Of a stretch of DNA of 64,000 nucleotides, positions 1 to 64,000 are shown piece by piece. This stretch comes from Tieghemostelium lacteum. Taxonomy: Eukaryota; Evosea; Eumycetozoa; Dictyosteliales; Raperosteliaceae. The stretch is from the NCBI GenBank assembly GCA_001606155.1, contig LODT01000039.1, positions 372,001 through 436,000 on the forward strand. Reading direction: 5' to 3'. The number at the start of each line of letters is the position of its first letter. Position 1 is the stretch's first letter. Under the pieces are notes generated by a model. That model worked only from the letters and a program-made list of their open reading frames with translations. It ran no database searches and was not told the DNA's origin. A program made the position numbers and the translations under genes.

Positions 1-1582
1 CATCTACTATATGTTCAAACATTGTATATTGACATTGATATGATTTATATTGATTTTAAAAACTTTAGATACCAAAGATAAATTTTCAAAAGTTACATCA
101 GAATATATATATGGCCTCTCTAAAGGTGACTCATTACCAAAGGATCCAATTAATATAATCACATTGACCTATACGAAAATCAATGAGAGATATGAAGCAA
201 TTAAGGTGTTGGGTGATGACTATTTCAATGTTAAATTACCTATACAATCTCATCTTTTTAAGAAGAGAGAACTTAAAACACCTTTACCAATTTCTGTAAA
301 TCCCGTTCCTTATATATCATCAAAACCTATGGCACCAGTAACTACAGCGCCTACTACTACTACACCTGCCAAACCAAAAGCTACTACATCAGCGGCACCA
401 ATGAACTTTTTCAAAGTTCAGGATACAGACGCTAAACCAATCAATCTATTTGATAAATATAAAGATGAGGAAAAGAAGAATCCTAGGACAAAATCTACTG
501 TAACATCTGTTCCTGCTTCCTCAAAGAAGAAATCTGCTGCCACACCCAAAAAGACAGCTACCTCCACTTCTACAAAGGAAACTATTAAATCCAAAACAAA
601 ATCAAAATCCAAAGATTCTGATGACGATGATCCATTCGCAAGTGACAAAAGTGATGAAGATGTTCAATTACCAAAATTCAAGAGAACTAATAAAAGAATT
701 GATATTGATGACATGGATGATGTTGAAATGAAATCTAGTGAGCCTGAACCTCAACCAGTCAAGGATGTAATTATGAGTGATAAAGTTGTTGAAGACACAA
801 AAACACCTGCCAAAAAGAGAAACTTTGAGGAAATTCAAGAAGATGAGAAATCCACAACATCTACTACTGATAAAAAGAAAGAAAATACTCCAGAGAAAGC
901 AATTAAGAAGCATAAACTTGATAAAGAGGCTAAAGAAAAGCAAGATCAAGAGAAACTAAAAGAGGAGAACGAAAAGAAAGAAAAAGAGTTGAAGGAAAAG
1001 AAACTAAAAGAGGAAAAGCTTTTGAAAGAAAAAGAACAGGAGAAAGAAAGAAAATTAAAGGAGAAAGAAGAAAAACTTGCAAAAGAAAAGAAAGTTAAAG
1101 AGGAATTGGAAAAGAAGGAGAAGGAACAAAAGAAAACTAAGTCTCCTAAAAAACCCAAAAAAGCTGTAATTGAAGAAGAGGAAGATGAACAAAGATCACC
1201 TTTAAAACAAAAAGAAGACCAACTTGAAGAACTAAACCAACAACTTAAAGAAACTGAAGATAAGTTAAGTAAAAAGAAAGAAACACCAACTAAAGAAAAA
1301 CCAAAAGAGAGTAAGAAGGAAAAAGAAAGTGAGAATGTAAAGGATAAAAATGAAGAAGAGGAAGAGGAAGAACAGGGTTCTAAAAAGAAAAAGAAATCAA
1401 CTAAATCTAAAGATACTGATGATAAAGATGATGAAACTAAATCTAAAAAGACTAAGAAAGAGTCTACAAAGACTGCTAAAGCAGATAAACCACCTGGTAA
1501 ATCATCAAAGAAAGCTCCACCAAAAGTTGATGAAAAGCAAACTAAAATTGGTGCATTCTTTAGTGTTGTTGAAAAGAAATAA
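1..1582 (+). CDS. PIP-box protein, probable DNA polymerase delta subunit 3 (POLD3/Cdc27-like), 5' truncated by window
   Basis: The frame is open from the left part of the window to the stop at 1582, giving about 500 residues. The N-terminal part is folded-looking (EYIYGLSKGDS, comparable to the conserved HVYSIQ region of POLD3). It is followed by a very long Lys/Glu/Ser-rich disordered tail. The protein ends with QTKIGAFF, a good PCNA-interacting PIP box, as at the end of POLD3 (p66), the polymerase delta subunit that tethers the enzyme to PCNA. There is an in-frame stop at 41-43, and a short intron at about 24-68 (GTATAT...TTTAG) would join the frame to the first 23 bases, so the true start lies outside the window. 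Family assignment is an inference from layout and PIP box; another PCNA-binding nuclear protein is possible. Confidence 0.5.
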
Positions 1583-1667
1583 AAGAGAAATCTGATTTGG
1601 ATACTGTAACTTAAATATATGTATGGTCGACAAGAGATTAAAGAATTTTATTGTATTTGGTAAAATT

Positions 1668-2761
1668 TTAGTACACTTTACTATTACGTGATCTACTGGC
1701 ACTGTAGATGCTATTACTGAAAGTAGTGTTATTATTACTATTATTATTATTATTATCATTATTTGGGTTGGTATTTGTATTCGATACTACTGGAGGTAAT
1801 GTAGTAGGGTTGGATGATGTTGTTTGGGGAGGTGGATTTGGTACAGTCGAATTAATGTTATTGGTGTTGTTGATTGGAGGTATAAATGTAGAATATACAA
1901 ATGAATTATTTGTTGGAGATGGAGGACAACTCTTTTTCTGAATAAATACTCCGTTGAATTCAACTTTATCGTGATCTCGATATACGTGTAATTGTAGACT
2001 TTGTTTTGAAAAGTTACCCATTGAATCGGTTGCAGGGCTTTGGTTGTATTGAGAAAAAGTTGTAGTAGTGTTTTCGATACCTGAGGTAATTTGTAGAGGT
2101 TTAGATCGGTCTACAGGACATGATAGAGTATATACAAATGACCAACCACTATCACCTCCATTCAATGTGAATACCAAATTATTCTCCAAAAAGGAGTTAA
2201 AAGAGGCTGCAAACTTATTCTTGGTATACTCTACACAGATATCTTTTCCATTGTATGATATTTTGGTGGAATTTTGCACGTCAACATCACACCATTTCTC
2301 ACTCCACAAACCAATAAAAGGGGAGAGTCGGTTAATAAAATCGCTTTCTTGGATAAAGAATCTCTTGGCTGTTCCATGAGTGCATTTGAAATTGGAGATC
2401 TTATATTCTAATTCATAGAGATTAGATAGCTGTAATTTATCGATGTAATTTTGTCTGAGCTCTCCAAAAAATGGTCTCCAAAGCCAATCGGTTTCCGATA
2501 GAATCTTGGTTTCTTTTGATACCAAGGCAAGGTTAGCTAGCTCTCTTGGTGTCAAATATGAAAATACACATAATAATGTATCATAGGTCAATAAGTCCAG
2601 AACTGTTATAGAGTTCTTTCTTTTTCCTGTTTTTTCGTGAAAATTTAATATAAATAGATTAAAAACATTTTGTGTTAATAAAAAATTTGGTGTATTATTT
2701 TAGATAATTATTAGATCCATGGATAATATTTACTTCTTGGGCTTTCTAGTTTATCATTCAT
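1668..2761 (-). CDS. F-box protein
   Basis: Two exons on the minus strand: 2761-2734 and 2626-1668, with intron 2733-2627 (GTAAAT...ACAG). Phases match exactly and give 328 residues starting MNDKLESPR. Residues about 15-60 form an F-box (ITVLDLLTYDTLLCVFSYLTP, then ELANLALVSK and WLWRPFF), the motif that binds Skp1 in SCF ubiquitin ligases. The middle part looks like a globular substrate-facing domain with many Trp and Tyr. The last 80 residues are Asn/Pro/Thr-rich and disordered. No WD40 or LRR repeats are visible, so the substrate class is unknown. It converges with the PIP-box gene upstream, whose stop lies 86 bases away. Confidence 0.75.
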
Positions 2762-3316
2762 GGTTAATAATTGAGTTTTATATAATTATATATATTATAT
2801 GTGGAGGGTGAGGTTCTGTTTAAATGCAAATTTGCTTTGAGATATATATTTATATATTATTTAAATAATTTTTTTTTAAATTTGGAAAAAAATTAAACTT
2901 GGAAGATAACCAAAATGAATATGATATTATTGTAATACTACAAACTGCCTCTGTGTTTCCCTTGTGCTAACACCAAAATCAATACCTTTTCTTTATCTTC
3001 TTTTTTTTTTTTTTTTTTTAAATAATTATGTTGGTTTTTTTTTTTTATACACCACAATTGTTTTTACCAACTGCCACCCGAAGTAGTTGTTTGAATATCC
3101 TGTTAAAACTAATTGGATTTATAAAATTTTATTTCTTTGAAAAATACTTTAAGATTATTACCTATGTCAATAGTTATATTATTTATACATAGTCAATTGA
3201 CTATGTCTATTGTAGTGGGTATTATAATTATTCTAGTTATATAGGTTATTTTTATAACTACCAACAAACAATTAATAGTTAACCATCAGGAGAGAATAAC
3301 ATATTTATAAATGTTT
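2762..3316. other. gene-free stretch
   Basis: AT-rich sequence between the F-box gene start and the end of the small coiled-coil gene. It holds T-runs near 3000-3050 and a perfect 20-bp palindrome at 3187-3206. No ORF or RNA gene is apparent. Confidence 0.6.
3187..3206. repeat. perfect 20-bp palindrome
   Basis: ACATAGTCAATTGACTATGT reads the same on both strands. It is flanked by related CTATGTCAATAG-like sequence at about 3160-3175. It could be a dimeric transcription-factor site or simply chance in AT-rich DNA. Confidence 0.7.
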
Positions 3317-3714
3317 TTATTTATCAAACCCTGAGTCAATTGATAATTGATTTGAAATATGAAGTTGGTGCAATATATTTTTAAACTTTTTAATTTCTAA
3401 ATCCTTTTTAATAATCTCTTTTTCATAATTATCTTTCATATTATATAGAGAAATCTCTAGTATACCAATTTTATCATTAAGTGATCTTAGTTTTTCAAAA
3501 AAATCCTTATCCTTCTCTATTAACTCATTTTCTATTTTCATTTTTTCTTCCCTTATATTTTTAAAATGATCACATAACTTGTTTGATTTATTTTTTAGAT
3601 TTAGATATTTTACCTTTAATTTATTATACTCATCCTAGATAGAACAAGGTTAATACAATTCTATTTAATAAATTTGTTTCAAGTCTTATATACCTCTGTA
3701 TCATTGTCACCCAT
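3317..3714 (-). CDS. small coiled-coil protein, unknown
   Basis: Two exons: 3714-3694 and 3634-3317, with a 59-nt intron (GTATAT...CTAG) in phase 0. The product is 112 residues (MGDNDTEDEYNKLK...). Nearly the whole chain is a Lys/Glu/Leu/Ile-rich heptad pattern, so a continuous coiled coil is expected. There is no signal peptide, membrane segment or recognisable domain. It is divergent from the gene at 3878, with about 160 bases between starts. Function is unknown; a small adaptor or structural coiled coil is the most that can be said. Confidence 0.65.
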
Positions 3715-3877
3715 GATTATTAATGAAAATTTTAAAAATATCTAATTGAATTTTATAAAGAGCATCAATATCTCAAGATTGAAAATCAAATTGATTAAAA
3801 AGTTAAAAATCTAATTAGGAGTTTACATCAGTATGAGTAAAAATTTTTTTTTTTTTTATTTTCAATTTATTTGCAGA

Positions 3878-5023
3878 ATGAACAGAGTATTACAATGGTT
3901 AATGTCATGGATTATTTGGATTGTAACATTTGGTAGATTAATTCAGAATCAAAATCAAAACCCTCAAATATTACCACAACAAATACCTGTACAACAACAA
4001 CAACAGCAAAATCCAAGTTCCCCTACAACCCAACAAAATAACAATAACAACCACTTAGTCATAAACACAAATACCAATAATTCTAATAATAATATTCAAA
4101 AACATAGTTCTATAACAATTAATGATCAAAATCAAAAGAATGTATTTAAAAATATTGATCAAAAACCAGTTGTTAGTTTAAATACCTATAGAAATAATAT
4201 AAAAGAGTATCTAAATGATACCTATGAATTGGATGAGGACAGTATATATAGTTTTATAATTCAAAATCTTACAACGACCGAGGACAGTAACAGTAGTAAC
4301 ATCGATAGACTACTAGTGACTCAATTCACATCTATGTCATCTATACTACAACTGATAAAGAATGAAAAAATTAGATTTTCAATCATCAATACCATTATTG
4401 AACATTTTAAAAATCAATATGCAATCAAATCTAAACAGGCATTAATGGGATTCTATGCTGTTTTAGTTGGATGTTCAATCGGTCAGGAAAAAGAGTGTAA
4501 TGAAATCAAAGATGTTATACTACATTTACCACCATCGGTATTAGGTGACATCTCCAATAGAAACACTTCTAGAGTACTAGTTGATTTAAATGTGGATGTA
4601 AACGATTCCATTCACAGTGACAGAGTTAAAATCGAACCTTATAAATCATTTATCAATGATATTTCAAGTGTATTGTTTGACTATATCAGTAACCATAAAC
4701 TCATTACTCAATACACTAATATACACCAACAACCACAACAACAACCTAACGCAACACCAGATAATAACCCAATACTATTAAAAAGTGAATTAATTGGAAA
4801 TCTTTTACTAAACCTCTCAAGTAATTTTAAATCAAAGTTACTATTTCAACATTTAGTTCATAATCGTCTGTTACAATCATCAAATGAATCTAGACAGACA
4901 ATTATTGATTTTCTATTTAGTTATAATCCAAAATTTTCGATTTCTAATAATACACAAACCACTACAACTACAACTACAACAACATCAACCACAACCACAA
5001 CATCAACATCAACATCAAATTAA
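3878..5023 (+). CDS. unknown protein with N-terminal hydrophobic segment
   Basis: The start is placed at 3878 (MNRVLQWLMSWIIWIVTFG), giving 381 residues. An upstream in-frame ATG at 3833 would add a Phe-rich leader, but 3831-3876 looks like a 5'-UTR intron (GTATGA...TTTGCAG). The first 20 residues form a hydrophobic, Trp-rich segment that could be a membrane anchor. Gln/Asn-rich linkers follow, then a helical globular region from about residue 90 (TYRNNIKEYLNDTYELDED through FSYNPKF). The C-terminus is Thr-rich. I recognise no family. Confidence 0.7.
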   Translation: MNRVLQWLMSWIIWIVTFGRLIQNQNQNPQILPQQIPVQQQQQQNPSSPTTQQNNNNNHLVINTNTNNSNNNIQKHSSITINDQNQKNVFKNIDQKPVVSLNTYRNNIKEYLNDTYELDEDSIYSFIIQNLTTTEDSNSSNIDRLLVTQFTSMSSILQLIKNEKIRFSIINTIIEHFKNQYAIKSKQALMGFYAVLVGCSIGQEKECNEIKDVILHLPPSVLGDISNRNTSRVLVDLNVDVNDSIHSDRVKIEPYKSFINDISSVLFDYISNHKLITQYTNIHQQPQQQPNATPDNNPILLKSELIGNLLLNLSSNFKSKLLFQHLVHNRLLQSSNESRQTIIDFLFSYNPKFSISNNTQTTTTTTTTTSTTTTTSTSTSN

Positions 5024-5073
5024 TTTAATTTATTATTAATAAAAATATAAAAGATTTTAATTAATGATTTATT

Positions 5074-7071
5074 TTAATCATCAATACCTTCATTTTTCAT
5101 TAATTTTAGGAAACCTTCTTGAGATAATTCTACACAACCCATCTTTTTCATTCTCTTTTTACCTTCTTTTTGTTTATCCAGTAGCTTTCTACGTCTGGTA
5201 ATATCACCACCATAGCATTTAGCTGTTACATCTTTTCTCATGGCAGAGATTGTTTCTCTTGCCATGATATCGTTACCTACAGCAGCTTGAATTGCCACTA
5301 CAAACATTTGTCTCTCAATGACACCTTTTAGTCTTTTTACAAGTTTTCTCGAGTGTGTAGTTGCACGACTTCTATGAACTATACTAGAGAGTGAATCAAC
5401 TTCCTCACCATTCAACATTACCTTAACTTTAACTACATCTGATTCCTGGTATCCTGCATCTTCATAATCCAAATTAGCATAACCCGATGATATTCTTTTG
5501 AGATTATCATAGAAATCCGTTATAATCTCTGACAATGGGAATTGGTAGGTCAATCTAGATCTTCCATTTTCCAACGACTCATGATCCAGTTGAATACCTC
5601 TGCTATCAATAGCTAATTTACTTATACCTCCAAAATAGTCATTTGGAGTTACAATCTGTGCTGTAATCATTGGTTCAAGTGTCTTTTCGACATACTCTGA
5701 TGCAGGATATTCAGCAGGATTAGATATTGTCTCTTCTGTGCCATCAGTTCTAATGACTTTATAAGGAACAGTTGGAGGAGTTGCTATAACAACTTGACCA
5801 TATTCCTGTTCAAGACGTTGTAATACAACGTCCATATGTAAAAGTCCCAAGAAACCACAACGAAAACCCATTCCCAATGCAACGGATCTCTCATTACTAG
5901 TGGATATGGATGAATCGGTAAGTTGTAGTTTCTCAAATGACTCTTTCAAATCTGCATAATCTTCTGAATCCACTGGATAAACACCAGCAAATACCATTTG
6001 TCTAGCAGGTTTAAAACCAGGTAATGCCTCAACGGGGTGATCTTTTTTGAAAAATGTGTCACCCACACGTGCTTCCTTACTGGTTTTCATACCTGGTGTC
6101 ACATATCCTACTTGTCCTGGATAGAGTGCACCTGTTGACTTTTGTTCAGGATGCATAATACCAATATCAAATACTTCATAAGTCTGTTGAGATCCTGCTG
6201 AAACTATCATATCACCTTTTTTAACAACACCATCTCTGACATTAACCAAACATATGACACCTCGGAATCTGTCAAACCAAGAATCGAATAACAAACCTTT
6301 AAATGGTTTATTAAGACTTGCAGTTGGTGGGGGTATTCTATCTATAACAGCTGGTAGAATATCTTTTATACCAACACCTGTTTTTGCACTAACTAATATT
6401 GCATCATCAGGATGGAATCCAAAGACTGATCGTAGTTCTTCTTTGACTCTTTCGACATTGGCAGTTGGTAAATCAATTTTATTGATAACTGGTATGACCT
6501 CAAGTCCAGATTCCAACGCCAGATAGTAGTTTGCCATAGTTTGAGCTTGTACGCCTTGACATGCATCAATAACTAGTAAAGCACCTTGACATGCCATAAG
6601 TGATCTAGTAACCTCATAATTAAAATCCACATGACCGGGTGTATCAATAAGATTCAGTAGATATTGTTTTTGGTCTTTTGCATTCTTGTAAATCATTGAA
6701 CATGTCTGTGCCTTCACAGTTATACCTCTCTCTTTTTCAACCTGTAATTTATCTAAATACTGTTCTCTTCTATTTTCATTTTTCTCTCTTTGCTCAAGAG
6801 ACTCTTCTCCACTGCCATATATATTCTTTGGTAAAGTTCCAGTCAATGACAGTAACTTTGTGCTCAATGTTGTCTTTCCGTGATCAATATGTGCTATAAT
6901 ACTAAAATTTCTAATTCTCTCTGGTGGATATGATGATATATCTACTGGTACTGTCGAATTATTGTTACTACAATAATATCTATTTAAATTAAAGCATTTA
7001 AAATTTTCATTCCTCTGAAATATAATCCTATTGAATTTAAGTAAATTTGATGGTTTTACTAAACCAAACAT
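5074..7071 (-). CDS. guf1: mitochondrial translation factor GUF1 (LepA/EF4)
   Basis: Single-exon gene of 665 residues, the usual length for the family. The N-terminus (about 45 residues, Asn/Arg/Phe-rich) looks like a mitochondrial presequence. The GTPase domain carries the P-loop AHIDHGKTT, then DTPGHVDF and NKIDLP. The LepA-specific C-terminal domain ends with the Lys-rich KQKEGKKRMKKMG stretch that is conserved in LepA. EF4/GUF1 is a ribosome-bound GTPase that back-translocates or remodels stalled ribosomes; GUF1 acts in mitochondria. Its start lies 3' of nothing on the same strand; the kinase gene follows 77 bases downstream on the same strand. Confidence 0.95.
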   Translation of the reverse strand: MFGLVKPSNLLKFNRIIFQRNENFKCFNLNRYYCSNNNSTVPVDISSYPPERIRNFSIIAHIDHGKTTLSTKLLSLTGTLPKNIYGSGEESLEQREKNENRREQYLDKLQVEKERGITVKAQTCSMIYKNAKDQKQYLLNLIDTPGHVDFNYEVTRSLMACQGALLVIDACQGVQAQTMANYYLALESGLEVIPVINKIDLPTANVERVKEELRSVFGFHPDDAILVSAKTGVGIKDILPAVIDRIPPPTASLNKPFKGLLFDSWFDRFRGVICLVNVRDGVVKKGDMIVSAGSQQTYEVFDIGIMHPEQKSTGALYPGQVGYVTPGMKTSKEARVGDTFFKKDHPVEALPGFKPARQMVFAGVYPVDSEDYADLKESFEKLQLTDSSISTSNERSVALGMGFRCGFLGLLHMDVVLQRLEQEYGQVVIATPPTVPYKVIRTDGTEETISNPAEYPASEYVEKTLEPMITAQIVTPNDYFGGISKLAIDSRGIQLDHESLENGRSRLTYQFPLSEIITDFYDNLKRISSGYANLDYEDAGYQESDVVKVKVMLNGEEVDSLSSIVHRSRATTHSRKLVKRLKGVIERQMFVVAIQAAVGNDIMARETISAMRKDVTAKCYGGDITRRRKLLDKQKEGKKRMKKMGCVELSQEGFLKLMKNEGIDD

Positions 7072-7148
7072 CTGATCTGTAAAATGAAAAAAATAAAAAA
7101 AAACTAATCGAATTTAATTATTATTAAAGTTGAATCACATAATTTAAT

Positions 7149-9138
7149 TTATTTATGTGATTGTTTCTTCAATTGAGACTTTAGCTTTTTATATTTTTCT
7201 TTTTGTTTTTCATATTGGTGTTTTAAGGATTTTTCTTGGTTTTTTGATTTATAGTTATTGAAGGTGTTAGTGAGTTTTTCCATTGTCTCTTTGGATAGGT
7301 AAAGTTTATCAATATCTGATAAGAGATCAGATACAATTCTTTCGACACCGTATTTTGATTTATCTTTTTTTCCAAGAGGAGTAGATTCAGAATCTGAAGA
7401 ATAAGCACTACCACTACTGTCAGTTCTTATATGCAATATTAATTTGGATTTGGATTCATAGGAAGATGAGAGGAAAGGACTGTGGCCATTAGGTGTAGAT
7501 GATAATGAAGAACCTGAAGAACTACCACGTAGAGTTTGATTCTCTTTTCTCAACTCATCCAACTCTTTTTGTAGCTGAAGTTTCTCCATCACCAATGCAC
7601 CAATCTTCTGTTGGTAGTATCCATCTGATGAAGCACCACCCAAATCTAATGCCAATTCCGGTGAAGAATTCAATTTATCAACATTTATCATTAAAGTATT
7701 ATTAGGAGATGACGTAGAAGAAGTCTCTGAAGAACTGTCATGTGCATCCAATGAATTTATCAATTGTTTCTTTAGTGATGATTCCTCTGAAATTGAATTC
7801 AATCTTGATCTATTTGCTCCACCATTACTGTTTATACTACTACTTCCATTATTATTACCATTATTAATGCTATTACTATTGTTGTTTGAGACTATATTAC
7901 AAATTGTACTATTACTATTTTCCGAAGTATTGCTACTATTATTACTATTACCATTAGTGTTGCTGTTATTAGCATTTACCAAAATATTGGAAGATGATAA
8001 TTTTAATTCATTACTAATTTTTAAGATACTTGTGGGGTCAATTATTTTTGGAATTGAATCCATGGAGGGTGAGGGTTTAATTGGTATAGATGAACCAAAA
8101 CTAAATCTTGAGCCTGGTTGATTTGGTAATTGACCATTTGCTAGAGATGGAAAGAGTTCAAAGACAGTGCCTCTAGTTTGTTTCATTGGACCCATAGTAC
8201 CAGATCTTCTAAGTGTGTTAAACTCACGAAGAGTTTTGAGAGTACCAATAATGGATTGTTTACCAGTAGATTGGCCACATACCCATGGATGTCGTAGTGT
8301 CTGTTCTGCAGTAAGTCTCTTTAAAGGGTCAAGAGTTAACAAACTCTTTATAAGTCCTTTAGCAGAATCCGATATATTGTCCCACTCCGGTGATGGAAAT
8401 TCCAATACATAACCAGTACTCTCATCAAATGGTGGAAATCCACATAATAATATATAAATAATGACACCGAGAGACCACATATCAACAGGTTTACCATAAC
8501 CTGTACATGCGCTAATCTCAGGTGCCATATAACTAAGTGTACCAACTAAACTCTTTAGTTTAGTACCTGATGGACATCTTTGTGATAATCCAAAATCACA
8601 AAGTTTGATAACTGCGCTGTCACTCGAATCTGAATATAACAAATTCTCTGGTTTTAAATCACAATGTACAATATCTTTCGAGTGAAGGAATTGAATAACC
8701 TTAGTGAGAGTTAAAACCAATAAAGATGCATCCTCTTCGGTATATGAACTCTTTTCAACAATTTTATCAAATAATTCACCACCTGTTACCAATTCCAAAA
8801 CTAATAGAATTTCATATTCCGTTTCAAAAACTTCATGTAAAAATATTACATTTGCATGTTTGGCATCATTCATAATTTCGATTTCCTTTAGGATATTTTG
8901 TTCTTCGACAACTGACTTTTTCATGATTTTAATAGCCCATTGTTTATTTGTTGATTTCTCAACAGCACTCTTTACTACTGAGAATTTACCACTATTATAT
9001 AGATATATACATATTAAAATCAATTTATAATATGATTTAGATTATATATACAAAAACTTACATTCCAATTTGGTTTTGTATATCATAGAATTTATGTATA
9101 CTTTCACTTTTACTATTCGATACTAAATTCTTTTTCAT
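7149..9138 (-). CDS. CAMK-group Ser/Thr protein kinase
   Basis: Two exons: 9138-9062 and 8991-7149, with a 70-nt intron (GTAAGT...ATAG). The product is 639 residues, and an in-frame stop lies just upstream of the ATG. The kinase domain covers about residues 20-263. It has glycine loop GIGKFSVV, catalytic Lys47 (AIK), HCDLKPEN with Asp137, DFG with Asp158, GTLSYMAPE and the CAMK-type DMWSLGVIIYILLCGFPPF. The usual HRD arginine is Cys, as in PKD-type kinases, and the segment after GFPPFDE is about ten residues shorter than in typical CAMKs. The C-terminal half is Asn/Ser-rich with short coiled coils at about 475-500 and at the very end. No EF hands, C1 or PH domain are seen, and no clear calmodulin site. 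Confidence 0.85.
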
Positions 9139-10313
9139 TTGATCTAGATATATTCCCTATTTCCAATGATATTCCTCTATTCTATTGAATACTAGTCTTT
9201 TACTAAAATAAATATTATATAAAAATTCTAAATGATTATTATAATATTTGATTATTATAATATACCAATTAAGCTATAAATTAAATAAATAAATAATTAA
9301 TATTTACAGATACAATTGAAGAAAATGTTTGATAATTTGTGTTTTTGGAATGGAATCAAAATCATAAGAAATGTTGGATTTGCTATTAATTGAATTATTA
9401 TAATAACTTGTGTTTTTTTTTTTTTTTTTTGTTTTGTTTCTTTTTGTTTAGAATCCACTCTATCACTATCTCTCTAATGTTTTACTTTGTACTGCCAATA
9501 CCAACACCTAAACACATATTAACCCAAAATAGCAATATCACTCTATCTTGATAAGTTTAGAAAAATAATTACTTTTTATCATAAAATGTTATACGTGTAC
9601 AGATAAATATATAGATGATATTGTGGTATCCAAGTGTTATTTATAGACACCCTAAACACTAAAACAAACACATACACACTAGTGTTTTAACACCCCTACT
9701 AAATTATTGTCGTGCAAAAAAAAATATGAAAAAAAATATCTCGACACCAATTTTCAATTTTATCTGAAAAAAAAAACTGATCAATAATAGTTTACAATTG
9801 AACTTTCAATTAATTTACTCCTTTTCTAACACCCACCTGTGTGTTTTTTAAATATTTCAGCCTCTAATTATTTTTATTATTTAAATTATTACAATAAAAA
9901 AAACAATTTCCAGATATATCTGATAATTTATTTTTTTTTAAGAGGGGTTATATTCTTAGAAGGTGATTAAGGGATAAGAAGTTGAGGAATTTGGAAACTT
10001 GGTATACTATTAACTTACAAACTTGGAATTTTACGTACTTAAATATAATATTAAAATATGTATGAACTTGAAGTTGGTGGGTGATGATTAAAAACTTTAA
10101 AATTTTCAAAGTTGATGCTATCTACATTTTTGTGATTTGAGAGTGGTGAGGATGAAGGTGATACTAAAGCACAAGGGGTGGTTTTATGTTGTTGAGGTTA
10201 TATATATTGTTATTGTTGTTGTTGTTGATTTGAAGTGTATAAGGTGATAATTGAATTATATAAATATAAATTTGAAATTTGTAAAATGTGTGGTAATGTG
10301 GTTAAAGATGAGT
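9139..10313. other. gene-free stretch between kinase and Myb genes
   Basis: About 1.2 kb of AT-rich sequence with oligo-T and oligo-A tracts, including a long T-run at 9413-9430. A slightly CA-rich patch at about 9640-9700 contains the palindrome ACACTAGTGT. It lies upstream of the kinase gene and downstream of the Myb gene. No convincing ORF or RNA gene is seen. Confidence 0.55.
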
Positions 10314-12119
10314 TTAATCATTATTGGAATGATGATGGTTATTGTGATTTACACTTATGGGTGCATTTGAAAAGTTACCTATCCAATGTCCATTTGGGGT
10401 CTGTTCACCAGAGTTACTTTGAGAGTTTTGAGCACTGAATGGGGGTGGAGTCCAACTGTTAGATGATGACCCTGGATGACCATCTTCGTTGTTTGGGACT
10501 TCTACAAAGGCACCTGAGAGATGGTGCATTGGGATAGTTCCATAGGGGTGTGGTGTTTGTGGACTTATGGGTGTTAGATGAGGTTCACTGTATGCTCTAC
10601 GTCCATAATCATACAACAAAGGCCAACGCATATTGGTACTTGTTAGAGATGGCGAAATTGGGTGATGCATAGGTATGATGCCAATAGGTGTGGATAGTCC
10701 ACTATACTGGTTAGGTGTAGCTTGTGGAGGTTGAGTTAAATAAATAGGCGATGATTGTGATGATGAGATATTAGGTGAAACAGATTGTGAAGGTGATGTA
10801 TTGTTACTATTATGTTGAGGTTGTTGATGGTGATGGTGTTGGTGTTGGTGGTGGTGTTGTGGTTGATGTTGTTGTTGTTGTTGTTGCTGTTGTTGCTGTT
10901 GTTGCTGTTGTTGGTGAGGTAGTTGAGTTACAGGATATTCAGAACGAGGTACATTTACAGGGGGAGGACGTTTCTTTAAAGATTGACTATTACTGTTACT
11001 TGATGGTGATCTAGTGGAATCACTTGATGAACTTAAATGACTATTAGTACTAATACCATTAGTGCTATTATTTATATTTGGACTGCCTTCTTTTGATTTT
11101 TGCTGAACGGCTTTATGAAATGCATGATAGGCAGCTTCGACTGTCTCTATAGATTGTTGATTTAAAAAACTGTCTCTAATCATTTTACAGAGGCTATGAA
11201 TATCGTCTTGATCTATATTGGCTATCAGACCCTTGGAGAATGCATCGTAGTCTGTAGGAGTCCAGCTACATGGCATGACTGAAAGCACAGCATCCTTATA
11301 CAACATTGCATTCTTTGCCTGACTAGCTGTTATAGTAACCGTCTCTCTTTTCTTCTTAACCGAAGGAGACGACGAAGACAGTGGCACCAAAGCATTATGA
11401 TTGGAAGTAGGCGTCGAAGTACCATTAGATTGAGGAGATGGAAACATATTAGAAGCCTGATGATGTGAAGTTGGTGAATTTGAGCAACTACTATACAAAG
11501 GAGACCCTTCATCTTGATATTCACCATCGGATTTATTCCAATCTTCTTTATCATCTTTGGAATCCGGTTCTTTATTATCCAATTTTCTCTGTCTCTCCCT
11601 ATCAATTCTCAGAAAATATTTTTGAGCATGAGTACGCACCTGTGTTGCATTTCTTGTTGCCACATAATTTGCAATGGATTTGACATCCTTGTGACCAAAT
11701 TTATTCAGTGCCTCTAAAAATCTACTATGTTCCTCTGGTGTCCAGTATCTCGACTGCTTCTTTTTCTCTGCTTGTTTCTCTTGTTCGTATTTATTGATTT
11801 GTGATTGTAGGGTATTGATTGCCTCTTTTTTTCTTGACAGTTCCTCTTCGAGGAATTGAATACGTCTTTGTTGTTCAATAAATTGACTGTTTTTGTCCAT
11901 GGAATCACTGTCTTCAATCGATGATTGCTCATTATTATTACTATTATTATTTTGATTGTTTTGGTTACTATTTCCACTTCCTCCGTAGAATCTTGAAAAT
12001 TGAACTGGATATATAGGGTGTCTGTACATTGGTGGTGGTGTTGAATACATATTAGGTGAAGATCCATAATCATAATTCGACTCTTGATATCTAATTCCAG
12101 GATGGTTGGTATTGATCAT
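10314..12119 (-). CDS. SHAQKY-type Myb-domain protein
   Basis: Single-exon gene of 601 residues. A coiled coil at about 78-120 leads into one Myb/SANT repeat at 124-172 (YWTPEEHSRFLEALNKFG ... THAQKYFLR). The THAQKYF ending places it in the SHAQKYF class of single-repeat Myb transcription factors known from plants and dictyostelids. The rest is low complexity: Asn/Ser-rich, a long Gln run followed by a His/Gln-rich tract at about 400-440, and a Pro/Ser-rich tail. A conserved-looking helical patch (ASQAKNAMLYKDAVLSVMPCSWTPTDYDAF onward) lies between, so a second domain is possible. It probably acts as a nuclear transcription regulator. Confidence 0.9.
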   Translation of the reverse strand: MINTNHPGIRYQESNYDYGSSPNMYSTPPPMYRHPIYPVQFSRFYGGSGNSNQNNQNNNSNNNEQSSIEDSDSMDKNSQFIEQQRRIQFLEEELSRKKEAINTLQSQINKYEQEKQAEKKKQSRYWTPEEHSRFLEALNKFGHKDVKSIANYVATRNATQVRTHAQKYFLRIDRERQRKLDNKEPDSKDDKEDWNKSDGEYQDEGSPLYSSCSNSPTSHHQASNMFPSPQSNGTSTPTSNHNALVPLSSSSPSVKKKRETVTITASQAKNAMLYKDAVLSVMPCSWTPTDYDAFSKGLIANIDQDDIHSLCKMIRDSFLNQQSIETVEAAYHAFHKAVQQKSKEGSPNINNSTNGISTNSHLSSSSDSTRSPSSNSNSQSLKKRPPPVNVPRSEYPVTQLPHQQQQQQQQQQQQQQQHQPQHHHQHQHHHHQQPQHNSNNTSPSQSVSPNISSSQSSPIYLTQPPQATPNQYSGLSTPIGIIPMHHPISPSLTSTNMRWPLLYDYGRRAYSEPHLTPISPQTPHPYGTIPMHHLSGAFVEVPNNEDGHPGSSSNSWTPPPFSAQNSQSNSGEQTPNGHWIGNFSNAPISVNHNNHHHSNND

Positions 12120-14556
12120 CCTTTATATGTGTATATATATATTTATATGATTATTTAAAATAGGAGATTACAACAATTATTTTTATATACTAAATATTAC
12201 TAAATTATTAATATATTTGTTTGTTTTGGAAGCTAGATTTAATGAGTAAATATATAATTAAAATTATCAAATATATATGATTGAATAATATACAATTAAT
12301 TAATAAGTTTATAAATTTCTTTTGAGATGACTAATTTTACAATTAAAATATTAGTTTTTTTGTTTTTGAGTCGAAGAAAGTTTAAAAAGTAGAGTTTTGT
12401 TGATGTTGTTGTGTAAAGATATTAATCAAAGATTATAACAACAATAAAATTTAAAAAAAAAACAGAACAACAAAAAGGGTGTTTAGGGTTTTTCTAAAAT
12501 CACTGTTGAATACCAAATTTACAAAAAATGGAACTTGGAAATTTAACCATTGAACTTTAAAAAAAAAATAAATAAATAAAAATACAATCTAAGTTGTTTG
12601 ATTTTTAGAAATATTATAAAAATACAAGTGAGTGTGTATATAACTCTAACTATCGAATGGTGTTATTGGTGTTTTTGGTGCCTTTAATTAATTTGAATTT
12701 GTTTTGTTTTTGGAAATTATAAACTTGTTGATGATGATGGTATTATATCAACAAAGAAATAATTTTAAAATATTAAATATAAATGTAAACAAAGGAAGTG
12801 AGATCTTTCAGATCCCTTAAAGGTACATAAAACAGTGTTATAAATAAGGTGTGAGAGTTGGAATATAACAAATAAAATTCAAATTAAAAGAAAAAATGAG
12901 AAGTGGAGAACAAAGATGCTTGTAACTTTTACAGATCACTGTTGTGTAAAAATTTGTTTTTTTTTTTTTTTTTCTAAAACACAAGTGCAACAAAAAGATA
13001 GAAAAAAAGTACAGTAGAGTCCTTTTGATGATAACAAGTGTGGGGTGTGGTTGTGTGGTTATTGTCTTTTTTTTTTTTTTTTAAGATAAAGGGGGTATCA
13101 AAGGTTTTTCAGTTGAATTCAAATAAAGGGTATTGTCAACACACACACACAATATCCTCTAAGTTTACAATGTGTATCGTCAATAACTGTTAATGTTCTG
13201 GTAATTATTGATGAGAATTGAGTTTTCCAATCAAATAATAAACCTAAACCACCGATTGGATTATGTTGAAACTCTTAACAACAGTGATTGTTTTGTGTGG
13301 TGGTTGTGAGAGTGTTTTATGTGTTGGTTGTTTTAATTGTGAGTTTTAGTGAGGAAATTTGATGAGAAGTAGAGGGGAATAAGTTTTCATTAGGGATTTA
13401 AAAAGTTTTTTTTCTGATAGGATAAAATAATATCTTTGATTACAAGAGGTGGGATATTTAAAATTGATCAAAGTTATAATGTGAAATAACTAATTAATAG
13501 ATACTTAAAACTTACACTTATTGTGAAAAAAAAAAAAGTTATAAATAGAAGTCAAACTCTGTTGTGTATTTATCTCTTTAGAGGGTATTGAGCTAAAAAG
13601 GCTAAATACTATTTTTTCTTTTTTTTTTTAATTTTTAAATTTTTGATGATTTTGGATTTTTTCAAAATATGCTTGTGTTGATATTTAGAAATAGGAAAAG
13701 AAAAAAAATTTCTTTTTTGCAAAGTGATGAAAAAAAATGTATGGAGAGAATGAATAATATATACAAGTAATTGTATATATAAAACACTATCTAATATGTG
13801 TTAATCTCTTTTAGATATATAAAAAATGGAGGAGAAGAGCCTTTTGAGATTAAAGTTTAATTTAAAAAAAAAATAAAAAAAGAACATGATGTGATTAAAG
13901 TTTTGTGATGATTTTTTAATCATCAAAAAAATTTTGTAAATTGTAATTTTCAACAAATTCAAAAGACTCTTCATTTTCCAAAAAAATACGTATACGCAAG
14001 TAGTAAAAGAATTATTGTTTTGAAGTGATGTTAATTGGGTTTTTTCACCGTTAATTAGGCCTCTATCAGCTTTAAAAATAAACAAGAATTTACAAGTTCT
14101 CAAACAAACAATTAATATATTTTAATCAGAGTAGAAGAGAAATAGATAGATAGAGATAAACTTTTTGGAGATATTTTTTTTCTCCAATTAATTAAAATCC
14201 TTTTTTTTTTTTTTATAATAATCAATTCTAAAATTGCTGAAAAAATCGATTTGAATATGAATTTAAAAAATCATTTCTCTCTTAATATATACACATAAAG
14301 TAATCGAACATAATATTTATTGAGAAATTTGATTAGATTAATAATAGATCAACATTGGGTTTTGTTCATACAGGGATGATATTGTTCATTATTCATTTTT
14401 TTGGAATAAACAACGTACTCTGCATACGGAAGTTCAAAATGTGAGCTCCTGATTTTTTTTTTTTGAAAAGCCAAATCAAAAAAATTTGATTTTTTTTTTT
14501 TTTCTTTCGACTGAAGGTTCATTCTCTAGTATAGTAATAAATTTCAACATAGAAAG
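12120..14556. other. 2.4-kb gene-free divergent intergenic region
   Basis: This is by far the longest gap in the window. It lies between the starts of the Myb gene (minus) and the reductase gene (plus). It contains G/T-rich boxes (best at 13037-13060), a short CA repeat at 13140-13150, many oligo-T tracts, and a less AT-rich island at 14411-14452 that is followed by a T-run. A 100-codon minus-strand reading frame at 13801-14103 is Phe/Lys-rich and looks non-coding. A large regulatory region or untranslated leaders, possibly with a non-coding RNA, would fit. Confidence 0.5.
13037..13060 (+). promoter_or_regulatory. G-box-like G/T-rich element
   Basis: An alternating G/T tract (core GTGTGGGGTGTGG) resembles the G-boxes bound by GBF, the developmental transcription factor of dictyostelids. 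It lies in the divergent region between the Myb and reductase genes. Assignment is by motif only. Confidence 0.3.
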
Positions 14557-16749
14557 ATGGATTCCAAATACATTAACAACACTGTTAAATTCGTCACTGA
14601 TGCCTTAAACAAAAACACTTGTGTCCAAAAAGTATTAGACACTAAATTTGTTAAGGAACATCCAAACTTAGCTGCTGGTGCTGCCATTGGTGCTGGTTTA
14701 CTTGCTGCCTCATCTATCTATAAATTATCAACCTCAAACACTGGAAAGAGATACAACTACGACGCCATCCCAGTATGTTTTTAATTTCACTCATTATCAA
14801 AGCACATTCACTTTATAATTATTGTTATTGTTTTTATTTATATTTTCAAATAATATCAATGGGGATGTTCATCTCTGGATTTTTAGATTTAACATCAACA
14901 ATACACCAAACACACAAACCACATTAACACACATATTACAAAAACAACTTTGATCACTTTTTGTTATTTTTAAAAAAAAAAAAAAACAAACCCGATACTA
15001 CCATCTAATCATTTGAACATTTCACTCAAAGTGTTCTTTCAGCAATTTGGATTAAAAAAAAAAATACATATTGTTGATGGTGATACAGTTGAGATTTATT
15101 AATTATGTGATCTAAAATCCACTCGAACCATTCAAAAAATAACCTTTTATCATAAACGCCCTATTTTACTTCCAAGAGTTAAAATACTAATTATATAATA
15201 TTTTAAATCACCCTAAATCACCAATTTTACAAAAAATTTGTAATATCTACAATCAATCGAAATGGTTTTCAAAAATAAAAAAAAAAACATCAACCTCATC
15301 TATAGAATCTCTCCTTTGAAGAAGAAATTTATGATGTTGCCACTATTGGAGCCGGTCCAAGGTAAATATCTCATACCACCATTAATGATGATACTCTAAT
15401 ATTTATAATACTAACTAAATTTAAAATAATATCTAAAATCAAAAAAAAAAAAATCAAAAAATAAAAATAGTGGTTCTGTTTTAGGTTATTATTTAGCAAG
15501 AGAAGGTAGATCAGTTGCTTTATTAGAGAAAAAGAAATTCCCAAGAGACAAATTCTGTGGTGATGCAGTTGCCACCATGGCTCAAGATATTCTCAGAGAT
15601 ATGGGAGTTATGAAAGAAATTGTCGATGAAAACTTGGGACACTTTGCTCAAAACGGTGGTTTTGTATCACCAAACGGTAACTCATTCATTGGTAACTCTG
15701 CCAAAGAATTGAAACGTGATGCCAAATACAACAGAGGTGCTGTTATTGCCATTAAGAGAATTGTTCTCGATGAGAAAGTAGCTAAAGCCGCCAAACGTAT
15801 GGGTGCTCATCTCTATGAAAACACCACTGTCGAAAACTGTACTTTTGACAGACAAACTGGTTACTGGACCATTGAATGTGTTGAATCCGAATCTGAAAAC
15901 GGACAACAACCAAAGAAACTCACTTACAAAGCTAGAGTTTTAGTATGTGCTGATGGTTCACCATCATCAACTGCCAGAAAATTAGGTTACGTCAACACTG
16001 AACCAAACGGTATTTGCTCAAGAGCTTACGTTAAGAATAACACTACCTTCCGTTATGATGGTGTTGTTTTCTATCCAAAATCATTGTTGCCAGGTTACTG
16101 TGCCATCATCAGAGAAGCCAGAGACGAACTCAACTATTTGGCTTATATCATTCCAGGTGGTAAAGTTAAATTAGATGATCTCAATCACTACCATCACGAA
16201 TACATGAAATCTGATCCATTCATTAGCAAGGCTTTGGGTCCAAATCCAGATATTGAAAGAATGAAAGCTGCTCCATTGCGTTTAGGTGGTATCAAGAAAT
16301 CCTATGATGATCATTTATTGATTGTTGGTGATGCTGCTGGTTTCATTGATCCATTGACTGGTGAAGGTATCCAATATGCTATGGAAGGTTCCAAGATTGC
16401 TGCTGATGCCCTTATTGAGGCCTTCAACGAAAGAGATCTCTCCGGCCAATCTCTCAAGAGATACCAAGACAGATGGATGAACAGATTCGGTCACGAATTC
16501 AACATGTCTATGACCATGTCTCTCTTCTTATACAGATTCCCAATCGTCTTGGATGCCGCTGCTAAACTCATCAACAAGAGAGGTTCAAGATTCCTTGCTG
16601 AATGGGCTGCTGTTATGACTGGTATGAAACCAAAGACCTGGTTCTTGAGACCAGATGTCGGTCCATTAATTGTTTTAGAAGCTTTTGGTATTGCTGTTGA
16701 AAGACTTTTCGGAAGAGGTCAACAACAAAAATCCCTCGACCAAAACTAA
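14557..16749 (+). CDS. FAD-dependent oxidoreductase of the geranylgeranyl reductase family
   Basis: Three exons: 14557-14772, 15306-15361 and 15471-16749. Phases agree and give 516 residues. Intron 1 is 533 nt, unusually long here; intron 2 is 109 nt. The N-terminus has a hydrophobic Ala/Gly-rich segment (about 46-63) that may anchor it to a membrane. The FAD-binding Rossmann motif GAGPSGS spans exons 2 and 3 and is followed by LAREGRSVALLEKKKFPRDK and FCGD. A second FAD motif, GDAAGFIDPLTGEGI, is near residue 370. These are hallmarks of the geranylgeranyl reductase (ChlP/GGR) family, which saturates prenyl double bonds. In an amoeba without plastids the substrate is not evident; a polyprenyl lipid is an inference. 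Confidence 0.88.
14773..15305 (+). other. long first intron of the reductase gene
   Basis: 533 nt from GTATGT to TCTATAG, about six times the local norm. It is AT-rich, with a CA-rich patch at about 14900-14945 and A-runs. No ORF of note lies inside. It might hold a regulatory element or a small RNA, but nothing specific is visible. Confidence 0.7.
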
Positions 16750-17023
16750 ATTAATTCTCAGTAAAATTCTTTAATAATAATACCCATCTCATCATCACAA
16801 TAACTCAACTACCTCTCTCAACATTTGTTTTTATATTCTCTATCTTAACAAGTTTCAATAGTTTTTTCATTTAATTTTAGCAAACAAAGCCTTCACCCCT
16901 ATTTCGAGACTTTTTAACCCTAAAAATCCAATAAAAAATAGAACTTGTTATATTTATCGTTGATAATATGTGTATAATCTTCTAGTAGTGGGTTTGTGAG
17001 TATGTACATAGTTGCTAATATGT

Positions 17024-17787
17024 TTATTTTTTCCATTCTTTAATAATATATTTTATAGTTTGAGATGAAGTAATATCAATTGGTGTTTTATGATCACTAT
17101 TTTCAATTGTCATATCGGCATTGTTCTCCAATAGCAATTCAATTACATTTTCATAATTTGATTCAGCAGCTATATGTGCAGCTGTATCACCTTGACTATC
17201 TTGTGAATCAATATTTACTTTTGCTTTGGTAAGTAATCTTTTAATAACTTCAACTGATCCAATTGCAGCTGCTCTGTGAATTGGTGCCATTCCATTACTG
17301 TCTTTAAAACTCTTTGCTCCATAATCTAAAAGTAAATCTACAATATCAACTCTATTCTTTGAACTTGCCTTTCAATTGGATTATAAATAGTTAGTAGTCA
17401 CTCATGTTATGTTACAATAACCACCAATACACATACATAATGAAGTGGTGATTTCTTTGTGTCATTGGTATCATTTGGATTTGCACCAAATTCTAATAGA
17501 ACTTTAACCATATTTATATGTCCTGATGAAGTTGCTGATAATAATGGTGACCAACCACCATCATCTATTGTATTTACAGATTGGTTACATTGATTTACAA
17601 GATATTGAACAATTGCTAAATGACCACCAGCAGCAGCCCAATGTAATCCTGTTCTTTCATCTTCATCCACAATATCAGGTTTAACTTTATCCTCTTCTAT
17701 AAACTTTTTAATTTTTTCTAAACTTCCTTTTTTACATTCTTCTATGAATTCATCTTCTTTAGTACCATTAGTTTTATATTTTGACAT
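17024..17787 (-). CDS. psmD10: gankyrin, 26S proteasome assembly chaperone PSMD10
   Basis: Two exons: 17787-17437 and 17368-17024, with a 68-nt intron (GTATGT...AAAG). The joined product is 231 residues, very close to human gankyrin (226). It consists of ankyrin repeats throughout: RTGLHWAAAGGHLAIVQYL, GWSPLLSATSSGH, KSPLHYASSKNRVDIVDLLL (across the intron), MAPIHRAAAIGSVEVIKRLL and DTAAHIAAESNYENVIELLL. The HYAxSKNR and HRAAAxG motifs are characteristic of gankyrin. Gankyrin binds the proteasomal ATPase Rpt3 during regulatory-particle assembly. It shares a 97-bp divergent promoter with the Thg1-like gene. Confidence 0.88.
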
Positions 17788-17884
17788 TTTATACTAATAT
17801 ATTTAATTACACTCTGTTGCCCTTCACACTTGAATGAATCAATTTGAAAATATTTTTTTTTTTTTATTTCATCATTAATTACAA
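17788..17884. promoter_or_regulatory. short bidirectional promoter
   Basis: Only 97 bp separate the start codons of gankyrin (minus) and the Thg1-like gene (plus). The gap contains a T-run at about 17851-17862. Both promoters must lie here or within the coding ends. Confidence 0.6.
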
Positions 17885-18754
17885 ATGATTATGTTAAGTC
17901 GACTCACAAAGAATTTAAATTATTCTATTCGATATTATTCATCAGTTACAAAATTTAAAAATATTGAAGAGTCATTTGATTTTAAATTACCACCTTATCA
18001 ACCATATATCATTAGATTTGATGGAAACTCATTTAAAAAATTAACAAAAGATTTGGAATTAACCAAACCCTATGATATGAATTTTCACAATGTAATTATT
18101 ACTTTAGTACTAGGAAGTCGTGTTGAATAATGAATTCTAAATTCTGAAATTTGGTTGAAACCTTAGGCAATGAAAGATGCATCACTTTCACTTTGTAATT
18201 ATATAAAAGATAGTAAATTGGTATATTCCTTTTCTGATGAAATCAATGTACTTGTGTATTCAAAGTACCCTGAGGACCCTTTTCTTTCGAATAGAATACA
18301 AAAACTGATTAGTTTAACTTCATCTATAGTGTCTACTAATTTTTCAGTGTCTCTGTCATCGTCATTACCTAACAAACCAGTGGTAAAAGCATACTTTGAT
18401 GCCAGAGTATTCCCAATACAATTTAATGATATCAGTGAATATCTATATCAGAGACAATCAAGATGTTATAGCAATTGTCTCAACACTATCATTCAACATG
18501 AATCTGTAAATACTGAGTTTCATCCACAAGAAAACTCCACAAAAAAATATCTAGAGCAAGCCAAAGATTACATAAAAGATCAATTAAATATCGATTTGCA
18601 ATCAGATCGATGTAAATACCCACACTATTTTCAAAAAGGTTTTATTTTACAAAGAAAAACCACAAATTTAAAAAATAGTGAGTGGGCGATAAATACTGAA
18701 CCATTACCTTGGTTAGATGGAACATACATTCAAAATTTTATAAAAAATGAATAA
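17885..18754 (+). CDS. mitochondrial Thg1-like protein (3'-5' RNA polymerase)
   Basis: Two exons: 17885-18091 and 18167-18754, with a 75-nt intron (GTAATT...TTAG). The product is 264 residues. The N-terminus (MIMLSRLTKNLNYSIRYYSS) is rich in Arg/Ser/Tyr without acids and looks like a mitochondrial presequence. Thg1 catalytic motifs follow: RFDGNSFKKLT (first metal-binding Asp) and FSDEINVLVY (SDE pair), then YFDARVFPI. The HINNLYN signature of true tRNA-His guanylyltransferases is replaced by a divergent CYSNCLN stretch, so it is one of the Thg1-like proteins (TLPs). Dictyostelium TLPs add the G-1 of mitochondrial tRNA-His or repair mitochondrial tRNA 5' ends; which of the two applies here cannot be told. 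Confidence 0.82.
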
Positions 18755-18869
18755 AACATTGTTTCCAATAATTCTAAAATTAGGTGACTATCAAAAAATC
18801 TGATTAAAGATTTTTATCATCCTCGTTTTTTTAATAATCACAATTTATTCTCCTCAATATTGTGTTATA

Positions 18870-21800
18870 ATGATCCCGAATACAAAATTATTTATTATCT
18901 TTCTACTTGAATGTATATTGGTTTTACAATTAGCTCAATTAAATCCAATATGTAAATCACCACAAGGTGATAATGCAGATTATTGGTATATTAGAAAATT
19001 ACCATTTTCAGATAGTTACCTATATTTTGATAACGTAAATCAAAATGTAAATAATTTCAATTATAATACATATATATTTAGGAATTGTAAATCTAATTAA
19101 AATGTTTTACTATTAGGTTTTATACGAAAGTGATATTAAATTATCAACTAGTGCACTTGGTAGAACTATTGATCAAATTAAAAGTAATAGTTATTACCTT
19201 TTATATAATGGTTTACCATTAAGTAGAGAATCTCTAACTGAAAATCCTGAATCATTTGGAACATCTGATCAAAGTACTAAATTATACAGTAAAGGTATTT
19301 TATCATTTGGAAATACTGCTCAGACTTTAGTAAACACATTAGAGAATACCTCTGGTTTCTTAATTAAACATACTTTACCAGGATTCCCAACAGTAGATTT
19401 CAAAACTCCATCTGAAAATCCTACTGCTTGGTACCCTAAAGAATACCACGTTGAGAATAGCTATACAACAAATGGTGATATTAAATACAGTCATGGTAAC
19501 TCTTTCTTTTGTTTTTCATTTCAATCTGTTAGTGATGTCATTGAATTGGTTCAATTCTCAAATCCATTCATTTACAAAACTAATTTTTATCCAACATCAT
19601 TAACAAGTTTGCAACCAATATTCCAAGGGCCAACCCAGAGTTCTGTCAATAGAAAAACTATTTCACTTCCAAATAGTAACCTTTCTTTAAAGTTATTTAG
19701 TGGAAATTTAAATATTTTCACTGAAATTACATCTGATGCATTCCCATTTTTAATTGTAAATATTAAGATAATACCAATCTCTTAGATATTATATCAAATT
19801 TATTAACATATCAAATTCCAAATTTATTCTTTTTGTTTAAAAAAATAGGAAAACAATGTAGTAACTGCAAAAATAGTTAAAGAGGTACAACTACCAATAG
19901 AATTCTCTTCTCAATTTGATATTAAAGGAGATCAAAGTAGATTTAGAGTTGGTACTGATTTCAGTCAGATATCATTCAATGCAAACAATAGCGAAGTATG
20001 CATAATTGAAACTCACACACTTTCAATTTATCACAGTGTATTATGTTTTAACAGTGATTTATTAAGTGCATTCTTACAGAGTATGACAATGAAATACCAA
20101 ATTGGTACCTATAATGAAACCGATTTCAACACTCCTCAGGTATTTAAAGGAACATTCGTCATGGAAGCTCCCCAATCCGATAATTATCAATTCCCAGATA
20201 CTTTATTAACTAATACCAAAATTCAATTGGTTTCTAAATGGTCTAATACTGTTTTACAAGGTATGAAAGAAACCATTTCATTTCAAACTGACTCCAATGG
20301 TCAGTTCCAATTGAAAAAGAATTATCAACCTGAATTGAAATGTCTTTTAGAGGATCCTGTAAACCATATAAAAATCATCAACCAACAAGGTGAAGTGATA
20401 TCAGTATCCATGGTGAACCAAGTAACTTATTATCAGACTCCAAGTGACCCATTAGTTAGAGTCTATAAAACTCTTCAGTTACTTGTACAATCACTTCCAA
20501 CTCTATTCCAAGGTACTAATATAAACTTGGCAACTCCACTTGATATTACAATTCAAATTAATGACACTACATCTAATCTCTACTTAAATAACTTAATGAA
20601 CTCACCAATGAATAGAGATAATATTGATTCTGTTTTTAGAACATTTTCATATAATCTATTGACTAAAGTAAACCCAGGATTGCAAACCTCATTACAAGGG
20701 TTAGATATCAACTTATCTAATTCACTTGATAGAGAATACCAAGATGATAAGCACCAACCATTTTTATTGGGTCTGATTAACTTTATTGCAATTCAAATGA
20801 AGTCTATGGTATATAAAGATTTAACATTGCAATTCAAACAACGTTTCTTTAATGTTGATTTGGAAAACTTCCAAGTACCTTCTACCAACGGTGTTAATAT
20901 GGAAGGTTGGATTACAGCTCTTCTAATTGACTTGGTTGATCAAGAAAATGATTTTAACAATCATGAACTATATCAACTAGACAACAACCAAGATGAAACT
21001 ATTCCATTATCATTCATTATCAATGCTACACAATCCATAACCACAACTGATAATATCATTTCATTTATGGATAGATTACTCTCATTGTCTCTCACTTCAA
21101 CCCAAATATCATTAGCTAATGATATTATGACCTATAACAATATTTTTAAATGTCCACAATTATGTTATAATACCTCCCCTGAACCAGTAAGTACAAACTA
21201 CTGCACTCTATAAAAAAAACATTAGATATTAATACTAATTTTTTAAATTAAAGTACACAGGTGGCGATAAATTAGTTAAATACCTATATGACAATTTAAT
21301 TTGCCCAGCAGATGTTAATAGAGTTGGTTCAACTGTCCTACAAGAAGTATTCAACAATTTTATTCATTCAGAAGTTGAAGATTTCAACAGTGTTACAACT
21401 TTGATGTCTCTTGCTATTAGAACTTTCAAAGAATGTGAGCCAATTGATGAAGAAAAGGGTTGTCTATATAATATCCCAGAAGGTAAAATGGTTCCATTAG
21501 ATTCCATGGTAATGATCACTTCAGAGATTAATGAGTTGATTGACCAAGCTGATTACTACATTGAATATGGTCAAGATTTAGTTGGTTACTTAATTGAAAA
21601 CTTAAAGTCCTATCAACAATATAACAATTATGTATTATATACATATAAAGGTAAAATATGCTCATTTGTACCAAATGCTGTCGTGTCACAATTTAGTCAA
21701 GATAAATATATCAACAGCTGTAATTGTGGTCCTATTGTATCTCATATAAATCCAACTAGTGGTCCAACAGATGATAGTCCTAAAATTACTGTAACTGGTA

Positions 21801-24604
21801 GAAAATTGAATTTATCAACTAAAGTATTTATTGGTGATAAAGAATGTGTAGTAAGCAATTATTATAAATCTGGTTTAGATGATATAATTATTTGCAATGG
21901 TGAATCTGATACTGGAGTTCAAGTTGTAACATTCCAAGATCCAGCATCTCCATTACCAGTTGAAGAAAGAGAAGTTGATATCATCTACTCATTCTATAAG
22001 CCAGTAATTGAACAGGTAATCAACTATCAAAACCTTATTCCAAATAGAGGGCTGGTAACTATCAAAGGTCAAAATCTACCAACTGATAATACTGCAGAAG
22101 TTATTGTATTATTGAGTGATTTCCCACAAGAAATTCAAGAAATCTCCACTCAAATTAATCCAGTAACCCAACAAAGCGAGAGTATAATTACATTTACTCC
22201 GCTTGGTGTAGGTACAGGTAATTTCCTAGAACTGATTATTGATGGACAAAGTACAGGTTTTATTTCAACTTGGAGTATTGATTTTAGAGAACCTGTAATA
22301 ACTGGTATCACCCCAACATCTGGTAACCCATGGAGTTTAGTAACTATCACAGGTCAACTCTATAACTCTGATTTGATGCTTTCCGATTTGTATTCATTTA
22401 ATTTGGTAAATGAAGAATATGATGATGAAGATGAATTCTCAATTGAAATTGTTGAATGGTTAGATGAGAATACAGTCGTTGGTATGGCACCTGAAAGATA
22501 TGGTCAAAATTTATATGTTAAAATGATTTTTGCCAACCAAATTGTATTTGCCAAAACAGTTAGATTCAGTTATCTCCAACCAGTTATTGATCACATGGTA
22601 CACGACAAATTCATGACTAATCAAAGTAATTACTTTTGGTTAGTAGGTAGAAATCTGTATCCAGATTTCTATCAAATTGTAGTCACTTTCCTTGATGATA
22701 CTTATGTCTCTGATTGTGTCGAAGAACCTGAACTCTATCCACAAAAAACACTGTTCTATGATGAAGAAGGTGAGTTATACACTGGAGGTATACCAACTTC
22801 TCAATTACCTAATGCCTATGACCCATATTTGGATTTGGATCCAATCTATAGAACAACTGTTGAATTCCAATCCTACATATGTCTATTTGGGTCTGGTATT
22901 GGTACAGGATTCGAAATGAACCTTTATATAAATGATGAACCTCTCTATTCTGATTTTTCAGTTGGGTTTGGTCAACCTACTGTATTGGAACTCACAGCTT
23001 CAAATGAAACTTTGTTCTCAACTAAAGGTGGTTCAATGGTAACCGTATATGGTGAAAACTTTGTTCCAAATGAGAATTTGAACCCTGGTGATGAATCTTT
23101 TGATGGTGGTAGAGATTATTCTAATGTCTTCATTAATGGTTTTGAATCACCAAATATTACATGGACCTCATCCATTGAAATTCAATTTGAAATTCCACCA
23201 GGTATTGGATACAATCTATCTGTTCAAATAATGGTTGGTCTACAATTCAACTATGATCATAACGTTACATTTTCATATGATAAACCAAAACTGCAAGAAA
23301 ACTCAAGTTATACAAGTCCAACTGTTGGTGATAAATGGATAACTATAACTGGTGATAACTTTGTTCCACAAGAATTAGCAACTAACCAAACTCTTTTGGA
23401 CAACTTAGGTTTTGAAAATTCAATTCGTATTGGAAATCACAGTTGTTTGGAGGTTAAATGGTTAGATAACCATAATGCATCTTGTAAAGTTCCACCAGGT
23501 ACTGGAAAAGAACTTTCAATCACTGTCACTGTTGGTAACCAAACCTCTGAACCCAACCAATTCTTCTCTTATGACCAACCAAATATCGTTTCTATTCTAC
23601 CTAATAGAGGAAGAAAATCCAACAACACTGTGATCACTATTAAAGGTGTCAACTTTGGATCCAATGCCAACGAATCAATTGAATTGGTATCTGTTTTAAT
23701 TGGTGATATTCAATGCACCAATGTTCAATATCTAACTTTACCAGTAGAACAAGGAGAAGAAGAGGAAAACTATGAGTGGATTCAATGCACAGTTCCATCT
23801 ATAACAACTGATCCTACACCAGAAGAAAATATTGTAAAATTGGTTGTAGTAAAAGTTAACTCTCAAATCTCACAAAACAATGATACAACATTCGAGTTCT
23901 ATGGTCCACCAAAACTTATATCAGTTTCACCAACTAGTGGTACAATTGATGGTGGTGTTGATTTAACAATTACTGGTAATAATTTCATAGAACACCAAGA
24001 TAATGATACCCTTAAAATCCAATTTAACGGTAAAACATTAGAATCAACTTCAATTAAAGAGATTAAAATGAACAAAATCATTTTTACAACTGTTAAAGGT
24101 GGTGGTAAAGATATTGATCTACATGTAATACTCAATCAACAGGAATCCAATCATAACACTCAGTATCATTATAATCAAGCATTGTTAGAGTCATTGTCAC
24201 CTTCTACCTCTGATAAAGATGTTCCAATGTTGGTCACATTTATTGGTAATGATTTAGGTTTGTCAGGTGACTTTGATGACCCTGTCATTCATTTTGGTGA
24301 TATTTTAACTGAAAATCAATGTACAACAGTAGTTGTGACATCCAGTCACTCATTGACATGTACAAGTCCAACATCAACTACAGTTGGTATTAAATCAGTT
24401 ACATTGACTTTCTATTCTCAAGAATCTAGTAATTCACTACAATTTGAATATACAGATGGTCAACAAGATACTACTTCCACTACTACAACACCACTTACAA
24501 CCACTCCAGTAATTGGTGGTCCAGTATCAAGTAACAGTACTTCAAACTCAACCACAACAACTACAACCACTTCATCTACAACTGGTGGTTTTGCACCTCA
24601 ATAA
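18870..24604 (+). CDS. secreted DNase II-like / TIG-repeat fusion protein
   Basis: Four exons: 18870-19034, 19117-19755, 19849-21186 and 21254-24604. All junctions are phase 0 and give 1830 residues. Residues 1-24 look like a signal peptide. Residues about 28-340 are a DNase II domain (YWYIRKLP, SALGRTID, YLLYNGLP, SKGILSFG, GFLIKHTLPGFP, YSHGNSFFCFSF, FDIKGDQSRFRVG). Both nuclease HxK motifs are altered: the first is YSK (112-114) and DHSKW is DQSRF (296-300), so it is probably inactive. Residues about 345-714 form an unrecognised domain. From about 870 on come multiple IPT/TIG repeats as in Tgr adhesion proteins, ending in a Thr/Ser-rich tail without membrane segment. A role in cell recognition or matrix is inferred. 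Confidence 0.75.
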
Positions 24605-24741
24605 ATCATTTGTAGGTGACAATTAAATAATCGAAAATGCTTATATTAATTTAAAATATTCAAAAAAAATAAATACATTTATTATTTGTTTAGGCAAACT
24701 TGGACATTGTAAATGGGTAAACTTAGCGTTACATTATTGAT

Positions 24742-25471
24742 TTACTTTCCAGCCAATCTGTCAAATCTGTGGATTTTGGCTTTGCAACTGGAACATGAGT
24801 GTTCAACATCTTTCAAAGAGTCAATTGCCAATGGAATTAAACAACAACCTAACCAACAACCGCAAATTAAGAGTAAAGCACAAATTAACCAACACATTGA
24901 ACCAACAACGTATTCAGTTTTGGTTGGACCTCTAGCATTGCAATGTCCACATCTGTTTATTAAAAAATAAAGAGTCAGTACAAAATGTCTAAGCCGAGTT
25001 TTTAAAAAAAAAAAAAATTTTCCAAGATCCACTTGACACGTATTTATAAATAGAAATCACTCCTTTACACTCCGCATTTTAACGGTGTTGATGATAAATA
25101 AAAGGAAGTTATTTACAAAAAATCATCTATTATAAACACAAAGTGATTGATGAAGACACATATATATATAAATTGAATACCTACGTAATATCAACTGGGA
25201 CTTCTAAGAATTTTGGAGCAGATTGAACAACAACTACATTTTGAGCCATGTATTGTGGTTGTGGGGCACCTTGTGGTGGTGGGTAACCTTGTTGTGGTGG
25301 GTAACCTTGTTGTGGTGGATAACCTTGTTGTGGTGGATATCCTTGTTGTGGTGGGTAACCTTGTGGTGGTGGTTGAGCATATCCTTGTTGTGGTGGATAT
25401 TGTTGATCTTGTGGTGGGTAACCTTGTTGTGGTGGTTGTTGTGAGTCAGTTGGTTTGTCTAAGTTTGTCAT
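24742..25471 (-). CDS. LITAF-domain membrane protein
   Basis: Two exons: 25471-25185 and 24952-24742, with a 232-nt intron (GTAGGT...AACAG). The product is 165 residues. The N-terminal half is made of YPPQQG-type repeats. The C-terminal half is a complete LITAF domain: CGHC (its Cys codon begins at the junction), [28 protein letters not shown] hydrophobic hairpin, [10 protein letters not shown] and CSSC. The four cysteines of the two CxxC knuckles bind zinc and the hydrophobic part inserts into the cytosolic leaflet of late endosomal or lysosomal membranes. LITAF/SIMPLE proteins act in endosomal sorting. Read separately, either exon would be a misleading ORF. Confidence 0.9.
25255..25452 (-). 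repeat. in-gene tandem repeats coding for YPPQQG-type units
   Basis: About ten copies of a 15-bp or longer unit (core GGTTACCCACCACAACAA on the minus strand) in the first exon of the LITAF gene. The opposite strand is therefore open by chance and rich in Val/Gly codons. Confidence 0.85.
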
Positions 25472-26220
25472 TATATTTATATATATTTAATATTTATTGA
25501 AAATATTAATTGCTAAGTGTAAGTGATACAAAAAAAATTATAAAAAGAAAAAAAAAAACAAACAAAGTTTTGATGTCTGAAAATATCTTAAGATTTGAGT
25601 TGTAGAAAAAAAATTTTAAAAAATCAAATTATTTTATTTTTTTAGTCGTTGTATAATATTGTGTAACCACCACAATGGTAAAATTCCTTGTTATTTAGGG
25701 GGTTGGATAGGGCATAAGGCATAAATTACAACTAAGCTTGATTCATCTAGTTGTAAGACCAAAAATTTACGTTTGTTTTGTAATTTTTTTTAAAAATAAT
25801 TTGTAACAACATTGTGTCCCTCCAATCTAAATATATCATTAATCTTTAATTAAAATTTAAATAAACAACAATTTTCTTTATTGACTATAGTTTTTTTGTT
25901 TTATACAGATAATATTAAATGAATTTCTTTCAATAAAATGTTGTTATTATTATATATATTATAATGTTTTTGGAACACATTTCCATATCTATTCATTGTG
26001 TTTTGATATATATTTTTACTTGTGTTTTTGGATTGTTTTTTTTTTGAAAAGAAGAGTTTGAGATGGGAGAAGAAGGAAGAGGTTATTTTCTAAATGTATA
26101 AGTTTTTGAAAATTTAAAAATATAAGTGTGTAGTTGTTGATAATTATTATAGGTATGGTGATTTGAAAATTGAAAAATGATATAAAAAAATAAACTATTA
26201 TATTTTTGTATTGAATGTGA
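25472..26220. other. gene-free stretch
   Basis: AT-rich DNA between the start of the LITAF gene and the end of Cdk5, both minus strand. It contains oligo-A and oligo-T tracts and no convincing ORF; a 72-codon Phe/Ile-rich minus-strand frame at 26016-26234 overlaps the Cdk5 end and looks like chance. Confidence 0.55.
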
Positions 26221-27099
26221 TTAAGAGGTACCATCTAAACCTTCAAAGTATGGATGTTTAAGAGCAGCTTGAGCTGTGATTCTTTGATTTGGATCGTATT
26301 GTAACATTTTGGAGAGTAAATTAAGACCTCTCTCATCAAGACCGTGAACAATAGAAGATAGAGAATGAGGTGGATGAACAGGGAAATCTGGTTTATATTC
26401 TGGCAATTCGGTAATGGATGGCCATGACTCTTCAGTTGGTGTACCCAATATTTTAAATATACGAAATAGTTGATCTGAAGTACCTGAACCTGGGAACAGT
26501 GGTCTACCAGATGCCATCTCTGCAAAAATACAACCAGCAGACCAGATATCAATAGGTGTACTGTATTTTCTGCTACCCAACAGAACATCAGGTGCTCTGT
26601 ACCACAAGGTGACAACTTCATGACTGTAGGTTCTAACTGGAATACCAAATGCTCTGGCTAGACCAAAATCAGCTAATTTCAATTCACCCTTTCTGTTAAT
26701 TAACAGATTCTGTGGTTTCAAATCTCTATGAAGTACTCTGTGGTCGTGACAGAATGCAACTCCTCTGAGAAGTTGATACATGAATGACTTTATGGTGGTC
26801 TTTGAAATCTCTCCTCCACATTCATCCAAGTACTTTTTGAGATCCTGATCGAGGTATTCAAATACCAATGTAAGTTTTCTCTCTGTGTGAATAACGTCGT
26901 ATAATCTAACTATATTTGGATGCTTTAGTTCCTTCAGAAGAGATATCTCTCTGATTGCTGTACATGGAACACCTTCATCCTCTGAATCCAATCTAATTCT
27001 CTTGAGTGCCACAATTTCACCTGTTTCTCTGTTTTTAGCCTTATAGACTATACCGTATGTACCTTCTCCTAATTTTTCAATTTTTGAGTATTTATCCAT
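26221..27099 (-). CDS. cdk5: cyclin-dependent kinase 5 (PCTAIRE-type)
   Basis: Single-exon gene of 292 residues. It has the complete CDK fold: [11 protein letters not shown] glycine loop with Tyr15, ALKRIRL lysine, the PCTAIRE cyclin-binding helix (45-51), [40 protein letters not shown] activation segment and [12 protein letters not shown]. The PCTAIRE helix together with RLDSEDEGV matches the dictyostelid Cdk5 (first described as Crp). In Dictyostelium Cdk5 affects growth, endocytosis and development. The activation segment has Ser where Cdk1 has the activating Thr, as usual for Cdk5. All catalytic residues are present. Confidence 0.95.
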
Positions 27100-27590
27100 T
27101 TTATCTCTGCTCTGCTTGATAGCAATAATAATAACCGTATATTATTATAATTTTTATAAGAGTGTGCTGTTTATTTGAATATTAAAATATATTCTATTGA
27201 CTTCCTATTTATAAAAAAAAAAAAACAAAAATATACAAATTTAATTTAAAAAAGAAGAGATATATTATTATTATCAAATAATTATAAATTTGTTTTGTAA
27301 GTTAACACCCTTTTACAAAATTAAAAAAAAGTAATAAAAAAAAAAAAAAAATTTTTTTATCGAGAGAATATTTAATTTCCATCAATTTTTATTTTATAAT
27401 AAAAACTATTTTTGTACCGAAATTTAAAAAGGCAAAATTGGATTACTTTGTGATTGTAGAATGAAATCATAAATCTTGTAAAATATAAATTTTATAGATT
27501 TCCCTACCAAAAGTCTAAATGATTGCAATCTAAGTGGTTACAGATGTTATAATAGGATATGACACCTTTTATTTAAAATATAAGTTTATT
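27100..27590. other. gene-free stretch
   Basis: 491 bp upstream of Cdk5 and downstream of the second TIG gene, both minus strand. It is very AT-rich with A- and T-runs (for example 27330-27355). Nothing further is visible. Confidence 0.55.
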
Positions 27591-30161
27591 TTAAAAGTAT
27601 GAAAAGGATTGATTGGGTTCTGATGATTGATTTCCAACAGTTAGTGTGATTGAAAGATTATTTCCTGTTCCTGGTGGAACTTGACATAGTGCTTGATTAT
27701 CACTTACCCATTGAATAGATAAACAATTTTGAGAACCAATTCGAATTGAATTTTCAAAACCTAAACTGTTCAAGAGAGTTTCGTTTTGTGATAATTCTTG
27801 AGGAACAAAGTTTTTACCACTTATTGTTATCCAATCATAACCTGAACTTGAGGTTGTATAACTTGAGTGGTGTAATATTGGTTTATCATAGGAGAATTTT
27901 ACTTCATTATCACTGTTATTTTGAAGACCAACCATTACTCGGACTGATAAATTTGAACCAATTCCTGGTGGAACTTCAATTTGAATCTCACTTGACGATT
28001 TCCATTTAATATTGGAAACTTCAATACCATTGATGAATACATTTGATATTTCTCTACCTCCATCTATAGATTCTTTATAAGGTTCATTAACATATTCACC
28101 CCTACCAACATATAAATTTCCTTTAAAAAATTCATTTGGTACAAAGTTTTCACCATTTAAAGTTATTGTGAATCCACCTTTGGTATCCAATAACTCTTCT
28201 TTTGGTTTCATTATTTCATTTACTAAAGGTTTACTGTATGATATTGTTGCAATTTCTTCAGAGTACCCTTTAAGATGTATCTTATTGCTTCCAATTCCAA
28301 TACCCATCCTACATAAAACAATTTCATTTTTGTTGTATTCTGATCCAGGTGTTTTTCTCGGTATTGGGGTATCAGTAAATCGTATTACATTATGGTTGAA
28401 AAAGTATTGGCTGCCATATGTATCAAATAAATCTACTCGGTCTATGTCATAACACTGAAGATGAATTGATGAATTAAAATGAATAAACTTTGATTTCAGT
28501 TGATGTCCATGCATATAAAAATAGGTAGATTCATTCGTCTTTGCTCTTGTACTATTATATTCTACCAAATCAACTCTAGACAATGGATTTCTAAATGAGA
28601 TATTTCTATTCTCCATTTCTATACCATCCAAGAACAATTTAATATCATATACCATACTTCTATTGGTGTCACCTACTTTTACAATAATAGTAGTGTCATT
28701 ATGTACATGTGTGGAGATTGGGCTATCCAATGTATACGGATATTCAACATATACAGGGTCATATCCTATTAAAATATAATACTTATCCCTAAACAGTTTA
28801 TGTGTGTTAAAATTTAAACCAGAGATAGTAAACACACTTTCTATCTCTCTTGTGTCAATTAAATTTGGGTAAATGTCAGTGATGGTAGGGTCAAGGAATT
28901 CAACATTCCAAGACATTATAGACCCACTTTGTATACCATCAATATCCAATTCAAGGTAGTTATGCTTTCCAACCCCATTTGGTGTAAATGTTATATAGGT
29001 TTCATTTTGTTGTGTTTCTTGATTGATTTCAGTGTAGATATCTTGAATTTTCTGATTGGTACCTTTTAGTTTTACAATAATGTTGGATGATATGTTGAGT
29101 TGGAATACGGGACTGATAATAGTGACCAGTCCTTTATTAGGTACAAGATCTTTATGATTTACCAATTCTCTTATCCATGGTTTATACAATACAAACTTAA
29201 AATTATTATAAAACAGAGTTTCTCTTAACAGTGTTGGATCAGTGAATTTAAACTCTTTTTCATGGTTATCAATATCACTTGAAACATTAAATTGACAAAT
29301 GATGGTGTCTTCATATCGAGATTTTGAATGTTCTTTTACCAAACATGGTTCATTATCCAATGACACATAGGTATTGAAATTCAAATTATATCCAGTAATT
29401 GTAATGGCTACAGTTGTATTTTGATTTGAAATTGGAGAGCCTAATGGTGAGATATTATTTACTAATGGACCCATTTTACATCTTCCAAAAAAGTCTTCTC
29501 GTTGGAAGATTTCTTCAGTTGCATTCGAAATAACTGAACATATCTGACGTTTATGTATTATCACTGCTGAATGTGTACCTGAAATTGGATTATAAATTAA
29601 ATATCCTTCTAGACCATAACCAAAGTTTTGGTAAGGTGAAAGTCCAGACATTCTTATTGAACATATATCTCTCCAAATTTCATGTGTTACCGATACTATA
29701 TCTTTAAAAGGATATTGACTACCATCTGGAAACTTTATAAAACAGTTAACATCGCCATAAGAATTGGTATATATATCTATATCATTTCTAAATGATTTTA
29801 AAGCCTCTTTCATTACATAGGCAGTTTCATTAAAACCGTTTTCATAGATTGAAGAATATAGATATTCTCTACTAATATCTTCAATCAATTGATCTGGACA
29901 TTGTCTTGTATGTTCACCAAATATTATAGAGCTACGATACTGTATTCAATTAAATAAGTAATTATAGTTAAAAATCATATCAAAAGTGTTCATACTATTA
30001 AACCTTACAGATTCAATTGGGGAAAATGAAAAATATTCATCAAAATATATACTTTTATAATCATTTTTATCACAAGATGGGTGGTAAAATAAAAATGAGT
30101 ATATAACTTGAGAACACAATAAAAGATAAACAATACTTAATAAATAAATGCTTTTAATCAT
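27591..30161 (-). CDS. secreted TIG-repeat protein (Tgr-like), without membrane anchor
   Basis: Two exons: 30161-30009 and 29939-27591, with a 69-nt intron (GTAAGG...ACAG) in phase 0. The product is 833 residues with a signal peptide (MIKSIYLLSIVYLLLCSQVIYS). Exon 2 begins YRSSII and corresponds to the last exon of the DNase II/TIG gene. It has the same cysteine-bearing N-domain (CPDQLIED, KRQICSVISNATEE, FGRCKMGPLVNNISP) and then TIG repeats from about residue 207, including VPPGTGNNLSITLTVGNQ. It stops at FSYF, where the paralogue reads FSYDQP and continues for about 350 residues. No GPI signal or membrane segment is visible. It may be secreted or a shortened copy. Tgr-class proteins act in adhesion and allorecognition. 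Confidence 0.78.
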
Positions 30162-30527
30162 TATTACTATATATCATCAAATGTGTTCAAAATTTTTATA
30201 TTTAAAATTTGAAAAATAAGATGAGTCACTACAAATATTCATCTTATTTGAAAATTCCTTGGAAATACAAATCTTAAAGAAATTCTATTCATTAATAAAA
30301 ATCTTACATTGAAATTTTATAATAATTTAATGAATTAAAATCAAATTTATTTAATTCAAAATAGATAAAGATGGAAATAGTTTTAACTAACTGGAAAATA
30401 AAAAAAATTAATTATCCCCTTTTTCACCTCTAAAACGACTATCGATTTCTTTTTTTTTTTTTTTAATTGTTTAGTTGTTTGATTTATATATTTTATGAAT
30501 TTAGATTAAAAAACCAATTCATCAAAG
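30162..30527. promoter_or_regulatory. divergent intergenic region
   Basis: 366 bp between the starts of the TIG gene (minus) and the ClC gene (plus). It includes a short inverted sequence around 30220-30250 (AAATAAGATGAG/ CATCTTATTT) and a T-run at 30450-30464. It presumably carries both promoters. Confidence 0.4.
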
Positions 30528-32547
30528 ATGAGTTTACAAAATAGACTTTCAAATATAAATTTTAATCCATTGGGTTTGGATTTGAACCCATTGGGTATAG
30601 ATTTTCAAAACCACAGAGATAGATTTGTGAATTTCTTTCAGAATGGTACTGAGGATCTAAACACTAGAATGCAAAATGTAGTTGGTAGACTACGTTCAAA
30701 TGAATACAGAAAAAAGATGACATCTGTTCTGTCAAAGATTAAAGATACCAAAGAATACCAGTCTACGAATAACACTGATTATGATGTTATCTTCGAATCG
30801 GTAGATATGTATTCTAATCTACAATCAGACCCCACATTAGACAAGGACGAAATTGATGTGGTTACAGATTTGTCTTCTTACAAAAAGAGATTTGCACATT
30901 GGTTGAAGATGGAGAGAATATCAACTATACTTTTTATACCTATTCTAGGTATACTCATTGCACTTATGGGTTTGTTATGCGACTTTGTTTTAAAGGAGTT
31001 AGATGCATTTCGTACTATGATTATGCCAAACTCACATAAAATGTACGATCCTATCGATGGTTTGGTTTTTGTAGGGTATAGCGTGGTGATGGCAACTATC
31101 AGTGTATGTTGTATCTCATTTATATCACCTTATGCTGTGGGTTCGGGTATTCCAGAGATTAAAAGTATTCTCTCTGGTATCAACCTCTCACGTGTACTTG
31201 GATACAAGACACTGTTGTCTAAACTCCTTGGAATGGTATGTGCAACAGCTGCAGGCCTGACAATTGGAAGAACAGGTCCTTTTATGCATGCCTCTGCAAT
31301 TATAGCACAACAAATGATGGGGTCAAAGTTTTTTTCAAATATTCGAAAGAATCAAATTGTTAGATACCAAATGCTCATTTGTGCATTGGCTGCTGGTGTT
31401 GTAGCTAATTTTGGTGCACCTATAGGAGGCCTGTTATTTAGTATTGAAGTAACAGCCACTAACTGTCTTTTTGGTAACCTTTGGAAAGGGTTTTTATGCG
31501 CAACTACCACAGCTGTTATATTCTATCTAACTAGACCTTGGATGGGCGGAGCAGCATTCTCTTCGGTCTACCACTTTGATTACGTACCTCAGGCATTTGG
31601 ATTGACACAATTGGCAACTTTTGTCTTTATTGGAATTGTAACAGGTCTCATCGGAGCACTCTTTGTGTTCTTATATGAAAAGATTGTTAGATTCCGTCTT
31701 AGATACCCAATACTGAAGCAATCTCGTATAGGTCTCGTTGCAAGTATTGCATTGGTATCTGCACTTGTTAACTACCTTGCAGGTCCACTTTGTAGAAAAC
31801 CCCTATCCTATGCAATGAAACAGTTTATTGGAAAAACTGAGCCACAGCCATACCTCTTTCCTGTAGATCCAACTGACGAAGATGACCCTCACAAGTTCTT
31901 CAACTTATTGGTATTCATTGGAGTCAAGTTATTCTTGACTTCTATTAATATTGTACTTCCAATTCCAGGTGGAGCCATCACACCATTTATAGTAACTGGT
32001 GCTGCGTTAGGAAGACTTTTTGGTGAACTTCTCCACTATCATCTAAACCTAAAAGCTATAGAAGCAGCAGGTTATGCCGTCATTGCCAGTGCAGGTTTGG
32101 TTTCAGGTACCATCAGAGCACTTTCACCTAGTATCTTTGTATTAGAACTCACAGGTCAACTATCACTACTCATCCCAGTACTCATATGTTCCATCACTGC
32201 ATCGGCCGTTGGAAACTTCTTTAATAGACCACTCTTTGACACTGCTTTGAAAATACAAAATCTACCATTTTTAAGTAGTTATAGATCAGAGAAAGTCTAT
32301 ACCATGACTGCCAAACAAGTTATGCGAAAGGACATAAATTTCCTCTCAATGAGATCCAATTGTAGACAACTCAAAGACTTTTTAGAAAAATTCAAATATT
32401 CTTTTATCCCCATTGTAGATTCCAATGAAAATATGTTACTCGTTGGTATTGTTGAAAGATCAAGTCTCTATTATTTATTAGAAACTCATATTGAAAAAAT
32501 TGAAACTCTCCTAGACGATTATAAACAACAACAATTATCATTATCTC

Positions 32548-32579
<32 letters not shown>

Positions 32580-33251
32580 AATAATACCGATATTAATAAT
32601 ATTAATAATAATAATAATGACGAAAATACAATTGAAACTATAATAATACCTAATGATAAACAAAATTTAGAAGACGACGAAGAGGATGAATATAATGATA
32701 ATGCACAATTACTGGGTAATAATAGTAATAATAGTTCATCTAGTAATAATAGTGATAGTTTTGAAATGGTAAAAAAACAAGATCAAGATTTAATGAAAGA
32801 AATTGAAGATGAAAATAAAGAGCATCAACCAAAAATAGAAGAAGACGAAGAAGAAATTGATTTAGATGATAATCAAGAAGGTATACCATTAGTAAATGTA
32901 GATCATGAATCAACATTAAGAAAACGTAATATAAATAATAATAATAACGATGAAGGTAGTAGTAGTAATAATAATAATAATAACAATAATAATTTTGAAA
33001 TATCAATGGGAAGTTTAGAAAATCTCAAAGGTGAAAATGTTTGGGGTGATCATATTTTAGGTGATATTATTAATAGTGGTGAAGTTGCATTACTTATGGA
33101 TTTGGCACCTAGCCAAATACCAGATTTAACTCCATTGAATAAGGTATTTCATTTATTTACTATGTTGGGTTTAAGTTTTACATATGTGACATCTCTTGGT
33201 AAACTAGTTGGTGTCATTACAAAAACTGATTTAATAGCTAAGGAATTATAA
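30528..33251 (+). CDS. ClC-family chloride channel with CBS domains
   Basis: Single-exon gene of 907 residues. It has the ClC membrane domain at about 130-585 with selectivity motifs GSGIPE (205-210), GRTGP (247-251) and GGAITPF (481-487). A first CBS domain follows at about 595-655 and a second at about 845-907. They are separated by a long Gln/Asn/acidic insert. Two residues stand out. The gating glutamate of GK/REGP is Thr249, and the proton-glutamate position is Val308 (FSIEVT), as in channel-type ClCs. This predicts a passive chloride conductance without proton coupling, comparable to ClC-K, which also lacks the gating glutamate. It probably sits in an internal or plasma membrane. Confidence 0.92.
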
Positions 33252-33488
33252 TAGTTCCCACAATAAATATCCCACATATTCACAACTATTTATCAAAATT
33301 AAAAAAACAAAGAAAATAGTGTTAAAGGTATTTTTTGCCACATCACAACTTCATAGGAATATATTTCCATATTAGCAAACTTAAAAAAATAGGTGATTTT
33401 ACAAATCTCCCTCTCATTTTTGAATTTTTTTTTTTTCTATTTTTTTTATCATTTTGCATTGATCACACACAATATAGAGATTATAGAT

Positions 33489-34345
33489 ATGTCACAGATA
33501 TTACATAAAAAACAACTGTTTAAAAAACAAATAGATGAATCATTAAAACCATTTGAAGAGAGTATAAAATATTTTAGAAATGTACTTCTGTGGAAAAGAC
33601 CATATGATCTCATAGTTTTCTTGATTGTCATTACTGTTCTCTCTAGATATATAACCAGATTTTCATTTACAAATTTGACATTTGTTTTTCTTACCATTTC
33701 AATTATTTTAATTATACAAACTATATTAATGAATCTAAAATTTTCAATTGTTTCAAAGGTTTTAGTAAGTACTGATGTTTATTGGAAATGTGGTGGATTG
33801 ATACTAATATATTTTAATATTAATAGCCAAGTCAGGGTACTACAGAAGATTATAATGAAGTTATAAATCAAATTGTTGCTTTGAGATTTGAATTAAGTCA
33901 TGTAATTACAGAATTGGATAGATTCAGACAAATTTCAACAACTAGATTTAATATTCAGTCGATAATCATTTGTTTAGTATTGGCATATTTTACACAAATG
34001 ATATCAGGTTATAAACTATCCATGATATTTGTTTATACTACTCTTTTACTTCCAGGTCTTTTTTATAATAGAAATAGATATGATATCATAAAGAATAATA
34101 TGGCAATGATTAAACCATTTTTGGATCAACTTTACAATACTGTAATGAATCTCTACAATTCTATTGTAAATAAACAGCAACCTATTCAAGTACCATCTCA
34201 ACACCAAAATATCATTCCAAATAATAATATCAACACCTCATCCAATGCAACTAAAGTTACTACTCAAGGGGAGAACAATATGAATACTTCTTCCTATGGT
34301 ACATCTTCAACAATGGAAGGTTCAGTTTTAAAGAAAAGATTCTAA
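33489..34345 (+). CDS. ARL6IP1/reticulon-like ER membrane protein
   Basis: Two exons: 33489-33764 and 33827-34345, with a 62-nt intron (GTAAGT...AATAG). The product is 264 residues. The start is taken at MSQILHKKQ; the frame extends upstream without a better start. Two hydrophobic hairpins are visible, at about 38-80 after NVLLWKRPYDL and at about 140-180 ending TTLLLPGLFYNR. The WxRP entry and the TxLLLPGL exit match ARL6IP1 and reticulon-type proteins that shape ER tubules. The last 65 residues are Asn/Thr/Ser-rich. The assignment rests on hairpin layout and these two short motifs. Confidence 0.68.
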
Positions 34346-34520
34346 ATTTAAAAAAAAACAAACAAATACAGAATAAAAAAAGAAGAAGAGTTACAAAAAA
34401 TTTGTTATTCTCAATTGAATCAATACACCCCTTTTGACATATCTAAAAATTTTTTTTTTTATTTTTATTTTTTTAATACTTCTCACATCAATGCATTTTA
34501 TAGGATAAAATATTTCTGTA

Positions 34521-36479
34521 ATGACAACTCGAAATATTTATATAAAACAACAAGAAAACAATTTAGATGATATGGAATTACATAGAATTCACAAGAATCA
34601 ACATGTATCATCTGATGATTTGTACAAAGGTCAAAATCCTCAACATTTTGTACCTCAGTATCATTCCCCACCTTACTCTAACAGAATAATACAATCACCA
34701 AATATAGTTGACCAACAACAACAACAGTATACAATTATTAAAGAGGAAGACGATAGAATTCTTTTGTTTGAGGATCCAACTAAAAGATCAATATCACCAA
34801 TCTATACAAGCTCAGTACCTAAAAGAACTCATAAGAGATCAAATTCCCATAATCCACCTTCAAAATCTATTCTATATACCAATTCACCACCAATTAGCAG
34901 TAATCAACCACCACTCTATATATCATCACCACCTAATATAAAGTCACCACCTATCATATACAATAGTAATTATATAAACAGTAACAATAATAGCAACAAG
35001 AATATAACATGGTCACCTTCTGCAACTAAAAAGAAAGGTCAATTGAAAACCTCATTAGACCCATCTATATTCTTACCTTTGAATGGTGGTGGATTATCCC
35101 ATACCTCTCTGAGTCACGGGTCATCTCCTGTTGATGGTAGATCACCACCATTGTCACCTAGAAATTCAAATAGTAATAATATTAATGTAAATAGTAATCC
35201 AATTTCTATAAATCATAAGAGAGGTGTTTCATGGGAACCTCAGTTACAGGGTAAATCATTTGAAGCTTTGAATCAATTGATTAAAGAGAAGAAAGAATCA
35301 ATTTTACAGAGAGAAAAAGAACTCTTACTTAAACAGAAAATCATTGATTCAAAGTTATCTTCGTCACCACCTAGTAGCGGTGGTTCTATACCTATTCCAC
35401 AGAGTAGTGGTACTACACAAGTTGTTAGTACAACAACATCTGGACCTAGTTCACCACCTATTAGTATGATGGCACCTATCCAACAGCCACCTGTACGTGT
35501 ACTAAAACATAACCGTTCAAAATCAGATACCACCACTATATTGAAATTAAATAACGCATTAAAGAAATCAGGTGTAACCAATCCATCACAACAACCTGTG
35601 AATAATTATATAATAATAAGCGAACCTATGGTACCTCAAAATTCAACTTCTACAACTACCACAACAACTACAACAACCATTTTAAGTCCAACTCCATCTC
35701 CTATACCTAAATTGGGTAAAGATAGTGTTGGCAGTGGAGTAAGTGGTAATAAGAGTCCAAGTTACCAAAACAAATTGTACACTACAACAAGTCCTAGAAC
35801 ACCACCTTTTATAATTACAACACCTCAACAACAACAGCAACAACAACAGGAAAACTACATGAAACAACAAAAACAAAGAAGAAAATCAGTTGATCCTAAT
35901 ACACTTATACATCAACATCATATTCAACAACAACAACATTACTTGACACCAACACTAAATAGTGCAACTAGTAAACTTAAAACCTCTACATATAACCTCC
36001 AACAATTACTCAGTTCACTAAAGTCTTGGGATCTTGATGAATTTGAAGAGGAAATTGATAAAGAAATTCAACAAGTAATTTTACAGACTAAAAATATTCA
36101 AGGTAAAGTCGACCTGTTAGAAAGAGTTAGATGCACAGCACCTGATCCACTTTTAATGTTATTTGGTGAAAATTGTAAAAATATCAATACCACTACTACT
36201 AGCACTAATAATAATAATAATAATGGAAACTCTAATAATATAAACAATTCAAAATCACCAAATATCAAATATAATAAATTTATTTCATCACCACATCTTT
36301 ATCAAGTACCATCCAGTAATAATAATAATAATGTATATTATCCAGCATCAGAGCACAGTACCACCATTATTTACAATGAATTTTCAAATGGAGGTAGAGG
36401 ATGTCCTGATAAATCAAAGAGTAAAAATTTAAATTCTCTTCCAAGATCCTCTGCATTCAGTCCACCTCCAAGAAATTAA
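34521..36479 (+). CDS. large disordered protein, unknown
   Basis: Single-exon gene of 652 residues, almost all low complexity: SPP-rich motifs (SPPISSNQPPLYISSPP), Gln-rich tracts, Thr runs and Asn runs. A short Lys/Glu-rich coiled-coil segment is present at about 248-275. The only well-folded-looking segment is at about 495-555 (LKSWDLDEFEEEIDKEIQQV ... LLERVRCTAPDPLLMLFGEN). Many SP motifs and RSKSD-like sites suggest phosphorylation. There is no signal peptide or membrane segment. I recognise no family. Confidence 0.75.
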   Translation: MTTRNIYIKQQENNLDDMELHRIHKNQHVSSDDLYKGQNPQHFVPQYHSPPYSNRIIQSPNIVDQQQQQYTIIKEEDDRILLFEDPTKRSISPIYTSSVPKRTHKRSNSHNPPSKSILYTNSPPISSNQPPLYISSPPNIKSPPIIYNSNYINSNNNSNKNITWSPSATKKKGQLKTSLDPSIFLPLNGGGLSHTSLSHGSSPVDGRSPPLSPRNSNSNNINVNSNPISINHKRGVSWEPQLQGKSFEALNQLIKEKKESILQREKELLLKQKIIDSKLSSSPPSSGGSIPIPQSSGTTQVVSTTTSGPSSPPISMMAPIQQPPVRVLKHNRSKSDTTTILKLNNALKKSGVTNPSQQPVNNYIIISEPMVPQNSTSTTTTTTTTTILSPTPSPIPKLGKDSVGSGVSGNKSPSYQNKLYTTTSPRTPPFIITTPQQQQQQQQENYMKQQKQRRKSVDPNTLIHQHHIQQQQHYLTPTLNSATSKLKTSTYNLQQLLSSLKSWDLDEFEEEIDKEIQQVILQTKNIQGKVDLLERVRCTAPDPLLMLFGENCKNINTTTTSTNNNNNNGNSNNINNSKSPNIKYNKFISSPHLYQVPSSNNNNNVYYPASEHSTTIIYNEFSNGGRGCPDKSKSKNLNSLPRSSAFSPPPRN

Positions 36480-36752
36480 CCAACCTCATGAAACTTAGTT
36501 ATTAATGATAAATTTAAAAAAAAGGTGACCAGTAATCACTTTTTGTCATTAACATATCAATTATATTTTGTATAGTAAATAAATACCAAGTTTTATTTTC
36601 ACTTTGAATTTTTAATGTATATTAGAGTTCACTGCTAAAAATGGATTGATATAGTCATTATAGTGAATATAATGATATTATTTTATAAATTAAAAAATGG
36701 TGGATCTTAATCAACATTTACTATCATTTTTTAATTCAAATTTCGAAAAACT

Positions 36753-36779
36753 CTCACACACTCACCAACCCCCACACTT
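36753..36779 (-). promoter_or_regulatory. inverted G-box-like element
   Basis: A C/A-rich tract (CTCACACACTCACC then AACCCCCACAC) that is G/T-rich on the minus strand. It resembles GBF-binding G-boxes, which control post-aggregation genes such as tgrC1 (lagC) in Dictyostelium. Confidence 0.35.
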
Positions 36780-36940
36780 AAAAAGTGTTTTCTATTTTTA
36801 ACTTTAAATTTTAACTAATCAGGTAAATGTAGAATGTATTTTAACTTACTTTATCCTATATAAAACCAACTAATCCAAATCACTATTGGTTGATGATTTT
36901 CACTAGTGGTTAGGGGATAACAAATTAATAGAGTGGATTG

Positions 36941-36960
36941 GTATGTGTGGGGTGTGTCTG
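36941..36960 (+). promoter_or_regulatory. G-box-like element
   Basis: GTATGTGTGGGGTGTGTCTG, an alternating G/T tract about 80 bp upstream of the TIG gene start. It pairs with the inverted element 170 bp further upstream, a layout seen at GBF-regulated promoters. Confidence 0.38.
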
Positions 36961-37035
36961 TTTAGTGTGATTAAATCATGATTTAATTTATATTTATCAC
37001 TATTTTTATAATAATAATTTATTTAAATCTTAATA

Positions 37036-39639
37036 TTGAAAATGAACTATAGTATATTAGTATTTATTCTTTACACACTACTCTTGTATTCAGATCAATG
37101 TGTATTTAGCTTTAAATCTGAAAATACATTAAATAGTTTAACACTACAATTGTTATCATTACAATACAATTGTTCTGATATCAAGTATATTCAAAGAGAA
37201 TCTTCAAAAATTATTTATAAAAGAGAGAATATCACATGTAATCCAGATAGTGTTAGTTTACTATTGGAAGATAGTGCCATTTCAGAGGACTATACGATTT
37301 ATTTTAATAATAATAATACATTACCACTGAGAGACTATGTCTTTTTAAAACCAATTCAATACAACCTAAACGACACAACAAAAATTGGTACTAATGGAGG
37401 TAAATTTCAAATATCTTTTCAACACTTTTCGCTTGCTGATTCTCTATTCAGTGTTTCAATTAGATCAATGGGTAAAACTTTAGTTTACAATTCAAACTCT
37501 TCAAAACTAATTCTCACAAAGGATCGAATGGAAATTAGTATTCCTGAAGGTGTTGGAACATTTCAATTAAAATTCTATTTTGGTAGAATTACAAATTGTA
37601 AAGAATGTCAATCTCAATATTTAATCGAAGTAAATCAATATTATAATAGTAAGTTTAAATATTAAAATTTAATGGGTTAATTAGTATTAATACTTTTCTA
37701 TACAGCACCAATTATTAATTCAATCGAGAATGATGAAAAATATTTATATATTAATGGGGAGGGATTTGGATCCAATAGTAAATATATGGATTTATTTATT
37801 GATGGTATCAGATTGAACAATTTGTACCTCGTTTCATTTGTCCATAATCAAATCAAGTTATATCATAATATCGATAAATCAAAGAAGATCACTTTGGAAT
37901 TAAAAATTGCTGGACAATCACCACAATTGTCTATCATCGAATACCAATTTACCCCAATTCTGCAGTCTATAACGCAATCATTCAGAGGAGAATACATTAC
38001 ACTCACTGGATATTTCTTGGACGTTAACCCATTTCTTTTGATACAAATTGGTAACTATTTATGTATCAACCCAAGAAACCCAATTAATGGTAATTTTCAA
38101 TTTCTACAATGTCTTTTAGTTCAAGGTCAAGGTGAAAACCTGCAAGTAAATATAACTGTCGATGGAAAACCAAGTAAATCTAAAATATATTTTACATTTA
38201 GCCCTCTAATTACCAAAATTGAGTCACCAAACAATGATGGTTATCTGACAATATCTGGAGAGTCATTTGGTAATATTAACCAATCAACAATTGTATTCAA
38301 TGATATTGAATACTCCGATTTAGTTTCTACTTCTGATAAGAATCTGGTAATCTTCAGAATACCACCTAGCCCATTAAATGGTGATATACAAATTCAATTC
38401 AATGGTAGAAAATCCAATTACTTCAATTATGAGTTTGTTCCTATAATACAATCTATTTCTGGTTCATCTACTCAAGGTGGTTTAATAACAATTACTGGAA
38501 AATACCTAAGAATTTTAGATAGTGTCAGTAATAACCTATTCACAATGGTTTATGATCCTAATGACCCAAGCCTCCAATGCATAAATCTGTATGAAGATCC
38601 ATCATTAATTGGAAATCAACTGTATTGCCAATTGACTTCTGGAACTGGAAACCATTCAATTCAAATAGCAATATCAAAGTCCACTTCTAAACCATTCCAA
38701 TACTCTTACAATCCACCATTAATCACAGAACAATCACAATTTAATAGAGTTGGAATCATAGAAGGTATGAACTTTGGTAATAATATTGATCGATTGAAAC
38801 TCTATTATAATGGTCAACTATATAGTAATAATATTATTAAGAGTATAAGTCATAATATTTTGTCCTTTGAAATTCCGGAGTTGGCAAGATCTGGTGCACT
38901 TTATGTTGTTATTGATGGTCAGAAATCCAATCAAATTAATTTCACAGTGAACCCATTCATTGATGGTTACAGCTCAGTACCAACCAATGGAGGAATTTTA
39001 ACTATATTTGGAGGATATTTTGTGCCTGATTTCTATAAGCAAATGTCCATTATGGTTGGAAATGTTAGTTGTCTACAGGTTAAAATAACTCATCCAAGTT
39101 CAATAGAATGTCTAATGCCAAGTGGATCTGGTAAAAACTATACTTTTACATTCCTCAATCAAACCGATAACAATGCAACTCTCATTCAAAATTTTAATAA
39201 TATTAAATTCTCCTATGAAAGACCAAGAGTAGTTGCCATTAGTTCAGTTGGATTAGAAGGCGGATATGTTACTATTGACGGTACTTCCTTCAACACTCCA
39301 ATTTCCATTCAAGTTGGTGATAGACAATGTCAAAATCCATTAGTTATTAACTATTCTCAAGCTATTTGCTACCTCTCTCCCTATGAAAAAGTTCCAAATG
39401 ATTTCATTGATGTTATTGTAAATGTAAATGAGGTTATAGGTATATCTAAACTATTCAAATATATAGAAGACAAAGACCAAGCTGTAGATATTGGTATACA
39501 AGTTGGGTCCAACAGTAATATTGTAGCTGCAATTGTTATACCTGTTGTAATTGTGAGTGGAATAATTTTGATATTCCTAGTATTTATTATTCAAAGATAC
39601 CGTAGATTAAAAAAATTAATTGAAGAATTTAAAAAATAA
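37036..39639 (+). CDS. TIG-repeat transmembrane protein (Tgr-like)
   Basis: Two exons: 37036-37648 and 37706-39639, with a 57-nt intron (GTAAGT...ACAG). The product is 848 residues. A signal peptide occupies about residues 1-25. A unique Cys-poor N-domain runs to about residue 204. Exon 2 then encodes IPT/TIG repeats (TPIINSIENDEKYLYINGEGFGS, FVPIIQSISGSSTQGGLITITGKYL, and so on), with pairs of cysteines such as VSCLQVKI and RQCQNP. A single membrane span (about 810-833) and a short basic cytoplasmic tail (RYRRLKKLIEEFKK) end it. This is the layout of TgrB1/TgrC1-type adhesion and allorecognition receptors. G-box-like elements precede it. Confidence 0.85.
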
Positions 39640-39736
39640 ACTATATAGTTGTTCATTAATTGTCCCTATATAACTCTGAGATTGAAACTTCAAATATTTT
39701 CGATTTATATACAATGCAAATATTAAACTAAAGTCT

Positions 39737-40363
39737 TTATTGATTTTTTTGAGAAAAGAACTCTTTAACCTTTTCGAGAGACTTTGTACGATGTGAAATT
39801 TGATTTTTAATTGACTTATCTAACTCTGCATATGTTTTATCGAAACCATCTGGTTGGAATACAGGATCCCAACCAAAATCTCTAGGTCCTCTTGGTGGTA
39901 CAATTGTACCATCAGTTCTACCTACAAATACAATTGGTTCATGTCCAGGACCTTCGCAATAGGCAAAGTTGCATAAAGCATACCCAGTCTTATCTGGGAA
40001 ACCGTCTAATAATTTATAAAGTCCTTCTGGTTTTAATTTTTCTAAAAACCATTTAATGTATGGACCTGGTAGACCTTCAAGCCCATTAAAACACAAGCAT
40101 GTATCCTCACATAAAACCGGTCCATTAACTTCTTTTGCTGCTAATTTACACTTTTCTTTTGATATCTCTATTGGATCACCTTGTAACTCTGGTACTATTT
40201 TTGGTGTTAATTAACTGATCTGTTCCAATGCACAGCTATGTGTGTGTTTTTAATAGTTACAATCAATTTTTCTTGATTCAAGTGGTATAGCTTTACCAAT
40301 AATCTGTAATACCTCCTCTAGTTTCTTTGCGTTTCCAGTTACAAAAACTACAGCTTTACTCAT
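39737..40363 (-). CDS. itpa: inosine triphosphate pyrophosphatase (ITPase/HAM1)
   Basis: Two exons: 40363-40261 and 40194-39737, with a 66-nt intron (GTAACT...ATAG). The product is 186 residues. Motifs are those of the family: [12 protein letters not shown] at the N-terminus, IDLPELQGDP across the intron, [35 protein letters not shown] and ISHRTKSL. ITPase hydrolyses ITP, dITP and XTP to monophosphates and clears deaminated purines from the nucleotide pool. The length matches the human enzyme (194). No odd residue is seen. Confidence 0.93.
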
Positions 40364-40463
40364 TGTGTTATCTGATATTAAGATGTGTGAATAAAAATTT
40401 AAAAAAAAAGAATGAAGATGACAAAAACAAAAATATCTATCAGAGCAGAGGTTACATATAAAA

Positions 40464-43400
40464 TTATCTTTTCTTTTGGAAAAATTGTTGTATTTTAGAT
40501 TGTTTAAGAGGGTTATTTAGATTTGAATTATTTGTTATTGTGGTTGTAGGTATTGTTTTTGGTAGTAATAGTTTTAAATTATGTGAAGAGTTGGTTTTTG
40601 GTTTTGATTTAATTACATTATTGTTTTGTGAAGATAAGGTAGTGTGATTCTTTGGTTGGATTTTTAAGCTAGTAGATGGTTTGTTGATTATATTTGTTGG
40701 TTTATTCATTGGGATGGGTAGTGTTAATTTTAAATTATTATTAGGTGTTGATTGTTTTGGAGGTAATTTTAAAGCTAATCCTTTTTGTAGAGTAGGTAAA
40801 TTATTTTTACTAATACTATTTTCACGGTTATTCCTTATCAAATCAATAATGTCATCTGCATCAATTTCCATTTCCAAATCAATAATATCATTATTGGTAT
40901 TATTTAAATTATTTAATTTAATAGTATTATTGTTATCCATTTCAACATTATACAAAATATTGAATAGGTATTGGTTTGTATATTTTAAAACATATTTTGG
41001 TAACCAAAATAACCTTGAATCCTCTAGTTTCTTTATATCCTTGAATAAAATATTATCAAGACCATCAGGTACCCAAGTTAAAAATAACTGTGCAGAATAT
41101 GAATTCCAACCAGGTATTGTAGTGAGAAATTTTTCATTTGTAGATTCATTTTCTAATAGCCAATCTCTTTGTGACCATATTTCAAGAGACTATCAAGTGT
41201 TAATATTTTATCATTAAACTACTAAATTGAATTGAATTCTTACCTTATTATAAAAAGTTGAATTCTTTGCAACATGTTCACATATCTTTCTAATTAGAAA
41301 AGCAGAGTTTTCTAAAGAAAAACTATAAAAGAACTGAACTCTGTCTTCTAATATCATTTGGCAGGTTGAAAGTAAATTTCTAGTAAAGGATTTAGAATTT
41401 GATTTGTTGGGTGTTGATTTGTAATCTACATCTTCGAATACCAAATATATATTTGAGAATTCCAATGATGTAGACAGTAGTGTATCAATGTGATCCCCAA
41501 GAGTCAATCCATTTATATTATTGATAATAATCAATGAATTTCTTTCATCCAGTACAATCATAGACAAGTTTCTATAGGCAGGTTTACTATTTCTTTCTAT
41601 GAAATGTACATTGTATTCCTCCGTTAAATACTTTATCAATTGCTGGTTTTGAAGGAAATGTTCGTTGGCAACCAATAACAGCTTTATAGAGAGTTTCAAT
41701 AGGAAATCTTTTGAATTGTCTCCTAAAGAATTCTCCATAAATTCGTTGAAAGTTTCAATAGAGTACTTTGTATCATTTATATTACTGAGCTTCTGACTGA
41801 GTGACAATTGTTTTAAATTAATAGATTGAAAATATATGTTATTTTCATTTATATTGCCAATAATGGAACTAGACATTTTCAATGATCCATTTGCTGCCAA
41901 ACGTAATTTTTGGGCGATGACATCATACTCTCTATCCTGGTAAAGTTGGTAAGGACTTGATGTTACAGTTGGAACAAAATTAACCAGTCTTGTTGATGGT
42001 TTCATAGTACTGATAAATGTAGAAAAAACTAATGATTGAAGTGGTTCCAATAAATCAAATTCAATTACAATTGAAAATTGATTTAGTATACTAACATAAT
42101 TACTATCAATCATATCAATAGTTTGTATGATGAAATTATACTCATTTAGAACCATTGTGACATTAGAAGACATCAATTTATGAATACAGTGGTATATCTT
42201 GATACCCTGAATTTTACCAATTTTCTCTATAATCTTGGATACAGAACTCTGGTTATTGGTAAATAATAATACTTTAAAAAAGTATATTTGTTGTGCTACT
42301 TCTATTCCATTGTTATTGTTATTGGTACTAGCAAATGGTTTAATATGATTGTGTATAAATTGAGAAAGGTGTTGAAATTTAGAGTGATCCTGATATATGT
42401 CTGCCTCAATTTCAGAAGACATAGTGTGAATTGAATCCATTAATTTTTGAAAATCATCAGTGATTTCTTTAGAAATGGACAACTTCTTTAAAGTCTGATA
42501 GGAAACATCTACACCAATATTTATCAGATCAATTATAGGTTGATAGAGTCTTTCAATTTCATTTATTCTCAGTAAATCCATATAATCTAAATCCTTTTGT
42601 TCCTTTAGAATATTTAATTTCTTTACAATCATATTTTCACTTGAATTGATTGGAGATGCTATAATACTATTAGAATGTAATTCAAATGAATGTTGTTTAA
42701 TAAACTTTGATATTAAATTTAAAATCTTTTTAATTGGATCTAAATGTTAAATTGGTCAGTTCTCTTGTGTTTGAATTTTAAATTGATATTTATACTTACA
42801 ATTTAATTCAAAGTAAACGCACTCTTTTTGTGTAGATATAACTGGATCTTTATCAGTCAATAAAAATATATACTAAATAGTTTAATCATTAATATTTTGT
42901 AGATCCTAAATAGAAGTAAACTATACATACCTCTAGTGTATAGTCTTTATATATTTTTGAATAATTAAGATGTCTATTTGAAACCATTAAGAAATTACTA
43001 GTTGAATTGGATCTAGGTAATAGTTTTCCAAAGAATTCCATTACCTTTTTATCGTTAGGATTTAAGTAACAATCATAAATAACATTATTGACTTTGGCTA
43101 TATATTCATTTAATCCAAAACTGGTATTTTTACATTAGAATATATCAGAACAATAGGGTTGATTGAATACATACTTTATATTGTTTAATAACTTTGTATA
43201 GCATTCTTGTTTAATAAGAATAAATGATGCTTGATTGAATTGATTTTTTAACAAATTTACATTATTGGTATTATATGGTGGTAATTTATCTATTATTAAG
43301 ATGGTAGGTGATTCAAAACCCTCTTTGTGGAAAATAGATTCAATATACAAATGTTCAATTAGATTGAATGATACCCATATTACCTTTTTATCATTCTTTA

Positions 43401-44052
43401 ATTGAACATTTGATGAAGTGTGGTGAAGTGAATATAGTATTAATGTTGGTAAATAACTAATGCTTGGTGGTTGCAAAAGTATTCCTCTACTTGATGATAT
43501 TGGTGATGTAGTTTTTTTAATTAGATTTTGATAGATTGTAAGTTGAGTATTATTAAAGAACCTTCCACTAACTGGTTGGTAGTATGGTATCTGATCTTTA
43601 CTATTCAAGGTATCCGTTAATAATTTGTGTTCTGGAGAAACCTGTAGAATGTACTCATCAATATCACATAATTTTGCAGAGGGCGGATTTCCTTTTGCAG
43701 AGAATATAACATTTTCCATAGCCATTCTATCCAAACTAAAATCACAAGAACTTTCAGTATTTAATGCTGCCAATAAACTATCATTACCAATCAAATACTC
43801 ATTACTATTAAATAGATCAGAATCAAAACTAAAATTAATTTGACTAAGATCCAGATTACTATTTTGATTATTATTACTTTGATTGTTTGTGGTAATACTA
43901 TTGGTTGTATTGGTTGTAATTTCACTGTGAAATGAAATGTCACTAAGGTCATTTAGGTTTATGGATGTATTGACAGGAGATGTTGGTTGATTTTTTAAAA
44001 AATCACTGTCAAATTGAAAATCATCTTCAAGGTCTTTCAAATCTATATCCAT
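40464..44052 (-). CDS. SHOC1/ZIP2-like (inactive XPF-type) protein with C-terminal PIP box
   Basis: Five exons: 44052-43175, 43120-42931, 42872-42800, 42739-41244 and 41189-40464. Introns of 54-60 nt have good GTATGT/GTAAGT...AG ends and consistent phases, giving 1120 residues. Residues about 130-380 look like a degenerate helicase-type fold ([32 protein letters not shown]). At about 740-830 an XPF-nuclease-like fold ([38 protein letters not shown]) lacks the ERKxxxD catalytic motif. A helix-hairpin-helix-like part follows ([17 protein letters not shown]). The end is QSKIQQFF, a PIP box. This layout fits SHOC1/ZIP2, a meiotic crossover factor, but the family call is tentative; another inactive XPF-like protein is possible. 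Confidence 0.45.
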
Positions 44053-44236
44053 ATTCTATACAACAAATTTAAAAGATTGTATAGAATAAAATAAATAATA
44101 CTATTTTTTTTTAATTTCTTTTACTGTTATTTGAATTATTACATGTTTATTTGAATGATTATTATTTGATTTTTTTCAAATTGAATAGATTTTTTAAAAA
44201 ATTTGATTGAATTTTGTTTTTATCAGTTAAGAAACA
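44053..44236. promoter_or_regulatory. divergent promoter region
   Basis: 184 bp between the starts of the SHOC1-like gene (minus) and the small three-exon gene (plus). AT-rich, with a T-run near 44105-44113. Confidence 0.5.
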
Positions 44237-44825
44237 ATGACAAATTGTAATAGAAGTAATGCAGCAATTGCACCAAAGCTTATGAAGCAGGTGCAAATTA
44301 AATTAAAAGAAATACAAAGTTTATTCCCAACCACCACAAATAGTTTAATTATAGATAAAAATGGAGAGATTGTGTAGGTATTTGATAATACATAATATCA
44401 GTTAATGATTAAGAGGTGATTTGATCATTTACACTTTAAAAACTATAAAATAGTGTCGAAACAACATCCACAGCACAGGGAACTAAAGAACTATCAAATA
44501 CAATTCATCAATTAAAAACCTATGCTCTAACATTCGGAGCTACATTACAAGAAAAAGATAATGTATCACATATTCATATTAGAGGTGAATCAAATATGTT
44601 TTCATTTTATATAGTTAGAGAATCAGTATGTTATTTTACTCGATAAATAGTACTATTAGAGAATATTTTAGCTTACATTCATACACACCATTTATATAGA
44701 TATTAGCCTTTTTTACACAAATGGATTTCGAAACTGGAAATAGCTTTAATTTCCAACAAGCAGATGATAAAGTGAAACTAATATGTCAAGATCTTTTACA
44801 CTTATTAGCCAACACAAAGATTTAA
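44237..44825 (+). CDS. small protein, possible roadblock/longin-like fold
   Basis: Three exons: 44237-44373, 44454-44625 and 44700-44825. Introns of 80 and 74 nt have GTAGGT/GTATGT donors and TAG acceptors, and phases agree, giving 144 residues. The pattern is helix (APKLMKQVQIKLKEIQSLF), strand (NSLIIDKNGEIV), helix (ELSNTIHQLKTYALTFG), strands (SHIHIRGESNMFSFYIVRE and ILAFFTQ) and helix (ADDKVKLICQDLLHLL). That order resembles roadblock/LC7 or longin-type domains found in small-GTPase regulators such as Ragulator. No specific family is recognised. No signal peptide or membrane segment. Confidence 0.7.
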
Positions 44826-45214
44826 AAGAACAAAAAAAAACTATTTATAACTCATATACCATATAATAATAATAATAAGAATATTATGTAGAATCATGTA
44901 ATTACCTTTTTCCCCCTCCCCCTAATATAATCAATACAATACAATTGTATAGAATGTACAACAATACCATTATTTCAAAATAGATCTTTTTTTTTTATCA
45001 AAGTGTAATAGTATATTAGTTTTTTAAAAAGAATAATTAGATAAGGTAATTACTTTAAAAGTTTGTTTCATATAATACTGATTTAGTGTTTATTTATAAT
45101 TATAATTATTTTTATTTGTTGTTGTTGTTGTTGTTTGTTGTTATTTCATGGTAAGTGTGGAGTGACGGAAAAAAAAAGAAGGAAAGTTTAATTTATGTTT
45201 GTTTAGATTGTGAT
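44826..45214. other. gene-free stretch, convergent 3' ends
   Basis: 389 bp between the 3' ends of the small three-exon gene and napA. It has a C-rich patch at 44910-44923 (CCCCCTCCCCC-like) and a GTT repeat at about 45116-45140. No gene is visible. Confidence 0.55.
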
Positions 45215-48200
45215 TTAATGGTGATCATTTGCCTCCACTTTAGTTTCTCTATTCTCATAGAGATCTCTATACATATTTCTAATCAAAGAATAAGGTAAAT
45301 AGTTCTCCAAGACATCTTTGGTAATGATAGGACATTGTTGTGTGAATTTATCGAGGAAAATGACAACGGATTGAATTTCATTTGGTATATATTTTTCATT
45401 ACCTTTGGCTTTGAACATTCTGAGAATAATGACAGCACTGATCTCAAGGAATTTCTTAAAGGAGGCGGTAATCTCAGCGATATTACCAGTAGTGGAACTG
45501 TTGACACCAAAGGCAATTAAAAGGTCAATGATGGTCTTGGACAATGTGTGTACATTGTTAAAGTGTGCATCGATTGGTGGTTTAAAGGATGCATCTTTCC
45601 AAGCACTGCCATAGAAGCAGAGTGCGTACATTACAGGGAGAAGATCCCAAATTTTCTTGTCAGCTTCAGAACAGGATTTCTTGAGGAGGACTTTGAGATA
45701 TTGGTCAGCAATACCAACGTCCAAACCAGAGTCTAAAGCCAATACATCAACACCGAGGAACTCAGCATACATGAAAATGTTTCTGTCGTATTGTTGGAAT
45801 GCATTGTCAATGGATTCATTAATGTATGGTAAAGTGTCGGAAATGACATCTTTCATGGAATCTCTCATCATACTTCTAAGATGCAAAGCATTACCAATGG
45901 CGATGGATTTCTGGACAAATTGGTCAAAATCTGTGCTTTTGAATTTCTTTAGTAGTTCCATAGCTTTTAGTGGTTTATGGTAGTTTTGTGAGAACTCTTC
46001 GAGATTTGATGCATTGATAGAGAGGATCTCTTTAAGTTGGTTGCAAGTAGTTTGTACAAAACGTAAGATCTCTCTTTCGACAACTTTGATACCGTATGGA
46101 CCAACTAGATTACAGAGTGCTCGCATTTCAACCAAATCAGCATGATCTTCAGCTCTGAATGGGATACCAGTCTTACTGAGGAATCCTAAACGAACAGGAG
46201 TGTAAACTACACCTGGTGTAGTGAGTTTCTTTGATATTAAATCATTTACATGATTGACAATGTAATGTAGGGCGAGATCTTGCATTTCAATTTCACCTTC
46301 AGGGAACCAATCGATTCTTCCTGGTTTTCCAAGTGCCTTGGCATAGAATTCAGTGAGAAGAGTCTGACGAATGAGGTCACCAATATCAATGTCTACGTAG
46401 TTTTCAACCATCAACATTACACCGAGGAAGACTTGTAATTGAGTCTCTACAACTGAGGGACGAGTTATGGTGGTATCAACTGGTTGAGAGCTGGATGTGG
46501 GAGGTGGAGGAGCTAAAGCCTGTTTGAGGAACTGTTTGAGAGCTTGACCTAGTTTCTCTCTAAGGAATTCTCTTGGGATAAAGGCATGATCATAAATTAC
46601 AATTTCCAAGAGATCATTGAGAGAGGTACACAATTGGAAAGCATTCTTTTCGTAGGCTCTCAATTGTTCTAGTTGAACACGATTTCTAAAAGCAGATTCT
46701 GAACCAGGTTCAATAGGTGGTACAAAGTCTTTAGGTGGTTTCCAATCTTTTTTCTTTTGTAGTAATGGGAAGGCTGCATTGACATCAGCTAATTGATATT
46801 CATTGTTGAGGTAGGTGCTGACTACAGTAGTTGTAAGAATACTGACAATTCTTCCAGTGAGTTTGGTGAGGCACTGTGAGGCAATTTCAACACATTCTTT
46901 ACCAATTTGTTCTTTTTCCTCTGGGAAATATTGTGTGGCATTGTCTGGGAATTGAGAGAGTAATTTGAGGAAAATCATAGAATGAGTTGGTTGGTCAGCA
47001 CCTTCCATTATAGATTGATCAAATACATGTATTAAAGCATCTTTAAATGGCCACAAATGTGTTAGATTTGCATATTCATATAACTGTTGTTCTAGTGAAT
47101 CAACATTTTTACTGTGAATAAAGACCAAATTGAAACGACTGGCAATTTGTTTAACTTCATCAGCACGTAATGTACAGGATTGGGATGACAATAAATACTC
47201 CAATCTCAACCAATTACTTCTGAAATTAAAGAAATTATAATCAACCTGTCCCAATTGAATTGATTTAATTTCATTCATTATACTATTAATAGCTTGTGTT
47301 ATAACTGGTCCTGCACTTTGTAGTAATTGTCCACTAAGAATCTTATTTAATCCTAATAAATCTGCTCCAATAATATATTCAATATAATAACTTTGAATAA
47401 CTAAAAAAGATTTATAAATTAAAATTTCAAAAAGGTTAGTATAAATCTAGATTTATAATTAGTATATATAAAAAACAAATACATACTTTTCTTATTTGAT
47501 AATACTAAATTTACTAAATGATCAATTAAAGAGAGAATAGAAGCAACTCTTTTCTCTTTAACATCAAATTGTTTGTTGTAATATTTCTTTACTTTTTCAG
47601 GAGGGATAACATCAACATGACGGAAATACCAAAATATCTCTTCTTTTGCCATGGAGAGTGCAGCAAGGAGTACATTGATTTTAGGAGCTAACAGGCATGG
47701 TTTATCTCTAAAGAGATTCCACATGGCCTCTAATTCCTGTCTGATATAGACACGACGTTCAGCATGTTTACGTGGAGCCTCTTGAGTGGAAGCCTGTGCG
47801 GAATCTTTAATGATTTTCTTTTGTTTTTGCAAATTGATTTGTTTGGAACCCTTGTAGGTCTTAAAGAGTGTATTGAATTCATTGTGAATTGGGAAAGAGA
47901 TCTCTTTGAAAACTGGTAGATTGAAACCTTCAGTCAAGGCATATCTCACCAATTCAATAGCCTGTGGTGTATTTAGTGTACCTGGAGCAAACAAGAACCC
48001 ATAGAGAATCCATTGATAGATTGTACTGGCATATGCCAATTCTATACGATACTGATCTTGAACTGGTCTGGCAATATCCTCAGGTTTCAAAGTGAGATTG
48101 AGAGCACCGTCTTTTCTGAGCAAGGTTATGATACGACGTTTCTGGTAAGTAGGTTCAAGTGACATTAAAACCTTTCCAATGGAATCATTGAGTACACGAA

Positions 48201-48774
48201 ACTCCTCTTGAATCTTCTTTACAGGTGCATCTGAGTACTCGTTAAGGAATTTACCTAGTCTCTGGTAATTTGGTTCAGGAGCACTACGAATAAACTGAAA
48301 TACCTTAGCATAGACAGCTGCAATAACCTTTCTATCGTTAATCAAAGAGACCATGTAATTGATCTTACCATACATGGTAATCATCTGTAAAAATTTACCA
48401 GACAACTGAATGGAACTACTGAAACTTATAGCAACAGTATTTGATGAAATCTCTTGAAGTAACTGAAAACAAGCTTCTCTCCAATCGTTACTGTCAACCA
48501 ATGTCTCATAATGTGTTTCTAACTCTTCATAAATCTGTTTGGATCTACTGGTAATCTGATCGAATCCTGCTAATGTCTTATCATTGTTCTCTGGTAACTC
48601 TGGAAATTTACTAATGAGATTCTTTAGTACTTTTGCAATCTTTTCATCTGCCAAATATACTGGTTTCAGTTTAGCATTATTAAATATATTCTTGGTGAGG
48701 TATAATCTCTCTAAAAGTTGTTCACCATTCTCCAAAATCAATGAGAATTTTTCTGGTATTTTCATATGTGCCAT
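45215..48774 (-). CDS. napA: Nap1/NCKAP1 (HEM family), SCAR/WAVE complex subunit
   Basis: Two exons: 48774-47487 and 47400-45215, with an 86-nt intron (GTATGT...TTTAG). The joined product is 1157 residues, as expected for Nap1/Hem proteins. It is an all-helical protein with no repeats or low complexity. Recognisable stretches include MAHMKIPEKFSLILENGEQLLERLY, MITMYGKINYMVSLINDRK, IARPVQDQYRIELAYASTIYQWILYGFLF, SAGPVITQAINSI and the C-terminal YLPYSLIRNMYRDLYEN. Nap1 binds PIR121/Sra1 and scaffolds the SCAR/WAVE complex that switches on Arp2/3 at the leading edge. The pair of ORFs on either side of the intron must be read as one gene. Confidence 0.93.
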
Positions 48775-49533
48775 ATTTTTCTATCTAACTATCTAAAACT
48801 AATCTATATGTATATAGACTCTACTACTATTACTAATATCTTATATGTGATTTGTATTTTTTTTTTTTAAAAAACAACAGTAATTATTGTTGTTGGGGGA
48901 AGGTGAAGGGGGTGGGTAAGTTATATCAAAGTGTTCAACAACAAAAAAAGATATTATTATTATTGAATACTAAGAATTTTTAAAACTAATAGTACAAATT
49001 TAAGTGTTATATATGAATAAAGGTAAATGAAAATTGAAAAAATATCTAGTTTTTAAAGTTTTTTAAAAATAAGATTATCCTTTATAATATACAACCAATA
49101 TCAATAAAAATCAATAAAAAAAAAAAAAAAAAGTTTTTAAAAAAAATTTTGATTATCTGATCAGATCTTTTCACCATTGTACATTTATCTCAAATCTCTA
49201 ATTCTAATATTTAAATTATCAAATTTCTACAAATCATTTATGACCCTCTATTATAAATACATCCTTTTTCCTTATAATAGATTAATTTTGACATAAATAT
49301 GTGATAAATTAAACTAATTTTCATTATTAGATTGGACTTTTACTTTGATATTTTATTTAAATCAAATTGATTATTGAAATGTGTTATAGAAATACTTACC
49401 CAAATTGTAAATAACGTTATCAAAAATATTTAATTTTAAAAAATTTAAAAAAAAAAAAAACGAAGTCGATTTTTATTATTTCCCTATCCTTTCTCTTTTT
49501 GTATATATATAAATTTAATTTGAATCAATAAGA
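48775..49533. promoter_or_regulatory. divergent intergenic region
   Basis: 759 bp between the starts of napA (minus) and RRS1 (plus). AT-rich with several homopolymer runs (48860, 49120, 49450) and a G-rich patch at 48893-48918. No gene is visible; both promoters should be here. Confidence 0.5.
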
Positions 49534-50611
49534 ATGAGTTCAAATCAAGCAGTGGTTAATGCCAGTGATATATTAGCAGCCAGTGAGAATTTACCAAAAT
49601 ATTTAGTAGATAAAGAAGATACATTACAATATGATTTAGGTAATCTCACTGCATTTGATTACTCTTCCATCAACAAAGCAGAATATAAAGAAAACCCACA
49701 AGAATATTTATTAAAATTTTCCAGAGATAATGTACAACTTTTAGTATCAAGACTTTTTCAGTGTCCTCTAAAAGTTATTGATGAAGGTACACTTGCAATC
49801 TTACCAAAATGTATAACCCCAATTCCAAGAGAAAGACAAGTATGTTATTAGTGTGTCATGTTTTTATTTGAATTTATAAAAACATAAATATGTGTATTCT
49901 TTGAATAGATGATATTAACAATTCTTTGAAAAACCTTAGTTACCAACAGATAAACCCAAAACTAGATGGGAGGCATTTGCCAAATTAAAGGGTATTAAAA
50001 AGAAGACAAAATCACAAAAGAATGCATTGGAATTTGATGAACAAAAAGAGGAATATGTTAACAAGTATGGAAAGAGTAGATCACAAAAAGAAAAAGAAGA
50101 GAACTGGGCTGTTACAGCTGGACCTCAGGATAAGGTCGGCGAAGACCCTTTTACAAAAATGGATGAGGAAAAGAACGACAGAGTTCAAAGACAAAAGAAC
50201 AGAGAACAGAGAAACTATGATGACTCTGCAATTAGAAAATCAGTTAACCTCGGTAAACCTATGGTCTTCTCCAAGGATAACCGTCCACAGATTAAATCAG
50301 ATTTGAATCATCAGTTTGATGTCGCTAAGATCTCTACTGCCTCTGTAGGTAAATTCGACAAACAGTTGACTGAAGAAAGCGCCAAACCAAAAAGAGGAAA
50401 CAAACGTCTACAGAATTTGGGTGATGGTAATGTTCAAAAAGAATCTGAAAATAACATTAAAATGCTAGACAGAATCTTTAATAAGGAATCTGTAATCAAT
50501 GTAGAGAAAGCAACATCACAACACATTAAAGGTGAGGAGAGAAAGAACTATATCAAAAAGAGAACTTCCACTAAAGAAGGTCCAACAAAGAAACACAAAT
50601 CTTCAAAATAA
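49534..50611 (+). CDS. rrs1: ribosome biogenesis factor RRS1
   Basis: Two exons: 49534-49839 and 49940-50611, with a 100-nt intron (GTATGT...CCTTAG). The product is 325 residues. The conserved RRS1 block lies across and after the intron: [51 protein letters not shown] and KKKTKSQ. The basic C-terminus ([18 protein letters not shown]) is a nucleolar-type signal. RRS1 works with RPF2 to bring 5S RNP (5S rRNA, Rpl5, Rpl11) into 60S pre-ribosomes. An alternative acceptor (TTGAATAG at about 49904-49911) would add a stop, so the later one is used. Confidence 0.92.
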
Positions 50612-51212
50612 AAAAATAACATTTTAAATAAATCTATAACTTAGTACTAAGATGGTGAGGACAAGACTTATAAATATAACATCACACAACAAATATGAGG
50701 GAAAAGTGGAAGAGGTTAAATTTAGAAGATATTCGGGTGTGTTTAAAACAACAAAAAATCTGAAAAATATCGACAAAAGGTGTTTTTGTATAAACAACCA
50801 TGGAGGTGATTGATCAAAATTTCAAATAAATTGTTTTTTTTTTTTTTCAAATAAAATTTTATTATTGGGTTTCAAAATGAGAGATTATTGTTTTTATTTA
50901 AATTAAACATATTGAATATTAACCATCCATTAATTGAATATTCCTCTTTTTTTTAAAAGAATAGTTTTTTTTAATTTTCTACTCTGTATATATTAAAAAT
51001 TTTTTTTAAACTTCACTTGTTTCTATCTATATCCACTTTAACAAACACTAATCCAACAAACAAATATAGCACATCTAAAAAAAGATTTCAATGTGTAATT
51101 GATTTCTTAAAGATATTTATTTATTTATTTATTTAAAATTAGAATTTTAAGATTAAAAAAAATATCATAAAACAAGTACAAGAAGAGACAAAACCTTATT
51201 TATTTATTAAAA
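50612..51212. other. gene-free stretch
   Basis: 601 bp between RRS1 and the CELF-like gene, both plus strand. AT-rich, with a T-run at 50833-50847 and TTTA repeats at 51115-51135. It should hold the CELF-like promoter; nothing else is visible. Confidence 0.55.
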
Positions 51213-53147
51213 TTGGAGATGGACGATAATATTTATCAGGAAAAGGACCAAACCAATATTTTTGTTAAATATCTACCAAATGAATTCAATGACAGTGATT
51301 TATATCAATTATTTTCAAGATTTGGAAATGTCTTGAGTTCTAAAGTAATGATTGACCCTAAAGGTAACAGCTATGGTTATGGATTTGTTAGATTTTCTAA
51401 TCCTGAGGAATGCGCAAATGCAATTCAGGTTATGGATGGATATCAATATAAAAACAAAAAACTATTGTGTAGACTTTCCAACATTTATTCCAATCTAAAT
51501 ATTAAAAATCCTTCCAATAATCTATTTATTAAACCACTTCCTATCGATGTTACTGATGGTAAGAATTTAAAAAAAAATTATATCTATTATTTAAATAATC
51601 TAAAAAAGGAAAAGATATTAATTCAAATTATAATAATTAATATAATAACTGCAAAGATAAACTAAGGAAGATATTTTCACCATTTGGAGAGATTGCAGAA
51701 TGTAAAGTTATGGTTGACCAAAATGGTCAAAGTAAATTAGCTGGATTTGTTAGATATAGTAATGAGGCTGATGCCACCAAAGCCATTCAAACGATGAATG
51801 GTATAAAAATTGGTGATACATCACCTCTAGTTGTTAAATATGCTGACACTGAACAACAAAAATCCATTAGAAAACAAAGAAAATATTTGAATTATTATAA
51901 TTCAACTTTACTTAATCAAGTAAGTGTAAATTTAAATATTCATGTTTTAAAAATTTTTTACTAAAACCTATTATTAGAATTTTTATAATTATATTGATCA
52001 ACCACCATTACCTCCAAATTCATATTATCCTTATAGTTATGGTTATGGACATCCTCCACCTCCACACCAGCAATATGGGTACCCACCACCTCCAGTACAA
52101 CAAATTCACCAAATATATTCCTATGTGGATAATGGTAGTGGGCAAGTACAATCTCAATCAACTACGACTCAACAACAATCTCCACCAAATCCAATATATC
52201 AACCTGTATTTTCAAATAACTATTATGACATATCTCAAATTCATTCTATTGTAAATCCCCAATCCCCACCAACACAACCAATACAAAATAATATATCTCC
52301 AACAAATAGTGAAAGTAATTTAACATTAAATAATAGTAGTAATAATAGCAACCACATTCACACCACTAAACCACAGCAACCAAAATCTAAAAAATATACT
52401 AAAAAGCAGGCTTTATCTCAAAATTCTCTGCAGCAGGTATCGCTGGTGAATGAAAATGCGGGTGAATCATTATCATCATCTTCATCTTCTATTCCACCAC
52501 AATCACCAATCTCCATACCGTCATCACCAATTAACTCACCAAATAGAAAAACACCAAATACAATATCACCTATAACCACTTTAGATACCACATCAGCTAA
52601 TCTAACACCAACCATCTCAAGTACAACACTCACTCAATCATTTACAAATCTAAATTTAAATAGTAATAATTCTTCACAACATCAACATCAATCACATAAT
52701 TCACCATTGTCATCATCAACCTCATCCATTACATCTCAAAGTTCCACACAGAGCTCTACAGCAACCTCATCATACTCTGATAAAAACAATCTTTTTGTTT
52801 TCCATCTACCGGCATTCGTTGATGACAATTATCTATTTCAATTATTTTCACCATTTGGTCAACTGCAGAGTGTGAGAGTCATTATTGACAAGGACACTGG
52901 TGAGAACAAAGGTTATGGTTTTGTAAAATTTGTATACAGAGAAGATGCTCAAAAATCTCTAAAAGAAATGAATGGTTTCCAAATTGGTCAGAAATATCTG
53001 AAAGTAAAATTTAAAGATTCAAAAATTGCTGATCAATTAATGTTATCAAGTAACAGCAGTAATAGTACATTGCCCACATCAACAAAAGGTAACAATAATA
53101 CCAACACTAAAAATAGTGAAATTAAACAACAGACAAAGAAGAAATAA
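51213..53147 (+). CDS. three-RRM RNA-binding protein, CELF/Bruno-like
   Basis: Three exons: 51213-51558, 51657-51919 and 51978-53147. Introns are 98 and 58 nt, phases agree, and the product is 592 residues. RRM1 (about 15-90) has NIFVKYLP and YGYGFVRF. RRM2 (about 105-185) is split by intron 1, with NLFIKPLP and LAGFVRY. A long Tyr/Pro/Gln- then Ser/Thr/Asn-rich linker follows. RRM3 (about 475-550) has NLFVFHLP, KGYGFVKF and EMNGFQIGQKYLKVKF. Two N-terminal RRMs, a divergent linker and a C-terminal RRM with MNGFQIG are the layout of CELF/Bruno proteins, which regulate splicing and mRNA stability or translation. Confidence 0.85.
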
Positions 53148-53521
53148 ATAAATTAAACCCATATTACAGATCTCTTCTTTTGTATCGCAACCCCTCCTTT
53201 TTTTTATGCTTGTTGCTTAACATGTTGAAATTAAATACCAAAAAAAAAAGTGATGAAAGAGATTTATAAATGATCCGTGTGAATTTATGATATTATATTA
53301 CATAACATTATTTATTGAATTTTTACTCAAAATGTCTTTAAAGACATTAAAGAATAATTTTTTCTGTGTAAAAATGTAATAAAAAAATGTTTGGTTTGTT
53401 CTGAGTTTTCTATATAAGTTTGAAGTGGTTGTGATTTAATTGGGTTCAATGAGTTGAGTGTAGTTGAGATATTGTTTCTATAGCGTTTCTATATGGTGAA
53501 AAAAAAAAAGAAACCATGTGT
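53148..53521. other. gene-free stretch, convergent 3' ends
   Basis: 374 bp between the ends of the CELF-like gene and gpgA. It has the imperfect hairpin AATGTCTTTAAAGACATT at 53331-53348 (perfectly self-complementary over 18 bases), which could act as a 3'-end structure. Confidence 0.5.
53331..53348. repeat. 18-bp palindrome in convergent 3' region
   Basis: AATGTCTTTAAAGACATT is a perfect inverted repeat lying between two convergent genes. A transcript from either strand could fold it into a short hairpin. Confidence 0.6.
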
Positions 53522-53810
53522 TTATAGTACATTGCAAATTCCTCCTTTCAATGGTTTAGTCCATTCGTTTTCACCAGCCCATCCTGGAATGAATGGGTCA
53601 TTGGTTTTACTGCAAAAATCAATTAAACTGTAGTTTTTATATAATTGAATGTTAATATTGACTCATTTAAAAGGCTCCTCATTTTCTTTAACATAAAAAA
53701 ACATACGTATCACATGCTTCAGAAACTTTCAAGATAGTTGAAGATCTTTCGAGTTGAGTTTTTAAAGATTCGTTTTCTTTTAATACTTTTTTTAATTGAG
53801 CTTCTGACAT
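53522..53810 (-). CDS. gpgA: heterotrimeric G-protein gamma subunit
   Basis: Two exons: 53810-53707 and 53609-53522, with a 97-nt intron (GTATGT...TTGCAG). The product is only 63 residues. The first half is the coiled-coil region that pairs with G beta (SEAQLKKVLKENESLKTQL). The second half carries the conserved DPFIPGW segment (the DP-F motif of G gamma), then ENEWTKPL. The last four residues are CNVL, a CaaX box for geranylgeranylation that anchors G beta-gamma to the plasma membrane. In Dictyostelium a single G gamma is essential for chemotaxis to cAMP. The small size and intron hide it from simple ORF searches. Confidence 0.93.
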
Positions 53811-54266
53811 TGTTATATTTATAATTATCTGATAGAGGGAGGAATTGTGAAAAAAAAAAAAAAAAAAAATTTTTTGTGATAACGATTTTTTGATTTGTGT
53901 TTTTTCCAGCAGTTATTTGGCTTATTTGAAAATGAAGTTTCATTAAAATCGAAATATATAGTTCACATCAATCAATGAAATTTTAAAGATTATTTATCTC
54001 AATTATTCTCTCATCGATTTATAAATTTATTATTAACCATTATTTTAAAATTATCTAAAAATTTTTAAAAACAAATTTAAATTTTAATATTAATATTTTA
54101 CATTTAAAGTAATTTGGATAGCGATTTAATTAACTTAAACAAACATTTTAAATCTAATAATAAATAATCAATTATCTTTTTAAATCTTTTAAAGATTTTA
54201 ACTTTACCTCTTTTTTTTTTTTTATTCATTTTTTTTTATTACACTGTTGGAAATTTTGACAAAGGA
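53811..54266. promoter_or_regulatory. divergent intergenic region
   Basis: 456 bp between the starts of gpgA (minus) and the nucleoporin gene (plus). It has a 19-base A-run followed by T near 53850 and T-runs near 54210-54240. No other gene is visible. Confidence 0.5.
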
Positions 54267-57200
54267 ATGAACGTCAAAAGAACACAATCTCATCCTTATA
54301 ATAGAACAAATACACAGAGAACTTCTCAAGCAGAAAGAGAGAGAAATGAAAATTTGGACTATGAGTATTTCAATGGAAATAGCGATCAACAGCAACAACA
54401 ACAGCAACAACAACAAGAGAGTTTAAGTAGTAAAGTTATATCCTATTTTAAACCATGGTTATCATTTTTGGGTACAAGTGATGACCAAAATACAGATCCC
54501 AATTCAAATAACGATAACCACATTGATGAAAATAACAATAGTAAACAAAATAATAATAACAATAACAAAAATTATAGTAAATTAGATCATAAAATTAATA
54601 GAAATACCAATAATAACAATAATAGTAATATTTATCAAATACCAGAGAATTTATCAAATGTAATTATTATAATTGATACCAATTTCAAAATATAAATACT
54701 AACTCGATTTACTCGTTTTTCTATAGAAAACATTAAATTTACAAGAGAAAAAATCATTTAAAATCGATACTAGTAATCTTTCAATAAACGATTTAACAGG
54801 TAGAACTATAACTTTAAATGGCAATAATAATAATAATAAACCAGTCTCAAAGCAGAATGGTAAATCAACTACATCCCCCACAAAATCCACAAACACCACA
54901 AACTCATCTTTGTATCCAAAATTAGATGTTTCAAATATTGGTACAAAGAATCTGAAAAATAATTATTCACCAGAACAAACTAAATTCAGTATCAGTACAT
55001 TAAATCACAATAATAGATCAACTCTAGTAAAACCTAATTTATTAGATTCAAAAACATCAACTTCTAAAACACCATCTACCACAACCAACCCCACTACCAA
55101 TACCACCACTAGCGCAAAAAGAAAATTTGATTCCTTTTTAACATCATCTAAACCAGTGTCTTCTTCAAATAGTAGTTTTGTTATGGGGAATGGTAATAAA
55201 TCAGTTGTAAATGGTTTCACACATACTTTAATGAAACCTAAAAGTTCATTTATTCGTAAGCTACCTGCTAGCGAGGATTCTGAATTAGATTTACAACCAC
55301 CTTTAAAGAGAAAGCAAACTGGAGAGGAACCAATTTCAGATACAATGGTAGCTACCAGTCAAGCTGCTAGAAGAATTTTAGAACATTTAGACTCATTTTC
55401 ACATGTTGTCTCAACCAATGGCGATTTCAACCACTCTATTTTAAATCAACAAAGTAGTATATATAAATCCAACCAATCCTCTTCAAAACCAAAGATTCCA
55501 CAAGTATCACTCAACTATAGACATAATCCTTATGGTTTAACTAGATTACTTGTATGTATATAAATTTCATTAACAGTTTAATTATTTACTAACATTTTAT
55601 AAAATACAGGAAAAGAAACCAAAACAAACTGAGATACCAATAGCATCACTTAATTACTCTTCAGTTTTATCTTATAAAAAACCATTAAAGAAGACTGATG
55701 AGACAAATAATCAACAACAGGAACCAACTGTTAAACCACCAACTACAACTTCTACACTATTCACAACACCATCAACTTTAACAACAACAACAACTACTAG
55801 TAACTCAACATCAACTATAACTGAAAAACTAAAAGAAAATACTAGTTCACTGTTCGCACCTTCCTCTACTGTATCTGAAAAACCAAAAGAAACTATAAGT
55901 CCACTATTTGGAGTAACACCAGCACCAACTACAATTGCAGCTACATCATTAGGAACTACAGTTACAACAACTGATGATAAACCAAAGGCAACTAGTTCAC
56001 TATTTGGAGAACCAACTACAGTTAAACCAGCTATAATACCAAGTGGTTCAATTTATGGACTTGATAAAGCAAAAGATGAAACTACCAAGACTACTAGTCC
56101 AACTGGTTTATTTGGTGGAATTCCAATACCATCAATCACACCAACTACCAGTGATTCGACAAAATCAACATCAACATCAACATCAACTTCAACTAGTTTA
56201 TTTGGTAATACATCAACATTTACAGCAGCTACTACTGTACCAAATAATCATCAATCAACACCCTCTATTGTACAACCACCAAATTCAACAAGTTTATTTG
56301 CTACCACACCTTCTACTACAACTAGTACCGAAACTAAAGATACCAAATCAACTTCAACAAGTTTATTTGGAAATGGAATTACAAGTTCATCTACTAATAC
56401 TTCTTCAGCAGCCACAACAACCATTGCACCAACATCAACTCCTGTTGAACCAAGTATTTCAATTTCTGCACCGGTTGTTTCTAAAGCAGTTTATAGTGCT
56501 AAAGTTGGCAACTTTCCAGTTGGTGGTTTGAAATTGATATCTAATATTTCTGATTGGAATAAAGATGATGATAAGCCAAAGAAGAAGTCTGGAGCTTCTG
56601 CAAAATCACCATATAGTAAAGAAACTGTTGAAGTTGAAGAAGGTTTCTATCAAGGAGAAGAAGAGAGCTTTTATAACCCTGATTCTGAACTTAAAGAAGT
56701 TACAGTACCAAAAATACCCAATCTTGGTGGTGCTGGTATGTTTGGTGTTCTAGGTGGCACAATGGATTTCAGTAATATTAAATTACCAAAAGCCTCTGAT
56801 CTTAAAGAATCTGCCACCACTACTGTTGCCTCTGCTTCTACTACTACTACTTCAACATCACTCTTTGGAACTACACCATCTATATTCGGTTCCAAAACCA
56901 CTACAGAAACCTCCAACTCTAAAAACTCAATTTTTGGAAATTCCACACCATCAATATTTGGTAGTAAAGGTCCTGAAAGCACAGGAACTACTAGCACAAC
57001 TACTAGTAATGGTAAGGGTGGTTTATTTGGAAATTTGTCATTGCCACCAAAATCTAAAAAAGATGAGGTTGAGACAATATCTTCTGATGAAGATGAAGAT
57101 GATGAGCAGAATCGTGTTGAAGAAGTAAGCTCTGATGAAGAGAACGAAGAAGACGAAGAAGAAGAAGAAGAAGACAACTCACAAGATGAGGAAAATAGTG

Positions 57201-59515
57201 ATGAGAGTGAAGAAGAACAATCTAAACCAGAAAAGAAAAAAGAAAAAGAGACAAGACCTACACTTTCATTATTTGGAAATGGTAGTAATAGCACATTTAA
57301 ACCATCAGCTGGTCTTGATTTGTCCAGTCCAAATACCACACCTTTAAATGTTGGTCCTTCAATATTTAATACAAAGTCTGAAACCACTACTGAATCTACA
57401 AATAGTCTCTTTGGTAATTCTAAAAGTGGAGGTTTATTTGGTTCTAGTACTACACCATCAACAAGTACAACAACAGCACCATCCTTTGGTGGAGGATTAG
57501 CATCTTCAACTAGTGCTGTTGTTGGTTTGGGTATTACTACCCCATCTTTATTTGGTGGATTAACTAAACAAACTGCTACTCAGTCAACTGGTACTAAAAT
57601 TGAAAAAGAAAAAGAAACTTCACCACCAACCTCTACTTCTTCATTATTTGGTGGATCTACTACTACTACAACTGCTGCTACCACACCTTCATTTGCCACT
57701 GAAACTGGATCATTATTTTTAACTAAACAAACTGCTACTCAGTCAACTGGTACTAAAATTGAAAAAGAAAAAGAAACCTCACCACCAACCTCTACCTCTT
57801 CATTATTTGGTGGATCTACTACTACTACATCAATTTCAAGTACTACTCCATCATTGTTTGGTACAAACACCACAGCTTCTACTTCTACTCCACCAATAAT
57901 TTCTCCATCATTTGGATCTACACAAGCTCCAAGTACAGGATCATTATTTGGTAACACTGCAACATCAAGTAGTTCTACAACATCATCATTATTTGGTGGA
58001 TCTGGCGCCACTACTTCAACCCTACCAAGTGCAAACTCATTATTTGGTGGTAATACAACTGCTACAACTACTCCAAGCACTACATCATCCTTATTTGGTG
58101 GCAATACAACAGCTTCAAGCGGCACATCAACATCATCTCTATTTGGTGGTAATACAACAGCTCCAAACGGCACATCGACATCATCCTTATTTGGTGGCAA
58201 TACAACAGCTCCAAGCACTACACCATCCTTATTTGGAAATTCAGGTGCAAGTACTACAGCACCCCCAAGCACTACACCATCATTATTTGGTGGTAATACA
58301 CCAGCTCAAAGTACCTCAACACCATCTCTATTTGGTGCTGCTACAGCTGCTACAACCACTCCAAGTTCAACTTTATTTGGTAATAGTGCACCAACTACCA
58401 CAGCCCCAAGTACTTCAACATCTTCACTATTTGGTGATACTGCTACAGCTGCTACAACCGCTCCAAGTTCAACTTTATTTGGTAATACAGCACCAAGTTC
58501 AGGACAATTTGGAAGCAATCTATCAGCTACTGCACCAACTACTTCAGGCTCAATGTTTAGTTCAGCTACAACCACATCAGGTACAGGACTATTTGGAAGT
58601 AATCCATCATCTACAGCACCAACTACCTCAAGTTTATTTGGTGGATCAGGTGCACCATCTGCGGCCACAACAGGTACATTATTTGGAAGCAATCCATCAT
58701 CTACAGCACCAACCACCTCAAGTTTATTTGGTGGATCTAATACAGCAACAACACCATCATTAAGTGGTAGTAATAGTGGACTATTTGGTTCAGCTAGACC
58801 TACAACACCTACTTTATTTGCTGGAGATACAACATCAACATCAGCAATAACCAATCCATTCACTAATCAATCAATATCATCAACATCGACAAGTACTAAT
58901 CTAATGTTTGGTAGTACTCCAATTACCAATGGTACTCCTTTATTTGGTGCAACACCAACATCATCATCATCATCAACATCAACTGTACAAAACCCATTCA
59001 GCAACCCAACAAACCCAACATCAACATCATCTATGTTTGGTGGAAATCCACCTTCTGGACTATTTGGTAGCCAACAACAACAACAGCAACAACAACCATT
59101 TGGAGCCCCACAACCACAACTAGCATCAACAGGACTTTTTGGTCAATCTCAAAATTCTCAACCAACTACACCACTCTTTAGTGCATCACAACCAATTCAA
59201 CAACAGCCAACACCTTTTGGAACTCAATCGAATGTCACATATCCATATGGTCAACCACTACAAACCCCAATGTTTGGACCACGACCATCAACTGGTGGTT
59301 TATTTAGTGGCTTTGGAGGAACACAACCAACTCAACCAATTGGTGGTCAAATTGGAACACAACAACAAACCCCAATGTTTGGAGCACCACCACAAGCACA
59401 AGCTGGTGGTTTATTTAGTGGCTTTGGAGGACCAACACCATCTTTAAATTCATCTGGTGGTAGTTTCAATTTAGGTACAAATCAAAATGCAAGAAAAAAG
59501 AAAAAGGATCCATAA
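54267..59515 (+). CDS. FG-repeat nucleoporin, nuclear-basket type (Nup153/Nup1/POM121-like)
   Basis: Three exons: 54267-54659, 54727-55551 and 55610-59515. Introns are 67 and 58 nt, phases agree, and the product is 1707 residues. Near the N-terminus SLSSKVISYFKPWLSFLG could be the amphipathic membrane-binding helix seen in Nup1/Nup60/Nup153. A disordered part with basic patches follows. From about residue 430 there are dozens of SLFG/GLFG/FG repeats in a Thr/Ser-rich context, interrupted by an acidic block (DEEDEEEEE-like, about 57080-57240). The C-terminus FNLGTNQNARKKKKDP recalls the basic importin-binding ends of Nup153 and POM121. FG repeats bind transport receptors. Which metazoan or yeast Nup it matches is not certain. 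Confidence 0.88.
57561..57828 (+). repeat. recent in-frame duplication inside the FG nucleoporin
   Basis: Two near-identical units of about 109 bp at 57561-57669 and 57720-57828, offset 159 bp, differ at two or three bases. Each encodes TKQTATQSTGTKIEKEKETS followed by an SLFGG repeat. The near identity at silent sites points to a recent event. Confidence 0.85.
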
Positions 59516-59789
59516 ACACCCATTCCCTCTGTTTTTTAAACAAAATATAATTTTCAAACAATAACAATCACATAATAAATATTTATTTATTCATTGGCTT
59601 CATTTTTTTTTTTTATAAAAATAATATTTAATTAATTTATCCAATTGTTCAAACCTGGTTAATTGTATCAATTTCTTGATATCTAAAGAATCATTTTTTT
59701 AAAAATTAATTTTGAATTTTTTTTTTGTTTTTATTTTATTAAAAAATCTAATAATAATCATTTTTACAACCAAAACATACTAAAATACA

Positions 59790-60867
59790 ATGGCATTAAA
59801 CTCAGCTGGAATTGCTCTAGTTGTATTGGCTGCTTTTGTCGGTTTTTTAGTTTTAATATATATTATCAAATTACTCAATAAGATTGTTGTTGTAGAACAA
59901 GGTACCTGTGTTATTGTGGAGAGATTTGGTAAATTTGATAGAAGAGTATGTTTAATAGTAGAGCTTTTAATATCAGATGTACATTGATCTAATATATCAC
60001 TTGAAACAATAGTTGGATCAAGGTATACATGTTTTGGTACCATTTTTAGATACTATTAGAACCTTAAAATGGAGATATACAGAGACTTTTTATGATAATA
60101 ATATCATGTATGCAGGTAAAAAGAATTATAAAGTCGTTCAAAAAGAGTACAACAGAATTGATATGAGAGAATCTCTAATGGATTTCCCATTGCAATCCAT
60201 CATCACCAGAGATAATGTTAAAATTAAGATTCATCCAATGTTGATTTACAAAATTGTAGATCCAGTCAGAGCAGTCTATGAAGTCTATGATCTTGCTCAC
60301 TGTGTTGAGAAACTAGTACAGACATCTCTCAGATCTATTATTGGTGATATGGGTCTTGATGATACTCTATCTTCAAGAGAAGAGATCAATAAGATCTTGT
60401 CTCAGAAAATTAGCCCAGTTTTCTTGAATTGGGGTTTCAAATTGGAGAAAGTAGAGATTCTTGAGATTTTCCCACCTGCCACCATTCAAGAGGCTATGCA
60501 CAAACAAATCTCAGCAGAAAGAGTTAGAAGAGCCAATATTATCTCAGCAGAAGGTTACAGAGAACAAACCAAAACTGAAGCTGAAGGTGATTCTCAAGCT
60601 AAGATTTCAATTTCTAAAGGTGAACAATTGGTTTCTATTACCACCTCAAAAGCACAAGCCGACTCTAAAATAATTGTTGCACAAGCTCAAGCAGAATCTA
60701 TCAAGATTATTGGTGAGGCTCTTAAAGATTTCAATGTTGAACCAACCCAGTATATTATTGGTTTGAGATATATTAGATCACTTCTAGAAATTGCCAAAAA
60801 GTGCAAATCTGTTAATATTGGTCTACCATATCAAGCTAAAATTATGGGTTCTATAAAGAAACTTTAA
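59790..60867 (+). CDS. SPFH/stomatin-family membrane protein
   Basis: Two exons: 59790-59945 and 60013-60867, with a 67-nt intron (GTATGT...ATAG). The product is 336 residues. A hydrophobic N-terminal segment (about 5-30, ALVVLAAFVGFLVLIYIIKLL) is followed at once by VVVEQGTCVIVERFGKF, the start of an SPFH domain. Later motifs are LDQGIHVLVPFLD, VKIKIHPMLIYKI, LRSIIGDMGLDDTLSSREEIN and GFKLEKVEILEI. A long helix (EAMHKQISAERVRRANIISAEG ... EAEGDSQAKI) forms the coiled-coil oligomerisation part. Stomatin, podocin and SLP-2 organise membrane microdomains. The exact subgroup is not clear. Confidence 0.88.
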
Positions 60868-60962
60868 AATAGATATTATTGTAAATTTAATCACAACCAA
60901 AAAGAAAAAGATAAAATATTTTTATTTTTAAAACCCCTTTAGTACACCTTAAAGTGAGTTAT

Positions 60963-61746
60963 TTATTTGGGTTTAACAGTAGGAGTTAGAGTTGGGGTTG
61001 AAGGTGGAAAGCGTGGTTCAAGTTCATTACACATTATAATATCAGCCATAAACAATTTAATTAATTCCAAATAGAAATGATTAGTAATTATTGATTTGTG
61101 AACTAGGTGACTGTTTGAATATATATAATCCTTGTAGAAATTCTCTAACCAATCTGAAATATTACTTTCAATACCACTGTCAGGAGACTGAAGGAATTTA
61201 GATAGTTCTTGAACAAAGTAATCACCTTGCTCCTTTTCAGTTAGTTTCTGATACTTTTTGAAACTGACCTTTTCTGATTCCATCAATCTTTGGTATTTTT
61301 GTGAAACTGGATGAGATATTCCTAAGATATCACTTGTTTCCTTCACCAAGCATCTAATACTAATTAATGATCTGACCAAATACAGTACAAAACTTTCAAA
61401 GCTGCTTTCTTGGAATGAAAAAAAAGAATTTAGCATTCTTTTTTAAGAAGTTTAGTTTCTTGCAATGTTCTTCATATTGAGAGCAAAGTAAATCAATTTT
61501 CTCTTCAAAAATATAATCTGGGTAATTGTTGCTCTCAGTTATATATTGTGTGATTTGATTTATAAAATATTCATTTTTTTCCACGTCACTCAAAGATTTA
61601 AAATTTTCCTATTTATAATTTAAAATATTAATATTTAAATTCTTTTTAAATATTCATAAATTTATAGTTACCTTATTTATTTCATTAGAATCTATAAATG
61701 AAATTCCAAGGATAGAAAATAGTAAAAGTATAATTATTGCTTTCAT
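60963..61746 (-). pseudogene. secreted protein of unknown family, frameshifted copy
   Basis: Two exons: 61746-61672 (signal peptide MKAIIILLLFSILGISFIDS) and 61608-60963, with a 63-nt intron. It is a shorter paralogue of the next gene: LLCSQYEEHCKKLNFLKKNA matches LLCSKYQEHCKNLHFVKKNA, and QKLTEKEQGDYFVQELSKFL matches its QKLTAKEQEDYFVQELTKFL. The frame breaks inside an 8-base homopolymer (61418-61425), so exon 2 reads in two overlapping frames (61593-61396 and 61436-60963). Either this copy is broken or the run was mis-sequenced by one base. The encoded protein would be about 230 residues and lacks the long Pro/Thr tail of its neighbour. Confidence 0.7.
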
Positions 61747-61902
61747 TTATATTTAATATTTTTGATAATGATATAATAATTGTTATTATTTTATTTCTCT
61801 CACAAAGTTGTAGGTTAAAATTCTGGGGTATATAAACACACTCTACAACATATCATTGTTAAAATCATTATTTAGTAGAAAAATTTTATAAGATCCGATA
61901 TT

Positions 61903-63578
61903 TTATTGATTTGGTTGGTTTTCATTTTGTATTTGCTCAGCTTCAAATTGGTGATATTCTTCAGCTAGCGAAGTGAAAAAATCTTCTTGTGTTTGATTTT
62001 CTTGATTTTCTTGATTATCATTCTCATTATTGTTGAAATTTTCCTTTATTTCATTATTTTCATTATCATCATTTTCACTGTCAACATTTAGATTTTCAAC
62101 AACATTTTTAGCCTCTAAATTAATAGAACCAATGAAATTTTGGCTAGTAACGGACCCAAGAAGTGCAAATGGAGCTTTACTTTGATCTGGTGATTTTGAT
62201 GGAGTTACTGTTGATGGTGGTTTAGTTGTGACTGCAATTACAGATACTTGTGGTGGAGTTGGTTTAAATTCAGGTTCTCTAGTAGGGGCTTGAGTTGGAG
62301 GTTGGGTAGGAGATTGAGTAGGAGCTTTTGTAGAAGGTAGAGATGGAGCTTGGGTTGGAGCTTGGGTTGGAGCTTTTGTTGAAGGTTGAGTTGGAGGTTG
62401 GGTAGGAGATTGAGTTGTAGCTTGTGTTGGCTGAACAGTTGGAGGTGTGGTTGGTTTAGTTTCAGGTGTTTTAGTTGGTGGAATGGTTTCTGCCGATTTA
62501 GTTAGGGATGGTGTTGGAGTTAGGGATGGTGTTGGGGTCGATCTGTGGAATAAACTACCTAAAAATGATGATCTTTCAGTTTGAGTTGGTGTTGGAGTTG
62601 GTCTTGGTGTTGAAGATGGAGTTGGGGTTGGAGATGGGGTTGCTGGTGGTTTTGTAGTAGATGGGAAAAAAGTGAAACTTGGTAAAGTTGGGAGAATAGC
62701 CGAAAGAGTTGTCTTTGGTTTTTCAGTTGGTGCTGCTGTTGTTGATGATGACAGGAATGGAATATGGAATGTATTTGAATCCTTACAGAAAACAGCACCA
62801 GAAAGGAAAATCTTTACAAGTTCCAAATAGAAATGATTGGAAAATAAAAATTTGTTGACATTTTGGTTGGTGTTCTCAACATATTGGTTATAATAATTAT
62901 CTAACCAATTGGCAATATCAGATTCTACATCACCATCTGATTGAAGGAATTTAGTTAGTTCTTGGACAAAATAGTCTTCTTGCTCTTTGGCAGTCAATTT
63001 CTGATACTTTTTAGATGAAATACTTTCAGTTTCCATTAGCTTTTTGTATTTCTTTTGATAAACATTTTGAATTTCAGACAGGTATTGATTATCATTTTGA
63101 AAGGCTGGTGTTTGTTCGTTCTTTAGTATTCTAGAGGCAGTATCCTTAATTAGACATCTGATACCTAATAGTGATCTTATGAGATATAGTAAAAAGTTTT
63201 CAAAGAAACCTTCTTGGAATAGATACTGTGTCTGTGCATTCTTTTTTACAAAGTGTAGATTTTTACAATGTTCTTGGTATTTGGAACAGAGTAATTCTAC
63301 TTTAGCTTCCAAAGTGTAATCTGCAGTGTAACCACTTTCAGCCAAATATTTTTGCAATTCACTGATAAAGAATTGGTTCTTTTCAAAATCACTTAATGAA
63401 TTGAATGATTCTAAATCTATTTGATTCTCTTCATTCTATATTATGAATTAACAAAGTTAATATTTTAAAAATTTGATATTCTAGTGGTCATATTAATATT
63501 TACATTTTTAATTTCACTTGAATGAATAATAGAAATTGATAATATTAGTAAAACTATAAATACTATTAAAGATTTCAT
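61903..63578 (-). CDS. secreted protein of unknown family with Pro/Thr-rich repeats
   Basis: Two exons: 63578-63504 and 63435-61903, with a 68-nt intron. The product is 535 residues. Exon 1 has exactly the same length (75 nt) as in its downstream paralogue and encodes a signal peptide (MKSLIVFIVLLILSISIIHSS). A helical, Cys-containing N-domain of about 230 residues follows (LLCSKYQEHC, GIRCLIKDT, AVFCKDS). Then come PTPTPS and TQAPTQAPT repeats likely to be O-glycosylated or phosphoglycosylated, and finally an acidic Asn/Glu-rich tail. There is no membrane anchor. I recognise no family; spacing of the cysteines does not clearly fit saposins. A matrix, coat or lysosomal protein is possible. 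Confidence 0.75.
62240..62660 (-). repeat. degenerate tandem repeats coding PTPSPT/TQAPTQ units
   Basis: Short 12-30 bp units (GGAGTTGGGGTTGGAG-like on the plus strand) fill this part of the gene and encode the Pro/Thr/Ser-rich tail. Copy number is probably variable between strains. Confidence 0.75.
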
Positions 63579-64000
63579 TTTAAATAATAAAAAGTTAAAA
63601 TAAATAATAGTGTTTAAATTCTTTTTATATCCTCAATTTAGTAGGGTGAATATATTTTAACTGAAATAAAAAATCAATGTATAAAAGAGTAAATAAAGAT
63701 AATTAGTTCGTGCATAGTTTTAACTGATTTGCATTGAGAATATACTTATTGGTGGGGTATTTTTGATTAAAAAAAAATTACCACTACAATTATCTAATTA
63801 TTATATGGTCATTGGTAATGTTCATATAGATCTAATATGCAATTATAATTGTGATTTACAAGTAGTAGTAAACACGTTATGTTCATAACTTTATTATCAT
63901 TTTCAATTGGGCGAATTGCAACGTTGTGTTAGTTTTACAATAATTGTAAGTATTTATACATTTGTATAATTTAATAATGTATTGATATGATGACAATTTT
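63579..64000. other. gene-free end of window
   Basis: 422 bp upstream of the secreted-protein gene. AT-rich, no ORF of note and no RNA gene visible; it should contain the promoter of that gene. Confidence 0.55.

What the first reader, a model, noticed from the sequence alone, without database searches (positions are those of the whole stretch)
18870..24604. Pseudo-DNase II domain fused to a TIG-repeat (Tgr-like) secreted protein
Seen: four phase-0 exons join a signal peptide and a recognisable DNase II domain to an unknown domain and then TIG repeats. There is no start codon with a signal peptide between the parts. Known: DNase II needs two HxK motifs. Here they read YSK (residues 112-114) and QSR (297-299). 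Inference: a dead nuclease domain may have been kept as a DNA- or ligand-binding module on an adhesion or kin-recognition molecule. I know of no described protein with this layout.
Basis: partly seen in the sequence, partly recalled or inferred. Interest (0 to 1): 0.82.

Follow-up and report, generated by a model that had tools for sequence, protein, structure and literature searches.

The report
Inactivated DNase II head on TIG protein
A social amoeba carries a gene for a secreted adhesion-type protein whose front end descends from a DNA-cutting enzyme but lacks the residues needed to cut; a second gene in the same genome has the same layout with those residues intact.

Summary
The window is from Tieghemostelium lacteum. 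The gene reads as stated: four phase-0 exons (18870-24604) give a signal peptide, a DNase II domain, an unassigned region, seven TIG matches and a Thr-rich tail. A public record (P0001, 1834 aa, exon 1 four codons longer) already lists both Pfam domains. DNase II homology is strong for the N-terminal half (Pfam 72.7 bits, cut-off 23); the C-terminal half alone does not stand out from shuffles, so QSR as the second-motif equivalent is unproven. But residues 1-370 contain no H-x-K or H-x-R, so the catalytic pattern is absent. Fourteen loci of the genome match DNase II; the other 13, read by eye, keep both histidines. One (C33:735.4-743.1 kb) is a second DNase II + TIG gene, with HAK and HNK. Next door (30161-27591, minus strand) lies a paralogue of exon 4 alone, where a predicted signal-peptide exon replaces exons 1-3 at the same phase-0 acceptor: the DNase II part looks like a swappable 5' module. 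No transmembrane segment was found, so it is not Tgr-like in anchoring. Best reading: a secreted matrix/adhesion protein with a non-catalytic DNase II-derived binding head. Expression, folding and ligand were not shown.

The parts
18870..19034 (+). Exon 1: N-terminal hydrophobic segment (signal peptide) and start of DNase II domain; public model ends it at 19046
19117..19755 (+). Exon 2: most of the N-terminal half of DNase II
19285..19293 (+). YSK (residues 112-114), at the place of the first HxK motif
19849..21186 (+). Exon 3: degenerate C-terminal part of DNase II (to about residue 347) and most of the unassigned middle region
19933..19941 (+). QSR (residues 297-299), proposed but not statistically secured equivalent of the second HxK motif
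21254..24604 (+). Exon 4: cysteine-containing stretch (about 160 aa, no Pfam over cut-off), TIG repeats, Thr-rich tail, stop
21740..24450 (+). TIG/IPT repeat region (7 Pfam stretches; limits approximate, by eye)
27591..29939 (-). Exon B of neighbouring paralogue: homologous to exon 4 (39% over query residues 26-778), TIG repeats, no DNase II
30009..30161 (-). Exon A of neighbouring paralogue: signal-peptide-like exon spliced, phase 0, to exon B where exons 1-3 sit in the fusion gene (my prediction, no transcript)

Best explanation
One secreted, soluble (not membrane-anchored) matrix or adhesion-type protein in which a DNase II-derived domain, no longer able to cut DNA by the known mechanism, serves as a binding head on a stalk of TIG beta-sandwiches. 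The head was joined to (or lost from) a secreted TIG gene through a phase-0 intron: the paralogue next door carries the same TIG exon behind a bare signal-peptide-like exon. Shown by sequence: gene layout, DNase II ancestry of the N-terminal half, absence of HxK, the exon-4 paralogue without DNase II, a second fusion gene with HxK kept. Inferred: that the gene is expressed as one transcript, that the head folds and is inactive, that it binds something (DNA or another polyanion is the first guess, since the lysine of the first motif is kept), and that the protein works outside the cell.
For: Exons, phases, N-terminal hydrophobic segment and no other. DNase_II 72.7 bits and TIG 165.3 bits; 64.9 bits against at most 8.3 in 1000 shuffles. 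No HxK/HxR in residues 1-370, while 13 of 13 other DNase II loci of the genome keep both histidines, read by eye. Second fusion gene: DNase_II 91.0 bits, then TIG 52.9 bits in the next frame, joined by a 59-nt intron that I chose among 16 junctions that keep the frame open. Neighbour with exon 4 only: E 5.1e-120, exon A 153 nt, phase 0; dN 0.60 and dS 1.32 over 742 codons with an open frame, which suggests constraint on the shared part. Two HxK-type motifs are described as the DNase II catalytic centre (PMC4148230, passages; PMC9208542, passages).
Against: No transcript; no orthologue found in another species (low sensitivity); no dN/dS for the DNase II part; both structure models too poor to use (mean pLDDT 32.1 and 40.9). 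The C-terminal half of the domain is so degenerate that a foldable DNase II head is itself unproven. A sequence search of solved structures with the DNase II part gave no DNase II. Ligand binding has no direct evidence. Similarity of the middle regions of the two fusion genes is weak (z 3.0, 5 of 300 shuffles reach it).
Confidence: 0.5

Rival explanations
1. Decaying domain: the DNase II part is a leftover of an active DNase II-TIG fusion (such as the C33:735 kb gene) that lost its active site and is drifting, with function only in the TIG part.
For: HxK gone and C-terminal half no longer recognisable alone; the neighbour does without the DNase II part; long end branch in the tree (1.56).
Against: The frame is open through exons 1-3 (718 codons in the public model) with a good Pfam score for the first half, and a large middle region is kept with it.
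Confidence: 0.25
2. Still an enzyme with altered chemistry (for example Tyr112 in place of the first His), or active only together with another DNase II-like protein.
For: K114 kept in YSK; R299 if the second motif is placed rightly.
Against: The HxK pair is described as the catalytic centre; none is present in residues 1-370.
Confidence: 0.08
3. Two genes merged by prediction: a DNase II-like gene (exons 1-3, stop ending 21213) and a separate TIG gene (exon 4).
For: The neighbouring paralogue suggests that the TIG exon can be spliced to a short signal-peptide exon; no transcript was seen.
Against: Only 40 nt lie between the stop at 21213 and exon 4, with no ATG; exon 4 has no signal-like segment; intron 3 has a GTAAGT donor and keeps phase; the public model joins them; the C33:735 kb gene has the same order.
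Confidence: 0.06

Closest known systems
DNase II (PF03265; PLD-type acid nuclease)
   Same: N-terminal half matches over profile positions 2-186 of 326; signal peptide, as reported for most of the proteins compared in PMC4148230 (passages)
   Different: No HxK in residues 1-370; C-terminal half not recognisable alone; followed by about 1480 further residues
C33:735.4-743.1 kb gene of the same genome (L047), DNase II + middle + TIG
   Same: Same order of parts, N-terminal hydrophobic segment, DNase II 91.0 bits, TIG 52.9 bits; DNase II parts related (z 10.6, 0 of 300 shuffles)
   Different: HxK kept at both places (HAK, HNK); longer (2538 aa in my predicted join); middle only weakly similar
Neighbouring TIG gene 30161-27591 (-)
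   Same: Homologous to exon 4 over query residues 26-778, same acceptor and phase
   Different: No DNase II hit, no middle region; 153-nt signal-peptide-like exon; ends about 290 residues before the Thr-rich tail of exon 4
Trichinella spiralis DNase II-like expansion
   Same: Precedent for DNase II relatives without the motif: of 125 predicted genes only one was said to contain it (PMC4148230, abstract and passages)
   Different: No TIG fusion is mentioned in the passages seen
Tgr proteins (TgrB1, TgrC1)
   Same: Extracellular TIG repeats, dictyostelid
   Different: Tgr proteins are transmembrane (PMC12324515, passages; PMC4931340, table passage); this one is not, and has a DNase II head

Membership tests
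DNase II | Sequence match to the DNase II profile over its cut-off | tested here: met
   72.7 bits, cut-off 23, residues 28-233; N-terminal half only
DNase II | Two HxK motifs forming the catalytic centre | tested here: not met
   No HxK or HxR in residues 1-370; first-motif place reads YSK
DNase II | C-terminal half (DHSKW ... C-GDxNR ... CF) | tested here: inconclusive
   3.8 bits alone, below several of 2000 shuffles; the tail and start of the middle match L047 with z 6.1, 0 of 300 shuffles
DNase II | Acid DNase activity | not testable with these tools
   needs protein
IPT/TIG-repeat secreted proteins | Signal peptide and several TIG domains | tested here: met
   TIG 165.3 bits, 7 stretches; N-terminal hydrophobic segment (hydropathy only; no signal-peptide predictor was run)
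Tgr family | Transmembrane segment with cytoplasmic tail | tested here: not met
   Only the N-terminal segment is strongly hydrophobic; 19-mers starting after residue 1750 reach at most 0.52 (hydropathy only)
Tgr family | Closest sequence kinship to tgr genes | not tested
   no tgr sequences were compared

The most novel reading that the evidence does not exclude
Dictyostelids turned DNase II into a non-cutting, secreted DNA-holding module on TIG adhesion proteins, for instance to bind or hold together DNA nets such as those that sentinel cells cast in D. discoideum (PMC4773522, passages), with the HxK-intact fusion gene of the same genome as the net-cutting counterpart.
Probability: 0.1. Interest if true: 0.75.

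Novelty: new variant of a known kind. Interest (0 to 1): 0.45.

Why it matters
Motif-less DNase II relatives and TIG adhesion proteins are both known, but no paper in the library searched holds 'DNase II' together with 'TIG domain' (0 papers). If the head binds DNA, it links extracellular DNA to the adhesion proteins of social amoebae, and a pull-down could test it. The window also shows what looks like an exon-level swap: two neighbouring genes share the TIG exon but differ in the 5' half, a concrete case of how such mosaic adhesion proteins may arise.

Tried and rejected
Structure prediction of exon 3 alone (mean pLDDT 32.1) and of exon 2 with three bacterial DNase II rows (40.9) was too poor to use, so no fold search was run. 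Protein-database searches found only the protein itself for the whole query, ten other TIG proteins for residues 700-1780 (best: a Hanusia phi protein, 358 bits), none with PF03265 in its domain list (only the 7993 candidates sharing most words scored), and nothing for the DNase II part alone among 821 candidates. They need shared exact words, so they do not show that the fusion is absent from other dictyostelids; no other dictyostelid genome could be searched. NCBIfam gave one chance-level match; solved structures gave no DNase II.

I first read the second motif of the C33:735 kb gene as RYK (from the alignment) and would have concluded that both TIG fusions are dead; the pattern search and the wider alignment showed HNKIAY, in register with the HEKLAI / HDKIAF motif of the family, so I dropped that idea. 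A tree of 17 DNase II rows (exons hand-joined roughly; L055 and L056 without their middle exons; L058 misframed, corrected) does not place the two fusions together, and does not reject it either (AU p 0.167); in it the window row is nearest, by path, to a bacterial row (28% identity over 241 columns). Whether the fusion arose once is open. Own-genome protein searches with single queries score few candidates; one search missed even the neighbouring paralogue, so their silence counts for little. Assembly error as the cause of the missing motifs was considered and set aside by reasoning only.
Full report
What the window is. The protein database returned one hit at 100% identity for the spliced product: P0001, 1834 aa, Tieghemostelium lacteum, 'IPT/TIG domain-containing protein', with Pfam PF01833 and PF03265 precomputed. 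The window is contig C33:372001-436000 of a 23.3-Mb, 43-contig assembly.

Gene structure. Exons 18870-19034, 19117-19755, 19849-21186 and 21254-24604 are all phase 0, with GT-AG introns, and give 1830 residues plus stop. P0001 differs only by four added residues (VNQN) at the exon 1/2 junction, that is, it uses the donor at 19047. Both donors read GTAAAT and both keep the frame; I cannot choose between them. Exon 3 runs unbroken from the end of the DNase II part far into the unassigned region (454-codon stop-to-stop frame), so these two parts cannot be separate genes. Between the exon-3 stop (ending at 21213) and exon 4 there are 40 nt without ATG. Exon 4 holds internal Met codons but no signal-like segment, so as a secreted protein it needs exon 3 or some unseen upstream exon.

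Domains. Pfam: DNase_II over residues 28-233 (72.7 bits, cut-off 23, profile 2-186 of 326); TIG in exon 4 (165.3 bits, 7 stretches); in residues 348-873 only DUF4931_C, at 16.8 bits under its cut-off of 28.6. A DNase II profile built from seven other sequences (the standard T. lacteum enzyme, three further T. lacteum loci, three bacterial ones) scores the protein 64.9 bits; the best of 1000 shuffles of residues 1-420 scores 8.3. The C-terminal part alone (residues 263-420 of P0001) has a domain score of 3.8 bits, and several of 2000 shuffles score higher. The tail of the domain with the start of the middle does match the second fusion gene (z 6.1, 0 of 300 shuffles). So DNase II ancestry is sure for the first half, plausible for the second.

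Catalytic motifs. DNase II is described as having two HxK-type motifs that form its centre (PMC4148230 and PMC9208542, passages seen). The first place reads YSK, aligned with GHTK/GHSK/GHCK of bacterial enzymes and AHSK of the T. lacteum enzyme. The second was proposed as QSR; one alignment puts DQSRF under DHSKW, the other shifts it. Independent of alignment, residues 1-370 contain no HxK or HxR.

Family in the genome. PF03265 gives 16 matches at 14 loci. Read by eye from translated frames, first/second motif: L001 HSK/HSK, L048 HEK/HSK, L049 HHK/HEK, L050 HHK/HEK, L051 HHK/HDK, L052 HAK/HEK, L053 HQR/HEK, L054 HSK/HEK, L055 HHK/HEK, L056 HHK/HEK, L057 HSK/HEK, L058 HHK/HDK, L047 HAK/HNK, window YSK/QSR. 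So 13 of 13 other loci keep both histidines and 12 of 13 keep both full HxK; the window gene is the exception. The loci were found with a profile that favours conserved members, and several motifs lie at exon ends, so the contrast may be overstated. L001 is an ordinary full-length DNase II (322.3 bits, profile 1-326).

Second fusion. L047 (C33:734000-743999) has a 750-codon frame with an N-terminal hydrophobic segment and DNase_II (91.0 bits, two stretches), followed by an 1822-codon frame with TIG (52.9 bits, two stretches). Of 16 junctions that keep the frame open I chose the 59-nt intron GTATGT...TTATAG (local 3572-3630); no transcript was seen. For the other loci the genome-wide TIG search scored only 150 of 314 candidates, so I scanned 27 downstream frames of L048 to L058 with Pfam (L053's main frame). 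Two hold TIG: L049:7693-9660, which follows an LRR frame that has its own signal-type start, and L058:1736-2746 (minus), with a 542-codon frame between it and the DNase II part. I take both for separate genes, without proof. One search also listed a weak TIG match (28.0 bits) at C7:71.5 kb beyond L050, with a kinase frame between; one search reports DUF4062, not TIG, for the held part of that frame. Hence 2 of 14 DNase II loci are TIG fusions by this reading, a lower bound. The middle regions of the two fusions are only weakly alike (z 3.0, 5 of 300 shuffles as high).

Neighbouring paralogue. On the minus strand at 30161-27591 lies a gene whose main exon is homologous to exon 4 (E 5.1e-120, 39% over query residues 26-778; the match runs a few bases past the stop of this frame, counted there as one TAA). 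It starts at an acceptor in the same place and phase after a 69-nt intron, and its predicted first exon (153 nt) encodes MIKSIYLLSIVYLLLC..., a signal-peptide-like start; the product is 833 aa. It has TIG (98.7 bits, two stretches) and no DNase II hit. Across 742 aligned codons dN is 0.60 and dS 1.32 (near saturation); residues about 1359-1549 are much closer (66% identity, dS 0.67), which may reflect gene conversion. Among the 37 candidates scored, no third place matched exon 4 over its length. The same TIG exon thus occurs with two different 5' halves. Which state is older is not known.

Mechanism. The likely picture is a soluble secreted protein (one strongly hydrophobic segment, at the N-terminus; 25 N-glycosylation sequons; Thr-rich tail without a hydrophobic end) with a TIG stalk and a DNase II-derived head that cannot cut by the known mechanism. 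That it binds DNA is a guess from ancestry. D. discoideum sentinel cells cast DNA nets (PMC4773522, passages seen). Whether T. lacteum does so was not looked up.

Known or new. T. lacteum was reported to have 76 IPT/TIG proteins (PMC4931340, table passage). Trichinella gives a precedent for many motif-less DNase II relatives (PMC4148230). No paper in the searched library holds both 'DNase II' and 'TIG domain'; of the papers listed for DNase II with Dictyostelium (15 of 21, 12 of 16) I saw only titles and abstract starts, apart from passages of PMC4148230 and PMC12324515, and none of these describes such a fusion. The protein record itself is public with both domains, so the layout is recorded, not described as far as I could see. 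I call it a new variant of a known kind.

Noticed in passing
27591-30161 (-): Inverted neighbouring paralogue of exon 4 with a signal-peptide-like exon instead of DNase II; a stretch matching residues about 1359-1549 is far more alike (66%) than the rest (26-35%), as after gene conversion.
   Followed up: partly
L049, L050, L051, L052, L054, L055, L056, L057, L058 (with L053): A divergent expanded group of DNase II-like genes in T. lacteum with AHHK / HEKLAIS / GDGNRHYTQ-type motifs, mostly intron-rich, HxK kept in nearly all; frames directly downstream of several show no Pfam family.
   Followed up: partly
37681-39636 (+): A third TIG gene frame in the window (652 codons, 108.4 bits, 3 stretches).
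   Followed up: no
25181-25486 (-) and 24742-25056 (-): [14 protein letters not shown] frame followed by a short cysteine-rich, hydrophobic stretch, resembling a LITAF-type protein (recalled, not searched), just downstream of the gene.
   Followed up: no
17879-18754 (+): Two frames just upstream resemble a tRNA-His guanylyltransferase (PYIIRFDGNSFKKLT; recalled, not searched), possibly split by an intron.
   Followed up: no
L053:1279-3501: A 741-aa DNase II-like protein in one frame with a first motif HQR instead of HxK and a long extension after the DNase II part in which Pfam finds nothing.
   Followed up: no
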